Position numbers and translations under genes: made by a program. From an uncultured SAR86 cluster bacterium (GTDB taxonomy: Bacteria > Pseudomonadota > Gammaproteobacteria > Magnimaribacterales > Magnimaribacteraceae), in contig CACAIY010000005.1 in assembly GCA_902532675.1 (NCBI GenBank), forward strand, positions 1 through 64,000: a stretch of DNA of 64,000 bases, in the 5' to 3' direction. The notes beneath the pieces were generated by a model. It did no database searches and was not told where the DNA came from. It was given only the letters and a program-made list of their open reading frames with translations. This document shows positions 1 through 64,000 of the stretch, in pieces; within the stretch, counting starts at the first letter, position 1, and each line of letters starts with the position of its first letter.

Positions 1-95
1 CTTACCCTTAAGCTTTCTTTTTCTATCCCTCTATTGATTGATCTTAATTCTAGGAGCGCCTTAGATTCCCTTAAGTCTTCTAAAGAAAATCTCAT
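1..95 (-). CDS. gshA: Glutamate-cysteine ligase, N-terminal fragment (gene runs off the left edge)
   Basis: Only the first 31 codons are inside the window, reading MRFSLEDLRESKALLELRSI and then NRGIEKESLRV. The stretch RGIEKESLRV matches the conserved N-terminal motif of proteobacterial GshA (GLERETLRV in E. coli), which belongs to the ATP and glutamate site of gamma-glutamylcysteine synthetase, the first enzyme of glutathione synthesis. The ATG at 95 lies 9 bases after the stop of the CmcJ-like gene, so it is probably the third gene of a pckA-CmcJ-gshA transcription unit. The identification rests on one motif and is good but not certain. Confidence 0.7.
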   Translation of the reverse strand, partial: MRFSLEDLRESKALLELRSINRGIEKESLRV

Positions 96-104
96 TTATA
101 CTTT

Positions 105-902
105 TTAGTTGTATAAGCAAACTGCTCTAACTTCAATGCTTTCCCTTGGCGATGCATTCTTTTTAGCAGAAGTATCGTCGAAAGCACTATGTAGAGTTGG
201 CAAGAAGGGGTTATCTAAAGAATCATATGTTTTAAACATCAAAACTTCATCTCGATTCATCTTAGGATAAAAGTACCATTTATGATTCTTATTATGCGCC
301 GATTGATAAATTTCAACTGTTAAACCTTGAGGCTCATCCCCAATATAATTGAACAAATCTGTAGGAATTAATTCTTTTTCTGAAACTGTTCTTTTATCAC
401 ATACTGCAAAAGGAGTGTCTGTTCCGTCTTTATCAAATCTTCTCCAAAGATTAAATACTTCTATTCTTTTTGGAGTTGTACCAATTTCTTTAATAAAAGG
501 ATCAAGAGTTTTATTAAAATTAGTTGTAAAGTCATTATGAACCAATCTATGTCCCCCTTTTCTTTTTCCTGAATCTGCTTCGGCTTCGTTCCTGGTAATA
601 TGAGAAAAGATATAGACGCTATCAGCTTCTACTTTCTCCTGAACATACTCACTCATCTCTTTGTAATAAACTTGAACAACTTCATCATCATCATAGAAAT
701 TTTTAACTGCTGATTTATGATTTATTAATTCAAAACCACCATCCTCAATATTAAAATTAGATTCTCTTGCATTATGAACTTCCTTCATAAAAGACTTATG
801 GTTCGGCATACTTGGATCGCCCTCAGTCAATCCAAAAGATGGCTTCTCTTCATCGGGTTTAAGAGGTTTTCTATAATTAAAATCAGCTTTTAAAATGCTC
901 AT
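105..902 (-). CDS. CmcJ/NvfI-family oxidoreductase
   Basis: A 265-residue soluble protein without a signal peptide. Family hallmarks in order are HRLVHNDFTTNF near residue 120 with candidate metal-binding His and Asp, NLWRRFD, PFAVCDKRTV, a KWYFYPKMNRDEVLMFKTYDS block near 210, and HSAFDD followed by PRESIEVRAV at the C terminus. These fit the family named after CmcJ (cephamycin 7-alpha-methoxylation) and NvfI, which includes iron/2-oxoglutarate-type oxygenases. The substrate cannot be read from the sequence. It lies 9 bases after pckA and 9 before gshA, so it is co-transcribed with central carbon and glutathione genes rather than with a biosynthetic cluster. Confidence 0.75.
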   Translation of the reverse strand: MSILKADFNYRKPLKPDEEKPSFGLTEGDPSMPNHKSFMKEVHNARESNFNIEDGGFELINHKSAVKNFYDDDEVVQVYYKEMSEYVQEKVEADSVYIFSHITRNEAEADSGKRKGGHRLVHNDFTTNFNKTLDPFIKEIGTTPKRIEVFNLWRRFDKDGTDTPFAVCDKRTVSEKELIPTDLFNYIGDEPQGLTVEIYQSAHNKNHKWYFYPKMNRDEVLMFKTYDSLDNPFLPTLHSAFDDTSAKKNASPRESIEVRAVCLYN

Positions 903-911
903 GTTTAAATT

Positions 912-2441
912 TTATTTAGGACCTGCACTAATTATTGATTCAGAAACATCAAATTTTTTAAAATTTTCTTTAAATTGGTTAACTAATTTCTCTTCAAAAG
1001 AGTTGTATAAAGAAGGATCTTCCCAGTTATTGATTGGGTTTAGTAGTTTAGAGTCAACGCCATCAACATTTAAAGGTACTTCTAGGTTCATTCCTTCTAT
1101 CTTTTCAGTTTCGGAACCAGCCAAGTCACCAGATTGAATGGCAGAAATGATTGATCTAGTAACTGGAATATCAAACCTTTTGCCTGTTCCATAAGGCCCA
1201 CCCGTCCAACCGGTATTAACCAAATAGACATTACTTCCAAACTCTTCAATTCTTTTCATTAACAGATCTGCGTATACTCCTGCCGCCCTAGGGAAGAAAG
1301 GAGCCCCATAACAGGTAGAGAAAGTTGTTTTGAAGGCTTCAGTTGAACCTACTTCAGTGGATCCAATGGCTGCAGTGTAACCACTTAAAAAATGGTAGGC
1401 TGCTGCCTCTTTGGAAAGAATAGAGACGGGAGGAATAACACCAGATAAATCGCAAGTAAGGAAGATAACCGCACTGGGTTCTCCTGCCGCATTCTCATCA
1501 GCTCTTTTTTCTATATGCTCCCTTGGGTAGACCACTCTAGTGTTCTCAGTTAAAGAAGAGTCACTATAGTCTGGCTCCTTTGTATCAGAGTCTATGACAA
1601 CATTTTCCATAACACTTCCTTTTCTTATGGCGTCCCAGATAACAGGTTCATTTTTTTGAGTAAGGTCTATGCATTTTGCGTAACAACCTCCTTCAAAGTT
1701 AAATACAGCTCCTGGCCCCCATCCATGCTCATCGTCTCCTATTAAATTTCTATCAGGATCAGCTGATAAAGTAGTTTTACCTGTTCCTGAAAGTCCAAAG
1801 AACAAACACACTTCTCCGTCAGAGTTGACATTAGAGGCGCAATGCATAGGCAAAACATTTTTCTCAGGAAGTAAGAAGTTTTGTACGGCAAACATTGATT
1901 TTTTCATTTCCCCCGCATAAGGCATTCCTGCCAGGAGAACCTTTCTAGAAGTAAAATTAAGAATAACAACACCGTCACTATTAGTATTATCTTCTTCAGG
2001 GTCACAAACGAATTCAGGTGCACTGAGTATTTGCCATGTCTCTTTATTACTAGGATTAAATTCAGCTGGTCTTATGAACATTTGCTTACCAAAAAGGTTA
2101 TGCCAAGCCCACTGTGTCCTAATACTAACAGGAACGTAGTGTTCAGAGTGTTCACCGACATGCAAAGAAGAGACAAAGCTATCTTTTGAATCTAAATAGG
2201 CCTCAACTTTATTCCAAAGTTTATCAAATGCCTCTGATTCAAATGGTCGATTAACCTCACCCCAATCAACTGCATCCTTTGTTGAGGCATCACTAACTAT
2301 AAATCTGTCTAGCGGACTTCTTCCAGTTCTTTTACCAGTTTTAACAAGAAGAGCACCATTGGCAGCTATTTCTCCTTCACCTCTCTGAAGAGACTCTGAG
2401 ATAAGATCATCAACTGATAAATTTTCAAATATTTTTGACAT
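912..2441 (-). CDS. pckA: Phosphoenolpyruvate carboxykinase (ATP)
   Basis: 509 residues (E. coli 540). Converts oxaloacetate and ATP to phosphoenolpyruvate, ADP and CO2, the entry step of gluconeogenesis, in the cytosol. The P-loop [11 protein letters not shown] begins near residue 216 and the metal-binding GDDEHGW near 235, both diagnostic of the ATP-dependent enzyme. Substrate-binding Arg lies in [11 protein letters not shown]-like sequence near 40 and the lid region [15 protein letters not shown] is intact. First gene of a likely three-gene unit with the CmcJ-like gene and gshA. A TATAAT hexamer 38 bases upstream could give it its own promoter. Confidence 0.97.
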
Positions 2442-2478
2442 CTATTTACGGTTTAAAGTGGTTTGTAAATTTTTCAGT

Positions 2479-2484
2479 ATTATA
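2479..2484 (-). promoter_or_regulatory. Candidate -10 box for pckA
   Basis: TATAAT on the minus strand in the gap between dsbB (whose stop lies at 2490) and pckA (ATG at 2441), giving a predicted leader of about 30 bases. I see no good -35 hexamer at 16-18 bases; that region lies inside the 3' end of dsbB. Confidence 0.35.
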
Positions 2485-2489
2485 TAGAT

Positions 2490-3014
2490 TTAATTCCCTT
2501 TATGAGAATGAATTTCATTTGCAGAAATAAAGGTTTTAGTAAGGTATATAAAGATAATTAGAAATCCAACTAGCAACCATCCAGGTATGCTTATTCCCAT
2601 AAAGCTCCATAAAACCTCTGCACAATTTCCATCACCGGTTATGGCCATAATCAATACTTCTAAGAAGGGTAACGTATCTAATAGATAATCTACGTCTGGG
2701 GCACAACTAGGAACTAATTCGGCAGGTAGACTTTGTAGATAAAGTTGTCTTAAAGAAAGACCAATGCCAGAAAAAAGAGCTACGTACGAGGCTACCAAAA
2801 ATCCTTTGTAAACTTTTATGCTCTTAGGATTAATTAAATAACCTATAGCTGCAATTAAACCTAAAACTAAAACGGCTCCTCTTTGCATGTAGCAAAGCAT
2901 ACAAGGTTTAAGCATTAGAAAGTGCTCCATAAAAAGGGCGACGGCCATCATGCCTATGCAAATAAAAAATAAAATTCCAAAGGTTCTTTTAGTGCTGCTA
3001 AATAAAAAATTCAT
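2490..3014 (-). CDS. dsbB: Disulfide bond formation protein B
   Basis: 174 residues (E. coli 176). Inner-membrane quinone reductase that reoxidises DsbA. Four membrane segments are visible. The redox pairs are in the expected places: CMLC at residues 38-41 in the first periplasmic loop, and C104 (VPSCAPD) with C131 (DGNCAE) in the second. I chose ATG at 3014 (MNFLFSS) rather than the GTG-type start six codons earlier because it forms an ATGA overlap with the polA stop. Its partner could be the DsbA-like lipoprotein at 8006. Confidence 0.95.
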   Translation of the reverse strand: MNFLFSSTKRTFGILFFICIGMMAVALFMEHFLMLKPCMLCYMQRGAVLVLGLIAAIGYLINPKSIKVYKGFLVASYVALFSGIGLSLRQLYLQSLPAELVPSCAPDVDYLLDTLPFLEVLIMAITGDGNCAEVLWSFMGISIPGWLLVGFLIIFIYLTKTFISANEIHSHKGN

Positions 3015-5698
3015 CAATGAGCTTGGTCCCAATTATTGCCAATACCTATATCAACCACCAATGGTACATCTAGATTTGCTGCCTCTTGCATGGAGTTGGT
3101 TAGTAGTTCCACAACTTTATCAGCTTCCTTTGTTGGGGCATCAACAATTAATTCATCATGAACTTGAAGCGTAAGTTGTGCCTTTAATTTAGATTCTTTT
3201 AAAGATCGGTGAGCATTAATCATGGCTATTTTCATTATATCGGCAGCTGACCCTTGGACGGGTGCATTGATGGCTACCCTTTCAGAGGCTTGCCTTCTAA
3301 TAGCATTGCTTGCATTAATATCTCTTAAGTACAATCTCCTTCCAAAAAGAGTTTCAATGTATCCCGCGTCACGCGCCGCGTCTTTAGTTGTTTCCATATA
3401 GTCCTTTACTCCTGGGTATTTTTCGAAGTACATACCCATGTATTCAGCTGCTAAATTTCTATTAATGCCTAGCTGCTTTCCTAGACCAAAAGCAGAAATG
3501 CCATATATAAGACCAAAATTTATAGCTTTTGCATTCCTTCTTAAATCTGCGGTTACCTCGTCGAGGTTGACATCAAAAACTTCACTTGCTGTTTTAGAGT
3601 GAATATCCTCTCCTTGGTTAAAAGCTTCTAAAAGTCCCTTATCTTTAGATAAATGGGCCATGACTCTTAATTCGATTTGAGAATAATCAGCAGAAATAAT
3701 CTTGTTACCTTTTGTTGCTTCAAAAGCCTGTCTTATTCTTCTGCCGTCTTCTGTTCTAATTGGTATGTTTTGAAGATTAGGGTCTGAAGAAGACAATCTC
3801 CCTGTCGTAGTGACGGCTTGGTGGAAAGAGGTATGTACTTTGCCAGTATTCGAAGAGACCTGGCCAGGTAATTTATCTGTGTAGGTAGATTTAAGCTTGC
3901 TCAAAGTCCTGTGTTCAAGTAAAACCTTGGGAAGCTCATATTCTTCTGATAGTTCTTGTAAAACCTTCTCGTCAGTAGAGGGCTGACCGCCGGGTGTTTT
4001 TTTGATCACCCTATAATTTAGCTTATCAAAAAATATTTCTCTAAGCTGTTTTGTAGAGCCAAGATTAAACTCTTCTCCTGCTATTTCGTAAGCTAACTTT
4101 TCTAGTTTCTTTATTCTAGATTCAAGGTCTTTAGACTGAGAAGCTAAGATCTTAGAATTCAATAGAGTCCCATTTTGTTCCATATCAGAGAGAACCTCGA
4201 TTAGAGGTATTTCTATATCCTCCATTAATTTCTTTAAGGATTTTATCGAATTTAATTTAGGTTCCAGAACCTCATAAAGTCTTAAGGTTATGTCGGCATC
4301 TTCGGCTGCGTAGTTAGTTGCCAAATCTAGTGGAACCTTATCAAAAGTTACCTGTTTTACTCCTTTTCCAGCTACCTCTTCAAAGGTTGAAGTTTTGTGA
4401 TTTAAGTAATATGAGGACAAAGCGTCAAGATTATGCCTGGTTGCTGATGCATCCAGTACATAGCTCATCATCATGGTATCGTTCTTAATTGAATTTATCT
4501 TTATTCCGTAACGAGCAAGAATATTTCTATCAAATTTTATATTTTGACCAATTATTTTATTTTGCGCTTTTTCAAGAAATGGTTTTAGTTTCTCTAGAAC
4601 AATTTTTTCTTTAAGTTGAGAAACTTCCTGCTTTTCATGGCCAAAAGGAATATAAAATGCCTTCCCAGCTTCATAAGCCATGGATACTCCCACAAGATCA
4701 GCATCCATATAATCTAAACCAGTTGTTTCTGTATCTATGGCTATAACTTTAGACTTGCTGGCCGCTTTTATAATTTTATCTAAAGCTCCTTCCGAGTTGA
4801 TTAGTTCGTAATTGCTATTCAGCTGCTTAGGTTTAGGGGTTTGCTGTTTGGGTTCTTCTTGGAGCCAAGATTTAAACTCTAACTCTTCATAAATCTTTGT
4901 TAACCCTTCTGTATCTTCTTTAACGACTTTAAGTTCTTCTATTCCAAAAGGTAGTTCAACATCTCTCTTTATCGTTACCAGGTCATGCGCTAATTTTAAT
5001 GTATCAATAGAGCTTCTCAGATTTTCTCCCACCTTGCCGCCTAAGCTCTCAGCATTTTTAATTACATTTTCTAAGTTTGTATGTTCATCTAACCACTTGA
5101 CTGCGGTCTTAGGGCCTACCTTATCAACACCAGGAACGTTATCAGATTTATCTCCAATTAGAGCTAAATAATCCGTTATGTGTTCGGGCGGCACACCAAA
5201 TTTCTCTTTTACTCCTGATTCATCAAGAAGCTCTCCAGTCATTGTGTTTACTACACTTACGTTCTTGCAGACCAGCTGAGTCATATCTTTATCTCCAGTG
5301 GAGATGACTGTATCCAATTTCTTTTTTCTTGCTTGTTCAGCTAAAGTCCCTATCACGTCGTCTGCCTCCACTCCTGAGATCATGATTAGTTTTATTCCCA
5401 TTAATTGAATGATTTTATGGATAGGTTCAATCTGTGAAACTAAATCCTCTGGCATAGGGGGGCGATTGGCTTTGTATTCCGTATACATGTCATGCCTAAA
5501 GGTCTTACCTTTGGCGTCAAAAACTACTGCCAGATCACTTTCAGGATGATCAATACGTATTTTCTTTATCATACTGATAACACCCTTAATAGCTCCTGTG
5601 GGTTGTTTCTTACTATTTTCAAGTGGCGGCAATGCGTGGTAGGCCCTGTAAAGATAAGACGAACCGTCTACTAAAATAATAGGATCTTCAGTGCTCAT
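3014..5698 (-). CDS. polA: DNA polymerase I
   Basis: 894 residues with all three domains: 5'-3' exonuclease (about 1-270, with IILVDGSSYLYRAYHALPPL at the start and the GDKSDNVPGV segment), 3'-5' exonuclease with an intact DTETTGLD motif near 320, and the family A polymerase (about 480-894) with DYSQIELRVMAHLS, the RRNAKAINFGLIYG O-helix and QVHDELIVD. The intact proofreading Asp/Glu pair suggests an active 3'-5' exonuclease. It is sandwiched between the FkbM gene (stop/start overlap TAATG) and dsbB (ATGA), so the three are translationally coupled. Confidence 0.98.
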   Translation of the reverse strand: MSTEDPIILVDGSSYLYRAYHALPPLENSKKQPTGAIKGVISMIKKIRIDHPESDLAVVFDAKGKTFRHDMYTEYKANRPPMPEDLVSQIEPIHKIIQLMGIKLIMISGVEADDVIGTLAEQARKKKLDTVISTGDKDMTQLVCKNVSVVNTMTGELLDESGVKEKFGVPPEHITDYLALIGDKSDNVPGVDKVGPKTAVKWLDEHTNLENVIKNAESLGGKVGENLRSSIDTLKLAHDLVTIKRDVELPFGIEELKVVKEDTEGLTKIYEELEFKSWLQEEPKQQTPKPKQLNSNYELINSEGALDKIIKAASKSKVIAIDTETTGLDYMDADLVGVSMAYEAGKAFYIPFGHEKQEVSQLKEKIVLEKLKPFLEKAQNKIIGQNIKFDRNILARYGIKINSIKNDTMMMSYVLDASATRHNLDALSSYYLNHKTSTFEEVAGKGVKQVTFDKVPLDLATNYAAEDADITLRLYEVLEPKLNSIKSLKKLMEDIEIPLIEVLSDMEQNGTLLNSKILASQSKDLESRIKKLEKLAYEIAGEEFNLGSTKQLREIFFDKLNYRVIKKTPGGQPSTDEKVLQELSEEYELPKVLLEHRTLSKLKSTYTDKLPGQVSSNTGKVHTSFHQAVTTTGRLSSSDPNLQNIPIRTEDGRRIRQAFEATKGNKIISADYSQIELRVMAHLSKDKGLLEAFNQGEDIHSKTASEVFDVNLDEVTADLRRNAKAINFGLIYGISAFGLGKQLGINRNLAAEYMGMYFEKYPGVKDYMETTKDAARDAGYIETLFGRRLYLRDINASNAIRRQASERVAINAPVQGSAADIMKIAMINAHRSLKESKLKAQLTLQVHDELIVDAPTKEADKVVELLTNSMQEAANLDVPLVVDIGIGNNWDQAH

Positions 5699-6465
5699 TA
5701 ACTTGATTCCCTTCTATACAGCCTATTCCTTCCTGAGCCTTTATCTCTCCAGTCCTTGTCTTCAGTTAGACCAGATTCAGCAATTGTATTTTCAATTGAT
5801 CCTAGGTTCTCACTTAAATTCTTACCCTCTACTTCAATGAGCAAACTATCAATCTTCTTAAGAACTTTAGTTGCCCCAGTTAATATTTCTAATTCTTTCC
5901 CATCCACGTCCAGCTTTACATGGTTTGGCGAAGTTATACCTTCAATCTGGTCTAAATCATCTAAAGAAATTGCTATAACAGACTGTTTGCCATTTACATC
6001 AAATTCTCCAAATTGGTTTGTTGAAGAACCAATACTGTTATGAGAAGCACCAGAACTTGGATCCTTCATGTGAAGTTGCAGTAGGTTCGTTTCTTGTGAA
6101 CCCGCAAAACATAGAGCGTAAATATGCTCTTCAAGTTTATTTAATCTAATGTTGGCATTAAGGGTCGAGTAAGATTCAGCTGAAGGCTCAATTGCAAGAA
6201 CTTTATTTTTACCACCTAATGCAGCGTATAAGCTAAAAACACCAACGTTTGCTCCAATGTCCCACAGAACTTCATTTGCTCTTAAGTATTTTTTTATCCA
6301 TTCAAAAGTTTCTGGCTCGCTTCTTGCTGATTCTGGGTCTTGTGGAACCGACCCGGGTGAATCAATTCTGAACAATAACTGCCCTTTATCTGTCTTTATA
6401 GAGTGATTTGTTTTATAGAAATTAGAGAGTCTTGAGTGGGTCTTAAGACGGGTCCTTTCATTCAT
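5698..6465 (-). CDS. FkbM-family SAM-dependent methyltransferase
   Basis: 255 residues from the ATG at 6465. A Rossmann methyltransferase fold is shown by the SAM motif VLWDIGANVGVFSLYAA near residue 75 and the acidic AIEPSAESYSTLNANI following it; a second conserved block NHVKLDVDGKELEIL near 180 is typical of FkbM enzymes, which O-methylate sugars or lipids. The acceptor is unknown. The annotated ATG has no Shine-Dalgarno, whereas the frame stays open upstream and a GAGGG stands 6 bases before an in-frame ATC codon at 6522-6520, so the protein may be 19 residues longer (see findings). Co-transcribed with polA. Confidence 0.85.
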   Translation of the reverse strand: MNERTRLKTHSRLSNFYKTNHSIKTDKGQLLFRIDSPGSVPQDPESARSEPETFEWIKKYLRANEVLWDIGANVGVFSLYAALGGKNKVLAIEPSAESYSTLNANIRLNKLEEHIYALCFAGSQETNLLQLHMKDPSSGASHNSIGSSTNQFGEFDVNGKQSVIAISLDDLDQIEGITSPNHVKLDVDGKELEILTGATKVLKKIDSLLIEVEGKNLSENLGSIENTIAESGLTEDKDWRDKGSGRNRLYRRESS

Positions 6466-6651
6466 GGCGAAAGTAAAAAGACTACCTAATTTATAAATTA
6501 ATTTTGATGCTTTCTTGCTGATTTTTTTCCCTCAAGTTTAATTCTAACCTAACAAAACTTTTTTAAATAAAGATTAATAAATCTGAACTTTTTGTAAAGG
6601 TAAATGTCTTAAATATGTAGGGTAAATAATTATTAAACTCTAGTCCGCAAG

Positions 6652-6685
6652 AAAGCTTCGAGTAACCCCAAATGCTCGAAGCTTT
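6652..6685 (-). terminator. Hairpin at the end of engB, probable intrinsic terminator
   Basis: A perfect 11-base-pair inverted repeat, AAAGCTTCGAG and CTCGAAGCTTT, around a 12-base loop. It overlaps the engB stop codon by one base and on the minus strand is followed by TTTCTTG, a modest U tract. It separates engB from the FkbM-polA-dsbB unit. The plus-strand copy ends in TTTT but no plus-strand gene reads into it. Confidence 0.6.
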
Positions 6686-7293
6686 TACTTACTAAACAAG
6701 TCAATCACAGTCTCTACCAATTCATTTACACCATCCTTTTTAGTGGCAGAAGTAGAAATAACAAAGCTTTCAGTAGAAAGTTTTTTTAGTTCCTTTGATG
6801 CTCGAAGCTGCTCTTGGGAAACTTTGTTTTTAGATAATTTGTCTGATTTATTTAAGAGGATTACCAATGGAAGGTTCTTGGCTTCACACCACTTAATTAG
6901 TGTTAGGTCATCATCCTTGAAGGGGTGCCTTATATCCATAATTATCACCAAAGCTTTTAAACTTTTTCTTTTGTTTAAATAGTTATCGATGCTGATGCCC
7001 CAGTCCGCCCTCATAGTCTTTGATACTTTTGCGTACCCGTAACCTGGCAAATCAATGATTTTATGGTCTTTATCTTTATCAACCTTAAAAACATTAATAG
7101 ACTGGGTTCTACCAGGCGTTTTACTTGTTTTGGCCAGCTTCTTGTTGTTGGTTATTGCGTTCAATACACTAGACTTCCCACAATTAGACCTTCCACAGAA
7201 GGCAATCTCAGACCCAGAATCATCAGGCAAGCTTTCATAAGAAGGAAAACTTCCTATAAAGACAGGATTTTGTAAGAAATTATGGCTAATCAT
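6685..7293 (-). CDS. engB: Ribosome biogenesis GTPase EngB/YsxC (YihA)
   Basis: 202 residues from MISHNFLQNPVF (E. coli YihA 210). Essential GTPase of 50S subunit assembly. G motifs are all present: G1 GRSNCGKSS, G2 TPGRTQS, G3 DLPGYG, G4 NKSD and G5 STSATKKDG. The frame is open for 24 more codons upstream, but the residues there do not resemble the family and the chosen ATG aligns with the E. coli N terminus. No clear ribosome site precedes either start. It diverges from the cytochrome c4 gene, an arrangement common in gammaproteobacteria. Confidence 0.95.
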   Translation of the reverse strand: MISHNFLQNPVFIGSFPSYESLPDDSGSEIAFCGRSNCGKSSVLNAITNNKKLAKTSKTPGRTQSINVFKVDKDKDHKIIDLPGYGYAKVSKTMRADWGISIDNYLNKRKSLKALVIIMDIRHPFKDDDLTLIKWCEAKNLPLVILLNKSDKLSKNKVSQEQLRASKELKKLSTESFVISTSATKKDGVNELVETVIDLFSK

Positions 7294-7334
7294 TTGAGAA
7301 TTATAAATTAAAGGAACGGCCTTAAAGGTTAGTA

Positions 7335-7340
7335 TATAAT
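7335..7340 (+). promoter_or_regulatory. Candidate -10 box for the cytochrome c4-dsbA unit, GC-rich discriminator
   Basis: TATAAT followed directly by GACGCCGCGCC, an unusually GC-rich run in this AT-rich spacer, 36 bases before the cytochrome c4 ATG. No convincing -35 hexamer is seen. The same -10 plus GC-rich layout recurs at metK, rpmB, rpmE and ilvA. Confidence 0.4.
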
Positions 7341-7375
7341 GACGCCGCGCCAGATCATACAACATGAATTTATAA

Positions 7376-7999
7376 ATGAGATTTAAATTATCAATTATTT
7401 TTATATCTTCAATTTTGCTTATAGGAGCAGGAGATACTCCTTCTGTGAAAGAGAAGGGAGACGCTGAAGCAGGAAAACAACTTGTTTCTGCGTGCTCTGC
7501 TTGTCACGGGGCAGATGGTAATAGCTTGGCGGGCATATGGCCTTCATTAGCCGGACAAAACTATAAGTATCTTTTAAAACAATTGAGGCTTGTTAAGTCA
7601 GGGGATAGGGAAATAATTGAAATGATTGGTCAACTGGATAATCTAAGTGACCAAGATTTAAAAGACATCTCATCCTTTTATTCTGTTCAAAATAATACAA
7701 TAGGTCAGGTAGAAAAAGATAAACTTGATTTGGGAAGAAAGTTATATTATTCAGGCAATTTAGATAAAGGAGTGCCCGCCTGTACTGCTTGTCATTCTCC
7801 AAGAGGTCTTGGTAATGCTCCTGCTGCTTATCCTTTATTAAGCGGCCAACAGCCTGATTATGTCTCCAAGGCTTTAAAAGACTATAGGTCAGGCGAAAGA
7901 TCGAATGAGGACCCTTCTAAAATTATGATAGCTATTGCTTATAAACTTGATGACAATGAGATAGAGGCTCTATCAAGTTTTGTTCATGGACTACATTAA
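7376..7999 (+). CDS. Di-haem cytochrome c4
   Basis: 207 residues with an N-terminal hydrophobic segment consistent with a Sec signal peptide (residues 1-17). Two CXXCH haem-binding motifs, CSACH (40-44) and CTACH (136-140), sit about 95 residues apart in two homologous halves, the cytochrome c4 plan; downstream Met-containing segments are expected to supply axial ligands. Periplasmic electron carrier, usually feeding terminal oxidases. The engB/cytochrome c4/dsbA neighbourhood is standard in gammaproteobacteria. The DsbA gene follows after 6 bases. Confidence 0.9.
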   Translation: MRFKLSIIFISSILLIGAGDTPSVKEKGDAEAGKQLVSACSACHGADGNSLAGIWPSLAGQNYKYLLKQLRLVKSGDREIIEMIGQLDNLSDQDLKDISSFYSVQNNTIGQVEKDKLDLGRKLYYSGNLDKGVPACTACHSPRGLGNAPAAYPLLSGQQPDYVSKALKDYRSGERSNEDPSKIMIAIAYKLDDNEIEALSSFVHGLH

Positions 8000-8005
8000 A
8001 TTCAT

Positions 8006-8674
8006 ATGCTTTCAAGAACACTAGTAACAACTTTTATAACTCTTATTCTTATCTCGTGTTCAAGTGAAGATAGTTCACCGACTCAGGCTGTAAAATCAAA
8101 TGATAAATATAAGGCTGGAGTTCATTACGAGATTATTGATAACCCAACCTCTGTAAGAGACTCTTCTAAGGTAGAGGTTATAGAAGTCTTCTGGTTTGGC
8201 TGTAATCATTGTTATGCTTTAGAGCCTTATTTAGCAAGGTGGAAGAAAGATATGCCCCAAGGAGTAAATTTCTCAAAATCACCTGCAACTTGGAATGAAG
8301 TCTTGAAAACGCATGCTAGGATATATTACACAGCCAAAGCTCTTGGTATAGAACAACAGTTTATTCCTGCAGCCTTTAATACGATACAAAATGAGGGAAG
8401 AAGGTTAACTGGAAACACCGAATTAGAATATTTCTTTAAAGGTTTCGGTGTAGAAAGAGAAAAATATAAATCTGTTTCAAAGTCTTTTGGCGTAACCAAT
8501 GCCGTTGATCAAGCTGATAAAAGAATGAAACAGTGGGGAATTACTGGAGTTCCAGTGATCATAGTAAATGGAAAATATAGAGTCGGTGCTTCTAGAGCTG
8601 TTGGAACAGACGGCCTTTTTGATGTTGTAAATTTTCTTATTGATAAAGAGAAGAAATATTCAACTGATAATTAG
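8006..8674 (+). CDS. dsbA: DsbA-like thiol:disulfide oxidoreductase, predicted lipoprotein
   Basis: 222 residues. A thioredoxin fold with the active site FGCNHCYALEPYL (C66-N-H-C69; E. coli DsbA has CPHC) and the cis-proline loop GVPVIIVNG near 180. The N terminus ends in LISC with Cys18, a lipobox, so the protein is predicted to be lipid-anchored rather than freely periplasmic. It would oxidise cysteines of exported proteins and be recharged by DsbB (2490-3014). The dipeptide NH between the cysteines will shift the redox potential relative to PH. Downstream genes start 2 bases later. Confidence 0.88.
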   Translation: MLSRTLVTTFITLILISCSSEDSSPTQAVKSNDKYKAGVHYEIIDNPTSVRDSSKVEVIEVFWFGCNHCYALEPYLARWKKDMPQGVNFSKSPATWNEVLKTHARIYYTAKALGIEQQFIPAAFNTIQNEGRRLTGNTELEYFFKGFGVEREKYKSVSKSFGVTNAVDQADKRMKQWGITGVPVIIVNGKYRVGASRAVGTDGLFDVVNFLIDKEKKYSTDN

Positions 8675-8676
8675 TT

Positions 8677-9495
8677 TTGAATAAATTTCCTGTTTGTCCT
8701 ATTTTTATACCAGCCAATAGATTGGAATGGGTAGAGAAAACTTTTGATAAAGGAACTGATGCTGTCATTATCGATTTAGAAGATTCTGTTCCAAAAGAAC
8801 AAAAAGACGAAACAAGAACCAATCTGTTTTCTTACTTAGATTCTCATGACTTTGATAAAACTATTTTAATTAGAGTTAATCCTGTAGACGGAGAATTAGG
8901 CAAGGAAGATATTAAGATCCTGTCAGGAGTATCTTCAAAGATTGACGCTTTTATGTTGCCTAAAATAGAGCAAACGGGATTGTTAAATGACCTCCCCGAC
9001 AATCTAATAGCTTTAATTGAGACTCCTAAGTCTATTCAGAATCTTGAAGAAATAGCTAGCCACAAGAATGTCATTGGAATTGCATTAGGTGGTGCTGATC
9101 TCAGTGCAAGCCTTGGTTCAGATATGAGTTGGGACTCTTTGCTATTCACCAGGTCTAAAATCATCATAGAGGCAGCAGCAAACAATTTATTCACAATAGA
9201 TAGCCCCTTTATGAATATAGAAGACATATCAAGCTTGGAAAATGAGTCTGTTCTTTCTAATGGCCTGGGGTTTGATGGCAAAGCTGCCATTCATCCAAAT
9301 CAGATTGAAACCATAACTAAATCTTTCTTACCTAATGAATCAGACATTCAAGAGGCGAAAGAAATTATTAAATTATTTAGTTCTAGTTCTGAAGCCGTAA
9401 TAGCTTACAAAGGAAAAATGATAGACATGCCAATTGTTATTTCAATGGAAAAGAGATTAAAGCTTGTAGGAATAGACCCTAAAAATATAGACTGA
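8677..9495 (+). CDS. HpcH/HpaI-family (CitE-like) acyl-CoA lyase
   Basis: 272 residues from a TTG start two bases after the DsbA stop. Motifs AVIIDLEDSVPKEQKDETR near 30, IALIETPKSIQNLEEIA near 110, the metal-binding GIALGGADLSASLG and GKAAIHPNQIETI near 210 identify a CitE-type lyase of the malyl-CoA, beta-methylmalyl-CoA and citramalyl-CoA group. It cleaves or forms a C-C bond in a hydroxyacyl-CoA with Mg2+. Followed after 16 bases by a MaoC hydratase, the usual partner that supplies or consumes the hydroxyacyl-CoA. The exact substrate is not determinable here. Confidence 0.85.
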   Translation: MNKFPVCPIFIPANRLEWVEKTFDKGTDAVIIDLEDSVPKEQKDETRTNLFSYLDSHDFDKTILIRVNPVDGELGKEDIKILSGVSSKIDAFMLPKIEQTGLLNDLPDNLIALIETPKSIQNLEEIASHKNVIGIALGGADLSASLGSDMSWDSLLFTRSKIIIEAAANNLFTIDSPFMNIEDISSLENESVLSNGLGFDGKAAIHPNQIETITKSFLPNESDIQEAKEIIKLFSSSSEAVIAYKGKMIDMPIVISMEKRLKLVGIDPKNID

Positions 9496-9511
9496 CATTT
9501 AGGAGAAGACA

Positions 9512-10030
9512 ATGGTAAAAAAGGTAAAGGAAGTTTCACCAGGAAGATATAGAGAAAGTTTTGGAAGATACTACGAAGAATTTGTCGTGGGAGATGTTTA
9601 TGAGCATAGGCCTGGAAGAACGATAACCCAAACAGATAATATCTGGTTTACTTTATTGACAATGAATCAGCACCCGCTACACATTGATGAAGAGTACGGA
9701 AAAGGGACTGAGTTTGGAAAAACTTTAGTAGTTAGCCCATTTACGGTAGCTCTAATGGTTGGGATGAGTGTCAGTGATGTGAGTCAAAAGACAGTAGCCA
9801 ATCTCGGATGGACTGATATCAAGATGACTCACCCTTTATATGTGGGTGATACATTATATGCAGAATCTGAAGTGATGGAGAAACGTGAATCAAAGTCTAG
9901 ACCGGATGAAGGTATAGTCACAGTAAAGACAATAGGTAAAAACCAGGACGGCATTGAGGTAGCTTCGTTTCTTAGGTCTGCCTTGATACCCAAAGAAGGA
10001 AAGGCTGTAGAGGATAAGATAGATTATTAA
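9512..10030 (+). CDS. MaoC-family (R)-specific enoyl-CoA hydratase
   Basis: 172 residues, one hotdog domain. The start RYYEEFVVGDVYEHRPGRTI and the catalytic segment NQHPLHIDEEYGKGTEFGKT (catalytic Asp/His pair in the hotdog helix) match MaoC hydratases of the mesaconyl-CoA or beta-methylmalyl-CoA type. A clear AGGAG ribosome site precedes the ATG. Adjacent to the CitE-like lyase, it plausibly dehydrates or hydrates the same CoA ester. Assignment to the family is firm, the substrate is inferred from the pair only. Confidence 0.85.
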   Translation: MVKKVKEVSPGRYRESFGRYYEEFVVGDVYEHRPGRTITQTDNIWFTLLTMNQHPLHIDEEYGKGTEFGKTLVVSPFTVALMVGMSVSDVSQKTVANLGWTDIKMTHPLYVGDTLYAESEVMEKRESKSRPDEGIVTVKTIGKNQDGIEVASFLRSALIPKEGKAVEDKIDY

Positions 10031-10039
10031 TTTATCAAT

Positions 10040-10067
10040 TTGCCATAACTCTTTTTTTTGATATAAC
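10040..10067 (+). promoter_or_regulatory. Predicted sigma70 promoter of the carotenoid oxygenase operon
   Basis: -35 TTGCCA at 10040-10045, a 16-base spacer containing a run of eight T, and -10 TATAAC at 10062-10067. The predicted start is near 10074, leaving a 30-base leader with GGGGAG as ribosome site before the ATG at 10103. It separates the CitE/MaoC pair from the next three genes. Confidence 0.5.
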
Positions 10068-10102
10068 TGTAATCCTTAAAGTCTATAGGGGAGTAGATAA
10101 TT

Positions 10103-11467
10103 ATGAGTCAAAATTTATTTGATGCGAGTAAGGTGGATGAAACTGCATGGCATCTTCAAGGTAACTGGGCGCCAGTTAAGGAAGAATTGACGGTTTCTGA
10201 TTTAGAAGTTAAGGGAGAAGTTCCCAAAGAAATTAATGGCCTTTATATTAGGAACGGAATGAATCCTAGATCTGGATTTAGTGATCATTGGTTTTTCGGC
10301 AATGGAATGCTTCACGGTTTTAATTTTGAGGATGGTAAGGTCAGTTATAAAAACCGATATGTAAGAACTCCCTATTATGAAAAGGACCTTGATATTATTG
10401 GTTCTTTTGGAGATTTAAGCGCATCTCCAGCAAACACACACATTATCAAGCACGCAGATAAATTCCTAGCACTGGAAGAAGCCCATCTTCCTTGGGAGGT
10501 AGATGAGAATTTAGAAACTAAAGGGGCCTATGATTTTAATGGCAAGCTTAAAGGTGCTATGACGGCCCACCCAAGAACCTGTCCGAAGACCGGGGAGCTT
10601 TTGTTTTTTTCCTACTCTGTTATGTCAGAACCATATTTAACTTATTACAGAGTAAATCCTGCAGGTAAATTAGTTCAAATTGAGCCCATTGAATTGCCAA
10701 GGGCCGTGATGATGCATGACTGGAACGTCACTGAAAATCATGTTGTATTTATGGATCTGCCTATTATTTCTGACATGAACCTCGCAGTAGAAACCGGATC
10801 ACCTTTTGGTTTTAAACCAGAATTTGGAGCCAGATTAGGTGTAATGCCAAGAGAAGGCTCAAACTCAGATGTGAGATGGTTTGATATTGATCCTTGTTAT
10901 GTTTTTCATCCTCTCAATTCCTATGAAGAGGGAAATAAAATTATTTTACATGTCTGTAGACAACAAGAAGCAATGGTTGGAGGCTTTCAGGATATATATG
11001 GAGGAGAAACAACCGTAGCGAGACTTTGGAAGTGGACAATTGACCTAGAGTTAGGTTCTGTGAAAGAAGAACAAATAGATGATGCTCCTTGTGATTTTCC
11101 AAGAATTGATGATCGAAAAATAGGCTTTAAGAATGACTATGGCTACTTTACGACCTTAAAAACTGATGTAAAGTCGTTAACAATAGGAAGGCATTTACTT
11201 AAATATGATTTAGTTAATGACAAAAGGCTAACTCACGATTTAGGAGAGAATGTCACAGGAGGGGAGGCTTTATTTGTCCCTAGAACTGCTAATTCTTCTG
11301 AAGATGATGGATGGGTAATTAGTCTAGCCTATGAAGCAGAGACTGACCGTTCAAAACTTCTAATAATAAACTCTCAAGACTTTGAATCTGCTCCTGTAGC
11401 AGAAATATATGCACCTCAAAGAGTTCCAAATGGAGCGCACGGCAGTTGGGTAAGTAAAGAACAATAA
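10103..11467 (+). CDS. Carotenoid/stilbene cleavage oxygenase (RPE65/CCD family)
   Basis: 454 residues, a seven-bladed propeller non-haem iron oxygenase. The four iron-binding His are in their expected contexts: H156 (TAHPRTCPKTGEL), H205 (MMHDWNVTENH), H269 (CYVFHPLNSYEEG) and H446 (GAHGSW). The sequence around these fits the bacterial lignostilbene/apocarotenoid dioxygenase branch, which splits a double bond to two carbonyls. It has no signal peptide. It leads an operon with a CoA ligase 12 bases later and a nitroreductase, so the product may be oxidised to an acid and activated. A role in making retinal is possible but not supported by any opsin gene here. Confidence 0.9.
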   Translation: MSQNLFDASKVDETAWHLQGNWAPVKEELTVSDLEVKGEVPKEINGLYIRNGMNPRSGFSDHWFFGNGMLHGFNFEDGKVSYKNRYVRTPYYEKDLDIIGSFGDLSASPANTHIIKHADKFLALEEAHLPWEVDENLETKGAYDFNGKLKGAMTAHPRTCPKTGELLFFSYSVMSEPYLTYYRVNPAGKLVQIEPIELPRAVMMHDWNVTENHVVFMDLPIISDMNLAVETGSPFGFKPEFGARLGVMPREGSNSDVRWFDIDPCYVFHPLNSYEEGNKIILHVCRQQEAMVGGFQDIYGGETTVARLWKWTIDLELGSVKEEQIDDAPCDFPRIDDRKIGFKNDYGYFTTLKTDVKSLTIGRHLLKYDLVNDKRLTHDLGENVTGGEALFVPRTANSSEDDGWVISLAYEAETDRSKLLIINSQDFESAPVAEIYAPQRVPNGAHGSWVSKEQ

Positions 11468-11479
11468 GGAAAGTTATAT

Positions 11480-13111
11480 ATGGAAATACAATACGCTTCA
11501 GTCTGGGAGAAAAATGCAGACGCTATACCTAATGAAATTGCTCTAATTTGTGGAGACAACGAGGTAAGTTGGAAAGATTTTGATGATAGAGCCGCTAAGT
11601 TAGCTGCATTGTTAGATGATAGCGGTCTTGGAGATAATTCTAAAGTTGGTCTTTATTTACATAACTCAAACGAATATTTAGAAGCACAATATGCTGTTTT
11701 TAAAATTAAAGGTGTACCAATAAATGTAAATTATCGATATAAAGAAGAAGAGCTAGTTTATTTGTTAGATAACTCAGATTCTGAAGCTTTGTTTTATCAA
11801 GGATGCTATGCAGAACAAGTTCGTGCTATTAAGGATAAACTTTCTAAAGTCAAAGTTTTTATACAAGTTGATGATGGCTCTTCAGAAGCCCCAGACTTTT
11901 CATTAGATTATGAAAGCAGCATTCAGAACAATTCCCCCATGGAAAGAATAGATCGATCAGGAGACAACATATATATGTTGTACACAGGCGGAACAACCGG
12001 AATGCCAAAAGGCGTTATGTATCAGCATCAAGGCCATCTTTCTAGTATGTTAAAAACTGCTGGAGCTTGGGGATTAATACCCATTCAAGAGGAGGTTGTT
12101 GATATCGAAGCTTTAGCGGAAGTTGTTAAAGAAAATGCAGAATCCAATAATTTGCCCGTTAGTATTCCTGCATGCCCTTTGATGCATGGTACCGGTATGT
12201 GGCTTGGAGCAATGATTCCTCTACTTGCTGGTGGGTGTGTGGTTACCATTCCTCAATTAGGGTTTGATCCTGATTTACTATTTAGAGAAACAGAAAGAAG
12301 AAAGGCAAACAATCTTGTAATAGTTGGAGATGCTTTCGCTAAACCTATGTTGGATGCACTGGATAAAGCAAGCAATGAAGGCACTCCCTATAACCTTGAA
12401 TCAGTTAACAACATTATCTCAAGTGGAGTCATGTGGAGTTCTGAAGTTAAGGATGGTTTATTGAAACACAATGATATGGTTCTGGTAGACGCTATGGGAT
12501 CTACGGAAGGAGGTATGGGCTCCTCAGTAGCATCCAGAGATGCTCCTGCTCCAACAGCTAAATTTGTTTTAAACCCTGGAGTAATTGTTATAACTGATGA
12601 AGGAGAGCATGTCGAAGCTGGTTCAGGAAAAATGGGGAAAATTGGAACAAGCGGCTTAGTCCCTTTAGGTTATTTTAAAGATGAAAAGAAGTCAGCTGAA
12701 ACTTTTAAGGAATTTGAAGGGGTTAGATATAGTTTTCCAGGTGACTATGCAACAGTGGAAGCAGATGGAACAATTACTCTTCTAGGACGAGGTAGTAATT
12801 GTATAAATACTGCAGGCGAAAAAGTTTATCCAGAAGAAGTAGAGGAAGCTGTAAAAAGGCACCCCAATGTTTTTGATTGTTTAGTAGTGGGGTTACAAGA
12901 TGATAGGTTTGGCCAAAGAGTTGTCGCCTTAGCCTCTTTTCAAGACGACAATCAAATCGAAGAACAAGATTTGATTGCATTTACAAGAGAGCATTTAGCA
13001 GGCTATAAATTACCTAAACAAGTTCTATTTGTCCCTGAGGTAATGAGAGCTCCCAACGGAAAGGCAAATTACAAGTGGGCCAAAGAAACGGCTGAAAAGG
13101 AATTAGGTTAA
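11480..13111 (+). CDS. Acyl-CoA synthetase (AMP-forming)
   Basis: 543 residues, ANL superfamily. P-loop YTGGTTGMPKGVMYQHQG at about 168-185, acyl-pocket segment PLMHGTGMW near 233, AMP-binding GSTEGG-type motif near 340, FPGDYA and the hinge GRGSNCINTAGEKVYPEEVEE near 440, and the C-terminal PNGKANYKW with the catalytic Lys. It activates a carboxylic acid to its CoA thioester. Resembles the FadD17/FadD19-like ligases of bulky or branched acids more than the canonical long-chain FadD; this is a sequence impression, not a proven substrate. Between the carotenoid oxygenase and nitroreductase with 12- and 13-base gaps. Confidence 0.9.
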   Translation: MEIQYASVWEKNADAIPNEIALICGDNEVSWKDFDDRAAKLAALLDDSGLGDNSKVGLYLHNSNEYLEAQYAVFKIKGVPINVNYRYKEEELVYLLDNSDSEALFYQGCYAEQVRAIKDKLSKVKVFIQVDDGSSEAPDFSLDYESSIQNNSPMERIDRSGDNIYMLYTGGTTGMPKGVMYQHQGHLSSMLKTAGAWGLIPIQEEVVDIEALAEVVKENAESNNLPVSIPACPLMHGTGMWLGAMIPLLAGGCVVTIPQLGFDPDLLFRETERRKANNLVIVGDAFAKPMLDALDKASNEGTPYNLESVNNIISSGVMWSSEVKDGLLKHNDMVLVDAMGSTEGGMGSSVASRDAPAPTAKFVLNPGVIVITDEGEHVEAGSGKMGKIGTSGLVPLGYFKDEKKSAETFKEFEGVRYSFPGDYATVEADGTITLLGRGSNCINTAGEKVYPEEVEEAVKRHPNVFDCLVVGLQDDRFGQRVVALASFQDDNQIEEQDLIAFTREHLAGYKLPKQVLFVPEVMRAPNGKANYKWAKETAEKELG

Positions 13112-13124
13112 AGAGGTATAAATC

Positions 13125-13784
13125 ATGGACGTAACTGAAGCAGTAGATTCTAGGAAATCAATAAGGGCTTTTTTAGATAAAGCTGTAGATGATTCATTAA
13201 TTAAAGAGCTCTTAGAGAAAACTTCTCGTTCCGCCTCCGGAGGAAATTTACAACCTTGGCAAATTTACGTGATTAACGGAGACACAATGAATAGTTTCCA
13301 TAAATTTCAGTCTGAATGGACCGAACCAGAGACACCTGCATATGCAATTTATCCTGAGAACCTTAAAGAGCCATACAAGACTTCTAGATATGAAGTTGCT
13401 GACGACATGTATTCTTTACTTGGGATAGCAAGAGAAGACAAAGAGGAAAGGTTTAAGCAAGTATTAAAGAACTATGAGTTTTTTGGCGCTCCCGCAGCTT
13501 TCTTTTGTTTTGTAGACAGGCAAATGGGCAGACCACAATGGTCTGATTTAGGAATGTTTCTTCAAACATTCATGTTGCTAGCAAGAGAAGCAGGACTAGA
13601 CACCTGTCCTCAAGAGGCTTGGGCAATGAAACAAGAGAGTGTAACCGCCTTTGTTGAGGCACCAGACGAGTTAATGCTTTTTTGTGGCATGGCTATAGGA
13701 TATCAAGATGAATCTGAAAAGGTTAATGAACTTAGAACCTCAAGAAGACCGGTAGAAGATTGGGCAGTTTTTTTAGATAAATAA
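13125..13784 (+). CDS. Nitroreductase-family FMN oxidoreductase
   Basis: 219 residues. The N terminus VTEAVDSRKSIRAFLDKAV and SGGNLQPWQIYVI near 40 bind FMN; LGMFLQTFMLLAREAGLDTC and FCGMAIGY near 190 are also typical of the family, whose members reduce nitro groups, quinones, enones or flavin using NAD(P)H. AGAGGT precedes the ATG. Last gene of the carotenoid oxygenase operon and convergent with the TPP enzyme, with only 7 bases between stops. In this setting it might reduce an enone or quinone product of the oxygenase, which is speculative. Confidence 0.88.
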   Translation: MDVTEAVDSRKSIRAFLDKAVDDSLIKELLEKTSRSASGGNLQPWQIYVINGDTMNSFHKFQSEWTEPETPAYAIYPENLKEPYKTSRYEVADDMYSLLGIAREDKEERFKQVLKNYEFFGAPAAFFCFVDRQMGRPQWSDLGMFLQTFMLLAREAGLDTCPQEAWAMKQESVTAFVEAPDELMLFCGMAIGYQDESEKVNELRTSRRPVEDWAVFLDK

Positions 13785-13791
13785 AAAAAGG

Positions 13792-15339
13792 TTAAATCAC
13801 TATTTCAATTAAGCTTGGACCGTCAGAACTAATTCCATCTGAAAAAGCTTTGTGAAATTCTTCAACAGTTAAAGTTCTTTTAGCTGGAACCCCTAAAGAC
13901 TCTGCAAGAGAAACCCAATTTATTTCTGGATTGTCTAAGGAAAACATAGAAGTAGCTCTATCACCTGTTCCTAGGGCTCCAACTCTTTCTAGTTCAACTT
14001 TTAATATTGCGTAAGCCCGATTAGAAAAAATAATGTTAGTTACATTTAGACTTTCTCTGGCCTGAGTCCACAAAGATTGTATTGTGTACATTGCTCCACC
14101 ATCACCGTGTAAACAAATTACAGGTCTGTCAGGTGAAGCGATGGCCGCACCTGTTGCCAGGGGAAGACCTTGTCCTATGGAGCCTCCTGTTAATGCTAAC
14201 CAATCTAAAGGTTTTGCATTCCAGGCATGTGGGGTAACAAAAAAACCAGAAGTTGCAGCTTCATCCGAAACAATAGCTTCTTCGGGTAGCAATCCGGTAA
14301 ATAGGGCACCTAAATTTTCAGGACTCAAGTCACCAGAAGTAGGTATATCTATTTTGCCATCAGGAATTAAATGACTATCAATTTTTGATCCCTTGAACAT
14401 ATCATTGAGGGCATTTAGAGCATATTTTCCATCTTCAAATGGAGAAGCCACTTGAATAAGATCTGCACCTTCAGGAGATAGAAAACTTTTCTTACCCGGA
14501 TAGGCAAAAAAGGAAACAGGCGGTTTTGTTCCAATAAACACTATGGATTCTACACCGCTTAAGAACTCTTCAGCCAGTTCAGCAAAATAAGGAATAGGCT
14601 CAACTTTTGTAAGCCCAGCCCCTCTTCTATGTCTTTTAACAAAAGTATCTGTTGCTAGTCTGCATCCACAAGCAGAAGCAATTTTTCCTGCCAAAGTAAC
14701 TGATTCTTCATCTAAAAAGTTACCACCTAAATAAAGCATGGAATTTTTTTCTGAAGAAAGAGCTTGAAAAGCTTTATCAATTAATTTGTCGTCAACTTTA
14801 AGGGGTCCTTCTATATCTAGTTTTGATCCTATATTGTCTGTCTCTCCCCATGCACAGTCAGCAGGAACGAGCATGGTGGCAATTTGACCTGGGAATTTGT
14901 GCGCAGCTTGCCAAGCTTCTGACCCTAGTTGACTTAAGTCATCAGGTGTAGAACTTCTTCCAACCCAGTCAGAACTGGCTTTGGCGAGTCCATCTAAATC
15001 AGAAGTTAATGGAGCATCATATTGAAGATGGTATGTGGCATGGTCACCAACGATATTTATCATTGGTGTTCTGGCTTTCTTTGCATTGTGTGTATTAGCA
15101 AATCCATTGCCAAAACCAGGACCTAGATGGAGTAAATTGGCGGCAGCTTTACCAGACATTCTCGCGTAGCCGTCAGCTGCACCAGTGACTACACCTTCAA
15201 ATAAACCTAGTACAGGCCTTACCTCAGGATGGTGGTCTATGGCTGCAACCAAATGCATTTCTGAGGTGCCAGGGTTTGCAAAAACAACTTCTAGACCATT
15301 GGCTATCAAAGTCTTTAGTAGAGCATCAGCAGAATTCAT
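13792..15339 (-). CDS. Thiamine-diphosphate enzyme, acetolactate synthase/benzoylformate decarboxylase-like
   Basis: 515 residues. The catalytic Glu of the TPP family is E48 in GLFEGVVTGAADGYARMSG, and the TPP/Mg motif is LHGDGGAMYTIQSL followed about 25 residues later by SNRAYAIL. It lacks the length and regulatory context of the isoleucine-valine AHAS large subunit and has no small subunit nearby, so it probably belongs to the catabolic decarboxylase or carboligase group often named acetolactate synthase by similarity. A TATAAT sits 6 bases before the ATG, which would give an almost leaderless message. Convergent with the nitroreductase. Confidence 0.8.
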   Translation of the reverse strand: MNSADALLKTLIANGLEVVFANPGTSEMHLVAAIDHHPEVRPVLGLFEGVVTGAADGYARMSGKAAANLLHLGPGFGNGFANTHNAKKARTPMINIVGDHATYHLQYDAPLTSDLDGLAKASSDWVGRSSTPDDLSQLGSEAWQAAHKFPGQIATMLVPADCAWGETDNIGSKLDIEGPLKVDDKLIDKAFQALSSEKNSMLYLGGNFLDEESVTLAGKIASACGCRLATDTFVKRHRRGAGLTKVEPIPYFAELAEEFLSGVESIVFIGTKPPVSFFAYPGKKSFLSPEGADLIQVASPFEDGKYALNALNDMFKGSKIDSHLIPDGKIDIPTSGDLSPENLGALFTGLLPEEAIVSDEAATSGFFVTPHAWNAKPLDWLALTGGSIGQGLPLATGAAIASPDRPVICLHGDGGAMYTIQSLWTQARESLNVTNIIFSNRAYAILKVELERVGALGTGDRATSMFSLDNPEINWVSLAESLGVPAKRTLTVEEFHKAFSDGISSDGPSLIEIVI

Positions 15340-15450
15340 ACACTCATTATAAACCTATGATTTTGAGTCTACTAATTTCAATTAGATAGGGCGTCTTAAG
15401 ACTCCTCTGTTAGCTTCTCCTGTTAATTTTTTAACAAAGAAATTAATTGC

Positions 15451-17085
15451 CTAATGTCTAAGCACCTGACCTGCTCGAGCACCAGTAGGTTCTCCATCAA
15501 GAACATTAACTTTGCCATTGACGATCGTTGCTTTGAAGCCGCGTGACTTTTGGATGTATCGTGGTGCATCACCAGGAAAATCATTAACTAATACAGGTTG
15601 TAACTCAGTTACCTCTTCTGGGTTAAACACATTGATGTCTGCTTTCATTCCTGCTTTTAGAATACCTCGATCGCTGAGTCCTACCACTGCTGCAGGATCG
15701 GCTGTCATTCGCTTTATGGCTTGAGGAAGAGTGAATACACCTGTCTCACGAACATAATGAGAGAGTATGAAACTAGCCCAACCTCCATCCATAATTTGAG
15801 AAACATGCGCGCCCACATCACCAAGCCCAGGAATTAGATGTTCGCTGGCAAAGAGATCCCCTTGCTCTTTCAAGTTGCCGCCAAACATGCGCCAGTTGAA
15901 AAGACCACGACCATGACTGTCTCTTGATAGGCGTAAGAAAGTTTCAGACCAATGCTCAGAAGCTGATTTTGATAGTTCGATCAGATTTTGTGCAGAGTTA
16001 TGGTCGGGTATCTCGTCGAGGCCAAGAAAATAGACTTTTTGCAGAGGGATATGGCAAGATTTCGGTTCACGCGCTTCTGCCACTAAAGCACTACAAAAAG
16101 TTTCATCATTGATGGCTTCTAGTCTAGCATCAAAATCTTTTTCTCGTAATTCATCCCACGTTGGACCTTGTATAGGAAGGCCTGATTGGAGGCCAAACAT
16201 GTAACCAGATCCACGTGTGTGACTAATCCCGGTGATATTACGTCCCTCCAAGTTCATTTCGTTAAGATGCGTAGCAGCCTTAGTTCCAGACCCTTCTTCA
16301 CCTGAACAACCATAGCTAAATAAGACCCTGCTTCCTTCTGTTTCAGCAACCGACTTCATTACGTCTGCATCTGCACCAACGAGTTGCATCAAACCATCTC
16401 GAGGTCCGACAACCTTTGCAATCTCTACAAGTTCAGAACACTCGGCATAGGTTCCTGGAATTGCCCGACCATCAGGAGCCTTATGAGGTTCATAACGATT
16501 GGTAGAGAATCCAACTGCACCATCTTTCATTGCTTTTTCTACAATGTCAGCCATCTGCTGCTTTTCAGCCTCAGTTGCCTGTTCATCAAAAGATCTATCA
16601 CCCATGACATAATAGCGAACAGCGGAATGACCCACGAGACCAGCAACATTCAGAGAAGGTTTTAGTTCTTCCAATGTGTCTAGGTATTGGCCATAGTGCT
16701 CCCAGTTCCAAGAAAGTCCGGAGAGAATGGCTTGCTTAGGAATATCCTCCACCGTTTCCATCATGCCAGCGAGAATTTCGACATCATCTGGCTTGCAAGG
16801 AGCAAAGGTGAGACCACAGTTTCCAATCAATGCAGTGGTGACACCGTGCCAACAAATAGGCGTCATTTCAGGATCCCAGCCAATTTGTGCGTCCAGATGA
16901 GTATGTATATCAACAAATCCAGGCGATACCGTCATGCCTTCAGCATCTATAACCTCAGTCGCATCACCACTTACCTCTCCAATTTCAGTTATAACTCCAT
17001 CTTTGATTGAAATGTCTCCAGTAAAGGCATCAGAGCCTGTTCCATCTACTATCGTTCCGTTCTTAATTAAAAGATCATATTCCAT
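15451..17085 (-). CDS. N-acyl-D-amino-acid deacylase family amidohydrolase
   Basis: 544 residues from MEYDLLIKNGTIVDGTG. Metal-dependent hydrolase with SPGFVDIHTHLDAQ near 55 and IGNCGLTFAPC near 90, where the Cys is a zinc ligand in D-aminoacylases; later GHSAVRYYVMG, ISHTRGSG, HGRGLFNWRMFGG and GLGDVGAHVSQ supply the remaining His/Asp context. Start chosen at 17085 because GAGGGG lies 6 bases upstream; an earlier in-frame start is unsupported. Four sampled 60-base lines of the gene count 42-47% G+C, against 28-40% in sampled neighbours, and Arg is mostly CGN instead of AGA/AGG, so it looks recently acquired. It starts 40 bases after a tRNA gene. Confidence 0.88.
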   Translation of the reverse strand: MEYDLLIKNGTIVDGTGSDAFTGDISIKDGVITEIGEVSGDATEVIDAEGMTVSPGFVDIHTHLDAQIGWDPEMTPICWHGVTTALIGNCGLTFAPCKPDDVEILAGMMETVEDIPKQAILSGLSWNWEHYGQYLDTLEELKPSLNVAGLVGHSAVRYYVMGDRSFDEQATEAEKQQMADIVEKAMKDGAVGFSTNRYEPHKAPDGRAIPGTYAECSELVEIAKVVGPRDGLMQLVGADADVMKSVAETEGSRVLFSYGCSGEEGSGTKAATHLNEMNLEGRNITGISHTRGSGYMFGLQSGLPIQGPTWDELREKDFDARLEAINDETFCSALVAEAREPKSCHIPLQKVYFLGLDEIPDHNSAQNLIELSKSASEHWSETFLRLSRDSHGRGLFNWRMFGGNLKEQGDLFASEHLIPGLGDVGAHVSQIMDGGWASFILSHYVRETGVFTLPQAIKRMTADPAAVVGLSDRGILKAGMKADINVFNPEEVTELQPVLVNDFPGDAPRYIQKSRGFKATIVNGKVNVLDGEPTGARAGQVLRH

Positions 17086-17124
17086 AATTTTCCCCTCTGT
17101 AACTAAAGTATACCTCAAGATTTA

Positions 17125-17199
17125 TGGGCTAGACAGGATTTGAACCTGTGACCTTCTGCTCCGGAGGCAGACGCTCTATCCTAGCTGAGCTACTAGCCC
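17125..17199 (-). tRNA. tRNA-Arg (anticodon CCG)
   Basis: A 75-base cloverleaf on the minus strand: acceptor GGGCTAG/CTAGCCC, D arm GCTC...GAGC, anticodon stem TCTGC/GCAGA with loop CTCCGGA (anticodon CCG, decoding CGG), T arm ACAGG TTCAAAT CCTGT, discriminator A. The sequence after the discriminator is TAA, so CCA is not encoded and must be added by nucleotidyltransferase. The foreign-looking deacylase begins immediately downstream. Confidence 0.95.
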
Positions 17200-17206
17200 A
17201 TTAGGG

Positions 17207-17212
17207 ATTATA
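17207..17212 (-). promoter_or_regulatory. Candidate -10 box for tRNA-Arg
   Basis: TATAAT on the minus strand 7 bases before the mature tRNA 5' end. The -35 region (TAATAA at a 17-base spacing) is poor. The close position implies a very short 5' leader. Confidence 0.4.
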
Positions 17213-17287
17213 TGCTTCTTATTTCTATTTTATTAATACAATAGCCCTGATATGATCGACTTTCTTTAAAAGCTAAGCGGAGTATTT

Positions 17288-18469
17288 ATGGCAGGAAATT
17301 CCTGGAAATCGATAAATTGGAAAGACCCTTTTTTATTGGAACAGCAACTAACTGACGATCAACGTTTAGTCAGAGACACCGCACATCAGTTTGGACAAGA
17401 AAAGCTTTTGCCTGGAGTTAGGGAGGCCTTTAGAAAAGAGGAAACTGACTCAAATATCTTTAAAGAAATGGGTTCTTTAGGTCTTTTGGGCTCAACTATT
17501 CATGGTTATGACTGCCCCGGTGTTGATTACATGAGTTATGGCCTTATCGCTAGGGAGATAGAAAGGGTAGATTCAGGTTACCGCTCTATGATGAGTGTTC
17601 AATCCTCTTTGGTTATGTATCCAATTTATGCGTTTGGTACAGAAGAACAAAAAGAAAAATATTTGCCCGCCCTTGCCACTGGAGAATCAATCGGTTGCTT
17701 TGGATTAACTGAACCTGATTACGGTTCTGATGCGGGAGGTTTGATTACAAGAGCTAAGAGTGTAAAAGGAGGTTACTCTATTTCTGGAGCAAAAATGTGG
17801 ATTTCTAATAGTCCTATTGCAGATGTTTTTATTGTTTGGGCAAAAAACGATGAGGGAAAAATTAAAGGATTCATACTTGAGAAAGGGATGGAAGGGCTAA
17901 GTGCTCCAAAGATAGAAGGAAAGTTAGCTTTAAGGGCTTCAGTAACTGGACAAATAGTGATGGAAGATGTTTTTGTAAACGAAGAACAGATGTTGCCTAA
18001 TGTAGAAGGATTAAAAGGACCTTTTAGCTGTTTAAATAATGCTAGATATGGCATAGCTTGGGGCGCTTTAGGTGCTGCTGAGACCTGTTGGCACACTGCC
18101 AGAGACTATGTAATGGATAGGAAGCAATTTGATAAGCCTCTAGGAGCCAATCAGTTAATACAGCTTAAACTTGCTGATATGCAAACGGACATAAGCATAG
18201 GCCTTCAAGGATGTTTTAGAGCGGGGCAATTAATGGATGACAATAACATTTCTCCAGAACTAATTTCTTTAATTAAAAGAAATTCGACTGGAAAGGCTCT
18301 TGAAATAGCAAGGCATGCTAGAGATATGCTGGGCGGAAATGGAATATCTGATGAATATCCAATCATGCGCCATATGGTAAATTTGGAAGTGGTAAATACT
18401 TATGAAGGCACTAACGACATTCATGCTTTAATTTTAGGCAGAACCCAAACCGATATCCCTGCGTTTTAA
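17288..18469 (+). CDS. gcdH: Glutaryl-CoA dehydrogenase
   Basis: 393 residues, acyl-CoA dehydrogenase family. The block [19 protein letters not shown] near 95 is the hallmark of glutaryl-CoA dehydrogenases, followed by [15 protein letters not shown] (FAD and substrate) and the catalytic base E373 in [17 protein letters not shown]. Oxidises and decarboxylates glutaryl-CoA to crotonyl-CoA in lysine, tryptophan and aromatic degradation. Start set by AGCGGAG 7 bases before the ATG. It stands alone, divergent from the tRNA and deacylase. Related glutaryl-CoA-like substrates cannot be excluded. Confidence 0.93.
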
Positions 18470-18556
18470 GTTAAATTTAGTTTAATTAGAAGGAAGACTA
18501 AGCAAATTTCTTGTTTTATAATGCGCATGCCCAGCCTTTTAATATCTAAATAAAAT

Positions 18557-19138
18557 ATGAAATATTCAAGATTATTGTTAATTACAATTTCCTTTATTTT
18601 AAGTCTGGGAGCTTCTGAAGCTGAAAAAGCTATCGAAAAAAGAATTGCTCCTGTTGGGTCTATTTGTGTTGAGGGTCAAGATTGTGCTGTCGCCGCCGCT
18701 CCTGCTGTTCAAGTTGCAAGCACAGCTAGCCTTCCTAAAATTACATTATCTGAAGGATCTGAGCACACAGTGAAGATGCTGAACTCTGGGCCAGGCGGTA
18801 CGATGGTATTTGACCCACCAGTTATAAAGGTATCGGTTGGAGATACTATAAATTTTAAATCGGTTGATTTATCGCATAATTCAGCTTCTATAGCAGGCAT
18901 GATTCCAGAAGGAGCTGCTAGTTGGGCAGGAATGCTAAGTCAGGATATTTCAATTACTTTGGAGAAAGAAGGCGTCTATGTTTATCAGTGTGATCCACAC
19001 GTCATGATGGCCATGGTAGGAGTGATTCAAGCCGGAGAAGCAACCAATTTAGAAACTGTTCAAGCTGCTGTAGCTACTAAAAAATCAACTTTCATCATGA
19101 ATGCAGATCGATTAGATAACTATCTCTCTCAGTTATAA
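18557..19138 (+). CDS. Pseudoazurin-like periplasmic cupredoxin with a cytochrome c5-type leader
   Basis: 193 residues. Signal peptide (1-19), then a 40-residue linker, then a type I copper domain from about 66. Ligands follow the pseudoazurin pattern: H107 (VDLSHN), C145, H148 and M153 in QCDPHVMMAMVGV. The domain also carries the pseudoazurin marks KMLNSGPGGTMVF and DMIP-like GMIPEGA. The linker IEKRIAPVGSICVEGQDC resembles the N-terminal region of cytochrome c5 proteins, although no CXXCH follows. It is expected to shuttle electrons in the periplasm. The stop overlaps that of yigB by 6 bases on the opposite strand. Confidence 0.88.
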   Translation: MKYSRLLLITISFILSLGASEAEKAIEKRIAPVGSICVEGQDCAVAAAPAVQVASTASLPKITLSEGSEHTVKMLNSGPGGTMVFDPPVIKVSVGDTINFKSVDLSHNSASIAGMIPEGAASWAGMLSQDISITLEKEGVYVYQCDPHVMMAMVGVIQAGEATNLETVQAAVATKKSTFIMNADRLDNYLSQL

Positions 19139-19828
19139 TTTTTTTATTAAATCTGGTAAAGAATGCCAGTCTGAAAATTCATTAACTTCAATTCCTTCTA
19201 AGGGAAAATCTATTTTCTCATTATTAAACCAAATTGGAGTCATACCGAAATCTAAGCTCGCCTTTACATCATTTATTGGATGGTCACCTATATGGCAGAT
19301 TTCTTTAGCATCAAGACCTGTTTTTTTTATCACGGCTTCGAACATAACTGGATCTGGTTTGTGCGCGTTCAAGTCCGCCGCTGAAAATATATAATCAAAT
19401 AATTTATCTATTCCTATAACTTTAAGATCAGCGTTTCCATTTGTTACTACGCCAAGTGAATAATCATTCTTAAGCAATTTAAGAGTATCAATCACCCCTT
19501 CGTAAAATGTTACTGCATTTCTGCCTTTGAAATATATTTCAAAAGCTTCCTCTGCCATCTTTTTAGATTCTTCTTTTCCGTAACCTGCTCTAATATTTAA
19601 TTCATAAAACATTAATTTTCTTAATTCCGATATTTGATTCATTAGATTAGGATCTTCTTTTATCAATTTATCTCTAATCTCAATCACATCCTGTTTACCA
19701 AGGAGCACTGCAGTGCCAGGAAAGTTTTCTTTAATCCATTCATTTGTAGTTTTTTCTGCCTCCATAATATTAGGCATCAAAGGCCAAAGAGTGTCATCAA
19801 GATCAAATGAAATAGATTTAATTGTCAT
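19133..19828 (-). CDS. yigB: HAD-family phosphatase YigB
   Basis: 231 residues (E. coli YigB 238). HAD motif I SFDLDDTLWPLMPN at the N terminus, motif II VVTNGNADL near 120, motif III Lys, and motif IV HIGDHPINDVKASLDFGM. In E. coli YigB dephosphorylates the riboflavin intermediate 5-amino-6-ribitylamino-uracil phosphate and other small substrates. Start at 19828 is preceded by GGAAAGGG and overlaps the xerC end by 11 bases; a longer frame exists upstream but lies within xerC. The dapF-DUF484-xerC-yigB order is the same as in E. coli, which supports the orthology. Confidence 0.88.
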   Translation of the reverse strand: MTIKSISFDLDDTLWPLMPNIMEAEKTTNEWIKENFPGTAVLLGKQDVIEIRDKLIKEDPNLMNQISELRKLMFYELNIRAGYGKEESKKMAEEAFEIYFKGRNAVTFYEGVIDTLKLLKNDYSLGVVTNGNADLKVIGIDKLFDYIFSAADLNAHKPDPVMFEAVIKKTGLDAKEICHIGDHPINDVKASLDFGMTPIWFNNEKIDFPLEGIEVNEFSDWHSLPDLIKKL

Positions 19829-20729
19829 TACCCTTTCCTTTCTTAGCCCTCGGGTGGGATTGATCATAGACTTTAGATAAGTGTTGAAAGTCTAATTTCG
19901 TGTAAATTTGAGTGGTTCCTATATCTGAATGACCAAGCATTTCTTGTATGGCTCTCAAGTCCCCGCTAGATTCTAGAACATGGCTAGCGAAGGAATGCCT
20001 AAGCATATGTGGGTTAATTCCCGGTAGTCCTCTCATTACACATAACTTTTCTAATCTAAGTTGAACGGATCTCGGCGAAATTCTGTTACCTTTATTATTT
20101 AGAAAAAGAGCTTCAGTTTCTGTTTGCTTTGACTCTATTAATTCTTTCCTATGCAACATCCAATCCCTAATTGATTGGATAGCTTTTTTTCCAACCGGCA
20201 CGTCTCTTGTTTTTTTTCCTTTTCCTATAACCCTGCAAATGCGCTCTTTAATATCTAAACTAATTAAATCTAAATCACATAGTTCAGATAATCTTAGTCC
20301 TGAAGAATACAACAGTTCTGCCATGGCTTTATCTCTCACTTCAAACATCCCTTCGGGTTTAAAGTCCAATAGTCTTTGAACTAGATCCGCATCCATTGCC
20401 TTAGGTAAAAGGCTGGGTGATTTAGGCGAGCTGATATTTTCAGCTGGACTCTTATCTATAACTCTTTCTTGCAGAAGGTAATTGAAAAAGCTTCTGTATG
20501 AAGAGAGGACCCTCTGAATACTTCTAGGGCTTAAACCTCTTCTCCTTTCTTTGTTAACATAAGAGCGTACTTCGCTCTCTTTAACTTCCTGCCAAGACTC
20601 AATATCAGAATTAGATAAAAAATCTGAAAATTTATCTAAATCTCTTCTATAACTATTGGTGGTGTTGTTTGAAAGTTGCTTTACTGTCTCTAGATAAGCC
20701 AAGAAATCATTTATCTTTTCTTTTAGCAT
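19818..20729 (-). CDS. xerC: Tyrosine recombinase XerC
   Basis: 303 residues (E. coli 298). N-terminal SAM-like core-binding domain (about 1-95) and catalytic domain with R in SSGLRLSELCDL, K in GKGKKTRDVP, HMLRHSFASHVL (H..R), LGHSDIGTTQIYTKL with the C-terminal nucleophile Tyr. Resolves chromosome dimers at dif with XerD. Its position in the dapF-DUF484-xerC-yigB operon shows it is the housekeeping recombinase and not an integrase of a mobile element. Confidence 0.96.
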   Translation of the reverse strand: MLKEKINDFLAYLETVKQLSNNTTNSYRRDLDKFSDFLSNSDIESWQEVKESEVRSYVNKERRRGLSPRSIQRVLSSYRSFFNYLLQERVIDKSPAENISSPKSPSLLPKAMDADLVQRLLDFKPEGMFEVRDKAMAELLYSSGLRLSELCDLDLISLDIKERICRVIGKGKKTRDVPVGKKAIQSIRDWMLHRKELIESKQTETEALFLNNKGNRISPRSVQLRLEKLCVMRGLPGINPHMLRHSFASHVLESSGDLRAIQEMLGHSDIGTTQIYTKLDFQHLSKVYDQSHPRAKKGKGNDN

Positions 20730-21392
20730 TTAGTAGTTATTTCTTTCTATAAGATTAGCTAAAACTTGAGCAATGAATTCGAGAAACATAGAATCATAGT
20801 CTTTAGAGTAGACGCCTTCTTTTTTTGAACCAAGAGCTAGTAATCCCGGGCAATCTGGGCTCTTTATAGGAACTAAAACACATTCCAAGATTCCCGATTT
20901 TTTCTTAAAAATATAATCTGATTCTTTTTTATTTACTGGACCACAATATATGTTGACGGCGTTATATTTCTTACCAAAAACCCCATGAGCTTCTTTGGGG
21001 TTCACAACTCTTCCTTTCGGTAGGTTGGTGTTATCTCTAAAGAATATTAATTTACATTTGTCGGCTTGAAACTTTCCTTCAAAGCGCTTTTCGGTAAGAG
21101 AAATTATATCTACAGCGTTTTTACATAAGATTAGATCCAAAATTAGATCTTTAGTTCTTAAAAAGATGTTTTCGTTATTTTTAGCTATTTCTATTAATCC
21201 TAATAGATTATTTGACGTAGAGTTATAGTTCTCCCTCAATAATTCAACTTGTTTTTGAATTAAAGAAACTGCACCACCGGTTTCATGCACAATCTCAAGA
21301 GCGTTTAATATGTGTGAATTTTTAGAAAGGAAATCTGGGTTAAGTAAAAGAAATTGTTCTACTTCTTTCTCGTTTAGAGATTTCTTGGTCAT
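20730..21392 (-). CDS. DUF484 family protein (YigA-like)
   Basis: 220 residues (E. coli YigA 235). The N terminus EVEQFLLLNPDFLSKNSHIL and VSLIQKQVELLRE near 45 are typical of DUF484, followed by a GAF-like fold (about 80-215) ending in ALGSKKEGVYSKDYDSMFLEFIAQVL. The molecular role is unknown. It sits between dapF (ATGA overlap) and xerC (ATG immediately after its stop), the conserved position of the family. Confidence 0.9.
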   Translation of the reverse strand: MTKKSLNEKEVEQFLLLNPDFLSKNSHILNALEIVHETGGAVSLIQKQVELLRENYNSTSNNLLGLIEIAKNNENIFLRTKDLILDLILCKNAVDIISLTEKRFEGKFQADKCKLIFFRDNTNLPKGRVVNPKEAHGVFGKKYNAVNIYCGPVNKKESDYIFKKKSGILECVLVPIKSPDCPGLLALGSKKEGVYSKDYDSMFLEFIAQVLANLIERNNY

Positions 21393-22219
21393 TGTATCTT
21401 TACGCTTAATTGTTTAATAAACTCAGCCTCACCTTTAGCTAATATTTCTTTATTTTCTATATTGTAATCTATAAATATACTTCCTTTCTCAAAGTTCACT
21501 TTAACTGGGGTTTCGATAGTTTTATCTTGTATGGCAATCAGGGCTGCAGCACAAGCACCACTTCCGCAAGCCAAAGTTTCTCCTGCACCTCTTTCGTATA
21601 CTCTTAGATCTATTTCGTTACTAGAAATAATTTTACCTACACCAAAATTAACCCCTTCCGGAAACCAGTCACTGGTTTGTAATGCTTCTCCTAGATGTTT
21701 TAAAGATATACCATCATCCATTTCTTCAAAACTAACTGCATGAGGGTTTCCTAAATCAATTACCCCTATCTCTATTTCATTTCCTTCAACCGAGATAATG
21801 TGTTTATGGTTGGCAGTTTCAGGAGGTAAATTATTCTTTATTTCAAGATTGTTGGGGTTTGTGAATTTAACGGAATACTCTCCGTCTTGATGGGTCTTTA
21901 AACTCCATAAACCCCCTAAAGTAGTAACTAATAATTCATCTTTAATAATCAACTCTTCATCAACTACAAATTTAGTAAGACATCTTGCGCCGTTTATGCA
22001 GTTTTTGGCTATTGATCCATCCGCGTTATATATTTCTACAAACAAATCCACGTCAGGGCTTTCTGGAGGAAGAATGCCTATCAGTTGATCAAATTCCACT
22101 CCTTCCAACTCAGCAATCTTCACAACCTCTTCTGGAGAGAGGCTCAGATCTTCTCTTAGTAGGTCTACAAAAGCAATGATGTTTCCTAAACCAGAATAAA
22201 TATAAAGGTTTAGTTCCAT
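21389..22219 (-). CDS. dapF: Diaminopimelate epimerase
   Basis: 276 residues (E. coli 274). Interconverts LL- and meso-diaminopimelate for lysine and peptidoglycan. The two active-site Cys are in YNADGSIAKNCINGARC-type sequence (the Cys of NGARC, near residue 78) and GAGETLACGSGACAA near 225. The N terminus SGLGNIIAFVDLL replaces the usual HGLGNDFVV but keeps the Asn. Next to lysA, so the last two steps of lysine synthesis are encoded together. Confidence 0.96.
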   Translation of the reverse strand: MELNLYIYSGLGNIIAFVDLLREDLSLSPEEVVKIAELEGVEFDQLIGILPPESPDVDLFVEIYNADGSIAKNCINGARCLTKFVVDEELIIKDELLVTTLGGLWSLKTHQDGEYSVKFTNPNNLEIKNNLPPETANHKHIISVEGNEIEIGVIDLGNPHAVSFEEMDDGISLKHLGEALQTSDWFPEGVNFGVGKIISSNEIDLRVYERGAGETLACGSGACAAALIAIQDKTIETPVKVNFEKGSIFIDYNIENKEILAKGEAEFIKQLSVKIQ

Positions 22220-22222
22220 GGC

Positions 22223-23461
22223 TTATACATCGCTTTCAAGAGCAATTGAGTCCTCGAAACTTTCCCTTTTTTTGATTAGCTTTAGAGAAGAGCCATCAAC
22301 CATTATTTCAGGTGCTTTTAGTCTGGAATTATAATTTGAGCTCATCACAGAACCGTAAGCGCCAACATCCATAAATCCAATTAAATCCCCTTGTGAAATG
22401 ACCAATTCTCTGTCTTTAGCTAATACATCTGCACTTTCACAAACAGGGCCCACTAACTCATATATTCTTTTATCTGAATCGCTTTTTTGTATTTCTTTTA
22501 CCGTGTGCCAAGCATCGTAAAGTGCTGGTCGCATTAAATCGTTCATGCCTGCGTCTATAATCGCAAAATTTTTGTATTCAGTTAATTTGAGATATTCAAC
22601 CTTTGCAATTAAAACACCCGCTTTTCCGGTTATCGATCTTCCTGGTTCTAATACAATATTTAGATTTAATGCTTTTATTTCTTTAGAGATTTCAGCAATT
22701 AAAGATTCAGGGTCTCCAGGACTTTCTTCTTTATAAGTTATACCTAAGCCCCCTCCAATATCTAAGAAATTTATTTTATGCCCATCATTCGTTAACGATT
22801 TATGAGCCTCTAATAAATGTTCCAAGCTTTTCATGATTAAGCTGTTATCAGAAATTTGAGATCCAATATGACACGCTATACCAGAAACTTTAATTAAAGG
22901 TGTTTCCTTAGCTTTTGAAGATATATTGCGTAGAGTCTCGGTATCCACACCAAACTTTGAAGTCTTAAGTCCAGTTTCAATGTATTTATGAGAGCCGGTC
23001 GGAATGTCTGGATTTATTCTGATTGAACATTGAACCTGTTTATCTAAAGCTTTAGATATATTAACTATGCGATCAAATTCGTCTTCTGATTCTATATTAA
23101 TAGAAAGGATTCCTTCATTTATTGCTTGCTCAATATCTTCTGCAGATTTAGCTACACCTGAAAAGACTATTTTTCTTGGATCTGCACCCGCTTTGATGCA
23201 GCGTTTTAATTCGTTACCAGAAACTACATCAAATCCAGAACCCAAATTTACAAGCTCTTTAAGTATATGAATATTAGAGTTGGCTTTAACCGCATAACAA
23301 ATTAAGTCACCTTCTGTTAAGGCGTTAGCGTATTTATTGTAATTATTTCTTATTAGAGAAGCTGAATAGATAAATGCAGGGGTGCTATATTTATCGGCAA
23401 TTTCAGAGATAGGCAAATCGTCTACGTATAATTGCCCATCTTTTTCGTTAAATCCTTCCAT
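22223..23461 (-). CDS. lysA: Diaminopimelate decarboxylase
   Basis: 412 residues (E. coli 420). PLP enzyme, fold III TIM barrel plus C-terminal beta domain. The PLP-binding Lys is in CYAVKANSN near 60; SGFDVVSGNELKR, HIGSQI, GGGLGITY and EPGRSI surround the cofactor; the partner-subunit Cys is in VGPVCESAD near 340. Makes L-lysine from meso-diaminopimelate. Its ATG overlaps the end of lptM by 14 bases and its stop is 3 bases from dapF. E. coli lacks lysA at this position, so this is an insertion into the lptM-dapF pair. Confidence 0.96.
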   Translation of the reverse strand: MEGFNEKDGQLYVDDLPISEIADKYSTPAFIYSASLIRNNYNKYANALTEGDLICYAVKANSNIHILKELVNLGSGFDVVSGNELKRCIKAGADPRKIVFSGVAKSAEDIEQAINEGILSINIESEDEFDRIVNISKALDKQVQCSIRINPDIPTGSHKYIETGLKTSKFGVDTETLRNISSKAKETPLIKVSGIACHIGSQISDNSLIMKSLEHLLEAHKSLTNDGHKINFLDIGGGLGITYKEESPGDPESLIAEISKEIKALNLNIVLEPGRSITGKAGVLIAKVEYLKLTEYKNFAIIDAGMNDLMRPALYDAWHTVKEIQKSDSDKRIYELVGPVCESADVLAKDRELVISQGDLIGFMDVGAYGSVMSSNYNSRLKAPEIMVDGSSLKLIKKRESFEDSIALESDV

Positions 23462-23576
23462 GACTATTTAGACTAATTTCTGATTCATTAGGTAGACTTA
23501 ATGGAACCTTATTACCGCAAGCAGTAAAGCCAACGGCTACAAAAGTTATTATTAATGTAAATAGTAGAGGTTTCAT
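23448..23576 (-). CDS. lptM: LPS translocon maturation lipoprotein LptM (YifL-like)
   Basis: A 42-residue gene found by reading the gap between lysA and argH. It starts MKPLLFTLIITFVAVGF, then the lipobox FTAC with Cys20, then GNKVPLSLPNESE. LptM proteins consist of just such a signal peptide and the segment CGLKGPLYLP, here CGNKVPLSLP, which docks on the LptD/LptE outer-membrane translocon to promote its oxidative maturation. Four bases after the argH stop, overlapping lysA by 14. The position upstream of dapF is as in E. coli, with lysA inserted. Confidence 0.82.
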   Translation of the reverse strand: MKPLLFTLIITFVAVGFTACGNKVPLSLPNESEISLNSHGRI

Positions 23577-23580
23577 CGGC

Positions 23581-24981
23581 CTACCTTTTCGCTAAAACTT
23601 TTTTTGCAAAATCTATTTCTTTTTTTACTTGAGAGGGGGCTGTTCCTCCGACAAGTTTTCTAGAATTAATTGATTTCACTGGATCTAAATAAGAACTTAC
23701 ATCTTCAGAGATTAATTTAGAAAACTTCCTTAATTCTGAAACTTCTAATTCAAATATTTGCACTCCCTTAGATTCAGCGTGCGCCACTATCTTTCCTACA
23801 GTTTCATGAGCTTTTCTGAAAGGCATGGATTTATCCACAAGGTAGTCTGCTAAATCTGTAGCAGTAATTTGTCCAAGCTTACAATCGGCTTCCATTTTTT
23901 TTGTATTTGCTTTCATGCCTTTAATCAAAAGGCCAAGCAAAACTAGGCTATCATTAGAATAATCTATACTTCTAAAAATAAAGTCTTTGTCTTCTTGTAA
24001 ATCTCTGTTGTAAGAGAGAGGCAGATTCTTCATTAAAGACAATAAGCCCATTAGATTGGCTATAGTCTTCGAAGAGCCGCCTCTTATTAGCTCTGCAACA
24101 TCAGGATTCTTTTTTTGAGGCATAATTGAAGACCCGGTACAAACTTCATCTGATAGTTGAACGTATTCAAATTGCGAAGAAGACCATAAAACAACTTCTT
24201 CGCAAATCCTCGATAAGTGAACACCAAGTATAGAAAGAGTGGAGGCGGTTTCTATTACAAAGTCTCTATCACTTACGGCATCAATAGAGTTTCTAGATAA
24301 ACTTTGAAAGCCAAGCTTCTTAGCTAGCATGCTTCTATTAATTTTATACCTAGAACCAGATAAGGCAGCAGAACCCAGAGGCATTACGTTCATTCTATTT
24401 TTTGCGTCAATCAATCTTGAGTAGTCCCTTTCCAGCATCTCATGCCAGGCCATCAAGTGATGTCCGAAAGTGACAGGTTGAGCTATTTGTAGATGAGTGA
24501 AACCAGGCATGATAGAAGAAATATGTTTCTCAGCTTGCCTGATTATTTCCTTTTGCACGGAAGTAATATTTTTTAAAGCTTCATCTATCTTTACGGTTAA
24601 GTACATTCTTAAATCAGTTACAACTTGGTCGTTTCTGGATCTGCCCGTATGTAGTTTTTTAGCTGCGTTTCCTGCTTTTTTGGCTAAAGCAGATTCAATG
24701 TTCATGTGAACATCCTCTAGATTTTCTTCCCATTTAAATTTTCCGCTTTCTATTTCAGCAAGAATTTTAATCAAGCCTTTTTTAATTTTCAGGAACTCTT
24801 TCTGGTTAATTACCTTTGCTTCTTTCAGAGTTTCTGCATATGCAATAGAGCCCTTTATATCTACTTCATAAAGTGCTTTATCTATATCTATGGATGAAGT
24901 GAAGGACTGAGTTAGATTACTAGCCCCTTCTTCAAATCTTCCGCCCCACAAAGGGTTTACTTTATCTTTATTTTTAGCCAT
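23581..24981 (-). CDS. argH: Argininosuccinate lyase
   Basis: 466 residues (E. coli 457). Splits argininosuccinate to arginine and fumarate, the last step of arginine synthesis. The fumarase-superfamily signature GSSIMPQKKNPDVAELIRG lies near 280 and supplies the mobile catalytic Ser; HTGRSRNDQV near 110 and GFTHLQIAQPVTFGHH near 155 hold the catalytic His. First gene of the argH-lptM-lysA-dapF-DUF484-xerC-yigB run on the minus strand. Confidence 0.97.
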   Translation of the reverse strand: MAKNKDKVNPLWGGRFEEGASNLTQSFTSSIDIDKALYEVDIKGSIAYAETLKEAKVINQKEFLKIKKGLIKILAEIESGKFKWEENLEDVHMNIESALAKKAGNAAKKLHTGRSRNDQVVTDLRMYLTVKIDEALKNITSVQKEIIRQAEKHISSIMPGFTHLQIAQPVTFGHHLMAWHEMLERDYSRLIDAKNRMNVMPLGSAALSGSRYKINRSMLAKKLGFQSLSRNSIDAVSDRDFVIETASTLSILGVHLSRICEEVVLWSSSQFEYVQLSDEVCTGSSIMPQKKNPDVAELIRGGSSKTIANLMGLLSLMKNLPLSYNRDLQEDKDFIFRSIDYSNDSLVLLGLLIKGMKANTKKMEADCKLGQITATDLADYLVDKSMPFRKAHETVGKIVAHAESKGVQIFELEVSELRKFSKLISEDVSSYLDPVKSINSRKLVGGTAPSQVKKEIDFAKKVLAKR

Positions 24982-25031
24982 AACCAGATCTCGAAAATTT
25001 CAAGTTTTGGAGTCAATCCCTTAACTACCTC

Positions 25032-26429
25032 TCAATATTTATATATATCGGATTTAAAAGGTCCTTCTTCAGGTACGTTTATGTATTCAGCTTGATCAGA
25101 GGATAGTTTGGTCATAACCCCACCAAAACCTTCAACCATGTAAGCGGCAACTTCTTCGTCAAGCTTCTTAGGTAGAACTTCTACTTTAATTAGTTCCTGT
25201 TTTTTATCTTCATCATTTACTTGAGCAAATTTCTTCTCAAACAAATACATTTGTGCAAGAACTTGATTAGCAAAAGATCCATCCATTATCCTAGAAGGAT
25301 GACCTGTTGCATTACCTAAATTAACCAGACGACCTTCTGACAAAAGAATTATATAGTCGTCGCTATCTAGGTTAGGTGTATCTCCAGCTTTGGTATCTCT
25401 AAAGATTTTATGGACTTGAGGTTTAACTTCTTCCCAGCACCATTCATCACGCATGTATTGGGTATCTATCTCAGTATCAAAGTGACCTATGTTGCATATT
25501 ACAGCGCCATTTTTCACTACTTTCAGCATATGCTTATCACAAACTTTGTAGTTACCAGTTGTTGTTACTATAAGATCAGTATCTTCTAATAAGGCAAGAT
25601 TCATAGACTCTACAGAGTCGTTATTAACACCATCTATGTAGGGAGAAACTACTTCATATCCATCCATACAGGCTTGCATAGCACAAATAGGATCTATTTC
25701 AGTTACTCTTACTACCATGCCTTCTTGCTTTAAACTTTGTGCAGAACCTTTTCCTACATCGCCATAGCCAATCACTAGAGCTTTTCTTCCAGCTAGGAAC
25801 ATATCTGTACCTCTCTTGATGCCATCATTTAAGCTATGTCTGGTTCCATACTTATTATCATTTTTTGATTTTGTAACTGAATCATTTACATTAATGGCTG
25901 GAACTTTGAGCTCCCCCTTTTCAATCATTTCATTAAGTCTTAAAACTCCTGTAGTAGTTTCCTCTGTGATGCCATGAATATTTTCTAAAATTTCAGGATA
26001 TTTATTATGAGCCATGGATGTAAGGTCGCCTCCATCATCAAGAATCATGTTTGCTTCCCATGGCTTGCCGTCGCATAAAATAGTTTGTTCTATGCACCAA
26101 TCAAATTCTTCTTCAGTTTGACCTTTCCAAGCAAATACAGGTACCCCAGATTCCGCAATAGCAGCTGCCGCATGATCTTGTGTTGAAAAGATATTACAAC
26201 CTGACCATCTAACCTCAGCACCTAGAGCAGTCAAAGTTTCTATTAAAACAGCTGTTTGAATTGTCATATGGATGCATCCTAGAATTTTAGCTCCCTTCAG
26301 AGGTTGCTCTGTACCATATCTATCTCTTAACTTCATTAAAGCAGGCATTTCTGATTGAGCTATTACTATTTCTTTTCTACCCCAATCTGCCAATTCCATA
26401 TCAGCTACTTTGTAATCATTATTGCTCAT
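25032..26429 (-). CDS. ahcY: Adenosylhomocysteinase (S-adenosylhomocysteine hydrolase)
   Basis: 465 residues, the long bacterial form. NAD motif [16 protein letters not shown] near 220, the substrate segment [16 protein letters not shown] with the catalytic Lys, and the [18 protein letters not shown]-terminal blocks are all present. Splits S-adenosylhomocysteine to adenosine and homocysteine, removing the inhibitor made by every SAM methyltransferase. Starts 5 bases after the metK stop, so synthesis and clearance of the methyl donor are co-transcribed. Confidence 0.97.
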
Positions 26430-26434
26430 AATTT

Positions 26435-27592
26435 TTATCCTTTTAAAGCTTCAGCTTTATCTGTTTTTTCCCAAGTGAAAGCACTTTCTTCCCTTCCAAA
26501 ATGCCCATAAGCAGCAGTTGCTTGATATATTGGTCTTTTAAGATCAAGCATATTAATAAGCTGTCTTGGTCTTAAATCAAAATGTTCCCTGATTAAATCT
26601 GAAATCTTGTTTTCATCAATTGTAGAAGTGCCAAAAGTATTAACACTTATAGATGTAGGTTCCGCTACACCAATAGCATATGAAACTTGTATCTCACATC
26701 TATCAGCTAAACCAGCAGCAACAATATTTTTTGCAACGTATCTCCCAGCGTAAGCAGCTGACCTATCAACCTTCGATGGGTCTTTACCTGAGAAAGCACC
26801 TCCACCGTGTCTGGCCATTCCGCCATACGTATCTACTATAATTTTTCTTCCTGTTAGTCCACAATCCCCTACTGGACCACCAATTTCAAATCTTCCGGTA
26901 GGATTTATAAAATATTTTGTATTTGCATTAAGCCAATTAGAAGGAAGAATGGGTTTAACTATTTCTTCCATAACACCTTCTTTTAAATCTTCTTGAGAGA
27001 CATCAGGGCCATGTTGAGTGGATAAAACAACTGCAGAAATTGATTCAGGTTTTCCATCATCTCCATACACGAAGCTTACTTGGCTTTTAGCATCAGGTCT
27101 TAACCAAGAAAGTTTCCCAGACTTTCTAATAAAGGCTTGTTGTTCAACAAGCCTATGAGAATAGGTTATAGGGGCAGGCATTAAGACCTCAGTTTCATTA
27201 GTTGCGTAACCAAACATTAGTCCTTGATCTCCAGCGCCTTGCTCTAAATCTTCACCTTCACCTTCGTTTACGCCTTGTGCAATGTCTTGAGATTGTTTTC
27301 CAATTGCATTTACAACCTCACAAGTATTTCCATCACACCCAACATCAAGGCTGTTATAGCCTATATCTAATATAACTTTTCTAGTTAATGCTTCTAAATC
27401 AGGCTCCGATGCGCTTGTGATCTCACCAGCAAGTACAACTAAGTTATCTTTAACTAGAGTTTCACAGGCAACCCTAGAGTCAGGGTCATCTTTTAGCATA
27501 GCATCCAATACGGCGTCAGAAATTTGATCAGCCATTTTATCTGGATGCCCTTCTGAGACAGATTCAGATGTAAATAATTTATATTCAGACAT
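26435..27592 (-). CDS. metK: S-adenosylmethionine synthase
   Basis: 385 residues (E. coli 384). Makes SAM from methionine and ATP. N terminus [20 protein letters not shown] carries the ATP-binding His; [12 protein letters not shown] and [19 protein letters not shown] (P-loop-like) are the family signatures. Divergent from tkt over a 133-base spacer with a TAAAAT -10 followed by ACGCGCC. I looked for a SAM or SAH riboswitch in this spacer and see no recognisable aptamer. Confidence 0.98.
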
Positions 27593-27623
27593 ATTTAGTT
27601 ATTCCTTTAAAGAAAAGGCGCGT

Positions 27624-27629
27624 ATTTTA
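27624..27629 (-). promoter_or_regulatory. Candidate -10 box for metK-ahcY, GC-rich discriminator
   Basis: TAAAAT on the minus strand, followed by ACGCGCCTT, the same nine bases that follow the rpmB -10 box. It lies 31 bases before the metK ATG. No good -35 hexamer is visible at 16-18 bases. Confidence 0.4.
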
Positions 27630-27725
27630 CACATAATCATGTTGATTTAGCCATTTTTTAGCAATATATAAGCATTCGCTATATACAGGTAAAAGGTTTT
27701 CAGAGAAAATACGAATTACTAAGAA

Positions 27726-29711
27726 ATGGCTACAAAAAACACTGATTTGGCAAACATTCTAAGAGTATTGGCAATGGATGCGGTAGAGGAAGCGAAATGT
27801 GGTCATCCAGGAATGCCTATGGGTATGGCTGATATAGCTGAAGTCCTTTGGAGAAATCACCTAATTCATAACCCCAATAACCCTAATTGGCCCAATAGAG
27901 ACAGGTTTGTATTATCTAATGGTCATGGGTCTATGCTCATATACGCTTTACTGCATTTATCAGGATATGACCTTAGCTTAGATGAGATAAAGAACTTTAG
28001 ACAATTAGGCTCTAAAACGCCCGGTCATCCAGAATATGGAATTACTCCTGGTGTTGAAACTACCACTGGACCTTTGGGCCAGGGTATTTCTAATGCTGTA
28101 GGAATGGCTATCGCCGAAAAGGTTCTTGCAGATAAATTTAATACCTCAAATCATAATATTGTAGATCACATGACCTATGCATTTACAGGTGATGGTTGCT
28201 TAATGGAAGGGATATCTCATGAAGCCTGTTCCTTAGCTGGCACTTTGGGCCTAGGAAAGTTAATTGTTATTTATGATGATAATGGTATTTCTATAGACGG
28301 TAATGTTGAGGGGTGGTTTACTGAAGATATACCAGAAAGATTTAAATCTTATGGATGGCAAGTGATATCTGCGGTTGATGGCCACAATGCCGATGATATT
28401 GATAAGGCAATAAAAACTGCTAAAGAAGATACTGACAAGCCAACCATAATTTGCTGTAAAACAATTATTGGAAAGGGATCCCCTAAAAAGGAAGGTTCTG
28501 CTTCCTCTCATGGATCTGCTTTAGGTGAGGAAGAAGTTAAAAATACAAGAGCTAATCTGGGTTGGAAGCACGAAGCTTTCAATATACCTAAAGAAATTTA
28601 TTCTGAATGGGACGCTTCTGATCAAGGACAAGCAACAGAAGATGAATGGAATAAGATTTTCCAAGACTATGAGTCTAAGAACCCTGATTTAGCTAAGGAA
28701 TTCTCGCGCAGAATGGCGTCAGATTTACCTGAAGGTATTGAAGAGGCTATCTATGAATATATCGATGAAGTGCAAAAAGAAGAGCCTAATATTGCAACAA
28801 GAACATCTTCTCAACGAGTTATTAATCTTTTAGGTCCACTCGTTCCAGAATTAGTTGGAGGTTCGGCGGATCTAACAGGTTCAAATAACACCAATTGGGA
28901 AGGTACGCATGAGATTAAGCATGGGGATTTTTCTGGAAACTATATAAATTATGGGGTTAGAGAGTTTGCCATGACAGGAATAATGAATGGTTTAGTTTTA
29001 CACGGCGGCATTAAACCCTATAGTGGTACTTTCTTGACCTTTCTAGATTATGCAAGAAATGCTGTCAGGATGGCTGCTCTGATGGAAATATCTACAATAT
29101 TAGTCTACTCTCACGACTCAATAGGAGTTGGGGAAGATGGACCAACCCACCAACCAGTTGAACATCTCACAAGCTTAAGGACTACCCCAAACTTGGAAAC
29201 TTGGAGGCCTTGTGACACTTCTGAAACAGCTATATCTTGGCTGTCTGCAATAACTAATATATCAAAGCCTACAGCATTGATACTATCAAGACAGAGCCTA
29301 CCAACATTCTCAAGAAATGAATCGCAAATAAAATCAATTTCGAAAGGTGCTTATGTCCTCCATGAACCTGGATCAGAACCAGAGCTGATTCTTATTGCAA
29401 CTGGCTCGGAAGTTAAACTCGCCATGGAAGTTGCAGAAGAGCTTAAAGGCAAGAAAAATATAAGGGTAGTTTCTATGCCTTGTTCGGAAAGATTTGATGA
29501 ACAGGCTGATGAATATAAGGCTTCTGTTTTAGGAAATGGAATTAAAAGAGTAGCCATAGAAGCTTCTCATGTAGATTGGTGGAGAAAATACGTAGGTCTT
29601 GAAGGAGAAGTTATTGGAATGACCTCCTTCGGGGAGTCCGCGCCTGGAAATGATCTCTTTGAGCATTTTGGGTTCACCAAAGAGAAGATCATAAAAACTT
29701 TAGGTTTATAA
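27726..29711 (+). CDS. tkt: Transketolase
   Basis: 661 residues (E. coli TktA 663). TPP-dependent transfer of two-carbon units in the pentose phosphate pathway. N terminus [22 protein letters not shown]/metal motif [19 protein letters not shown] near 155, then DDNGISIDG, the pyrimidine-domain [13 protein letters not shown] near 410 with the catalytic Glu, [19 protein letters not shown], and [17 protein letters not shown] at the end. Begins a tkt-pgk-fba-dtd run with gaps of 5, 17 and 7 bases. Confidence 0.97.
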
Positions 29712-29716
29712 ATCTC

Positions 29717-30877
29717 ATGAAATTTCTCGGATTGAACGATTTTCAATTTAAAGATCAGCGTGTTCTGCTTCGTTTAGATTTAAATGCACCAATAAAGGAT
29801 GGAGCAGTAACTAATGATGAAAGGTTGATAAGGTCTCTACCAACAATAAACCATATATTAAACAATGAAGGCAAACTAATAGTGATCAGTCACTTGGGAA
29901 GACCTAAAGAGAATGGCGAACTACAGCCTGATTTTTCTTTATCTCCTGTTGTTAAGCGATTAGAGCAGTTATTGAATAGATCCATTAATCTGATTACTGA
30001 CATAAATAACATTCCTTCAATTCAAACAGGTGAGATGATCATTTTAGAGAATGTGAGATTCTTAGAAGGAGAGAAATCTAATGACCCTGAATTATCTAAG
30101 AAGTTAGCTAATATCGCTGATATTTTTGTTATGGATGCTTTTGCAACTTCTCATAGAGAGCACTCTTCTACGACAGGAGTAATAGGGTTTAGCGAGAAAG
30201 CTTGTGCAGGTTTTTTATTAGAAGAAGAAATAAATGCATTATCAAAGCTAACTCTCAAGAATAAAGGAGGTTCTTTAGCTGTATTAGGAGGGGCTAAAAT
30301 TTCTACCAAATTGGATTTGATTAATTCTTTGTGTGACAAGATGGATACCGTTATTTTGGGTGGAGGAATAGCAAATACTTGTTTATTGGCTCAAGGATTT
30401 CCTGTGGGCGATTCGTTAGTGGAAGAAAGCATGCTTAAAGAAGCTTTAGAACTATCTAAAAAAAGTAATGTAATTATTCCTAGGATCGTAGTTACAGCGA
30501 AGAATCAACAAAAAGAAGGCTCTATAAAACATGTTGATCACGTTGAAGAAGATGAATCTATTTTTGATATAGCACCGGAAAGCTTTAAAGAGCACCAGGA
30601 TATATTTGATGCAGCTAAAACAATCTTATGGAATGGACCTATGGGCCTTTTTGAAGAAAGTGCTTTTTCTGGAGGAACTGTTCAGGTGGCTAAGATGATT
30701 GTTTCGTCTAAGGGGTTTTCAGTTGCTGGCGGAGGAGATACTATATCTGCAGCTTCAAAAGCTGGTGTACTAGACAAACTTGATTATGTTTCTACTGCTG
30801 GAGGAGCGTTTTTAGAATTTATAGAAGGAAGAAAGCTACCTTCCTTAGAAGCTTTACAGTTAAAGCTAGTAAAATAA
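29717..30877 (+). CDS. pgk: Phosphoglycerate kinase
   Basis: 386 residues (E. coli 387). LRLDLNAPIKDGAVTNDERL at the N terminus is the substrate-binding signature (usually RVDLNVP); SHLGRPKENGE, LENVRFLEGEKSND, the hinge GGAKISTKL, NGPMGLFEE and VAGGGDTISA nucleotide loop follow. Interconverts 1,3-bisphosphoglycerate and 3-phosphoglycerate. Five bases after tkt. In Pseudomonas an epd gene lies between tkt and pgk; here it is absent. Confidence 0.97.
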   Translation: MKFLGLNDFQFKDQRVLLRLDLNAPIKDGAVTNDERLIRSLPTINHILNNEGKLIVISHLGRPKENGELQPDFSLSPVVKRLEQLLNRSINLITDINNIPSIQTGEMIILENVRFLEGEKSNDPELSKKLANIADIFVMDAFATSHREHSSTTGVIGFSEKACAGFLLEEEINALSKLTLKNKGGSLAVLGGAKISTKLDLINSLCDKMDTVILGGGIANTCLLAQGFPVGDSLVEESMLKEALELSKKSNVIIPRIVVTAKNQQKEGSIKHVDHVEEDESIFDIAPESFKEHQDIFDAAKTILWNGPMGLFEESAFSGGTVQVAKMIVSSKGFSVAGGGDTISAASKAGVLDKLDYVSTAGGAFLEFIEGRKLPSLEALQLKLVK

Positions 30878-30894
30878 AATCTTAGGAGAAGAAG

Positions 30895-31908
30895 ATGGGT
30901 GATTTAAATAATATTGAAGAAATAGCACAATATATCGTTGCAGACGGAAAGGGTATTTTGGCCGCTGATGAAAGTAACCCCACTTGTGGAAAACGTTTTG
31001 ATTCTATTGGGGTAGAGTCAAATGAAGAAAACAGAAGAGATTATCGTGAAATGTTATTTAGGTCGGAAGGCATGAAGGGCAATATAGGTGGAGTTATTTT
31101 GTTTGATGAAACCATCCGTCAAAAAGCTGAGGACGACACTCCTTTGGTAAAGTTAATTCTAGATCAGGGCGCACTTCCGGGTATAAAAGTGGATAAAGGT
31201 TTAAAACCAATTGGGGACTCTGAGGAATCATTAACTCACGGTCTTGAAGGTTTAGATGAAAGACTGAAAGAGTATTTTTCTTTAGGAGCGAAATTTACTA
31301 AATGGAGGGCGGTAATAAAGGTTGGCGACTCACTTCCTTCTGAAGAGGCCGTTACTAGCAATATGAACGCTCTTGCTGAATACGCGAAGCTTGTTCAAGA
31401 AAACAATATGGTTCCTATGGTAGAACCAGAAGTATTGATGGATGGCAATCACTCAATTGATCAATGTTTTGAAGCAACATCAAGAAGTTTGGAATGTCTT
31501 TTCAGGCTTCTTAAAGAAAAGGGAGTTAATATCAAAGGGACCATTTTAAAACCAAATATGGTAACTTCAGGATCGGAGTCTTCTAATAAGGCAGATATTA
31601 ATGAAGTGGCGAATCAGACAATCCGATGCTTGAAGATGCATGTTCCGGATGATCTTCCAGGAGTAACTTTCTTATCTGGAGGTCAATCAGATTTAGATTC
31701 AACAGCTCATTTAGATGCCATGAATAGAATTGGAGGGTTTGCCTGGAAATTGAGCTTTTCCTACGGAAGAGCTCTGCAACAGCCTGCTCTAAAAGCTTGG
31801 ATGGGAAAGAAAGAAAATGCTCCATTAGCTCAGAAAGCTCTTTCTCATAGAGCTCATATGAATAGGCTGGCTTCGGAAGGAGCATGGAGTGCTTCATTAG
31901 AAAGTTAA
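30895..31908 (+). CDS. fba: Fructose-bisphosphate aldolase, class I
   Basis: 337 residues. GKGILAADESNPTCGKRF near residue 18, the Lys-containing KWRAVIKVGD near 140, MVPMVEPEVLMDG near 180, and the Schiff-base Lys in GTILKPNMVTSG near 218 identify the metal-independent class I (eukaryotic-type) aldolase. A strong TTAGGAGAAG ribosome site precedes the ATG. In Pseudomonas the tkt-pgk operon carries a metal-dependent class II enzyme at this place, so this is a non-orthologous replacement in the same operon slot. Confidence 0.95.
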   Translation: MGDLNNIEEIAQYIVADGKGILAADESNPTCGKRFDSIGVESNEENRRDYREMLFRSEGMKGNIGGVILFDETIRQKAEDDTPLVKLILDQGALPGIKVDKGLKPIGDSEESLTHGLEGLDERLKEYFSLGAKFTKWRAVIKVGDSLPSEEAVTSNMNALAEYAKLVQENNMVPMVEPEVLMDGNHSIDQCFEATSRSLECLFRLLKEKGVNIKGTILKPNMVTSGSESSNKADINEVANQTIRCLKMHVPDDLPGVTFLSGGQSDLDSTAHLDAMNRIGGFAWKLSFSYGRALQQPALKAWMGKKENAPLAQKALSHRAHMNRLASEGAWSASLES

Positions 31909-31915
31909 ATATTAA

Positions 31916-32353
31916 TTGAAACTTTTAGTTCAAAGAGTCTCGCAAGCCAGTGTAGAAATTCAGAATGAAAATGTCGCAACTATTTCAAGTGGCATTTTGG
32001 TTTTTGTAGGATTTGATCCTTCAGATTCAAGTAAAGAGATAGAGAAACTTACGAAAAAGTTACTTAATTATAAGATTTTTAATGATACGAGAGAAAGAGT
32101 AGCTCTTAGCGTTCTCGAGGCTGAGGCAGAAATATTATTAGTTCCCCAAGTTACTCTTTCGGTTAGAACTAATAAAGGTCTTAAACCAAGTTTTTCTGGA
32201 GCAGCCAATCCAGAAAAAGGATTAGAGTTATTCAAGGCTTTTAAAAGTCATCTTGAGGCCAGCTATTCTAAACTCCAGAGTGGAAAGTTTGGTGCCAATA
32301 TGTCCGTAAGTTTAATAAATGAAGGACCTATAACCTATTGGTTTGAAGCTTAA
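31916..32353 (+). CDS. dtd: D-aminoacyl-tRNA deacylase
   Basis: 145 residues, the same length as E. coli DTD, from a TTG start 7 bases after the aldolase stop. Removes D-amino acids or glycine wrongly attached to tRNA. The Gly-cisPro motif is present as NEGPITYW. The other hallmark, SQFTLAADT in E. coli, reads PQVTLSVRT here, followed by the usual KGLKPSFSGAA. The stop is directly adjacent to the convergent tatC stop. Confidence 0.92.
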   Translation: MKLLVQRVSQASVEIQNENVATISSGILVFVGFDPSDSSKEIEKLTKKLLNYKIFNDTRERVALSVLEAEAEILLVPQVTLSVRTNKGLKPSFSGAANPEKGLELFKAFKSHLEASYSKLQSGKFGANMSVSLINEGPITYWFEA

Positions 32354-33070
32354 CTAGTTTTTATTTCTTACAAATAGTCTGGCCATTATTAAGCCGCCTT
32401 CAAATAATAACCAGGCAGGTATTGCAAGTAAGGTTTGAGATATTACATCTGGCGGAGTTACAAACATACCGACTGTAAAGCAACCTATTATTACATAAGG
32501 TCTTTTAGCGCTAAGGCTTTCGGGAGATGAGAAGCCACTCCATATTAATAAGAATATAAAGACAGGAATCTCGAAAGCAAATGAAAAGGCAAACATCATG
32601 CTTAATACAAAATCCAAGTATCTACTGATATCTGTCATTACCAAAATACCTTCAGGAGCGGAGCTAGTAAAAAAACTAAAAACTAATGGCAAAACGAGAA
32701 AATAAGTAAATATAATTCCTGAATAGAAGAGTAGTAAGCTAGATAGCATTACCAAGAAGCTTAGACTTTTTTCGTTTTGGTACATTCCAGGTGCAATAAA
32801 TTTCCAGATTTGATTCAAGGAGTAAGGCATGGATATTAATAGAGAAACGAAGAAAGTAAGTTTAAGAGGTGTTAAAAAGGGCGAAGCTACTTCCGTAGCT
32901 ATCATGGAAGAGCTTGCAGGCAGAAAAGCTTGCAAAGGCTCAGCCAGAGTTTGGTAAATTTCGTTTGAGAAATAGATCAAACATACAAAACAGAAAACAA
33001 CAGCAATCGAACATTTAATGAGTCTTGATCTCAACTCTATTAAGTTATCCATAAATGTATTTGTTTCCAT
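32354..33070 (-). CDS. tatC: Sec-independent translocase subunit TatC
   Basis: 238 residues, six predicted membrane segments. TatC signatures: N-terminal HL-type NTFMDNLIELRSRLIK (LxELRxR), MPYSLNQIWKFIAPGMYQNEK in the first cytoplasmic loop, with the twin-arginine-binding Glu, and FTVGMFVTPPDVISQTLLAIP near the C terminus. Recognises folded twin-arginine proteins. Gap to tatB is 9 bases. Confidence 0.96.
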   Translation of the reverse strand: METNTFMDNLIELRSRLIKCSIAVVFCFVCLIYFSNEIYQTLAEPLQAFLPASSSMIATEVASPFLTPLKLTFFVSLLISMPYSLNQIWKFIAPGMYQNEKSLSFLVMLSSLLLFYSGIIFTYFLVLPLVFSFFTSSAPEGILVMTDISRYLDFVLSMMFAFSFAFEIPVFIFLLIWSGFSSPESLSAKRPYVIIGCFTVGMFVTPPDVISQTLLAIPAWLLFEGGLIMARLFVRNKN

Positions 33071-33079
33071 TTCTAGAAT

Positions 33080-33313
33080 TTACTTATTTGAATCTTCTAG
33101 ATCTTTTAAGATCTCCTCGTTTCTTGAATCTTGGTATATTTCGTTTAAGCCAAAGGCTTTACCAATTTCTTGCTTAGATCTATTCGTTTGCTTCTTTATC
33201 CAGAGTAAAGATCTAGAAATTGACTTTATTGCTTCCGGTAATCTCTTAGGGCCCATTACAACTAAGCCGACAAGCAAGACAAGAAGAAGCTCAAAAAAGC
33301 CTATGTCAAACAT
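33080..33313 (-). CDS. tatB: Sec-independent translocase subunit TatB
   Basis: 77 residues, shorter than E. coli TatB (171) because the acidic C-terminal tail is missing. N-terminal transmembrane helix MFDIGFFELLLVLLVGLVVM followed by GPKRLPEAIKSIS and an amphipathic helix. It starts MFDIGF, the TatB form, and not the G/SIW form of TatA. Starts 3 bases after the tatA stop. Confidence 0.93.
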   Translation of the reverse strand: MFDIGFFELLLVLLVGLVVMGPKRLPEAIKSISRSLLWIKKQTNRSKQEIGKAFGLNEIYQDSRNEEILKDLEDSNK

Positions 33314-33316
33314 AAA

Positions 33317-33481
33317 TTATTTATTGTCTTTGTCTTCTTCATCCATTGTCTTTCTAAAGCTTTTAATTGTTTTAGCTAAGTCAGACCCAAGACTCTTTAT
33401 TCTTTTGGTGCCCCCAAAAAGTAATAAAATTAATATTAGAATAATTAGAATTTGCCAAATGCTTATGCCACCTATTCCCAT
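33317..33481 (-). CDS. tatA: Sec-independent translocase subunit TatA
   Basis: A 54-residue gene found by reading between tatB and hisE. It begins MGIGGISIWQILIILIL, with one transmembrane helix, then LLLFGGTKRIKSLGSDLAK (FG hinge and amphipathic helix) and an acidic tail DEEDKDNK. TatA multimers form the export channel. GGAGAATTA precedes the ATG. Short compared with E. coli (89) but complete for the essential helix-hinge-helix core. In a hisE-tatA-tatB-tatC order common in gammaproteobacteria. Confidence 0.93.
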   Translation of the reverse strand: MGIGGISIWQILIILILILLLFGGTKRIKSLGSDLAKTIKSFRKTMDEEDKDNK

Positions 33482-33503
33482 TTAATTCTCCTGTCTATTT
33501 ATC

Positions 33504-33827
33504 TTAACGCGATGATTTTTCTTCGTGTCCAGACGTTCCAAGTCTTGTTTCTAGTTCAGAGAGGATATCTTCAAGCTCCAAACCTTCATTTTCAAGAAGA
33601 ACCATTGTATGAAACCATAAATCGGCCATTTCATGTATAACTTTTTTCTTTTTAGCCTCATTATCTTGTAAGGAGGCTTCTATTAGCTCTAAGGCCTCTT
33701 CAAAAATCTTTTCATTGATCTTTTTTGTTCCGTCTTCGAGCAAAGATTTCACATACGAGTCTTCGCGATTTGATAATCTTCTTTTTTTTATCAAATCAGC
33801 TAATTTAAATAGAATTTCTTTGTTCAT
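33504..33827 (-). CDS. hisE: Phosphoribosyl-ATP pyrophosphatase
   Basis: 107 residues, all-alpha MazG-like fold. GTKKINEKIFEEALELIEAS and HEMADLWFHTMVLLENEGL contain the paired Glu and Asp that bind Mg2+. Second step of histidine synthesis, hydrolysing phosphoribosyl-ATP. A stand-alone hisE beside tatABC and ubiB is usual in gammaproteobacteria where HisI and HisE are separate. Four bases separate it from the ubiB stop. Confidence 0.92.
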   Translation of the reverse strand: MNKEILFKLADLIKKRRLSNREDSYVKSLLEDGTKKINEKIFEEALELIEASLQDNEAKKKKVIHEMADLWFHTMVLLENEGLELEDILSELETRLGTSGHEEKSSR

Positions 33828-33831
33828 AATC

Positions 33832-35385
33832 TCATGATATTAAAAAACCAACTGCAGCAATTGCAATACCCAAAATAATAAAATTAAAAAACCTTTTTTC
33901 ATTAGACAATTTATTAAGCAATTCCTGGTGTCTTTCTTCACTTTCCTTTTGATACGACTCAATCTTTCCTATTTGCTCAACAGCCGTTTCTGCAATTTCA
34001 GGAAGTTTTCTAGCTTTCTCTATCCAACTTAAAGAGTTCTGTTTTGCCCATTCAGTTATTTTTTTTGGATCATACCGTTCCGAAATCCAATTCTTCAGGA
34101 ATGGGTTGGCTATGGACCAAAAATCTAAAGAAGGATAAAGCTGCTTACCTAGACCTTCAATATTTATTAATGTCTTTTGAAGTAGCATAAGAGAAGGTTG
34201 CATGCTTAGATTGAACCTTCTTGCAGAATCAAAAATAAATAGAAGCATTTCTCCAAAGTTAATTTTTTCTAAAGGCTGATCAAATATTGGCTCACACGCC
34301 GCTCTTATAGTATTTTCTAATTCATTAAGTCTAGTAGATGAGTCAACCCATTTAGCTTCAATCAATATGTTCGCAACTTCTTTAAAATTTCTGGCAATTA
34401 CTGCGACCAACATCCTTCCAATTTGAAATTGCTCTTCTTCACTTAAAGTTCCTACGATTGCATAATCTACTGCTATATAAGAAGGACTTTCAGGGTTTTT
34501 GGCGTTAATGAAGATATTTCCTGGGTGCATGTCCGCATGAAAAAAATTATCAATAAATACTTGTTTAAGAAAGATTTCTACACCCCGTTCTGCTAGAAGC
34601 TTGAAATCTACTCCCAGTCCCTTTAAAGCTTCAATTTTATCAACAGGTATGCCTTCAATTCTTTCCATTACTAGAATATTTTCAGAACTTAAATTTATAT
34701 AAGCTTCAGGTACATAAAGTAAATTATTATTTTCAAAGTTTCTTTTGGTCTGTTTTATGTTTGAAGCTTCAACTTTCATGTTTAGTTCGGTAAGAATGAC
34801 AGACTCATATTCCGTAACCAGCTTTAAAAGTTGGAGTCTTTTTGCGTCATTTGATCTATTTTCAATGTATTCAGCTAATCTTTTCATCAGGGATATGTCC
34901 CTTTCTATAACCTTCTTTATGCCCGGCCTTACAACTTTAATCGCTACGGGATCACCTTCATCTATTAGATTTGCAGAATAAACTTGAGCTATAGAGGCTG
35001 CTGCTATAGGTTGATTATCAAAATTAGAAAAAATATCGCCAACTAAAGACCCCATTTCCTTTTCTATTAGTTCAGTAGCTTGATTGGTTGGAAAGGGAGG
35101 TAGGTCATCTTGTAAAGATTTAAGTGTTTTAGCTATATCTGAAGGTATGGTGTCAGGTCTGGTAGAAAGTAATTGGCCAAATTTTATAAAAATAGGACCA
35201 GACTCTTCTAAAGCTTTTTTTAGTCTATTACCTCTATCTTCTTTTGAAGAATATAACTTCCAGGGCGAAATTAGGAAGAATAGTTTTAGCAGCTTAGGTT
35301 TATTAAAAGCTTCGATATCTACGTCTATTCTTGCTTTAAGAAAAATATGTAAGATTTTTATAAAACGAAAGAGGTCTTTAAGCAT
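33832..35385 (-). CDS. ubiB: Ubiquinone biosynthesis accessory kinase UbiB
   Basis: 517 residues (E. coli 546). ABC1/ADCK family atypical kinase with the KxGQ motif in PIFIKFGQLLSTRPDTIP near 50, an Ala-rich loop AAASIAQVYSA near 130, the catalytic HADMHPGNIFI near 287 and a DYAIVG metal-binding motif. A C-terminal hydrophobic segment FFNFIILGIAIAAVGFLIS fits the membrane anchor of the family. Needed for coenzyme Q synthesis. The ATG lies inside the ubiE end, an 8-base overlap. Confidence 0.96.
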   Translation of the reverse strand: MLKDLFRFIKILHIFLKARIDVDIEAFNKPKLLKLFFLISPWKLYSSKEDRGNRLKKALEESGPIFIKFGQLLSTRPDTIPSDIAKTLKSLQDDLPPFPTNQATELIEKEMGSLVGDIFSNFDNQPIAAASIAQVYSANLIDEGDPVAIKVVRPGIKKVIERDISLMKRLAEYIENRSNDAKRLQLLKLVTEYESVILTELNMKVEASNIKQTKRNFENNNLLYVPEAYINLSSENILVMERIEGIPVDKIEALKGLGVDFKLLAERGVEIFLKQVFIDNFFHADMHPGNIFINAKNPESPSYIAVDYAIVGTLSEEEQFQIGRMLVAVIARNFKEVANILIEAKWVDSSTRLNELENTIRAACEPIFDQPLEKINFGEMLLFIFDSARRFNLSMQPSLMLLQKTLINIEGLGKQLYPSLDFWSIANPFLKNWISERYDPKKITEWAKQNSLSWIEKARKLPEIAETAVEQIGKIESYQKESEERHQELLNKLSNEKRFFNFIILGIAIAAVGFLIS

Positions 35386-36142
35386 CTACCATTCCTTTTT
35401 TTCCGGAGTGAATTGCTACAACCCCATTAGTTAGGTCATCATAGTTACAGTTAGAGAAACCAGCTGATTCCATTAACTCTTTAAGTTCTTCTTGCGTGGG
35501 GTGCATTCTTATTGATTCAGCTAGGTATCTGTAGCTATCTTCGCTTTGTGCTACAAATTCTCCTATCTTTGGAATGACTTCAAAAGAAAAGATGTCATAT
35601 AACTCTCTAAAAAATTCATTAGTCGGCCTAGAGAACTCTAAGATTATCAACTTTCCTCCGGGCTTTAATGAAGAGAGGACTGATTCTAGCGCTGCTTTTT
35701 TGTCGGTAACATTTCTAAGGCCAAATGCTATAGTAATTAAATCAAAAGTATTATTTCTAAAGGGCAAATATTGAGCATCTATCTGAGCTATTTGGACGTC
35801 TTCAACTCCTTCGTCTATAAGTCTATCTCTGCCTTCTCTCAGCATTGACCAGTTAATATCTGACAAAATTAAAGATCCTTTATTTGAGATTTTGTTTCTC
35901 ATCAATTTGACCATGTCGCCAGTTCCTCCAGCTAGATCTAAAACCTTAAAATCCTCTCTTAAACCAGATGTTTCAATAGCAACCTTCTTCCACAATCTAT
36001 GTATGCCAAAAGACATTAAGTCATTCATCAAGTCATAATTCTGTGCAACTGAATCAAAGACACCTCCAACTAAGTCGGCTTTATCCTTTTCATTTACTTG
36101 CCTGAATCCAAAGTTTGTTTGTTTAGAGTCGCTTGTTGTCAT
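35378..36142 (-). CDS. ubiE: Ubiquinone/menaquinone C-methyltransferase UbiE
   Basis: 254 residues (E. coli 251). Signature VGGVFDSVAQNYDLMNDLMS near 25, SAM motif VLDLAGGTGDM near 67, and ITIAFGLRNVTDKKAAL near 140. Methylates carbon 2 of the demethoxy ring intermediate in the ubiquinone pathway. E. coli has ubiJ between ubiE and ubiB; here they overlap, so ubiJ is not in this operon. Confidence 0.97.
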   Translation of the reverse strand: MTTSDSKQTNFGFRQVNEKDKADLVGGVFDSVAQNYDLMNDLMSFGIHRLWKKVAIETSGLREDFKVLDLAGGTGDMVKLMRNKISNKGSLILSDINWSMLREGRDRLIDEGVEDVQIAQIDAQYLPFRNNTFDLITIAFGLRNVTDKKAALESVLSSLKPGGKLIILEFSRPTNEFFRELYDIFSFEVIPKIGEFVAQSEDSYRYLAESIRMHPTQEELKELMESAGFSNCNYDDLTNGVVAIHSGKKGMVDA

Positions 36143-36176
36143 AATAAAAGGGATAGTATTCTACTCTAAATACTTT

Positions 36177-37025
36177 TTAATCTAAGGATCTATTGGATAG
36201 AATTCTATCTATTGAGGCGATGTAAGTTTCTATCCTTCTATTCATTCCTCTTATTTGTTTTTCAGACGCGCTGGAAAATATACCTGAAATGATCTTAATG
36301 GTTACTTGTTCATTGTTTTTTCGTCTTAATTGAAATTCTTCATCTCCTAAGTTTTCAAATGACCTTAGGTGATTAGTTATATTTTCTTCAAAATCTTTAT
36401 CATTTCTTTTTTTTAAGATTTCTATCAATTCCTCTACCCATTTCTCTTGATAAAAAGACCACCCTGATCTAGCATTTTTTAATTCTGTAATGTTTTCTTT
36501 TATATAGTCTTTTTGGGCATTTGTTAGTTTAAGGTTTAATCTCCTGAAGCCTGAAGTGAAGTTTTCAAACACTTCTTCGGAATAGCTCTTTTCTTTTTTT
36601 CGTGACTCTTCTCTTTTAACTTGTGTTTCATCAAAATGATTTCTTATTTCATCAACCTGAAGATCTGTAAGAGTTTTAGAAAATTTTACAAACGACTTTT
36701 CAAAAAATTTATTAGATCTTTCAAATAGTCCTTGTCCACTTACATATGTTTCATTTATTAAGTTCTCGGCATTATTGTTATTTATAGCTTTTATCTTGAC
36801 TAAAATAGCTCTAATTACCGGAAGTTCATTTTGGGTGAACCAATTAACGTAGCTTTCAGTTACTTTATCAATTTCACTTTCTTGTTCGTTAGAGAAATTA
36901 GCATATTCTTTGAAGTATTTTGCTAAGTAGCCATCAGCTCTTTCATAAACCCATGAACCGGCAATAGAGCATGAACCTAAAGTAAATATTGAAATTATTA
37001 GATAAATCTTAAATTTTTTACTCAT
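36177..37025 (-). CDS. DUF6279-type predicted lipoprotein
   Basis: 282 residues. Signal peptide ending in the lipobox FTLGSC (Cys19), then SIAGSWVYERADGYLAKYFKEYANF, a pattern typical of DUF6279 lipoproteins, then TQNELPVIRAIL, and a long charged, mostly helical remainder with two repeats of the form LTDLQVDEIR and LTNAQKDYIK. No catalytic motif is visible. Predicted to face the periplasm. Divergent from orn, with 46 bases between starts. Function unknown. Confidence 0.75.
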   Translation of the reverse strand: MSKKFKIYLIISIFTLGSCSIAGSWVYERADGYLAKYFKEYANFSNEQESEIDKVTESYVNWFTQNELPVIRAILVKIKAINNNNAENLINETYVSGQGLFERSNKFFEKSFVKFSKTLTDLQVDEIRNHFDETQVKREESRKKEKSYSEEVFENFTSGFRRLNLKLTNAQKDYIKENITELKNARSGWSFYQEKWVEELIEILKKRNDKDFEENITNHLRSFENLGDEEFQLRRKNNEQVTIKIISGIFSSASEKQIRGMNRRIETYIASIDRILSNRSLD

Positions 37026-37071
37026 CTTTGTTAGGGGTTATTATCATTTGCAGTTAGAATTCTGTCCGCAA

Positions 37072-37620
37072 ATGCCTGAAACAATAAAATATCCTACCTT
37101 AGTTTGGCTAGATCTTGAAATGACTGGACTAGACCCTGATTCTGAAAGGATCATAGAGATTGCTATAGCTGTAACTAATCACGACTTAACGGAAATAACA
37201 GAGGGACCTAACCTAGTTATAAGCCAACCACAAGAATTCATAGACAATATGGATGAGTGGAATACAAACCAACACAACAATTCAGGTTTAGTTGATAGCG
37301 TGAAGGTTACAAAAATAACCACTGAAGAAGCAGAAAAGCAAACTATGGAATTTCTTAATATGTATGGTGAGAAAGGTCGTTCGCCCTTATGCGGTAATTC
37401 TATTTCTCATGACAGAAGGTTTCTAAGAAGATATATGCCGCAGGTGGAATCATTCTTCCACTACAGAAATGTTGACGTAAGCTCTATAAAAGAATTGATA
37501 AAGCGCTGGAACCCAGAACTTCTGGAAGGGCATAAGAAACAGGGCGGCCATCGAGCTATGGCAGATGTCATGGAGTCTATTGAGGAATTAAGGTACTACA
37601 AAGAAAATTTCTTCGTTTAA
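37072..37620 (+). CDS. orn: Oligoribonuclease
   Basis: 182 residues from MPETIKYPTLVW (E. coli 181). DEDDh exoribonuclease: DLEMTGLDPDSE (Asp and Glu), SHDRRFL (Asp) and GHRAMADVMES (His and Asp). Degrades two- to five-nucleotide RNAs and is essential in E. coli. An upstream TTG eight codons earlier is in frame but adds residues not typical of the family, so ATG at 37072 is preferred. Convergent with the DUF1820 gene with a 4-base overlap. Confidence 0.95.
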   Translation: MPETIKYPTLVWLDLEMTGLDPDSERIIEIAIAVTNHDLTEITEGPNLVISQPQEFIDNMDEWNTNQHNNSGLVDSVKVTKITTEEAEKQTMEFLNMYGEKGRSPLCGNSISHDRRFLRRYMPQVESFFHYRNVDVSSIKELIKRWNPELLEGHKKQGGHRAMADVMESIEELRYYKENFFV

Positions 37621-37955
37621 TCTTTTTTCTTACCTGAGCTTCCATCAAATAAAGGATTCACTAATGGTGTTACTTTAGCTGAATCATTGGCAGTAATTTT
37701 AGAAACACCTTTTTTATCTACTTCATCTATTCTTAATATGCAGTTCATAGGTATATAACTTCTTTGCACTCCTTTAAACTCATTCTTAAGTTTTTCTTCG
37801 CTAGTATCTACAACAATTTGGGAGTTTTGATCAAATATATGATCTTCAATTTCAATAAATCCATACATATCACTTTGATATATAGATTTAGCATAAATTT
37901 CATAAACTTCACCAAGCTGCATAAATACCACTTTGTAGATTCCCTTTTTTGCCAT
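37617..37955 (-). CDS. DUF1820 family protein
   Basis: 112 residues, no signal peptide or membrane helix. The conserved core YKVVFMQLGEVYEIYAK, SDMYGFIEIEDHIFD, EEKLKNEFKGVQRSYIP and CILRIDEVDKKGVSKI covers almost the whole protein and is the DUF1820 pattern, restricted in my knowledge to gammaproteobacteria. Cytoplasmic, function unknown. Divergent from miaB. Confidence 0.88.
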   Translation of the reverse strand: MAKKGIYKVVFMQLGEVYEIYAKSIYQSDMYGFIEIEDHIFDQNSQIVVDTSEEKLKNEFKGVQRSYIPMNCILRIDEVDKKGVSKITANDSAKVTPLVNPLFDGSSGKKKD

Positions 37956-38020
37956 TACAATTCCTGCCTTTTTAAATAAGAAATAACTTATTGGGTTTAA
38001 AAAGTTATAACATTATACAT

Positions 38021-39349
38021 ATGGGCAAAAAACTATTTATCAAGACCCAGGGCTGTCAAATGAATGAATACGATTCTGATCGTATGAAAGATTTGTTGAA
38101 TTTAAGCCATGGGTTTGAAACCACAGAAAATGAAGAAGAGGCGGACCTCATCCTTCTCAATACATGCTCTATAAGAGAAAAGGCCCAAGAGAAGGTTTTT
38201 CATCAGTTAGGAAGGTGGAAAAAACTAAAGGAAAAGAATCCTAATCTAAAGATAGGAGTTGGAGGTTGTGTTGCAAGCCAAGAAGGACAGGATATAGCCA
38301 AAAGGGCGCCTCAAGTTGATTTAATATTCGGTCCTCAAACTATCCATAGAGTACCAACCCTTTATGAAAACGCTGAAAAGTTAGATAAAACTTCGGTAGA
38401 TATATCTTTCCCTAAAACTGAAAAATTTGAACATCTCCCCTCCTCTCCTGCGAAAGGCCCTTCAGCTTTTGTTTCGATTATGGAAGGTTGTAATAAATAC
38501 TGTTCCTTTTGTGTTGTGCCACACACCAGAGGGAATGAAATTAGCAGACCTTTAGAAGACATTGTGAATGAAGTAAAAGGCTTGGCATCAAAGGGAGTGG
38601 TAGAAATTAGCCTTCTTGGTCAGAATGTAAATTCTTACAGAGACTCTAAACTTAAAACTAAAGGTTTGGGTCTTTCTAACCTAATTAGAGAGATATCAAT
38701 TATTGAAGGCGTAGAGAGAATTTCATTCACCACCTCTCACCCCTTTGAATTTGGCCAAGATTTAATAAACATTTACGAGGAGATTCCAGAATTGATTAGT
38801 TATGTTCACTTGCCCGTCCAGAGTGGCTCTAATGAAATATTAAAACTAATGAGAAGGAGGCATTCTAGAGAAGATTATTTTGAACTCATAGATAAATTAA
38901 GAGCTGCAAGACCTGGAATTAGTTTCTCATCAGACTTCATTGTAGGATTCCCTGGTGAAACTGATAAGCATTTCCAAGACACTATGGACCTGGTTGAAAA
39001 AGTAGGTTACGACGAATCATTTAGTTTCATCTATAGTCCAAGACCCAATACAACTGCAAAAGATCTTGAAGATACCGTGCCAATTGAAATCAAGAAAGAG
39101 CGATTAAATCTTCTTCAGCAGAAATTAGAAAATTCAGCTTTTTCTATAAGTAGAAGAATGGTTGGGCAAATAAGGAAATGTTTAGTAACTGGCGTTTCAA
39201 AGAAAAATCCTGGCGAATTTCAAGCTAGAGCAGACAATAATAAGGTAGTTATATTTGCTTGCAATGACGAATCCTTGATAGGAGACTTTGTAGATATAGA
39301 AATAGTAGAGGCTAAAAATAAATCCATCAGAGGTTTATTGGTTGCATAA
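38021..39349 (+). CDS. miaB: tRNA-2-methylthio-N6-isopentenyladenosine synthase MiaB
   Basis: 442 residues from MGKKLFIKTQGCQ (E. coli 474). Radical-SAM methylthiotransferase. The N-terminal cluster ligands are the Cys of TQGCQMNE, LNTCSIREK and VGGCVASQEG; the radical SAM motif is CNKYCSFCVVPHTRG; a TRAM domain ends the protein (GQIRKCLVTGV). Adds a methylthio group to A37 of tRNAs reading UNN codons. The ATG at 38021 is preferred to a TTG ten codons earlier. First gene of miaB-ybeZ-ybeY-corC-lnt. Confidence 0.97.
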   Translation: MGKKLFIKTQGCQMNEYDSDRMKDLLNLSHGFETTENEEEADLILLNTCSIREKAQEKVFHQLGRWKKLKEKNPNLKIGVGGCVASQEGQDIAKRAPQVDLIFGPQTIHRVPTLYENAEKLDKTSVDISFPKTEKFEHLPSSPAKGPSAFVSIMEGCNKYCSFCVVPHTRGNEISRPLEDIVNEVKGLASKGVVEISLLGQNVNSYRDSKLKTKGLGLSNLIREISIIEGVERISFTTSHPFEFGQDLINIYEEIPELISYVHLPVQSGSNEILKLMRRRHSREDYFELIDKLRAARPGISFSSDFIVGFPGETDKHFQDTMDLVEKVGYDESFSFIYSPRPNTTAKDLEDTVPIEIKKERLNLLQQKLENSAFSISRRMVGQIRKCLVTGVSKKNPGEFQARADNNKVVIFACNDESLIGDFVDIEIVEAKNKSIRGLLVA

Positions 39350-39360
39350 GACTTTTACAT

Positions 39361-40305
39361 ATGAAATTCCAATTAAAGCCTGAGGACCATGAGAGAATAA
39401 GCAATCTATGTGGTCCAACAAACTCAACCCTTAAACAAATCGAGAAAGAACTAAAGATAAAAATTATAAATAGAGGTTCGCAATTTAAGATAGAGGGAGA
39501 TGTTCCCAAAGCCGAACTAGCAAAGGATATAATTCTAAAGATTTATGGAGATCTAGAGAAAGATAAAGTTATAGAACCGAGTGATATACACCTATATTTA
39601 ATGAATGGTATGAATAACCTAAAAAATGGAAAAGAGAATAGTGTTTCTGAGATTTCTATACACACCCCTAATGTAGATATTTCTCCGAACCACGGCAATC
39701 AAGAGGCTTACGTCTCAACTATTAAAAGTAAGGTCCTTACTTTCGGAATTGGCCCTGCAGGAACAGGAAAGACTTATTTAGCTGTTGCTTTAGCTGTTCA
39801 GAAGTTTGTAAGTGGAGAAGTGGAGAAGATACTACTTGTAAGGCCGGCAGTTGAGGCAGGAGAGAAGTTAGGTTTTTTGCCTGGTGATCTAAGTCAAAAA
39901 GTTGACCCTTATTTGAGACCTTTATATGACGCATTATATGAAATGCTGGGCTTTAAAGAGGCGTCACAATTAATTGGAAGGAATATTATAGAAGTAGTTC
40001 CTTTAGCTTTTATGCGCGGTAGGACTTTAAATAATTCGTTTATTATTTTAGATGAAAGTCAAAACGCAACAGTAGAGCAAATGAAAATGTTCCTTACACG
40101 ATTTGGTTTTGGATCAAAGGTAGTTGTGACAGGAGATATTACTCAAATAGATCTACCTAAAAATACTCTTTCTGGCCTCGTCCATTCACTTGAAGTTCTT
40201 AAGAATATTGACGACGTTGGTTTAGTTAAGTTTGATTCTAAGGATGTAGTTAGACATGGACTAGTGCAAAAGATTGTCGAAGCCTATGGAAAATACAAAA
40301 AGTAA
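39361..40305 (+). CDS. ybeZ: PhoH-family ATPase YbeZ
   Basis: 314 residues (E. coli 346). N-terminal KH-like region (about 1-80), then the PhoH ATPase domain: Walker A GIGPAGTGKTYLAV near 130, the signature RPAVEAGEKLGFLPGDLSQKVDPY, Walker B FIILDESQNAT and VVTGDITQIDLP. Partner of the YbeY endoribonuclease in ribosome quality control. The stop is followed at once by the GTG of ybeY. Confidence 0.95.
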   Translation: MKFQLKPEDHERISNLCGPTNSTLKQIEKELKIKIINRGSQFKIEGDVPKAELAKDIILKIYGDLEKDKVIEPSDIHLYLMNGMNNLKNGKENSVSEISIHTPNVDISPNHGNQEAYVSTIKSKVLTFGIGPAGTGKTYLAVALAVQKFVSGEVEKILLVRPAVEAGEKLGFLPGDLSQKVDPYLRPLYDALYEMLGFKEASQLIGRNIIEVVPLAFMRGRTLNNSFIILDESQNATVEQMKMFLTRFGFGSKVVVTGDITQIDLPKNTLSGLVHSLEVLKNIDDVGLVKFDSKDVVRHGLVQKIVEAYGKYKK

Positions 40306-40773
40306 GTGGCCCTAACTTTTCCTAACATTGATATTAGTGGAGACCCATCTGAGGTGTTATGCACTGAAGAAGAAGCTATATTGTGGTTTTCTAGCTTAAA
40401 AGGAGAATATGAGAAATCTATTAGTAAACTAGGCCATTGCTCATTTAATTTAGCTTTCTTAACTAAAACCGAAATTCAAGATATGAATAAAAGGTTTACT
40501 GGAAAAAATAAACCTACTAATGTTTTATCGTTTCCTTCAAATGATGATTTAACTGAAGAAAGATTTTTAGGTGATATAGCCATATGTTCTGAATTAATAG
40601 TTGAAGAAGCAATGTCCCAAGGCAAAGAAACTCATGATCATTTAATACATATTTTCGTACATGGGGTTTTACATCTTCTAGGCTTTGATCATGAAGAACA
40701 TTCGTCTGCACAACAAATGGAATCTTTAGAGATTAGAATCTTAAAGAAAATAGGTGTTGCCGACCCATATTAA
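40306..40773 (+). CDS. ybeY: Endoribonuclease YbeY (16S rRNA maturation)
   Basis: 155 residues, identical in length to E. coli YbeY. Starts at GTG directly after the ybeZ stop, so translation is probably coupled. Zinc motif HIFVHGVLHLLGFDHEEH supplies the three His, and PTNVLSFPSND and FLGDIAIC are the other family blocks. Single-strand-specific RNase needed for 16S rRNA 3' end maturation. Confidence 0.96.
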   Translation: MALTFPNIDISGDPSEVLCTEEEAILWFSSLKGEYEKSISKLGHCSFNLAFLTKTEIQDMNKRFTGKNKPTNVLSFPSNDDLTEERFLGDIAICSELIVEEAMSQGKETHDHLIHIFVHGVLHLLGFDHEEHSSAQQMESLEIRILKKIGVADPY

Positions 40774-40814
40774 AAACATCTATTATGTGCGTATGTTTAT
40801 AAATTGAGGCGTTA

Positions 40815-41687
40815 ATGAACGACGAGCCCCCAAGTACATTAGCTGAGTCTAGTGTTAGACTTAGCATAAGAAAGAAAATCAAAGATAAGATTAAAGAGGT
40901 TTACCGAAACTTTTCTTATAAACCACAAAATAAGCAAGAACTTGCAGGATCCATAAGGGACTCTAGCGAGAGAGGTGTTCTTGAAAAGGGAACTCTAAAC
41001 ATGATTGAGGGAGCTTTAAGGGTATCTACTGATAAAGTTAGAGATATCATGATTCCTAAACCTCAAATGGTATATGTAGATAGTGAAGAAAGCCCTGAAG
41101 ATTTTTTACCCAGAGTGGCTGAATCTAGCCACTCAAGATTCCCTGTTATAAACACTGAATTAGACAAAATAGAAGGTATTTTGCTAGCAAAAGACCTTCT
41201 CCCCTTCTTTTCTTCTGGAAATATTGAGGATTTTGAGCTTTCTAAGAATATTAGGCCCGCTATTTTAATACCTGAAAGCAAGAAACTTAATATATTGTTG
41301 GATGAACTCAGAGCCGGAAGGAATCATATGGCTATAGTGCTAGATGAGTATGGAGGAATTACAGGTTTAGTAACCATTGAAGATGTTCTGGAAGAGATTG
41401 TAGGAGAAATTGAAGATGAAACCGATGAAGACAGTGGCACTTTAATTAAAGAAATCGCTAAAGATGAATATTTAGTATCCGCATTAACCTCCATCGATAT
41501 ATTTAATGAAAAGTTTGGATCTAACTTAAGTGATAAAGATTTTGATACTGTCGGGGGGATAGTTATGCATCACTTTGCCAGATTCCCAAAACCAAATGAT
41601 GCTATCAATATTGATAATCTTAGATTTGTTATAAATTCTATAGAAAGAAGAAGAATTAAAAGAATAAAAGTTTCAAAGATAACCTAA
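40815..41687 (+). CDS. corC: CorC/HlyC-family CBS-domain protein (YbeX)
   Basis: 290 residues (E. coli 292). Two CBS domains (IMIPKPQMVYVD... near 75 and AIVLDEYGGITGLVTIEDVLEEIVGEIEDETDE near 170-205), and a C-terminal CorC_HlyC domain (about 210-285). No membrane segments, as in other YbeX proteins. Linked to Mg2+/Co2+ efflux and to ribosome maturation. Between ybeY and lnt as in E. coli. Confidence 0.94.
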   Translation: MNDEPPSTLAESSVRLSIRKKIKDKIKEVYRNFSYKPQNKQELAGSIRDSSERGVLEKGTLNMIEGALRVSTDKVRDIMIPKPQMVYVDSEESPEDFLPRVAESSHSRFPVINTELDKIEGILLAKDLLPFFSSGNIEDFELSKNIRPAILIPESKKLNILLDELRAGRNHMAIVLDEYGGITGLVTIEDVLEEIVGEIEDETDEDSGTLIKEIAKDEYLVSALTSIDIFNEKFGSNLSDKDFDTVGGIVMHHFARFPKPNDAINIDNLRFVINSIERRRIKRIKVSKIT

Positions 41688-41729
41688 TTTTTCTTTCTTA
41701 AGATCCAGTCTCTCTTTAAGATAAGTCAC

Positions 41730-43205
41730 ATGCTGAGAAAGTACGTTTTTGCATTTTTTTTAGGTTTATTTTTTTCCTTAGGTTTTGCACCTAATGACCT
41801 CTGGTTTATATCTTTATTCTCTTTAACTTGTCTACACTTCTTGATTCAAGAAGCTAACAAGAAAGAGCTATTTTATATAGGTTATTCGTATGGATTTGGT
41901 TTATGGTCATTGGGAATTTCCTGGTTGTATGTAAGTATTTACTTCTATGGAAATATAGGTTTTATAAGTTCAATAGTACTAACTGTAATTTTTATTGCCA
42001 TTGTATCTCTCTATATGGGGGCAACACTATTGCTGTATTATTACTTAAGGTTTAATTCAAAATTTAGCGTTATTTTTTCATTACCTTTAGCCTGGATAGC
42101 TATTGAATATTTAAGGTCTATTCTATTAACAGGATTCCCATGGTTGATATCAGGAACTATGATGGCTGACACAATATTAGATGGATGGACTCCCATTATT
42201 GGAGCTCAAGGAAATACATTCTTACTCTTACTTCTTTCATCATTATTATTTTTAATTATCAGTGATATAAAAAAATTTCAAAATGCCCTACTCCCGCTAA
42301 CATTTTTTGTCTTATTGTGTATTTCAAGTTTTACTTTAAAGCAGATTGAATGGACAACTTTAACCGGTTCAATAAAAGCTTCTATTATTCAACCAAACTT
42401 AGAGTTAGAAAAAAAATGGAGTACAGAAGGAATAATTGAAACTAAAAACATGATAGAGACGGCCATTGAGGTTGCAGAAGAAGGAGAAGTCATAGTTTTT
42501 CCTGAAACTGCTATCATTTTTAGTCAAAATGAAATTAAAGACTGGATAGCGTATATAGATTATAAAGCTGAACAAAAGAAAGTAACTTTAATAACTGGAA
42601 TTATTGAAAGAGAAGAAGGTTCTAAGGTGAGAAATAGGATATTAGGGCTTGGAACTGAAAATTGGCATTACGATAAAGTGAAGTTAGTACCTTTTGGAGA
42701 GTTTATTCCTTTCGAGAATATAACTGGTAAGTTTTTTGATATTTTAGGCCTAAAATTAACCAATACAGTGGCTGGAAAGCTAATTAATTCAATAAAAGCA
42801 GGAAGTATTAGGATTTCTCCCAGTATTTGCTACGAAATCGCCTTTCCAGAATTAATAAGAAAAACTGCTTCTGAAAGTAATTTACTAGTAACAATAAGCA
42901 ATGATACTTGGTTCGGAAGTTCTTACGGCCCAATTCAACACCTAGAAATAGCTCAAAATAGAGCTTTAGAGCATAAAAAAGCTATTTTAAGGTCTACAAA
43001 CAGCGGAATTAGTGCGTTTATATCAAATAATGGAAAAATCCTTGAAAAACAAGGTTATTTCGAAGATAAAATGTTAAAGGCAGAGGTAAATTTATATGAA
43101 GGTAAAACTTTTTATGCAAAATATGGAAATTTACTACTTTACTTAATATTAAGTGTTATATTAATAATTATATTAATACTTAAAAGGAAAAAAAAGATTT
43201 ATTAG
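41730..43205 (+). CDS. lnt: Apolipoprotein N-acyltransferase
   Basis: 491 residues (E. coli 512). N-terminal membrane helices (about 1-200), then a periplasmic nitrilase-like domain with the catalytic Glu (VVFPETAI, about 253), Lys (KLVPFGEFIP) and Cys (PSICYEIAFPEL), and a final C-terminal helix. Adds the third acyl chain to lipoproteins. Its clients in this window would include LptM, the DsbA-like lipoprotein, the DUF6279 protein and the L,D-transpeptidase. Confidence 0.96.
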   Translation: MLRKYVFAFFLGLFFSLGFAPNDLWFISLFSLTCLHFLIQEANKKELFYIGYSYGFGLWSLGISWLYVSIYFYGNIGFISSIVLTVIFIAIVSLYMGATLLLYYYLRFNSKFSVIFSLPLAWIAIEYLRSILLTGFPWLISGTMMADTILDGWTPIIGAQGNTFLLLLLSSLLFLIISDIKKFQNALLPLTFFVLLCISSFTLKQIEWTTLTGSIKASIIQPNLELEKKWSTEGIIETKNMIETAIEVAEEGEVIVFPETAIIFSQNEIKDWIAYIDYKAEQKKVTLITGIIEREEGSKVRNRILGLGTENWHYDKVKLVPFGEFIPFENITGKFFDILGLKLTNTVAGKLINSIKAGSIRISPSICYEIAFPELIRKTASESNLLVTISNDTWFGSSYGPIQHLEIAQNRALEHKKAILRSTNSGISAFISNNGKILEKQGYFEDKMLKAEVNLYEGKTFYAKYGNLLLYLILSVILIIILILKRKKKIY

Positions 43206-43232
43206 ATGATTATTTTAAATTAAATAGAACAA

Positions 43233-43868
43233 ATGTTATATAATATCTCTAATAAAATCTCAAAATTAACTATATTATGCTTATTTTTACTTAGCTCTTG
43301 TACAACAACTATGGTAGACAGAGCAGCTAAATACAATAAGTATAAGGTTCTAAGCAATATTTCTGCAGTAGATTCTTCATTTAGTGAACTTGAATCATTA
43401 CTTTATGTTGATATAAAAAGCCAAAATATGTACCTTTTAAGAAAAGGTACAATTTTAAAGGGTTTTAAGATATCTAGCTCCTATTATGGTACAGGTAGTA
43501 CAATAAATAGCTTGAAGACACCACTTGGTAAACATGAAATATATAAAAAGATTGGTCAAGATTTACCTATAAATGCAATACTTAAAGGAAGAGTGTGGAA
43601 TGGAGCTATAGCTAATGTTATTACTGAGGATATAGATACTGACTTTGATCATGTAACTTCTAGGATATTATGGCTTGATGGTCTAGAAAATGGAAAAAAC
43701 AAGGGCCCAGGTGTAGATTCAAGATCTAGATATATATACATACATGGCACTGCAGAAGAGGGGTTGATAGGTAGGCCAGCTTCAGATGGATGTATAAGGA
43801 TGTATAATACTGATGTAATAGATCTGTTTGATCTAGTTAATGAAAAAGCACAAGTTTGGATATATTGA
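43233..43868 (+). CDS. L,D-transpeptidase (YkuD domain) lipoprotein
   Basis: 211 residues. Signal peptide with lipobox FLLSSC (Cys23), then a YkuD domain (about 57-211) with the catalytic motif YIHGTAEEGLIGRPASDGCIRM, containing His171 and nucleophile Cys187. Such enzymes cross-link meso-diaminopimelate residues of peptidoglycan or attach Braun-type lipoprotein. No LysM or other peptidoglycan-binding domain is present. A Gly/Lys-rich insert between about 117 and 165 separates the catalytic strands. Follows lnt by 27 bases. Confidence 0.87.
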   Translation: MLYNISNKISKLTILCLFLLSSCTTTMVDRAAKYNKYKVLSNISAVDSSFSELESLLYVDIKSQNMYLLRKGTILKGFKISSSYYGTGSTINSLKTPLGKHEIYKKIGQDLPINAILKGRVWNGAIANVITEDIDTDFDHVTSRILWLDGLENGKNKGPGVDSRSRYIYIHGTAEEGLIGRPASDGCIRMYNTDVIDLFDLVNEKAQVWIY

Positions 43869-43890
43869 TATCAATTAATAAGGGATTGTT

Positions 43891-44418
43891 ATGAAAAAAA
43901 TATTTATCTTTTTAACACTAATTTTAGGAAATTATGTTTTTGCAGATTGTCCTGAGGTTTTAGATCATGAAGTAAGGTTATTGGATTCTTCAGAGACAGT
44001 TAATCTTTGTCAATATGAAGATAAAGTGATTTTAGCAGTCAATGTTGCCAGTAGATGTGGTTTTACATATCAATACGAATCTCTTCAGGCTCTTTATGAA
44101 AAATATGGAGAAGATAACTTTGTAATATTGGGTTTTCCCTCTAGGGACTTTATGTTTCAAGAGTACAGTGATGAATCGCAAGTAAAGGAATTCTGTAGTA
44201 CGGAATATGGAGTCACTTTTCCAATGTTTGCCACCTCACCTGTTAAGGGCAGTAAAGCAAATTCTTTCTTTAAAGCTTTAACAGAGGAGACCGGAATAAA
44301 GCCGGGTTGGAACTTTCATAAGTACCTAGTATCTAAGAATGGAAAGGTAGCTAGCTTCGACACTAAAGTTGAACCTGATAGTGAAATATTAGCAAAAGAA
44401 ATATCAAAGTTATTGTAG
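43891..44418 (+). CDS. Secreted glutathione peroxidase-like protein
   Basis: 175 residues. Signal peptide ending near FADC (residues 17-20), then a thioredoxin fold with the peroxidatic Cys56 in NVASRCGFTYQYESLQ and the family's W140-N141 in GWNFHKYLV. The loop that usually reads GFPCNQFGGQEP is GFPSRDFMFQEY here, so the catalytic Gln is Asp86 and the adjacent Cys is Ser. Predicted to reduce peroxides in the periplasm. RBS GGGA upstream of the ATG. Confidence 0.88.
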   Translation: MKKIFIFLTLILGNYVFADCPEVLDHEVRLLDSSETVNLCQYEDKVILAVNVASRCGFTYQYESLQALYEKYGEDNFVILGFPSRDFMFQEYSDESQVKEFCSTEYGVTFPMFATSPVKGSKANSFFKALTEETGIKPGWNFHKYLVSKNGKVASFDTKVEPDSEILAKEISKLL

Positions 44419-44438
44419 AATAGTAAGTACTTACTATT
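44419..44438. repeat. Perfect 20-base palindrome between gpx and rpiA
   Basis: AATAGTAAGT directly followed by its reverse complement ACTTACTATT, one base after the glutathione peroxidase stop and 12 before the rpiA stop. It could fold as a zero-spacer hairpin. A T run lies about 13 bases downstream on the plus strand, so termination is possible in both directions but unproven. It could also be a protein-binding site. Confidence 0.55.
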
Positions 44439-44450
44439 AATATAAAGCTT

Positions 44451-45122
44451 TTATTTAAGCTCTAAAAATTCTACTCCACTTTCTTTAGATTTGATAATTA
44501 CATCAGCTTTTCTATTAGAAAATATTCCATTTTCTACAACGCCTGGGATATTATTTATCTTTTCTTCTAGTTCAAAAGGAATTTCTATTGGAAGATTGTG
44601 CACATCAATAATTTGATTTCCATTATCTGTGATAAAGCCATTTCTATATACAGGTTTCCCTCCCATTTTCATCATTTCTCTAGAGATTGCGCTTCTTGCA
44701 ATTTCCAGAACTTCTATAGGTAAAGGAAACTTACCTAGTAAGTCAGTATGCTTACTATCGTCAACAATACATACAAATTTATCAGATGAATAAGCTAATA
44801 TTTTTTCTCTAGTGAGCGCTCCACCGCCACCCTTTATTAATTCAAATCTATCGTTAAACTCATCCGCCCCATCTACGTAGAAGTCAATTGAATGAACTTC
44901 ATTTAAACCTATTACTTTAATTGAAGGATTAAGTTTTTCTTCAGAAGAAATTGAGCTACAAACAGCACCTTTTATGTCTATGTCAGATTCATTTAGCTCT
45001 TCTATAAAAAAATTTGTGGTTGAGCCTGTTCCAATACCTAATACTATGTCTTTATTAAGATTTGGTTTTATCAACTCAAATGCCGCTTTAGCTGAATTCT
45101 GCTTTTTTATGTCTTGGGTCAT
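44451..45122 (-). CDS. rpiA: Ribose-5-phosphate isomerase A
   Basis: 223 residues (E. coli 219). Sugar-phosphate binding motif GIGTGSTTNFFIEEL near 30, catalytic DGADEFN near 85, and KGGGGALTREKI near 97. Interconverts ribose-5-phosphate and ribulose-5-phosphate and acts with the transketolase at 27726. Divergent from ilvA, as in many gammaproteobacteria. Confidence 0.97.
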   Translation of the reverse strand: MTQDIKKQNSAKAAFELIKPNLNKDIVLGIGTGSTTNFFIEELNESDIDIKGAVCSSISSEEKLNPSIKVIGLNEVHSIDFYVDGADEFNDRFELIKGGGGALTREKILAYSSDKFVCIVDDSKHTDLLGKFPLPIEVLEIARSAISREMMKMGGKPVYRNGFITDNGNQIIDVHNLPIEIPFELEEKINNIPGVVENGIFSNRKADVIIKSKESGVEFLELK

Positions 45123-45159
45123 AGAATGCTTCTCTTAATGAATATTATTAGGCTATAAG

Positions 45160-45165
45160 TATAAT
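45160..45165 (+). promoter_or_regulatory. Candidate -10 box for ilvA, GC-rich discriminator
   Basis: TATAAT followed directly by AGCGCGC, 35 bases before the ilvA ATG. The -35 region is not recognisable. The layout repeats that at metK, rpmB, rpmE and cytochrome c4. Confidence 0.4.
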
Positions 45166-45169
45166 AGCG

Positions 45170-45186
45170 CGCTTTGCTACAAAGCG
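45170..45186. repeat. Inverted repeat at the ilvA 5' leader
   Basis: CGCTTTG and CAAAGCG around a three-base CTA spacer, a 7-base-pair stem at or just past the predicted ilvA start site. It could be an operator or a leader hairpin. No leader peptide rich in Ile, Val or Leu codons is visible, so attenuation is not supported. Confidence 0.5.
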
Positions 45187-45200
45187 GTTAGTATAGATTA

Positions 45201-46733
45201 ATGATTTCTAATAAATTAAAAGCTTACAACAAGTCAATTAGGGCATCGAATGTCTATGATGTAGCTGAGGTTACGCCTATCACTAAAGCAAATACCTTAT
45301 CAAAAGAATTAAAGAATAATATTTTTCTTAAAAGAGAAGATCTTCAACCAGTTTTCTCATTTAAAGTTAGAGGCGCTTATAACAAGATATCTAAAATTAA
45401 GGAAAAGGGTGAAAACAGACCAGTAATAGCAGCTTCTGCAGGCAACCATGCTCAAGGGGTTGCTTATTCTGCTAAAAAGCTAGGTTTAAAGTCCATAATT
45501 GTTATGCCTATTACTACACCATTGATTAAAATTAATTCAGTAAAGAATTTTGGAGGCAAGGTAATTTTTTTTGGTGATAACTTTGATGAAGCATATAACT
45601 ATGCAATTAAATTAGCCAAGAAAGAGAATTACTCCTTTATTCATCCCTACGATGATAAGGACGTCATATCAGGTCAAGGAACTATCGGGAAGGAGATCAT
45701 TGAACAAACAGATTCAAAAATTGAGGCCGTTTTTGTGCCTGTTGGAGGTGGCGGCTTATTGGCAGGAGTGGGTTCATATATTAAATCTGAGCATCCTGAG
45801 ATTAAGATTATTGGAGTTGAACCTAACGATGCTGCTTGCTTAGATTTAGCTATCAAAAATAACAAAAGATTATCACTTAAAGAGGTTGGACTCTTTGCTG
45901 ATGGTGTAGCAGTTAAACAAATTGGTAAATTAACTTTCTCAATGATAAGAGAGTGGCTAGATGATGTTATAACTGTTTCAGTAGATGAAATGTGCGCGGC
46001 AGTACAAGATACTTTTCAAGAAACTAGAACCGTTCCCGAACCAGCAGGAGCTTTAGCTTTAGCAGGACTAAAAAAATATACAAAATCTAGAGGTCTTAAG
46101 AATAAGAACCTTATAGCAATTAATTCTGGAGCAAATTTAAATTTTGACAGACTTGGACATATTGTAGAAAGAGTCCAATTAGGAGAGAACAAAGAAGTTC
46201 TGCTTAGCGTCAGAATTCCAGAAGAGAAGGGTAGTTTTAGAAGGTTCTGTAAAGTTTTGGGAAAAAGGATGATCTCTGAGTTTAATTATAGGGCTGAAGA
46301 TAGTGAAGAAGCGACTATATTTGTAGCTTGTAGATTTAATGACTCCAACCAAAGAACTAAATTAATGAAACACCTAAGGTCAAAAGGATATTCTCCTAAA
46401 GATTTATCAGAAAATGAGGTAGCAAAATTACATATTAAACACATGGTTGGAGGAAGGGCTCCTAAAACTGTTTCCAGCAAAGGAGAGTATCTGTTTAGAG
46501 TAGAGTTTCCTGAGCGACCTGGAGCATTGGTAGATTTCTTAGATAAGTTAAGTGATAACTGGAACATTACTCTTTTCCATTATAGAAACCAAGGCTCAGC
46601 ATACGGAAGAGTATTAGTAGGGTTTGAATCTCAGAAAAAGCATTATTCTAAGTTAATAAAATATTTAGACAAAACTGGCTTTAGATTTTGGGATGAGACT
46701 GACAACCTTGCTTACAAATCTTTTCTAAAGTAG
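45201..46733 (+). CDS. ilvA: Threonine ammonia-lyase, biosynthetic
   Basis: 510 residues (E. coli 514). PLP-binding Lys in FSFKVRGAYNKI near 55, Ser/Asn loop ASAGNHAQGVAYSAKKL near 80, Gly-rich phosphate loop VPVGGGGLLAGV near 180. Two ACT-like C-terminal repeats (about 325-400 and 420-505) fit isoleucine feedback control. First step of isoleucine synthesis. Divergent from rpiA. The stop is 2 bases from the convergent ygfA stop. Confidence 0.97.
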   Translation: MISNKLKAYNKSIRASNVYDVAEVTPITKANTLSKELKNNIFLKREDLQPVFSFKVRGAYNKISKIKEKGENRPVIAASAGNHAQGVAYSAKKLGLKSIIVMPITTPLIKINSVKNFGGKVIFFGDNFDEAYNYAIKLAKKENYSFIHPYDDKDVISGQGTIGKEIIEQTDSKIEAVFVPVGGGGLLAGVGSYIKSEHPEIKIIGVEPNDAACLDLAIKNNKRLSLKEVGLFADGVAVKQIGKLTFSMIREWLDDVITVSVDEMCAAVQDTFQETRTVPEPAGALALAGLKKYTKSRGLKNKNLIAINSGANLNFDRLGHIVERVQLGENKEVLLSVRIPEEKGSFRRFCKVLGKRMISEFNYRAEDSEEATIFVACRFNDSNQRTKLMKHLRSKGYSPKDLSENEVAKLHIKHMVGGRAPKTVSSKGEYLFRVEFPERPGALVDFLDKLSDNWNITLFHYRNQGSAYGRVLVGFESQKKHYSKLIKYLDKTGFRFWDETDNLAYKSFLK

Positions 46734-46735
46734 CT

Positions 46736-47317
46736 TTATTCTTTAAAGTTCAGACATTGATTTGGCGTTAAACAAGCATCTGCCTTTATGTCATGGATCT
46801 CCGGTAAGCAACTCTCAACTTCTTGGAAATCATAAGCTAGGATTATTAATTTAGTATTTCGTTTATCTGGAAGTTTGCTTAAGGTCTTGTCGTAAAATCC
46901 GCCCCCCATCCCGATCCTATTCCCTCTAGAATCAAAACATACACAAGGTAAAAAAACTATATCTATTTCTTTTAAGTCAGCAATTTTAGATGTACTTGGT
47001 TCCGGTATACCAAATCTATTTTTTATAAGAGGACTATCCTTTTCATAAGGTGAAAATTTGAGAATCTTATTTTCCTTATCTTTCGAAATCACAGGCAAAA
47101 AACATTCACACCCATCCTTAAGGAAATTGGAAATTAAAGAATTGGTAGAAATTTCACCATTTACTGAACAATAAAGTGCTACCTTCTTAGCCTTATAAGA
47201 ATCTTTAACTGAGTCCCATAATTGAACTAGAGAAGCTTCTGAAATTGATCTTTCTTTTTCTGAAAGATTTTTTCTAGTTAAGTAGGTATGTTTTCTAAGA
47301 CTATCTTTCGTACACAT
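46736..47317 (-). CDS. ygfA: 5-formyltetrahydrofolate cyclo-ligase
   Basis: 193 residues (E. coli 182). N-terminal SLRKHTYLTRKNLSEKER and the ATP/folate block RIGMGGGFYDKTLSKLP near 135 are typical. Converts 5-formyl-THF to 5,10-methenyl-THF. The ATG lies 8 bases after the 6S RNA end, the same arrangement as E. coli ssrS-ygfA, so the two are probably one transcript. Confidence 0.93.
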   Translation of the reverse strand: MCTKDSLRKHTYLTRKNLSEKERSISEASLVQLWDSVKDSYKAKKVALYCSVNGEISTNSLISNFLKDGCECFLPVISKDKENKILKFSPYEKDSPLIKNRFGIPEPSTSKIADLKEIDIVFLPCVCFDSRGNRIGMGGGFYDKTLSKLPDKRNTKLIILAYDFQEVESCLPEIHDIKADACLTPNQCLNFKE

Positions 47318-47324
47318 TCGCGAG

Positions 47325-47504
47325 GAGTTTCCCAGTTTACCGTTGTTATTTACTGCCCTGAACCGTGAAGTTCAAGGCGGTGATTTTGTCAATTTATCAG
47401 GCTTCCCAATTTTGGGCTTGCACAACAAGAATTTACCAAAATCTCCTAATTTTTTTATATCGGCTCGAGAGTAGTAAAAACTATCGAATAAACCAGGAAA
47501 CTAA
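47325..47504 (-). ncRNA. ssrS: 6S RNA
   Basis: About 180 bases between zapA and ygfA. It closes with a perfect 13-pair stem (one G-U and one U-G), 5' GTTTCCTGGTTTA near 47501-47489 with 3' TAAACTGGGAAAC near 47339-47327. Inside are three blocks shared with E. coli 6S: CTCGAGCCGATAT, GGGAAGCCTGATAA and CACCGCCTTGAACTTCACGG. A TATACT box lies 5-10 bases upstream. Binds and mimics an open promoter for sigma70 RNA polymerase. Ends are approximate by a few bases. Confidence 0.9.
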
Positions 47505-47508
47505 AGAA

Positions 47509-47514
47509 AGTATA
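47509..47514 (-). promoter_or_regulatory. -10 box of the 6S RNA gene
   Basis: TATACT on the minus strand, 5-7 bases before the predicted 6S start, inside the 14-base tail between the zapA stop and the RNA. A weak TTGTCT at 47535-47540 is the only -35-like site, 20 bases away. Confidence 0.45.
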
Positions 47515-47528
47515 ACCCAATATTAAAC

Positions 47529-47822
47529 TTATAAAGACAAACTTTTTAACTGACTTTTTACCTCTTCTGTAAGGTTATCAAGTGAAGGGGAATCAGCAGA
47601 CTTTGCTTGAGGATTGGATAGGCTTTTTAAATATTCATTCGTTATGTTGAGAGCAGTTATTATTGCTGCTTTTTTCTCATCCAAGTCAGAACCTTCCTTA
47701 ATCTCTCTAAGCTTTTGATCTAAAAATACAGCTGCTTGCTTAACCGCTTCTGCCTCGTCTGCAGGACAAGCAATTTTATAGTTGGAGTCTAAAATCTTTA
47801 CAGTAGTTACGTCTTTTGCCAT
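47529..47822 (-). CDS. zapA: Cell division protein ZapA
   Basis: 97 residues (E. coli 109). N-terminal TTVKILDSNYKIACPADEAE near 5-25 and a coiled-coil helix LDEKKAAIITALNITNEYLKSL, the ZapA plan. Bundles FtsZ at the division ring. Two bases after the upstream ZapB-like gene and followed by 6S RNA, as in E. coli. Confidence 0.93.
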   Translation of the reverse strand: MAKDVTTVKILDSNYKIACPADEAEAVKQAAVFLDQKLREIKEGSDLDEKKAAIITALNITNEYLKSLSNPQAKSADSPSLDNLTEEVKSQLKSLSL

Positions 47823-47824
47823 TT

Positions 47825-48019
47825 TTAATTTTTATAACGTTTAATGATTTGAGAGATACCTTTTTTTGCTTTACTGAGAGATTCTTCTAAGTCTCTATTC
47901 TCTTTTCTAAGTGTAGAATTTTTATTAGAAAGGTCCTCGTTAACTTCTTTGAGTTGCTGGCTTACTTTTATAAGTTGCCTTACTTCCGTCTCTAGTTTTT
48001 GAAATTTTTCTTCTGACAT
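47825..48019 (-). CDS. Small coiled-coil protein, TIGR02449/ZapB-like
   Basis: 64 residues, almost entirely a predicted coiled coil with heptads (LETEVRQLIKVSQQLKEVN, then LSNKNSTLRKENRDLEES). This is the TIGR02449-type protein found immediately upstream of zapA in many gammaproteobacteria. No enzymatic features. Probably a division-ring accessory factor by position; that is inference. Confidence 0.85.
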   Translation of the reverse strand: MSEEKFQKLETEVRQLIKVSQQLKEVNEDLSNKNSTLRKENRDLEESLSKAKKGISQIIKRYKN

Positions 48020-48101
48020 TCTCTGTTTCTTTTATCTAAGTTTAACTTTCAACTGTTTTTCTTGCTACCATGATTTAACATTACGTATAAAATTACAGTA
48101 T

Positions 48102-49415
48102 ATGTTGGATAAACAATTTAATTTTTCAGAAAGAAGGTCTGAATTATCAAAGAAAGTTTTGGATGATTCTGCCATTATAGTCGCATCTTCTCCTGTTAAA
48201 TCTAGAATCTCAGACACTGACTATCTCTATAGGCAGGATAGTAACTTTTATTATCTATCTGGATACGAAGAGCCTGAATCTATATTATTAATTAGACCGT
48301 ACGCCAAAAAAGATAACTTCATTATCTTCTGTAGAGATCGAGATCCTCTTAAAGAACAATGGGATGGTTTTAGATCAGGTCAAACCGGCGCCGTTCAAGA
48401 TTTTGGAGCCGATAAGTCTTTAAGCATTTCTTCTGTGGACTCTTTAATGCCTGAGCTGTTAGAAGGTGCCAAGAATATTTATTACTCGATGAGTTCTCCT
48501 TGCGGATTGGATCAAAGAATAAACACATGGGTTGATCAGATAAGAATAAACACGAGAGCTGGTGCAGAACCTCCTCAAAACCTACTCTCTTTAGATTCAG
48601 TAATTCACGAGATGAGATTGCTAAAATCTGACGAAGAAATTGAAGTTATGAAGCAAGCTGCAGAAATAACAACCGAAGCACACATAAGGGCCATGAAAGC
48701 AGTGAAACCAGGAATGTTTGAATATCAACTTGAAGCAGAATATCTTTATGCTTTTAATAAGAATGGAGCTAGGGCTCCAGCCTATAACTCTATAGTTGGT
48801 GGAGGGAATAATGCTTGCATACTGCATTACGTAGAGAACAACAGCGAGCTTAAGGATGGAGACGTGGTTTTAGTTGATGCTGGTTGTGAGTATAAGTACT
48901 ACGCCTCTGACGTCACCAGGACATTTCCTGTGAACGGTTCTTTTACTGAAGAACAAAAACAAATTTATTCCGTGGTATTGGAAGCTCATAAACAGTCAAT
49001 GGATCAACTTAAACCAGGCAATAAATGGAATTTAGCTCACGAAAAATCAGTAGAAGTTATTGTAGAGGGTCTAATTGACTTAGGAATAATTAAGAGCAGT
49101 AAAAAAGAGGCAATAGATACAGGAGAATATTCCAAATACTACATGCACAGGATAGGGCATTGGCTTGGAATGGATGTCCATGATGTGGGAAGTTATAAGA
49201 AAGATGGAGACTGGAGGGATCTTGAACCGGGCATGGTTATGACCATAGAGCCAGGTATCTATATTCTGGATTCATTAGAAGGGGTTGAAGATAAGTGGAA
49301 AGGAATAGGTGTGCGAATTGAGGATGATGTTATGGTAACTAAGAAAGGTTTTGAAGTCTTAACTCCTGACATTCCTAGGTCTATCGAAGAAGTAGAAAGT
49401 ACTGTTCAATCCTAA
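48102..49415 (+). CDS. pepP: Xaa-Pro aminopeptidase
   Basis: 437 residues (E. coli 441). N-terminal creatinase-type domain (about 1-170) and pita-bread catalytic domain with metal ligands in VLVDAGCEYKYYASDVTRTF, HRIGHWLGMDVHDVG, EPGIYI and GIGVRIEDDVMVT. Removes an N-terminal residue before proline, with two Mn2+. Divergent from the zapB-like gene. Followed directly by the ubiquinone hydroxylase. Confidence 0.96.
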   Translation: MLDKQFNFSERRSELSKKVLDDSAIIVASSPVKSRISDTDYLYRQDSNFYYLSGYEEPESILLIRPYAKKDNFIIFCRDRDPLKEQWDGFRSGQTGAVQDFGADKSLSISSVDSLMPELLEGAKNIYYSMSSPCGLDQRINTWVDQIRINTRAGAEPPQNLLSLDSVIHEMRLLKSDEEIEVMKQAAEITTEAHIRAMKAVKPGMFEYQLEAEYLYAFNKNGARAPAYNSIVGGGNNACILHYVENNSELKDGDVVLVDAGCEYKYYASDVTRTFPVNGSFTEEQKQIYSVVLEAHKQSMDQLKPGNKWNLAHEKSVEVIVEGLIDLGIIKSSKKEAIDTGEYSKYYMHRIGHWLGMDVHDVGSYKKDGDWRDLEPGMVMTIEPGIYILDSLEGVEDKWKGIGVRIEDDVMVTKKGFEVLTPDIPRSIEEVESTVQS

Positions 49416-50597
49416 GTGAAATACGAAGCTATTATAGTTGGAGGCGGCGTAGTAGGAGCGTCCCTTGCTCTTTTATTAGGCCAGGCAGGAATGAGGATAT
49501 GTTTATTAGATAAAGGATCTCCATCTAGAGTGCAGCAAACTGATCTTTTTAAAGGAAAAACAGCTTCGTTAAATCTAGCCTCTATAGAGCTGTTTAAAAA
49601 ATTAGGAATATGGGAAAAGGTAGATCATTATTCCAAAGAATTCACAAATATTGAAGTGTGGGATTCAGAAGGATCTTCCGCTATTACTTTTAGTGCTCAA
49701 GATATTTCAGAAACCAAGTTGGGCAAGGTTGCTCATAATAATAAAATAATTAGCTCATTATTCGATTTACTTCAGAAACTTCCAACTGTAGATCTTTTAG
49801 AGAATGAATCAGTATTATCAATTAATAATATTGAAGAATTGATAGAGATAAAAACAGATTCGGGATTGAACTTAACGGCTAATTTAATTGTAGGTTCTGA
49901 TGGGTCAATGTCTTCTATTAGAAGTTTATCTTCCATACCCATACGAACCTGGAGTTACGAACAGACAGCTATTGTTTCTCTATTGGAGTCAGAAATTCCC
50001 ATTAATAAGACCGCTTATCAAATTTTTACCAGCACTGGACCTATAGCTTTGCTTCCAGTGACTGTAGAAGGAGAAAACTTAGCTTCTTTGATTTGGTCTG
50101 CTGATAAAGTTTATGCAGAGAAGCTATTATCCCTAAGAGATTCTGAGTTTTTGGAAGAATTAAAGCTTAAGACGGAAGGTAAATTAGGGCACTTCAAGAT
50201 ACGCGAACCAATATCTTCTTTTCCACTTCATCAATTACATGCGAAAGAATACTTCTCAGAAAGGACAGTCTTGGTTGGAGATTCAGCTCATACAATACAT
50301 CCACTTGCTGGACAGGGTTTAAATCTCGGCTTATCTGATGTAATAGATCTTTCAGAAAGGATATTATCTCTAAGAAGAGAAGGAAGGGATATTGCAGACG
50401 AGCAAATGTTAAAGGCCTATAGTGATTCGAGAGAGAAAATAAATCTTAGAATGACAGCATTGATGGAGGCTTTTAAGAGAGGTTTCGGATCAAAGAATCC
50501 TTGGGTAAAACTAGGAAGAAACCTTGCTTTCAGTGTAGCAAATGAAACTAAATTCTTAAAAAAGAAGTTTATTAAGGAAGCCGCGGGTATTACTTAA
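49416..50597 (+). CDS. FAD-dependent ubiquinone ring hydroxylase (UbiH/UbiI/UbiF family)
   Basis: 393 residues, starting at GTG directly after the pepP stop. [17 protein letters not shown] (FAD dinucleotide motif), DG-type [11 protein letters not shown] near 165 and [21 protein letters not shown] near 290 define the class A flavin hydroxylases. The pepP-adjacent position is that of E. coli ubiH-ubiI, but only one hydroxylase follows here, so it may be UbiH, UbiI or a broader-specificity UbiL/UbiM-like enzyme. The stop overlaps the convergent rpmG end by 8 bases. Confidence 0.88.
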
Positions 50598-50745
50598 TCT
50601 TTGATTCGGTATAGAGAACGTGTTTTCTTATAACGGGATCAAATTTTTTGATCTCCATTTTGTCAGGCATTGCAGATTTATTCTTATCTGTTGTATAAAA
50701 ATGTCCAGTGCCAGCTGAAGAGACTAGTCTAATTTTTTCTCTCAT
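50590..50745 (-). CDS. rpmG: Ribosomal protein bL33
   Basis: A 51-residue gene found by reading between rpmB and the hydroxylase: [20 protein letters not shown], then [20 protein letters not shown] and [11 protein letters not shown]. The GTGHFYTT and [12 protein letters not shown] blocks are the bL33 signature. No Cys pairs, so the zinc-free form. ATGA overlap with rpmB; E. coli bL33 is 55 residues and also follows rpmB. Confidence 0.96.
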
Positions 50746-50978
50746 ATTTTTTCTCCTCGCGCTCGTATATCTGATAGAACTTTATCTATACCATTTTTAT
50801 CAATTGTCCTCATTCCATTAGCAGAAACGGTTAAACTCACGTATCTGTTTTCAGATTCAACCCAGAACTTATGTTTATGCAGGTTTGGCTGGAAAGTTCT
50901 CTTATTACGATTCTTAGCATGAGAAACATTGTTCCCAGCTAGAGGTTTTTTCCCAGTTACTTGACAGACTTTTGACAT
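50742..50978 (-). CDS. rpmB: Ribosomal protein bL28
   Basis: 78 residues, the same as E. coli. [20 protein letters not shown], then [20 protein letters not shown] and [17 protein letters not shown]. An in-frame extension of 21 codons upstream is not used: the -10 box at 51013-51018 would place the RNA start inside it, and the family begins at MSKVC. Operon rpmB-rpmG. Confidence 0.97.
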
Positions 50979-51012
50979 AGTACTTTTTAAATTTTCTATA
51001 ACGAAGGCGCGT

Positions 51013-51041
51013 TTTATACCAGAACCACTAACAGCAAGCAA
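51013..51041 (-). promoter_or_regulatory. Sigma70 promoter of rpmB-rpmG
   Basis: -35 TTGCTT (51041-51036), 17-base spacer ending in TGG (extended -10), -10 TATAAA (51018-51013), then the discriminator ACGCGCC. About 28 bases of leader to the rpmB ATG. This is the best-defined promoter in the window. On the other strand TATAAT at 51053-51058 may serve coaBC. Confidence 0.65.
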
Positions 51042-51081
51042 GATTAAGAATGTATAATCCTTCCTTTTTTAAAATAAAGTT

Positions 51082-52284
51082 TTGAATTCATTAGCAAATA
51101 AAAACATCATTCTAGGTGTAACGGGCGGAATAGCTGCTTATAAATCTGCTGAAATAGTTCGTTCTTTAAAGAAAATGGGATCATCTGTTCGCGTAGTAAT
51201 GACCAAATCAGCTGAAGAATTTATAACTCCCTTAACCTTACAGGCATTATCAGGAAATAAAGTTTCCTCTCAACTTCTTGATACAGAAAGTGAGTTAGGT
51301 ATGGGGCATATAGAGTTGGCAAAGTGGGCAGACGCAATCTTAATAGCGCCTGCTACAGCAAATACTCTTTCAAAATTAGCGTCCGGAAGAGGTGATGATT
51401 TGTTATCAAGCATTAGCTTGGCTTTCGAAGGTCCCATCTCGTTAGCTCCTGCAATGAATCAGGCGATGTGGAAAGATTCAAGAACTGAAGAAAATATTCA
51501 GAAGTTAATAGATAGTGAATTTAAGATATTTGGCCCAGGTTCTGGAGAACAGGCCTGCGGTGATGTAGGTCTTGGCAGAATGTTGGAACCTGATGAGATT
51601 ATTTCAAGGTTATGTTTACTTTTTGAAGAGGGAGTTTTAATAAATAAAAGCGTTCTCATTACTGCCGGTCCCACTCAAGAGCCAATAGATCCAGTTAGAT
51701 ATATTACAAATAAGAGCTCAGGAAAGATGGGTTATGGTCTAGCCCAAGCAAGTCTCGAAGCGGGAGCAAAAGTTACTTTGATTTCTGGACCTGTAAATAT
51801 AGAAGCTCCTCAGGGAGCCCATCTTGTGAAAGTTAAAACTGCAGCGGAAATGCATAAAGCAGTGATGCACCATATAAGAAATTCAGATGTATTTATTAGC
51901 TCTGCAGCGGTAGCAGATTACAAACCTGAGACTTTCTCAAAAGAAAAAATAAAAAAGTCTGATCAAGATATAGATATTTCAATTGCAATGACTGAAAACA
52001 AGGACATACTCAAAAGTGTTAGTAAGATGGAAAATAAACCTTACTTAGTTGGCTTTGCTGCTGAAACTAACGACTTAATTAAAAACGCAAAGTTGAAATT
52101 AAATAATAAAAAACTAGATTTAATAGTTGCAAACGATGTCTCAAATACTGAGATAGGGTTCGACTCTGACGAAAACGAGGTTACATTAATAAATAGTGAA
52201 AGAGAGCTTTTTATTAAGAAGGGACCCAAAAAAAGAGTTGCTTCAAAAATAATTCAATATATTTCTGAGCAGTTAACTTCTTAA
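51082..52284 (+). CDS. coaBC: Bifunctional phosphopantothenoylcysteine decarboxylase/phosphopantothenate-cysteine ligase
   Basis: 400 residues (E. coli Dfp 406), starting at TTG. CoaC half (about 1-185): flavin-binding GVTGGIAAYKSAEIVRSL, LAPAMNQAMW, and the active-site Cys in GEQACGDVGLGRM. CoaB half: ITAGPTQEPIDPVRYITNKSSGKMG and AAVADYKPE with the catalytic Lys. Two steps of coenzyme A synthesis. A TATAAT lies 24 bases upstream. The stop is 1 base from the convergent rpmE stop. Confidence 0.96.
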   Translation: MNSLANKNIILGVTGGIAAYKSAEIVRSLKKMGSSVRVVMTKSAEEFITPLTLQALSGNKVSSQLLDTESELGMGHIELAKWADAILIAPATANTLSKLASGRGDDLLSSISLAFEGPISLAPAMNQAMWKDSRTEENIQKLIDSEFKIFGPGSGEQACGDVGLGRMLEPDEIISRLCLLFEEGVLINKSVLITAGPTQEPIDPVRYITNKSSGKMGYGLAQASLEAGAKVTLISGPVNIEAPQGAHLVKVKTAAEMHKAVMHHIRNSDVFISSAAVADYKPETFSKEKIKKSDQDIDISIAMTENKDILKSVSKMENKPYLVGFAAETNDLIKNAKLKLNNKKLDLIVANDVSNTEIGFDSDENEVTLINSERELFIKKGPKKRVASKIIQYISEQLTS

Positions 52285-52285
52285 T

Positions 52286-52675
52286 TTATTTTTTCTTGGT
52301 TTTTTTTGCTGGGGCTTTCTTTTTCTTTGCAGGTTTCTTTTCAACAGGAGCTTCTTCAGCAACAGCCTCTTCAACAGGAGCTTCTTCAGCAACAGCCTCT
52401 TCAACAGGAGCTTCTTCAGCTGAACTTACCTTCTTTTTATTTCCGAAGCGTTTTCTGAATTTATCTACTCTTCCTGCAGTGTCTACAAGATTTTGTTTAC
52501 CTGTGTAAAAGGGATGTGAATCAGATGATATATCAAGAGTAAAGTAAGGATAGGTCTTTCCTTCCCATTCTTTAGTTTCATCTGTCACAAGCGAAGAAGG
52601 AACTACGAAGTATTTATCTATACTTGTATCATGAAATAACACTTCTCGGTATTCAGGATGAACGTCTTTTTTCAT
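52286..52675 (-). CDS. rpmE: Ribosomal protein bL31, type B, with an acidic-to-basic C-terminal tail
   Basis: 129 residues. The first 85 or so are a complete type B bL31 ([50 protein letters not shown]), without zinc-binding Cys. The rest is an added tail, a near-perfect 10-residue repeat [10 protein letters not shown] about 2.7 times and then an all-basic [18 protein letters not shown]. coli type B bL31 (YkgM) is 87 residues. No type A copy is in the window. Confidence 0.95.
52341..52420 (+). repeat. 30-base tandem repeat inside rpmE
   Basis: Two full copies and a 20-base partial copy of TCAACAGGAGCTTCTTCAGC plus AACAGCCTCT at 52341-52370, 52371-52400 and 52401-52420. It encodes the [10 protein letters not shown] repeats of the bL31 tail. 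The copies are identical at the nucleotide level, so the array is young or kept uniform by slippage. Confidence 0.9.
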
Positions 52676-52708
52676 TTAATAATCTACAATTTAAAAATAT
52701 GCCGCCGC

Positions 52709-52736
52709 ACTATACCAGACAGACATTACATGGCAA
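52709..52736 (-). promoter_or_regulatory. Sigma70 promoter of rpmE
   Basis: -35 TTGCCA (52736-52731), 16-base spacer ending TGG, -10 TATAGT (52714-52709), then the GC-rich discriminator GCGGCGGC, 33 bases before the rpmE ATG. It shares TCTGGTATA with the rpmB promoter. Confidence 0.6.
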
Positions 52737-52773
52737 ATGCTAATATAGAGGTCAATAAGTTTAAAATAAGTTT

Positions 52774-54990
52774 ATGTCTATAGAACAAGTAGAAGTTTTA
52801 GTACCAATACCGATATTAGAAAAGTTTTCTTACTTGTTGCCTGCTCAATTTCAAGATAATCCTCCGAGTCCTGGATCTAGGGTATTAGTACCCTTTGGGA
52901 GGAGAAATCTTGTCGGTGTTGTGTGGGATGTTAAAAAAAATATTTCTAAAAAAGACAGAAAGTTAAAGAATATAAAAGAGGTATTGGATCATAAACCTTT
53001 ATTGAACAAAGAGTCTTTAGAGTTAGCTGATTGGGCATCTCGTTACTACCATTACCCCCTGGGTGATGTTATTTCTTATTTCTTTCCTCCTCCTATAAGA
53101 AAAGGAAAAGAGGCAAAATTTGCAGAGGTTAAATTTCTAGAATTGACTAGCAAGGGCGATTTCCTAAATATTGATGACCTTTCTAAGGCTCCTAATCAAA
53201 AGAAACTGATCGAGGCATTAAAGGATAAGAAGGAACTGTCTCAAAAGGCAGCGGCAGCTTATGGAGTCAATACTTCTTCGATCAATGCATTAATCGATAA
53301 AGGTCTAATTTCAAGATACGTTCGAGAACTATCCCCCTATAAAAAGGAAGAAGTTCCAGATGCTAGCAGCGTAAAGAAAAAATTGAATGAGGAACAAAAA
53401 TTTGCAGTTGATTCTATTGTTAAGTCAGAAAACCACAATAAAGTTTTCCTTTTAAATGGAATTACAGGAAGCGGAAAAACAGAAGTTTATCTTCAAGCTA
53501 TCCAAGAAGTAATAAAGAAAGGTAAACAAGCCCTCATCTTAATACCTGAAATAGGTTTAGCCCCTCAAGCCGAAGAAAGATTTAAGAAATACTTTGGCGA
53601 AAGAGTTTTATCATTCCACTCTGCTAAGAATGATAGAGAAAAGGTAGATGCTTGGCTGGGGGCTTCTAAGGGATTGATAGATATTATTATTGGTACGAGA
53701 TCTAGCGTATTTATGCCTATGAATGATATTGGAATAATTGTTATTGATGAGGAGCATGATTTATCTTATAAGCAAGTAGATAGGTTTAGATATTCAGCAA
53801 GAGATATAGCTCTTTATAGGGCTAAGATAGAAAAAATACCTGTAGTTTTAGCTTCAGCAACTCCTTCGTTAGAAACCCTTAATAATTCATTAGAAGGAAA
53901 ATACGAAATATTGAATTTAACTAAAAGGGCTACCGGAGCAAGCCTTCCTAAATATTTGCCCATTGACCTAAGAGGTAAAGAATTAAAAGAAGGTTTTAGT
54001 GATGAGCTGATTGATGCTAGTGAAGAAGAGTTAAAAAAAGGTAATCAAGTTCTTATCTTCTTGAATAGGCGAGGATACGCACCTTCTTTAATTTGTAAAA
54101 CATGCGGATGGCTATCAAATTGTGATAGATGTGATGCACTTATGACAATACACAAAAGACCCCCGAAATTACAATGTCATCATTGTGAATCTCAGAAGGA
54201 CGAGCCAAAAGTATGCCCTTCGTGCCAATCTAACGACTTCTTGTCTTATGGTTATGGAACAGAAAGGATAGAAGAATTTCTTACTAATAGATTCTCTCAA
54301 TTTCCTGTTCTTAGGATCGATAGTGATTCAACAAGAAAAAAAGAATCTATGAATGAATATCTTGGTTTAATTAATTCAGGTAGGCCGATGGTTCTCTTGG
54401 GCACACAATTACTTGCTAAGGGGCACCATTTTCCTAATGTAACTCTTGTAGGAATACTGGATGCAGATTCTGGATTATTTAGTGCAGACTTTAGAGGCAG
54501 TGAGAGGGTTGCTCAACTAATGACACAGGTGGCTGGTAGAGCAGGCAGAGATAAAAAGCCAGGTAAAGCGATTCTGCAGTCTTATTGCCCTGATCATCCG
54601 CAAATAGAAGAGCTCATCAAGGGCAGCTACGAGAGCTTTGCTAAAAATTTATTGTTAGAAAGGAAATCTGCTAAGTCGCCACCTTTTACTTTTCTAGCTA
54701 AGATTCAAGCTGAATCAGCTAATAGTTATGTAAGTAGAGATTTTATAAAGGCCCTTATCAATAAACTTAAGAAATCTAAGGCTTATCCAAAAGATATTAG
54801 AGTCATAGGGCCTCTTCCTGCAATTATGGAAAAAAAATCTGGAGTTTATAGGTGGGAGTTGAGTGTTCTTTCAGGAAGCAGAAACTCATTACATAAGTTC
54901 TTAGATCTAAGTCAAGCTAGTCTATATAACCCAAAAACCAGTAAAAAAGTGCGTTGGTCTATTGATGTAGACCCTTTATCTTCAATTTAA
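52774..54990 (+). CDS. priA: Primosomal replication restart helicase PriA
   Basis: 738 residues (E. coli 732). N-terminal DNA-binding domain (about 1-195), Walker A GITGSGKTEVYLQA near 230, IDEEHDLSYKQ (DEEH box), SATPSLETL, and the zinc-binding insert CKTCGWLSNCDRCDALM, CHHC and CPSC near 450-490, then the helicase C motifs GTQLLAKGHHFPNVTLVG and QVAGRAGRDKKPG. Restarts stalled forks. Its stop overlaps the convergent SDR end by 9 bases. Confidence 0.97.
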   Translation: MSIEQVEVLVPIPILEKFSYLLPAQFQDNPPSPGSRVLVPFGRRNLVGVVWDVKKNISKKDRKLKNIKEVLDHKPLLNKESLELADWASRYYHYPLGDVISYFFPPPIRKGKEAKFAEVKFLELTSKGDFLNIDDLSKAPNQKKLIEALKDKKELSQKAAAAYGVNTSSINALIDKGLISRYVRELSPYKKEEVPDASSVKKKLNEEQKFAVDSIVKSENHNKVFLLNGITGSGKTEVYLQAIQEVIKKGKQALILIPEIGLAPQAEERFKKYFGERVLSFHSAKNDREKVDAWLGASKGLIDIIIGTRSSVFMPMNDIGIIVIDEEHDLSYKQVDRFRYSARDIALYRAKIEKIPVVLASATPSLETLNNSLEGKYEILNLTKRATGASLPKYLPIDLRGKELKEGFSDELIDASEEELKKGNQVLIFLNRRGYAPSLICKTCGWLSNCDRCDALMTIHKRPPKLQCHHCESQKDEPKVCPSCQSNDFLSYGYGTERIEEFLTNRFSQFPVLRIDSDSTRKKESMNEYLGLINSGRPMVLLGTQLLAKGHHFPNVTLVGILDADSGLFSADFRGSERVAQLMTQVAGRAGRDKKPGKAILQSYCPDHPQIEELIKGSYESFAKNLLLERKSAKSPPFTFLAKIQAESANSYVSRDFIKALINKLKKSKAYPKDIRVIGPLPAIMEKKSGVYRWELSVLSGSRNSLHKFLDLSQASLYNPKTSKKVRWSIDVDPLSSI

Positions 54991-55842
54991 ATCTACACCT
55001 GTTAATTCAGAGCTTACAGACCACAATTTCTCTGCTTGCTCTTCGCTTTTGGCCGCACCCAGAAGTTTTTCAATTTTACAATCAACAAAATATTCACCAG
55101 AAACTCCTTCAACTTCCGGAGAGGTGCAAAGATAAATAGAAGTTTCTGCTCCTTTATCAGTCTTTTTAGCAAAAGGTCTGCCAAGATTCATCAACAATTT
55201 TACCAAGGACCCTTTGTTGTTTAACCCTATACCAGTGTCTACGTATCCTGGGTGTAGGCAATTAACAGTTATATTATTCTTTTTAACTTTAGAGGCTAAA
55301 CTTCTAGTAAAAAGAATATTGGCTAGTTTGGATTGTCCGTAAACTTTGAAGGGTTTGTAGTCTTCTTTAGATTGCAGATCCTCAAAATTCATTTCTTTTA
55401 CAAATCTGTAGCCCATGGAGGCAACATTCACAATCCTTTTCCCGCCAGACTCAATCATTTTTTCAATTAATGACAATGTAAGGGTGAAATAGGCTAAGTG
55501 ATTGACGGAAAATACTTCTTCCAATCCATCAACAGTCTCTGCTCTCTCTCGATTCATAATCCCAGCGTTGTTGAGAAGTATATGCAGAGGCTTATCTAAA
55601 GATAGAAATTGATCTGCAGCATTCTTTACCTCGCTGAGTGAAGATAAATCAGCAAGAATAGCTGTAGCTTCTCTACCTGTCTCTGACATTAGTTCTTTCT
55701 GTAATTTTTCTGCTTTTTCTTTATTCCTGGCAATAAAAACAATTTCAGCTCCCATTTTATTGAGAGACTTAGCTGCTTCAAGCCCAATTCCATTGGTTGC
55801 CCCTGTTATTAAGCAAACTTTATTTTTTAAATTTTCATTCAT
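54982..55842 (-). CDS. Short-chain dehydrogenase/reductase, retinol-dehydrogenase-like
   Basis: 286 residues, no signal peptide. NAD(P) motif LITGATNGIGLEAAKSL, NNAGIM near 90, catalytic Ser in VASMGYR and YGQSKLANI (Tyr and Lys). The size and the ANILFTRSLASKVKKNNITVNCLHPGYV segment resemble the retinol dehydrogenase/WWOX-like group of SDRs that act on lipid alcohols or ketones. Its start overlaps the upstream in-frame extension of the plus-strand methyltransferase, so the two genes are divergent with almost no spacer. Confidence 0.87.
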   Translation of the reverse strand: MNENLKNKVCLITGATNGIGLEAAKSLNKMGAEIVFIARNKEKAEKLQKELMSETGREATAILADLSSLSEVKNAADQFLSLDKPLHILLNNAGIMNRERAETVDGLEEVFSVNHLAYFTLTLSLIEKMIESGGKRIVNVASMGYRFVKEMNFEDLQSKEDYKPFKVYGQSKLANILFTRSLASKVKKNNITVNCLHPGYVDTGIGLNNKGSLVKLLMNLGRPFAKKTDKGAETSIYLCTSPEVEGVSGEYFVDCKIEKLLGAAKSEEQAEKLWSVSSELTGVDLN

Positions 55843-55882
55843 GCTCTTTGCCTTTTTTTATTCTAAGTATAAGATTAGAGAG

Positions 55883-56503
55883 GTGAGTCTATATGATAAA
55901 TACATACTTCCAAAATTTCTAAATTGCGCTTGTGGGTCAAAGCCAATAACTTACCAAAGAAAGAAGGTGGTTCCTTTATCAGAAGGAAATGTATTAGAGG
56001 TGGGCATAGGTTCGGGTCTTAATCTTCCTTATTATGACCATTCTAAAATAGATCAAATATGGGGCCTAGATCCTTCAGATGAACTCAGTGCCATGGCAAA
56101 AGAGACGGCGAACGATGAAGGCCTAGACATTAACTTTATATCTTGCGGGGCAGAAGAAATTCCTCTCCCAGATAATCATTTTGATAGCGTATTGATCACT
56201 TACACCATGTGCACTATTCCAGAAGTGATAAGAGCAAATATTGAAATTAAAAGAGTTCTTAAAGATGGAGGAAAATTAATATTTTGTGAGCATGGAGTAG
56301 CACCGGATGAGAATATCATTAAGTGGCAATCTAGAATAAATCCTATATGGGGGAAAATAGCTGGCGGGTGTAATATTAATAGAAACATTCCTCAGATAAT
56401 TGAACAGTCCGGGTTTAGGATTGAACAGATGGAAGAAATGTATCTTCCTAGTACACCAAAAATTGCCGGTTACAATTATTGGGGATTTGCTGTAGGAAAT
56501 TAA
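55883..56503 (+). CDS. Class I SAM-dependent methyltransferase
   Basis: 206 residues from a GTG (VSLYDKYILPKFLNCACGSK). SAM motif VLEVGIGSGLNLPYYD near 37, GLDPSDELSAMAKE, and LPDNHFDSVLITYTMCTIPE are typical of the type 11 family; the N terminus resembles phosphatidylethanolamine N-methyltransferase-like proteins. An ATG 14 codons upstream (55841) and a longer frame exist, but they are less like the family and would overlap the SDR start. TAATG coupling with the next gene. Confidence 0.72.
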   Translation: MSLYDKYILPKFLNCACGSKPITYQRKKVVPLSEGNVLEVGIGSGLNLPYYDHSKIDQIWGLDPSDELSAMAKETANDEGLDINFISCGAEEIPLPDNHFDSVLITYTMCTIPEVIRANIEIKRVLKDGGKLIFCEHGVAPDENIIKWQSRINPIWGKIAGGCNINRNIPQIIEQSGFRIEQMEEMYLPSTPKIAGYNYWGFAVGN

Positions 56504-57564
56504 TGGGTTGGAAATGGATTTCGTTCGGAATTCTATGTCTTGTTCTGCTATTTCAGTATAAGAACATATCGAGTTATATAGCTGTAGAGCTTGCATTAAA
56601 GGGTTTTAAAGAGTTAGACGTTAATTCAGATGACGTTATAGATAAGTCTGAATGGCCTGGCATAGGGTTTTCAATATTTGATGTGGACAGAGACAATCTA
56701 GTCGATGATGAAGAAATCAGGCTCTTTATTAAAGAATCTTTAAAAGGATTCTCTTGGGTAAATAAAGTCTCTGGTCGTATTAACGTTCCAGAGCAATTGA
56801 TCCATTCAACTTTCATTAGTCCTTCAATGAATAGGGAAGTAGGCTATTACATTTATATTCCTGATTCTTATCATAAAGATTTAAAGAAAGAATTCCGTAC
56901 TGTTTATTATTTACATGGGGGCAGGCCCGGCAATGAAAGCAGGTCCGTAATTATTACTAATGTCATACATGACTTATTTAGCAATTCTGAAATAGACCCT
57001 GCTCTTTATGTTTTTGTTAATGGAGGGGAATTGAGTCATTACAATTCAAAAGAAAAGCAATCTTATGGAGAAGATGTATTTATTAAAGAACTTATCCCAC
57101 ACATTGATAATACATATAGAACATTAGCTAGTCGTTCCGGAAGGGGTCTAGAAGGATTTTCTCAAGGAGGTAGGGGTGCCACTAGATATATGTTCAAGTA
57201 CCCTGAAATCTTTTCTACTGTTTCAGCTGGTGGAGGTTCATACGAGATAGAAAAATTGATACAACAAAATAATGGTTATGAAGATGATCCAAGAGGAGAT
57301 GATGAAAATGTTTATTTTGTTGGTAAAGGCAATGACGCTTGGTCTTTAGCTAAAAAATTTACTGAAATGGGCGCTGCTTATCCTGATTTATTAATATGGT
57401 CAGGAACGGAAGATCCCAATTATCCAAGCATAGAGGTATACATGAATTATTTAGATAAATTAGAAATTGAATACTATTCCCTTATAGTTAAAGGCGTTGA
57501 CCATAATCCTTTTATTTTTTACGAAGAATCAGGTGAAGAACTAATAAGGTTCCATGCAAAATGA
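56503..57564 (+). CDS. Membrane-anchored esterase with an N-terminal EF-hand pair
   Basis: 353 residues. One N-terminal hydrophobic segment (about 5-17) for membrane anchoring, then two EF-hand loops, DVNSDDVIDKSE (39-50) and DVDRDNLVDDEE (60-71), with calcium-binding acids at positions 1, 3, 5, 9 and 12, then an esterase (PF00756-like) alpha/beta hydrolase from about 105. Catalytic residues: S220 (GFSQGG), D304 (GTEDP) and H334 (GVDHNP). Domain order EF-hand plus esterase is unusual. Coupled by TAATG to the methyltransferase and by ATGA to the next esterase. Confidence 0.8.
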   Translation: MGWKWISFGILCLVLLFQYKNISSYIAVELALKGFKELDVNSDDVIDKSEWPGIGFSIFDVDRDNLVDDEEIRLFIKESLKGFSWVNKVSGRINVPEQLIHSTFISPSMNREVGYYIYIPDSYHKDLKKEFRTVYYLHGGRPGNESRSVIITNVIHDLFSNSEIDPALYVFVNGGELSHYNSKEKQSYGEDVFIKELIPHIDNTYRTLASRSGRGLEGFSQGGRGATRYMFKYPEIFSTVSAGGGSYEIEKLIQQNNGYEDDPRGDDENVYFVGKGNDAWSLAKKFTEMGAAYPDLLIWSGTEDPNYPSIEVYMNYLDKLEIEYYSLIVKGVDHNPFIFYEESGEELIRFHAK

Positions 57565-58475
57565 TTAAAAGAACATTCACTTTATTTATATTAGTTTTTT
57601 TTATTTCAGTATCTGCATCTGAAGAAAAAATCTTCTCTCATAACGGACTAGAAAGGTCTTATTATTTGCATATTCCTCAGGATTTGGAAGACAAAGCCCC
57701 TTTAGTTGTTGTTATTCATGGGTATACAAGTGCTGCAGAAAACATTATGTCTTATTCTAAGATGAATGAAGTTGCCGATCGTGAAGGCTTCGCAGTAATT
57801 TACCCTCAAGGAACGATTGATAGTCAGGGTAATGCTTTTTTTAATGTTGGTTATGAATTCAACAAAGATTCAAAAATAGATGATGTTTCTTTTATTAGGG
57901 AACTCGTAATACAAGTTAGAGATACATACCAACTTAGCGAAAAGAATATTTTTGCTACTGGAATGTCTAATGGAGGCGACATGAGTTATCTATTGGCTTG
58001 TACTTCTTCAGATTTATTTAAAGCAGTTGCACCAGTTGCTGGAGTCATGATGAAAGAAACTTTAGATAACTGTAACCCTCAAAACCCAATTCCAGTTTTT
58101 GAAATCCATGGAACCAATGACAAGATTTCGTTGTTTCAAGGTGATATCGAAAATAAAGGAGGATGGGGTTCTTACTATGGTTTGCCTGAAACAATCCAGT
58201 TCTGGGCTTATATACATAACTTAGACAAAAATGAATCTGTTTACATAGCATCGAAAGACGAGGGCGATCAGAATGATATTATCTTTGAACGTTATTGGTC
58301 GGAAGACAACATAAACGAAGTTTGGTTATATAAAATTGTTGATGCAGGACATATATGGCCAGGATTTAGAATTAGATGGTGGCAAAACCCTTTGCTGTGG
58401 TATTACATGGGATCAGGCAACGATGATATAAGTGCAAGTGAAGAAGTATGGGAATTTTTTAAGAAATACCTCTAG
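57561..58475 (+). CDS. Secreted PHB-depolymerase/feruloyl-esterase-like alpha/beta hydrolase
   Basis: 304 residues. Signal peptide (about 1-19), then an LpqC/PhaZ-type esterase. VVVIHGYTSAAENIM near 49, nucleophile S136 in ATGMSNGGDMSYLLA, D187 (HGTNDKIS) and H264 (DAGHIWPG). Family members split ester bonds of polyhydroxyalkanoates, feruloyl esters or xylan acetyl groups. No binding module is attached. ATGA overlap with the EF-hand esterase. Confidence 0.83.
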   Translation: MIKRTFTLFILVFFISVSASEEKIFSHNGLERSYYLHIPQDLEDKAPLVVVIHGYTSAAENIMSYSKMNEVADREGFAVIYPQGTIDSQGNAFFNVGYEFNKDSKIDDVSFIRELVIQVRDTYQLSEKNIFATGMSNGGDMSYLLACTSSDLFKAVAPVAGVMMKETLDNCNPQNPIPVFEIHGTNDKISLFQGDIENKGGWGSYYGLPETIQFWAYIHNLDKNESVYIASKDEGDQNDIIFERYWSEDNINEVWLYKIVDAGHIWPGFRIRWWQNPLLWYYMGSGNDDISASEEVWEFFKKYL

Positions 58476-58477
58476 AA

Positions 58478-59416
58478 TTAATTGGTTAATGAAACTAAAA
58501 CTTCCCTTCCTTTTTCTCCTGAAAATGATTTTCTTCCATGCATAACTCTATAGTTATCTATTAATAAAATATCTTTATCTTTCCATTTCCTAAGAAGTGT
58601 TAAAGACTCAGCTAATTCAGATATTAATTGAATACTTGATAAGGGTATTTCTTGGTTATTACCAAATGTGACTGGGGAGATGTCATCGTCTAAATTTTTT
58701 TTCCAACCTAAAGAAGCAGCAAGAACTTGATTAAAGAATGATTTAGTACCGTCTTTTAGCTCTTTTATGGCTTCGAATGTACGCGTTGTGACTGATAGGT
58801 TATCTCCATCAATCCAATCCCAGGAATAGCCAAGGTTTTCTAGTTTTATCTCAGCTTCATTTTTAGATTTCACTCCTAAAGTTTTTTGCCAACTTCTTCC
58901 TTGGCCAGAGACTAATTCATCTCCATTGGACATTAGAGTGTTATAAATGACCCCATGTTTTTCAAACTCATCTATTAGACCTTCATCTTCTTTAAGGATT
59001 TCTTCGTATAGATGATCAGAACGACATAAAGGAGTTTGCCCACCTTCTAAAGAAGAAGATTTACAAAAAAAGAATATATTTTTTGGGTAAGTAGGCGTTT
59101 GAGCCATTTCATGATGCAGAAAAATTTCAATTTCTTTAGGTGCTTCATTAGCTGTAAATACTTTATTGGTTTTATTAATTCTTACTGCATTTGAAAGAGA
59201 CTCTTCGTAAGTAAAAGTCTCATAGTTAAATGCAGACACAAAATTATCGAAGTCACCTTCTTCCTCCACGGGAAGATTGCTAAATAGAATTGCTCCACAT
59301 TCTTCGAGTTGAGATTCAATTGATACTTTATTGTTATCAATCCAATTAAGTGTTGAAGTCAGAGTCATTGAATCTGAGCCAGTTTTTATTTCTTGTAAGA
59401 AATCTTTTTTACTCAT
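58478..59416 (-). CDS. TauD/TfdA-like Fe(II)/2-oxoglutarate dioxygenase
   Basis: 312 residues from MSKKDFLQEIK. The HxE pair is in FLHHEMAQTP near 105 and the distal His in NYRVMHGRKSF near 293, followed by the Arg for 2-oxoglutarate. Hydroxylates a small organic substrate; the family includes sulfonate, carnitine-pathway and clavaminate-like enzymes. I prefer the ATG at 59416, which overlaps the AKR stop by 8 bases, to an upstream GTG at 59449. Neither has a ribosome site. Last gene of a three-gene minus-strand unit. Confidence 0.8.
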   Translation of the reverse strand: MSKKDFLQEIKTGSDSMTLTSTLNWIDNNKVSIESQLEECGAILFSNLPVEEEGDFDNFVSAFNYETFTYEESLSNAVRINKTNKVFTANEAPKEIEIFLHHEMAQTPTYPKNIFFFCKSSSLEGGQTPLCRSDHLYEEILKEDEGLIDEFEKHGVIYNTLMSNGDELVSGQGRSWQKTLGVKSKNEAEIKLENLGYSWDWIDGDNLSVTTRTFEAIKELKDGTKSFFNQVLAASLGWKKNLDDDISPVTFGNNQEIPLSSIQLISELAESLTLLRKWKDKDILLIDNYRVMHGRKSFSGEKGREVLVSLTN

Positions 59417-60383
59417 AAATCGGAAAGAAGGTATTAAAGGCGTCTTCACAAAAAACGCCTGGATCGTTATATCTTTTATTGATATTTAGTGCAGATATCT
59501 TATCTATGGTAGCTTGATCTAGCTCAATAACTGAAGCATCTAAATTTTCTTTCATACGAGTCTTACTAGAACTTTTGACCACAATTGAAGTTCCTCTATT
59601 TAAAGCCCAGCTAAGAATTAATTGAGCTGGCGATATCTCAAGATCTTTAGACACTGATTTTATGGTTGGATTTATTAAGAGTGATTCATTTTCTTTAGCG
59701 CCACCTAGCTCCTCATAGGATATTGATCCTAAGGGTGAGAAAGCAGTCACCTCTAGACCATAGCTTTTTGCTAAACGTATAAGCTTTTCTTGAGTAAGGT
59801 AGGGGTGGGACTCGATTTGAAGTATCTCAGGTTTGGTTTCACAGTAGTTCATAAGATCATGAAGCAAACTCGAAGAGTAATTACATATACCTATATGTTT
59901 AGTTAAGGCATCTTTTTTTAAAGATTCCATTGCATGCCAAGTATCTGACAAGGGAACTCTTGAAGGAATCATTTTAGGTTCTGTGCTCTCGGGGTCATTG
60001 AACCACTCAGGTGGATATCTTTGATCGAAGGGTACAAAGTCTAGTGAAATTGGAAAGTGAATCATGTAAAGATCTAGATAATCCAACTGCAAATCTTGAA
60101 GTGTCTTTTCAAGGGCGGGCTTAACATGTTCAGGATGATGATATGTATTCCATAATTTTGAAGTTATCCATAGATCTTCTCTTTTGCACAAACCATTTTC
60201 TAGGGCGGCTTTAATGCCATCACCAACTTCCTTTTCGTTGCCGTAATCTGAAGCTGAATCTAAGTGTCTATATCCCGCCTCTATAGAGTTATAAACAGTC
60301 TCTGAACAAACATCCTTCGGTACTTTCCAAAGTCCAAAGCCTATTTGAGGCATATCCTTTATCGATTTACATTTCGTATTCAT
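59409..60383 (-). CDS. Aldo/keto reductase
   Basis: 324 residues, one TIM barrel. Catalytic tetrad: Asp in RHLDSASDYGNE, Tyr in DYGNE, Lys in WITSKLWNTYH and His in LYMIHFPI. ITSKLWNTYHHPEHVKPALE and the C-terminal IVVKSSSKTRMKENL (NADPH-binding) place it in the xylose/aldose reductase group. Reduces sugar or carbonyl substrates. ATGA overlap with the upstream Gfo/Idh/MocA gene. Confidence 0.88.
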   Translation of the reverse strand: MNTKCKSIKDMPQIGFGLWKVPKDVCSETVYNSIEAGYRHLDSASDYGNEKEVGDGIKAALENGLCKREDLWITSKLWNTYHHPEHVKPALEKTLQDLQLDYLDLYMIHFPISLDFVPFDQRYPPEWFNDPESTEPKMIPSRVPLSDTWHAMESLKKDALTKHIGICNYSSSLLHDLMNYCETKPEILQIESHPYLTQEKLIRLAKSYGLEVTAFSPLGSISYEELGGAKENESLLINPTIKSVSKDLEISPAQLILSWALNRGTSIVVKSSSKTRMKENLDASVIELDQATIDKISALNINKRYNDPGVFCEDAFNTFFPIYE

Positions 60384-61444
60384 ATTTTTAAGAAGTCATT
60401 AAGCTTAATGGACTCTCCTGCTTTGATTGATTCTTGAGCTGCTAATCCTAGAACAATTGAATCAAACCCATTTTGGCAATCTACTAGTGGTTGATTTCCT
60501 TTTTTGATGCATTCTATTAATTCTAAATGCTCTATATAACTCGCGCCATGATGAAATCCCACTTCTTTTACTCTTGAATCTTCTTTAATCTCTATAGTCC
60601 TATGCGAATATTCTTTTCTGTTTGTTAACAAAAGTTCATTACCAGGAATATGTGTTTCTAATTTCCCTCGGTCCCCTGTTAAAACTATTTCTTGCTCATA
60701 CTTTCCCGCTTCTGCGAACATGCATAAGTCGAGCATGGCTCTTTCTCCATCTTCATAATCTATAAGCACGAAGGAATTATCAATTATGTCTGGGGTTTTG
60801 CCATCATATCTTTCATCCAAATGGTTTACATCCTGGTCTCCAGAGGCATAAATTTTAATTGGCTTGCTTGGTATCATAAGATTCATTAAATCGAAGAAAT
60901 GACAGCATTTTTCTACCAAGGTACCACCTGTTTTTTCATTAAATCTATTCCAATTATCAACCTTTTCTAAAAATGGAAACCTATGCTCTCTTATAGACAA
61001 CATTTTAATATTGCCAATTTCATTCACATGATTAATTAAGGATTGTATAGGAGACATAAACCTATATTCGAGTCCAACCCAGACCACACCTTTATGTTCT
61101 TTACTTTTTTCTAGTACTTCCATTGCATCCAACAAGTTTGTACACATGGGCTTTTCAAGTAAAACATGTTTATCTGTTTTAAAAAGTTCTCTCATGATCT
61201 CTATATGAGTAAAATTAGGGCTAGCAACCACAACTACATCGATGTCTTCTTGCGTTAAAAGTTCTCTATAGTCTTCATACAACTTAAGCTTGAATGCATC
61301 TCCACAAGTATCTTCAGCCCATTTCCTAGATCTCTCATCAGGGTCTGCAATTGCTACTATTTTGACGTCAGGTATTTTTTTTAGATTACGAATATGTTCG
61401 CAACCCATCATGCCGGTACCTATGATTCCATAATTTAATTTCAT
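60380..61444 (-). CDS. Gfo/Idh/MocA-family oxidoreductase
   Basis: 354 residues. N-terminal Rossmann domain with IGTGMMGCEHIRNLK, ASPNFTHIEIMREL and the signature LEKPMCTNL near 95, then the alpha/beta C-terminal domain with a catalytic His region GGTLVEKCCHFFDLMNLM. Family members oxidise sugars or cyclitols with NAD(P). First gene of the unit with the AKR and TauD-like dioxygenase. Substrate unknown. Confidence 0.9.
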   Translation of the reverse strand: MKLNYGIIGTGMMGCEHIRNLKKIPDVKIVAIADPDERSRKWAEDTCGDAFKLKLYEDYRELLTQEDIDVVVVASPNFTHIEIMRELFKTDKHVLLEKPMCTNLLDAMEVLEKSKEHKGVVWVGLEYRFMSPIQSLINHVNEIGNIKMLSIREHRFPFLEKVDNWNRFNEKTGGTLVEKCCHFFDLMNLMIPSKPIKIYASGDQDVNHLDERYDGKTPDIIDNSFVLIDYEDGERAMLDLCMFAEAGKYEQEIVLTGDRGKLETHIPGNELLLTNRKEYSHRTIEIKEDSRVKEVGFHHGASYIEHLELIECIKKGNQPLVDCQNGFDSIVLGLAAQESIKAGESIKLNDFLKI

Positions 61445-61459
61445 AAAAATAAAATTTAT

Positions 61460-62344
61460 CTAGTTCTTTTTCCTTAAACCCGTTCCAACTTTGATATTAG
61501 ACCAAAGAATTTCCTCCTTCTCCGCACTGACGAATTCATACCTAGCAGTGTTTTCAACAACAGTCATTCTTAAATATCCTGGAGTTTCGATATTGAATTT
61601 TCCAGACTCAATCTCACCTGGAGAGCCCCCAGGAAGGGCCCCTGTTGCACTTATAAGCTGGAGGGTCTCCTTATGATCACCTTCATCTGCTAAGACGTGA
61701 TTGTGACCAGTTATATAAATATCAAAGGTTCCAAAAACATAGTTCTCTAAAAATATTGCTAATTGTGGATTTGCTCTATCTCTATCCCCAGAACTAAATA
61801 ATGGGTGATGCGCAACTGCTATAGAAAAGTCACATTGGTCTTTTAGCTTTTCAACTTCTTCTTCTAGCCATCTAATCTGACTTCCTCTTTTATAAAAATA
61901 ATATAACTTATCAAAAATAGTGGTATCTAAAGCAAAGAAGCATAACTTTCCAAAATTCTTAGTATAGAAATTACTGGGGTGATAGATCGAGGAGTAATTT
62001 TTTGCAACTTCAAGATAGACAGCAGGATCACCTTTATAGTCGTGATTACCAACAGTTAGATAAAAAGGAATTTCAGTTTCTAGGAACGGCTTAAAGGGCA
62101 TTAGAAAACTTTCTTGTAGTTCTGGGTCATCCATCGACTGAACTCCAAGTTGTGTTATGTCTCCAAGATGCCAAACCACTGAACAATCAGAATTAACCAA
62201 GGCTTTTACTACCTTTGCCTGAGTAGGATTTACTTCACCAGCATCTCCAACGAAGCAAAATATAAGTTCTTCTATTTCTTCTGGCAGTATATGGTTTAGA
62301 GGAAAAAGAAATATAGAAAGAATTATAACTTTTAATAATTTCAT
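61460..62344 (-). CDS. Secreted metallophosphoesterase, purple acid phosphatase-like
   Basis: 294 residues with a signal peptide (about 1-20). The five metallophosphoesterase motifs are present: FVGDAGE, WHLGDI, VGNHDY, VAHHPLF and TGHNHV. The spacing and N-terminal GDAG resemble tartrate-resistant acid phosphatase (type 5). Probably releases phosphate from organic esters in the periplasm, useful in phosphate-poor water. ATGA overlap with tsaE. Confidence 0.85.
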   Translation of the reverse strand: MKLLKVIILSIFLFPLNHILPEEIEELIFCFVGDAGEVNPTQAKVVKALVNSDCSVVWHLGDITQLGVQSMDDPELQESFLMPFKPFLETEIPFYLTVGNHDYKGDPAVYLEVAKNYSSIYHPSNFYTKNFGKLCFFALDTTIFDKLYYFYKRGSQIRWLEEEVEKLKDQCDFSIAVAHHPLFSSGDRDRANPQLAIFLENYVFGTFDIYITGHNHVLADEGDHKETLQLISATGALPGGSPGEIESGKFNIETPGYLRMTVVENTARYEFVSAEKEEILWSNIKVGTGLRKKN

Positions 62345-62787
62345 AGTTTTATTCTTATATATCTTTTATCTAACTGTTCATCGTCGCTATGCTCTATTTC
62401 AATAGTATAGTCTGGTTGTGGAAGAAGAGATTGAGCGTTTTCTGGCCATTCAAATATACATATAGAATTCTTCTCTTCCAAGTACTCTTCTATGCCAATT
62501 TCCGTTAATTCATGGGGTTCATTGATGCGATATAAATCAAAATGAAATACTTTTAATTTTTCTGTTTCATGAATTTCAACCAGATTATAAGTAGGACTTT
62601 TTACTAATTCGTTATACCCAAGGCCTCTCATCAAACCTTTTGTAAAGGTAGTTTTGCCTGCACCCAGATTACCTTCCAAAAAAATAACAATCGACCTACT
62701 TAAACTTTTTTTTAATAAATTTTTTGAAAATGCTGAGCCAGCTTCTTCAGTTTGATTTTCATCTGAGGTTTGAATCTCTTTATTCAT
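62341..62787 (-). CDS. tsaE: tRNA threonylcarbamoyladenosine biosynthesis ATPase TsaE
   Basis: 148 residues (E. coli 153). Walker A LEGNLGAGKTTFTKGLMRGLG near 38, SPTYNLVEIHE and FHFDLYRINEPHELTEIGIEEYL. Needed for t6A37 on ANN-reading tRNAs with TsaB, TsaC and TsaD. Starts 8 bases inside the end of the nnr gene, as in E. coli (nnr-tsaE). Confidence 0.95.
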   Translation of the reverse strand: MNKEIQTSDENQTEEAGSAFSKNLLKKSLSRSIVIFLEGNLGAGKTTFTKGLMRGLGYNELVKSPTYNLVEIHETEKLKVFHFDLYRINEPHELTEIGIEEYLEEKNSICIFEWPENAQSLLPQPDYTIEIEHSDDEQLDKRYIRIKL

Positions 62788-64000
62788 ATTTAAGTAATTG
62801 CCTCACTTCCTCTAGGACATCAGATGCAAGGAGTCCAACCTCACCTGTATCTAAACTTTTCAAGTCAGCTGCTTTTGCATGAATATCAACTCCTAACTCA
62901 GCTGCTTCAATAAGACTTAGTCCTTGAGCTAAAAAACCAGCAATTATTCCTGTAAGAATATCTCCCATTCCTCCACTTGCCATTCCAGGGTTTCCAGCCT
63001 CGCATATTCCTATTTGCTGTTTACCGCCTTTACTATAGCAGACCAAACTTCCAGACCCTTTCAATACAACAACACAATTAAATTTCTTTTGTAAAAGCGA
63101 AACGGCTTTAAATCTGTCAGATTCTATTTCATCTATAGATTTACCAAGAAGTCTAGATGCTTCTCCAGGGTGCGGCGTCATAAGGAGATTTTTTGGCAAT
63201 TTTGCGGACAATTTTAGTGTAGTTAATAAATTTAAAGCATCAGCATCCATAACAACTGATATATTCCTCTTATTTACTTCCCAAAAGACTCTTTGGAGCA
63301 TTTGTTCTGACCAAGCCGTCTGACCCAGTCCAGGTCCTATCGCAATGACATTAGGCTTTTCAAGATACTCTTCAAGGTCTTGTCCAGAATCTACACCAAC
63401 TGTCATAACTTCAGGGCACGATAACAAGCTAGCCTCTAAGTGTTCTGGTCTTGTACCAAGCCCAATAAGGCCAGCTCCAGAAAATGCTGCTGCTTTAGCA
63501 GCAAGAATTGCCGCCCCTCCATAACCTTTATTTCCTCCAACCACAAAAGCATATCCAAATGCACCTTTATGAGAATTTTTATCTCTTAATATTATTTTAT
63601 GAAGATGATCTTCCATGTTGATTAGGTGAGAGTTGCACGAAACTTTTGAGAAGATTCTTTTAGGTATATCTAAATCAGAATAAAGAACTTCACCAGACAG
63701 AGCCTTTCCCTCGCTTGTGAAACAACCTCTCTTTTGAGCTACAAAAGTGCAAGTTATATCTGCAATGACACTAATTTCATTAGCAAAACCTGTATCTGAG
63801 TAAACTCCTGAGGGAATATCTAAAGATATTACGGGATACCTATCTCCAAGTTTATTAAGAGATAAAATAGCACCTTTTATATTCTTTCGAAGGTCTCCTT
63901 TTAGTCCAGTACCTATAAGTGCATCCACTAGAACCGCTTTTCTAGAAATTCTTATTTTTGATAAAGAGTTGATATTAATTATCTTTACCCCATTACTTTT
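62780..64000 (-). CDS. nnr: Bifunctional NAD(P)H-hydrate repair enzyme, N terminus cut by the right edge
   Basis: The frame is open to position 64000, so the gene continues beyond the window; 406 codons are visible. The visible N-terminal part includes KAVLVDALIGTGLKGDLR and PVISLDIPSGVYSDTG of the YjeF_N epimerase domain; the C-terminal ADP/ATP-dependent dehydratase domain (about 130 to the end) has GGNKGYGGAAILAAKAA, AIGPGLGQ, LMTPHPGEASRLL, VVLKGSGSLV and AGNPGMASGGMGDILTG. Repairs damaged NADH and NADPH hydrates. A GTG at 63928 is not the true start. Confidence 0.92.
   Translation of the reverse strand, partial: KSNGVKIININSLSKIRISRKAVLVDALIGTGLKGDLRKNIKGAILSLNKLGDRYPVISLDIPSGVYSDTGFANEISVIADITCTFVAQKRGCFTSEGKALSGEVLYSDLDIPKRIFSKVSCNSHLINMEDHLHKIILRDKNSHKGAFGYAFVVGGNKGYGGAAILAAKAAAFSGAGLIGLGTRPEHLEASLLSCPEVMTVGVDSGQDLEEYLEKPNVIAIGPGLGQTAWSEQMLQRVFWEVNKRNISVVMDADALNLLTTLKLSAKLPKNLLMTPHPGEASRLLGKSIDEIESDRFKAVSLLQKKFNCVVVLKGSGSLVCYSKGGKQQIGICEAGNPGMASGGMGDILTGIIAGFLAQGLSLIEAAELGVDIHAKAADLKSLDTGEVGLLASDVLEEVRQLLKYE

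Follow-up and report, generated by a model that had tools for sequence, protein, structure and literature searches.

What do three overlapping genes of an uncultured SAR86 bacterium, encoding one methyltransferase and two different esterases, accomplish together, and do all three belong to one pathway? Little has been assigned so far of the ester chemistry of SAR86, a group that is abundant in surface oceans. The window analysed here, the whole stretch of 64,000 nucleotides at positions 1 to 64,000 of contig CACAIY010000005.1, comes from a 1.34-Mb, 82%-complete genome of a SAR86-type marine gammaproteobacterium. Its nearest named relative is AG-343-J11 (an uncultured SAR86 single cell, G012), with 92% identity in the middle protein of the operon. 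The operon and its flanks are laid out as follows:

54982-55842, - strand: SDR gene, divergent, upstream flank of the operon (open reading frame list and profile matches)
55883..56503, + strand: class I SAM-dependent methyltransferase, 206 aa, GTG start (Pfam Methyltransf_11, 1.7e-20; orthologs in 32 of 35 family genomes)
56503..57564, + strand: EF-hand and CE1-like (PF00756) esterase, the middle protein, 353 aa (PF00756, 6e-14)
57561..58475, + strand: PHB-depolymerase-family (LpqC/CE1-like) esterase, predicted secreted, 304 aa (NF050058, 171.9 bits; PF10503, 1.8e-12)
58478-59449, - strand: TauD-like gene, convergent, downstream flank of the operon (open reading frame list and profile matches)

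The three frames lie where the first-pass annotation had placed them, joined by a TAATG overlap (56500-56504) between the methyltransferase and the middle gene and an ATGA overlap (57561-57564) between the middle and third genes. The methyltransferase gene adjoins the middle gene in all 20 carriers of the latter, with an overlap of 1 or 4 bases at the stop and start in 19 of the 20 (it is not measurable in G008), and the third gene follows directly in 18; the two exceptions are G008, where it lies on another contig, and G018, where the contig stops inside the esterase gene. The operon is real and conserved, and the earlier view that it holds two different extracytoplasmic hydrolases, both serine esterases, is supported. 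The concern that the genes are separated in relatives was borne out only in part: they stay together in those 18 carriers, and 15 of the 35 family genomes are without the middle gene. Internal stops or a frame change interrupt the methyltransferase gene that precedes the esterase in G008, perhaps through assembly error or decay. In another genus (G004, G003, and G001; L069-L071), the methyltransferase gene has a distant PHB-depolymerase-like gene (~25% identity) near its upstream side, and therefore methyltransferase/esterase neighbourhoods recur in another arrangement. Between its third gene and TauD, AG-343-J11 has 3.3 kb of additional genes (L021:7018-10336), of the proteasome-like peptidase, circularly permuted ATP-grasp, and Alpha-E kinds, which the window lacks at this place. 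Elsewhere in the window, ribosomal protein L31 (52286-52675, - strand; PF01197, 5e-26) has a long C-terminal tail with AEEAPVEE repeats and a lysine/alanine-rich end. Within the literature searches made (titles on EF-hand esterases, SAR86, and PHA depolymerases), we found no account of the operon; its parts are each of known kinds, and what interest there is, a mild one, lies in their combination and its repeated loss.

The middle protein has several features that bear on its function:

56509..56553, + strand: N-terminal hydrophobic helix, probable signal anchor, residues 3-17 (helix in the model, block pLDDT 80/73)
56617..56652, + strand: EF loop 1, residues 39-50, DVNSDDVIDKSE (ligand conservation, ortholog EF models, loop pattern)
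56680..56715, + strand: EF loop 2, residues 60-71, DVDRDNLVDDEE (ligand conservation, Pfam, ortholog EF models, loop pattern)
57160..57162, + strand: S220, nucleophile, in GFSQGG (invariant in 18 of 18 aligned orthologs)
57412..57414, + strand: D304, putative triad acid (invariant in 18 of 18)
57502..57504, + strand: H334, putative triad base (invariant in 18 of 18)

Its esterase domain passed the PF00756 gathering score of 22 with 52.9 bits, in a match that spans residues 106-246 only, so that D304 and H334 lie outside it and were assigned from conservation and position. The intact S220/D304/H334 triad described at first pass is correctly numbered and invariant throughout alignment A1 (n=18, with 57-92% identity of the other sequences to the window protein), from which L019 (Ns), L020 (truncated), and L021 (same locus as L002) were left out; alignment A3 left out L003 (broken frame), L020, and L021. 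The AlphaFold2 model is modest (mean pLDDT 60.4, pTM 0.63), and its best Foldseek matches were CE1 feruloyl/acetyl-xylan esterases (5vol at 9.4e-15, probability 1.00; 7b5v, 6ne9, and 7xrt), which suggests an alpha/beta-hydrolase fold like that of the solved CE1 enzymes. The best solved relatives by sequence were, in line with this, mostly feruloyl or other CE1 esterases. A low dN/dS of 0.094 against G012 shows that the gene is under purifying selection where present.

We found two calcium-type EF loops in the middle protein, as the first-pass annotation had proposed, though the window protein falls below Pfam gathering scores (21.6 bits against a cut-off of 25 for EF-hand_6). EF-type ligands occupy positions 1, 3, 5, and 12 of both loops (position 5 being D, N, or S), and D39, N41, E50, D60, and E71 are invariant in the 18 aligned orthologs, 17 of which matched EF-hand_1 at E<=0.01 (best 4.6e-08), better than the window protein does. 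A custom loop pattern, relaxed at position 9 after inspection of relatives in a way that leaves the window's loops unaffected, matched twice in the middle protein and occurs in only 1 of 76 long open frames across the window; when the protein was shuffled 20000 times, two matches arose in 18 cases. No signal-peptidase site was seen by eye in the N-terminus.

How these loops are used can be read in more than one way. Calcium most likely has a structural or stabilising role in the middle protein, and its nearly constant concentration in seawater makes such a role more probable than that of a switch. That same constancy weighs against a pair that senses calcium and turns the enzyme on, the activation considered at first pass and a reading that the conserved ligands and the EF-model matches of the orthologs would fit; we saw no sign of a conformational link, and the structural model is uninformative here (pLDDT about 24-47 in the EF region, which tells nothing on the loops), so we consider a calcium switch very unlikely. 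The loops might instead be degenerate, forming an acidic linker that binds no calcium in an otherwise ordinary periplasmic CE1 esterase. Such decay would agree with the scores under the Pfam thresholds, with an Ile at position 9 of loop 1 in some relatives, and with a short spacing, the loop starts being 21 residues apart where those of textbook EF pairs are wider apart; against it, the 18 sequences show no variation at positions 1 and 12 of either loop or at position 3 of loop 1, and we judge degeneracy unlikely.

The third protein has at its N-terminus what looks by eye like a signal peptide, and it passed the curated NF050058 cut-off of 150 bits, in keeping with its original description as a secreted LpqC/PhaZ-like esterase. 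Its putative triad, S136/D187/H264, does not vary among the 17 sequences of alignment A2, which left out L019 and L021 and had no adjacent third gene to align for L003 and L020. The gene is also under purifying selection, as a dN/dS of 0.157 against G012 shows. The structural model was poor (mean pLDDT 53.3), and relatives were judged by sequence: the nearest solved ones are mostly feruloyl esterases (9j07, 8jh8), and the GMSNGG box is presumably that of feruloyl/LpqC-type enzymes.

The operon had been suggested to degrade polyester or complex lipids; in such a system, both esterases would depolymerise extracellular polyester (PHA/PHB) and the methyltransferase would modify a lipid product. 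We examined the PHA/PHB system through PhaC, domain content, and solved relatives, and kept it only as a rival. In its favour, NF050058 models extracellular scl-PHA depolymerases and was matched at E<=1e-5 by all 17 aligned orthologs of the third protein, which also has the PF10503 match; against it, NF050058 is a 'hypoth_equivalog' model, and TIGR01840 scored 80.5, under its cut-off of 107.85. NF050058 covers residues 25-300 of the 304, leaving a lone catalytic domain, no polymer-binding domain, and no room for one. The PhaC_N profile had no match in the window's own 82%-complete genome and did match the control, Caulobacter vibrioides, a result that bears on PHA storage and not on the use of outside PHA. 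Together with the feruloyl-esterase relatives and the GMSNGG box, these results leave polyester degradation unsupported, and we think it quite unlikely.

The methyltransferase appears to stand apart from the esterases. Among its 25 best matches no curated NCBIfam cut-off was reached (the best, PmtA, scored 53.7 against 390 bits), and its solved relatives are generic. Motifs that follow the SAM domain (EHG-x-AP, WQ, NP-W, GGCN-x-R) seem reminiscent of TMT1/METTL7-like small-molecule (thiol) methyltransferases. METTL7B is described as having thiol methyltransferase activity (PMC7921093). Orthologs of the methyltransferase occur in 32 of the 35 family genomes versus 20 for the EF-hand esterase, which argues for its independence and lowers the case for functional coupling; the methyltransferase is probably only co-transcribed and not in the esterases' pathway.

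Of 35 genomes in the family, 20 carry the EF-hand esterase and 26 encode a strong ortholog of the third protein (at least 294 bits); among the 203 of the order, carriers of the EF-hand esterase again number 20. Outside the order, 369 genomes of the class and 398 of the phylum yielded no full-length EF-hand relative, which speaks against horizontal spread from beyond the order. Matches there were to the esterase domain only, in 4 of the 369 class and 23 of the 398 phylum genomes besides the window's own, and the EF-loop pattern was absent from the 22 esterase loci examined among them. Phage records gave just four weak esterase-domain matches (23-25% identity). The genomes sampled being those of its own class and phylum, the EF-hand/CE1 fusion may be confined to the SAR86 family, and it may also be present elsewhere, beyond the genomes searched.

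Six family genomes keep the methyltransferase gene with the esterase reduced to a remnant behind it. In G014, this is the 3' end of the esterase, with 23 of 25 bases identical to G012; in G032, it is 46 bases of the EF-hand region, still reading IIKSEWPGLGFSL; in G006 and G007, it is the last ~70-80 bases of the gene, catalytic His codon included, so alike that one deletion event probably produced both; in G013 and G010, it is 5' parts of the gene, which could share one deletion. By plain local alignment, none of 1000 shuffles was as good for G014, G032, G006, or G007, versus 35 of 1000 for G013 and 742 of 1000, not significant, for G010. When the alignment was anchored at the methyltransferase stop, no shuffle out of 2000 was as good for G013 and 19 were for G010; of 2000 random window pieces, none was for G013 and 2 were for G010. 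Chance is thus ruled out for four remnants, which are certain, and the anchored alignment makes the other two likely. Contigs run continuously from the methyltransferase gene to the junction in all six, which rules out an assembly gap, and about 20-60 bases now separate the methyltransferase gene from the third gene in G014, G013, and G010. The remnants differ, which implies four to five separate deletions. The nine other non-carriers were uninformative: G005, G011, and G026 had no methyltransferase match, and no remnant was found in G001-G004, G009, and G015, among which the G002 locus was left out of the remnant inspection.

The locus has also been exchanged between lineages, over the following stretch:

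56752..58475, + strand: stretch common to the G012 lineage by recombination (6.0% mismatches versus 19.1% in 52774-56752)

The breakpoint near 56752 had a maximum chi-square of 160.5, and none of 2000 block permutations was as high. Values of dS against G012 fall from 1.35 in the methyltransferase gene and 1.24 in SDR to 0.39 in the EF-hand esterase and 0.17 in the third gene. G014 is otherwise the closest relative (93.5-94.2% in the methyltransferase gene and SDR), yet in the third gene its identity to the window is 91.8%, below the 95.0% of G012. The mismatch step, the dS drop, and this reversal therefore show an exchange with another species, in either direction, that takes in the third gene and the 3' part of the esterase from a breakpoint just 3' of the EF-hands.

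We propose an explanation for the whole operon that we hold with about even confidence: a methyltransferase in the cytoplasm, two serine esterases outside it, structural calcium, and a dispensable EF-hand esterase moved in part by recombination. The N-terminal helix would hold the middle protein in the inner membrane, and a calcium-loaded EF-hand pair may serve as a rigid neck between this anchor and the CE1-type hydrolase domain, which would lie in the periplasm, while the third protein would be a soluble, exported esterase of the CE1/PHB-depolymerase family. Both esterases most likely cleave acyl or aromatic esters of small or sugar-linked organics that the cell takes up from seawater, a substrate class suggested by their relatives. 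The methyltransferase, sharing a transcript and coupled translation with them, would probably serve a separate pathway. The EF-hand esterase would be a dispensable accessory enzyme; the family has lost it by four or more deletions, and homologous recombination moved its 3' part with the third gene. More doubtfully, the EF-hand esterase may be under fluctuating selection in SAR86, deleted repeatedly at different endpoints and regained via interspecies recombination of the esterase cassette; if true, this is what would be expected of a public-good or predator/phage-exposed function, the enzyme being an exposed one. The locus shows accessory enzyme content flickering by deletion and recombination even in small genomes, and a conserved locus with defined carriers and natural deletion genomes offers a natural contrast for finding the dissolved esters used.

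Known systems resemble each protein in part. The methyltransferase differs from the TMT1/METTL7 enzymes, which it may resemble, in having no N-terminal membrane anchor. The third protein passes the curated cut-off for the extracellular catalytic-domain type 1 scl-PHA depolymerases and LpqC-type enzymes of NF050058, without their binding domain or linker. The nearest homologs of the middle protein outside the family, in the 398 sampled genomes, are L104-L106 from other Pseudomonadota (E 1.8e-45 to 2.2e-39), which match its profile from positions 83-103 to the end; none of them showed an EF loop. To our knowledge, the CE1 feruloyl esterases 7xrt, 5vol, and 1jjf have neither an EF-hand neck nor a membrane anchor. 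These enzymes (BT_4077, Bacint_04212, and the XynZ FAE domain, respectively) have the alpha/beta-hydrolase fold and Ser-Asp-His triad in common with the middle protein, at ~20% identity in fold alignments, with E values for CE1/PF00756 feruloyl esterases of 9.1e-13 to 9e-07 by sequence and 9.4e-15 to 4.2e-11 by fold.
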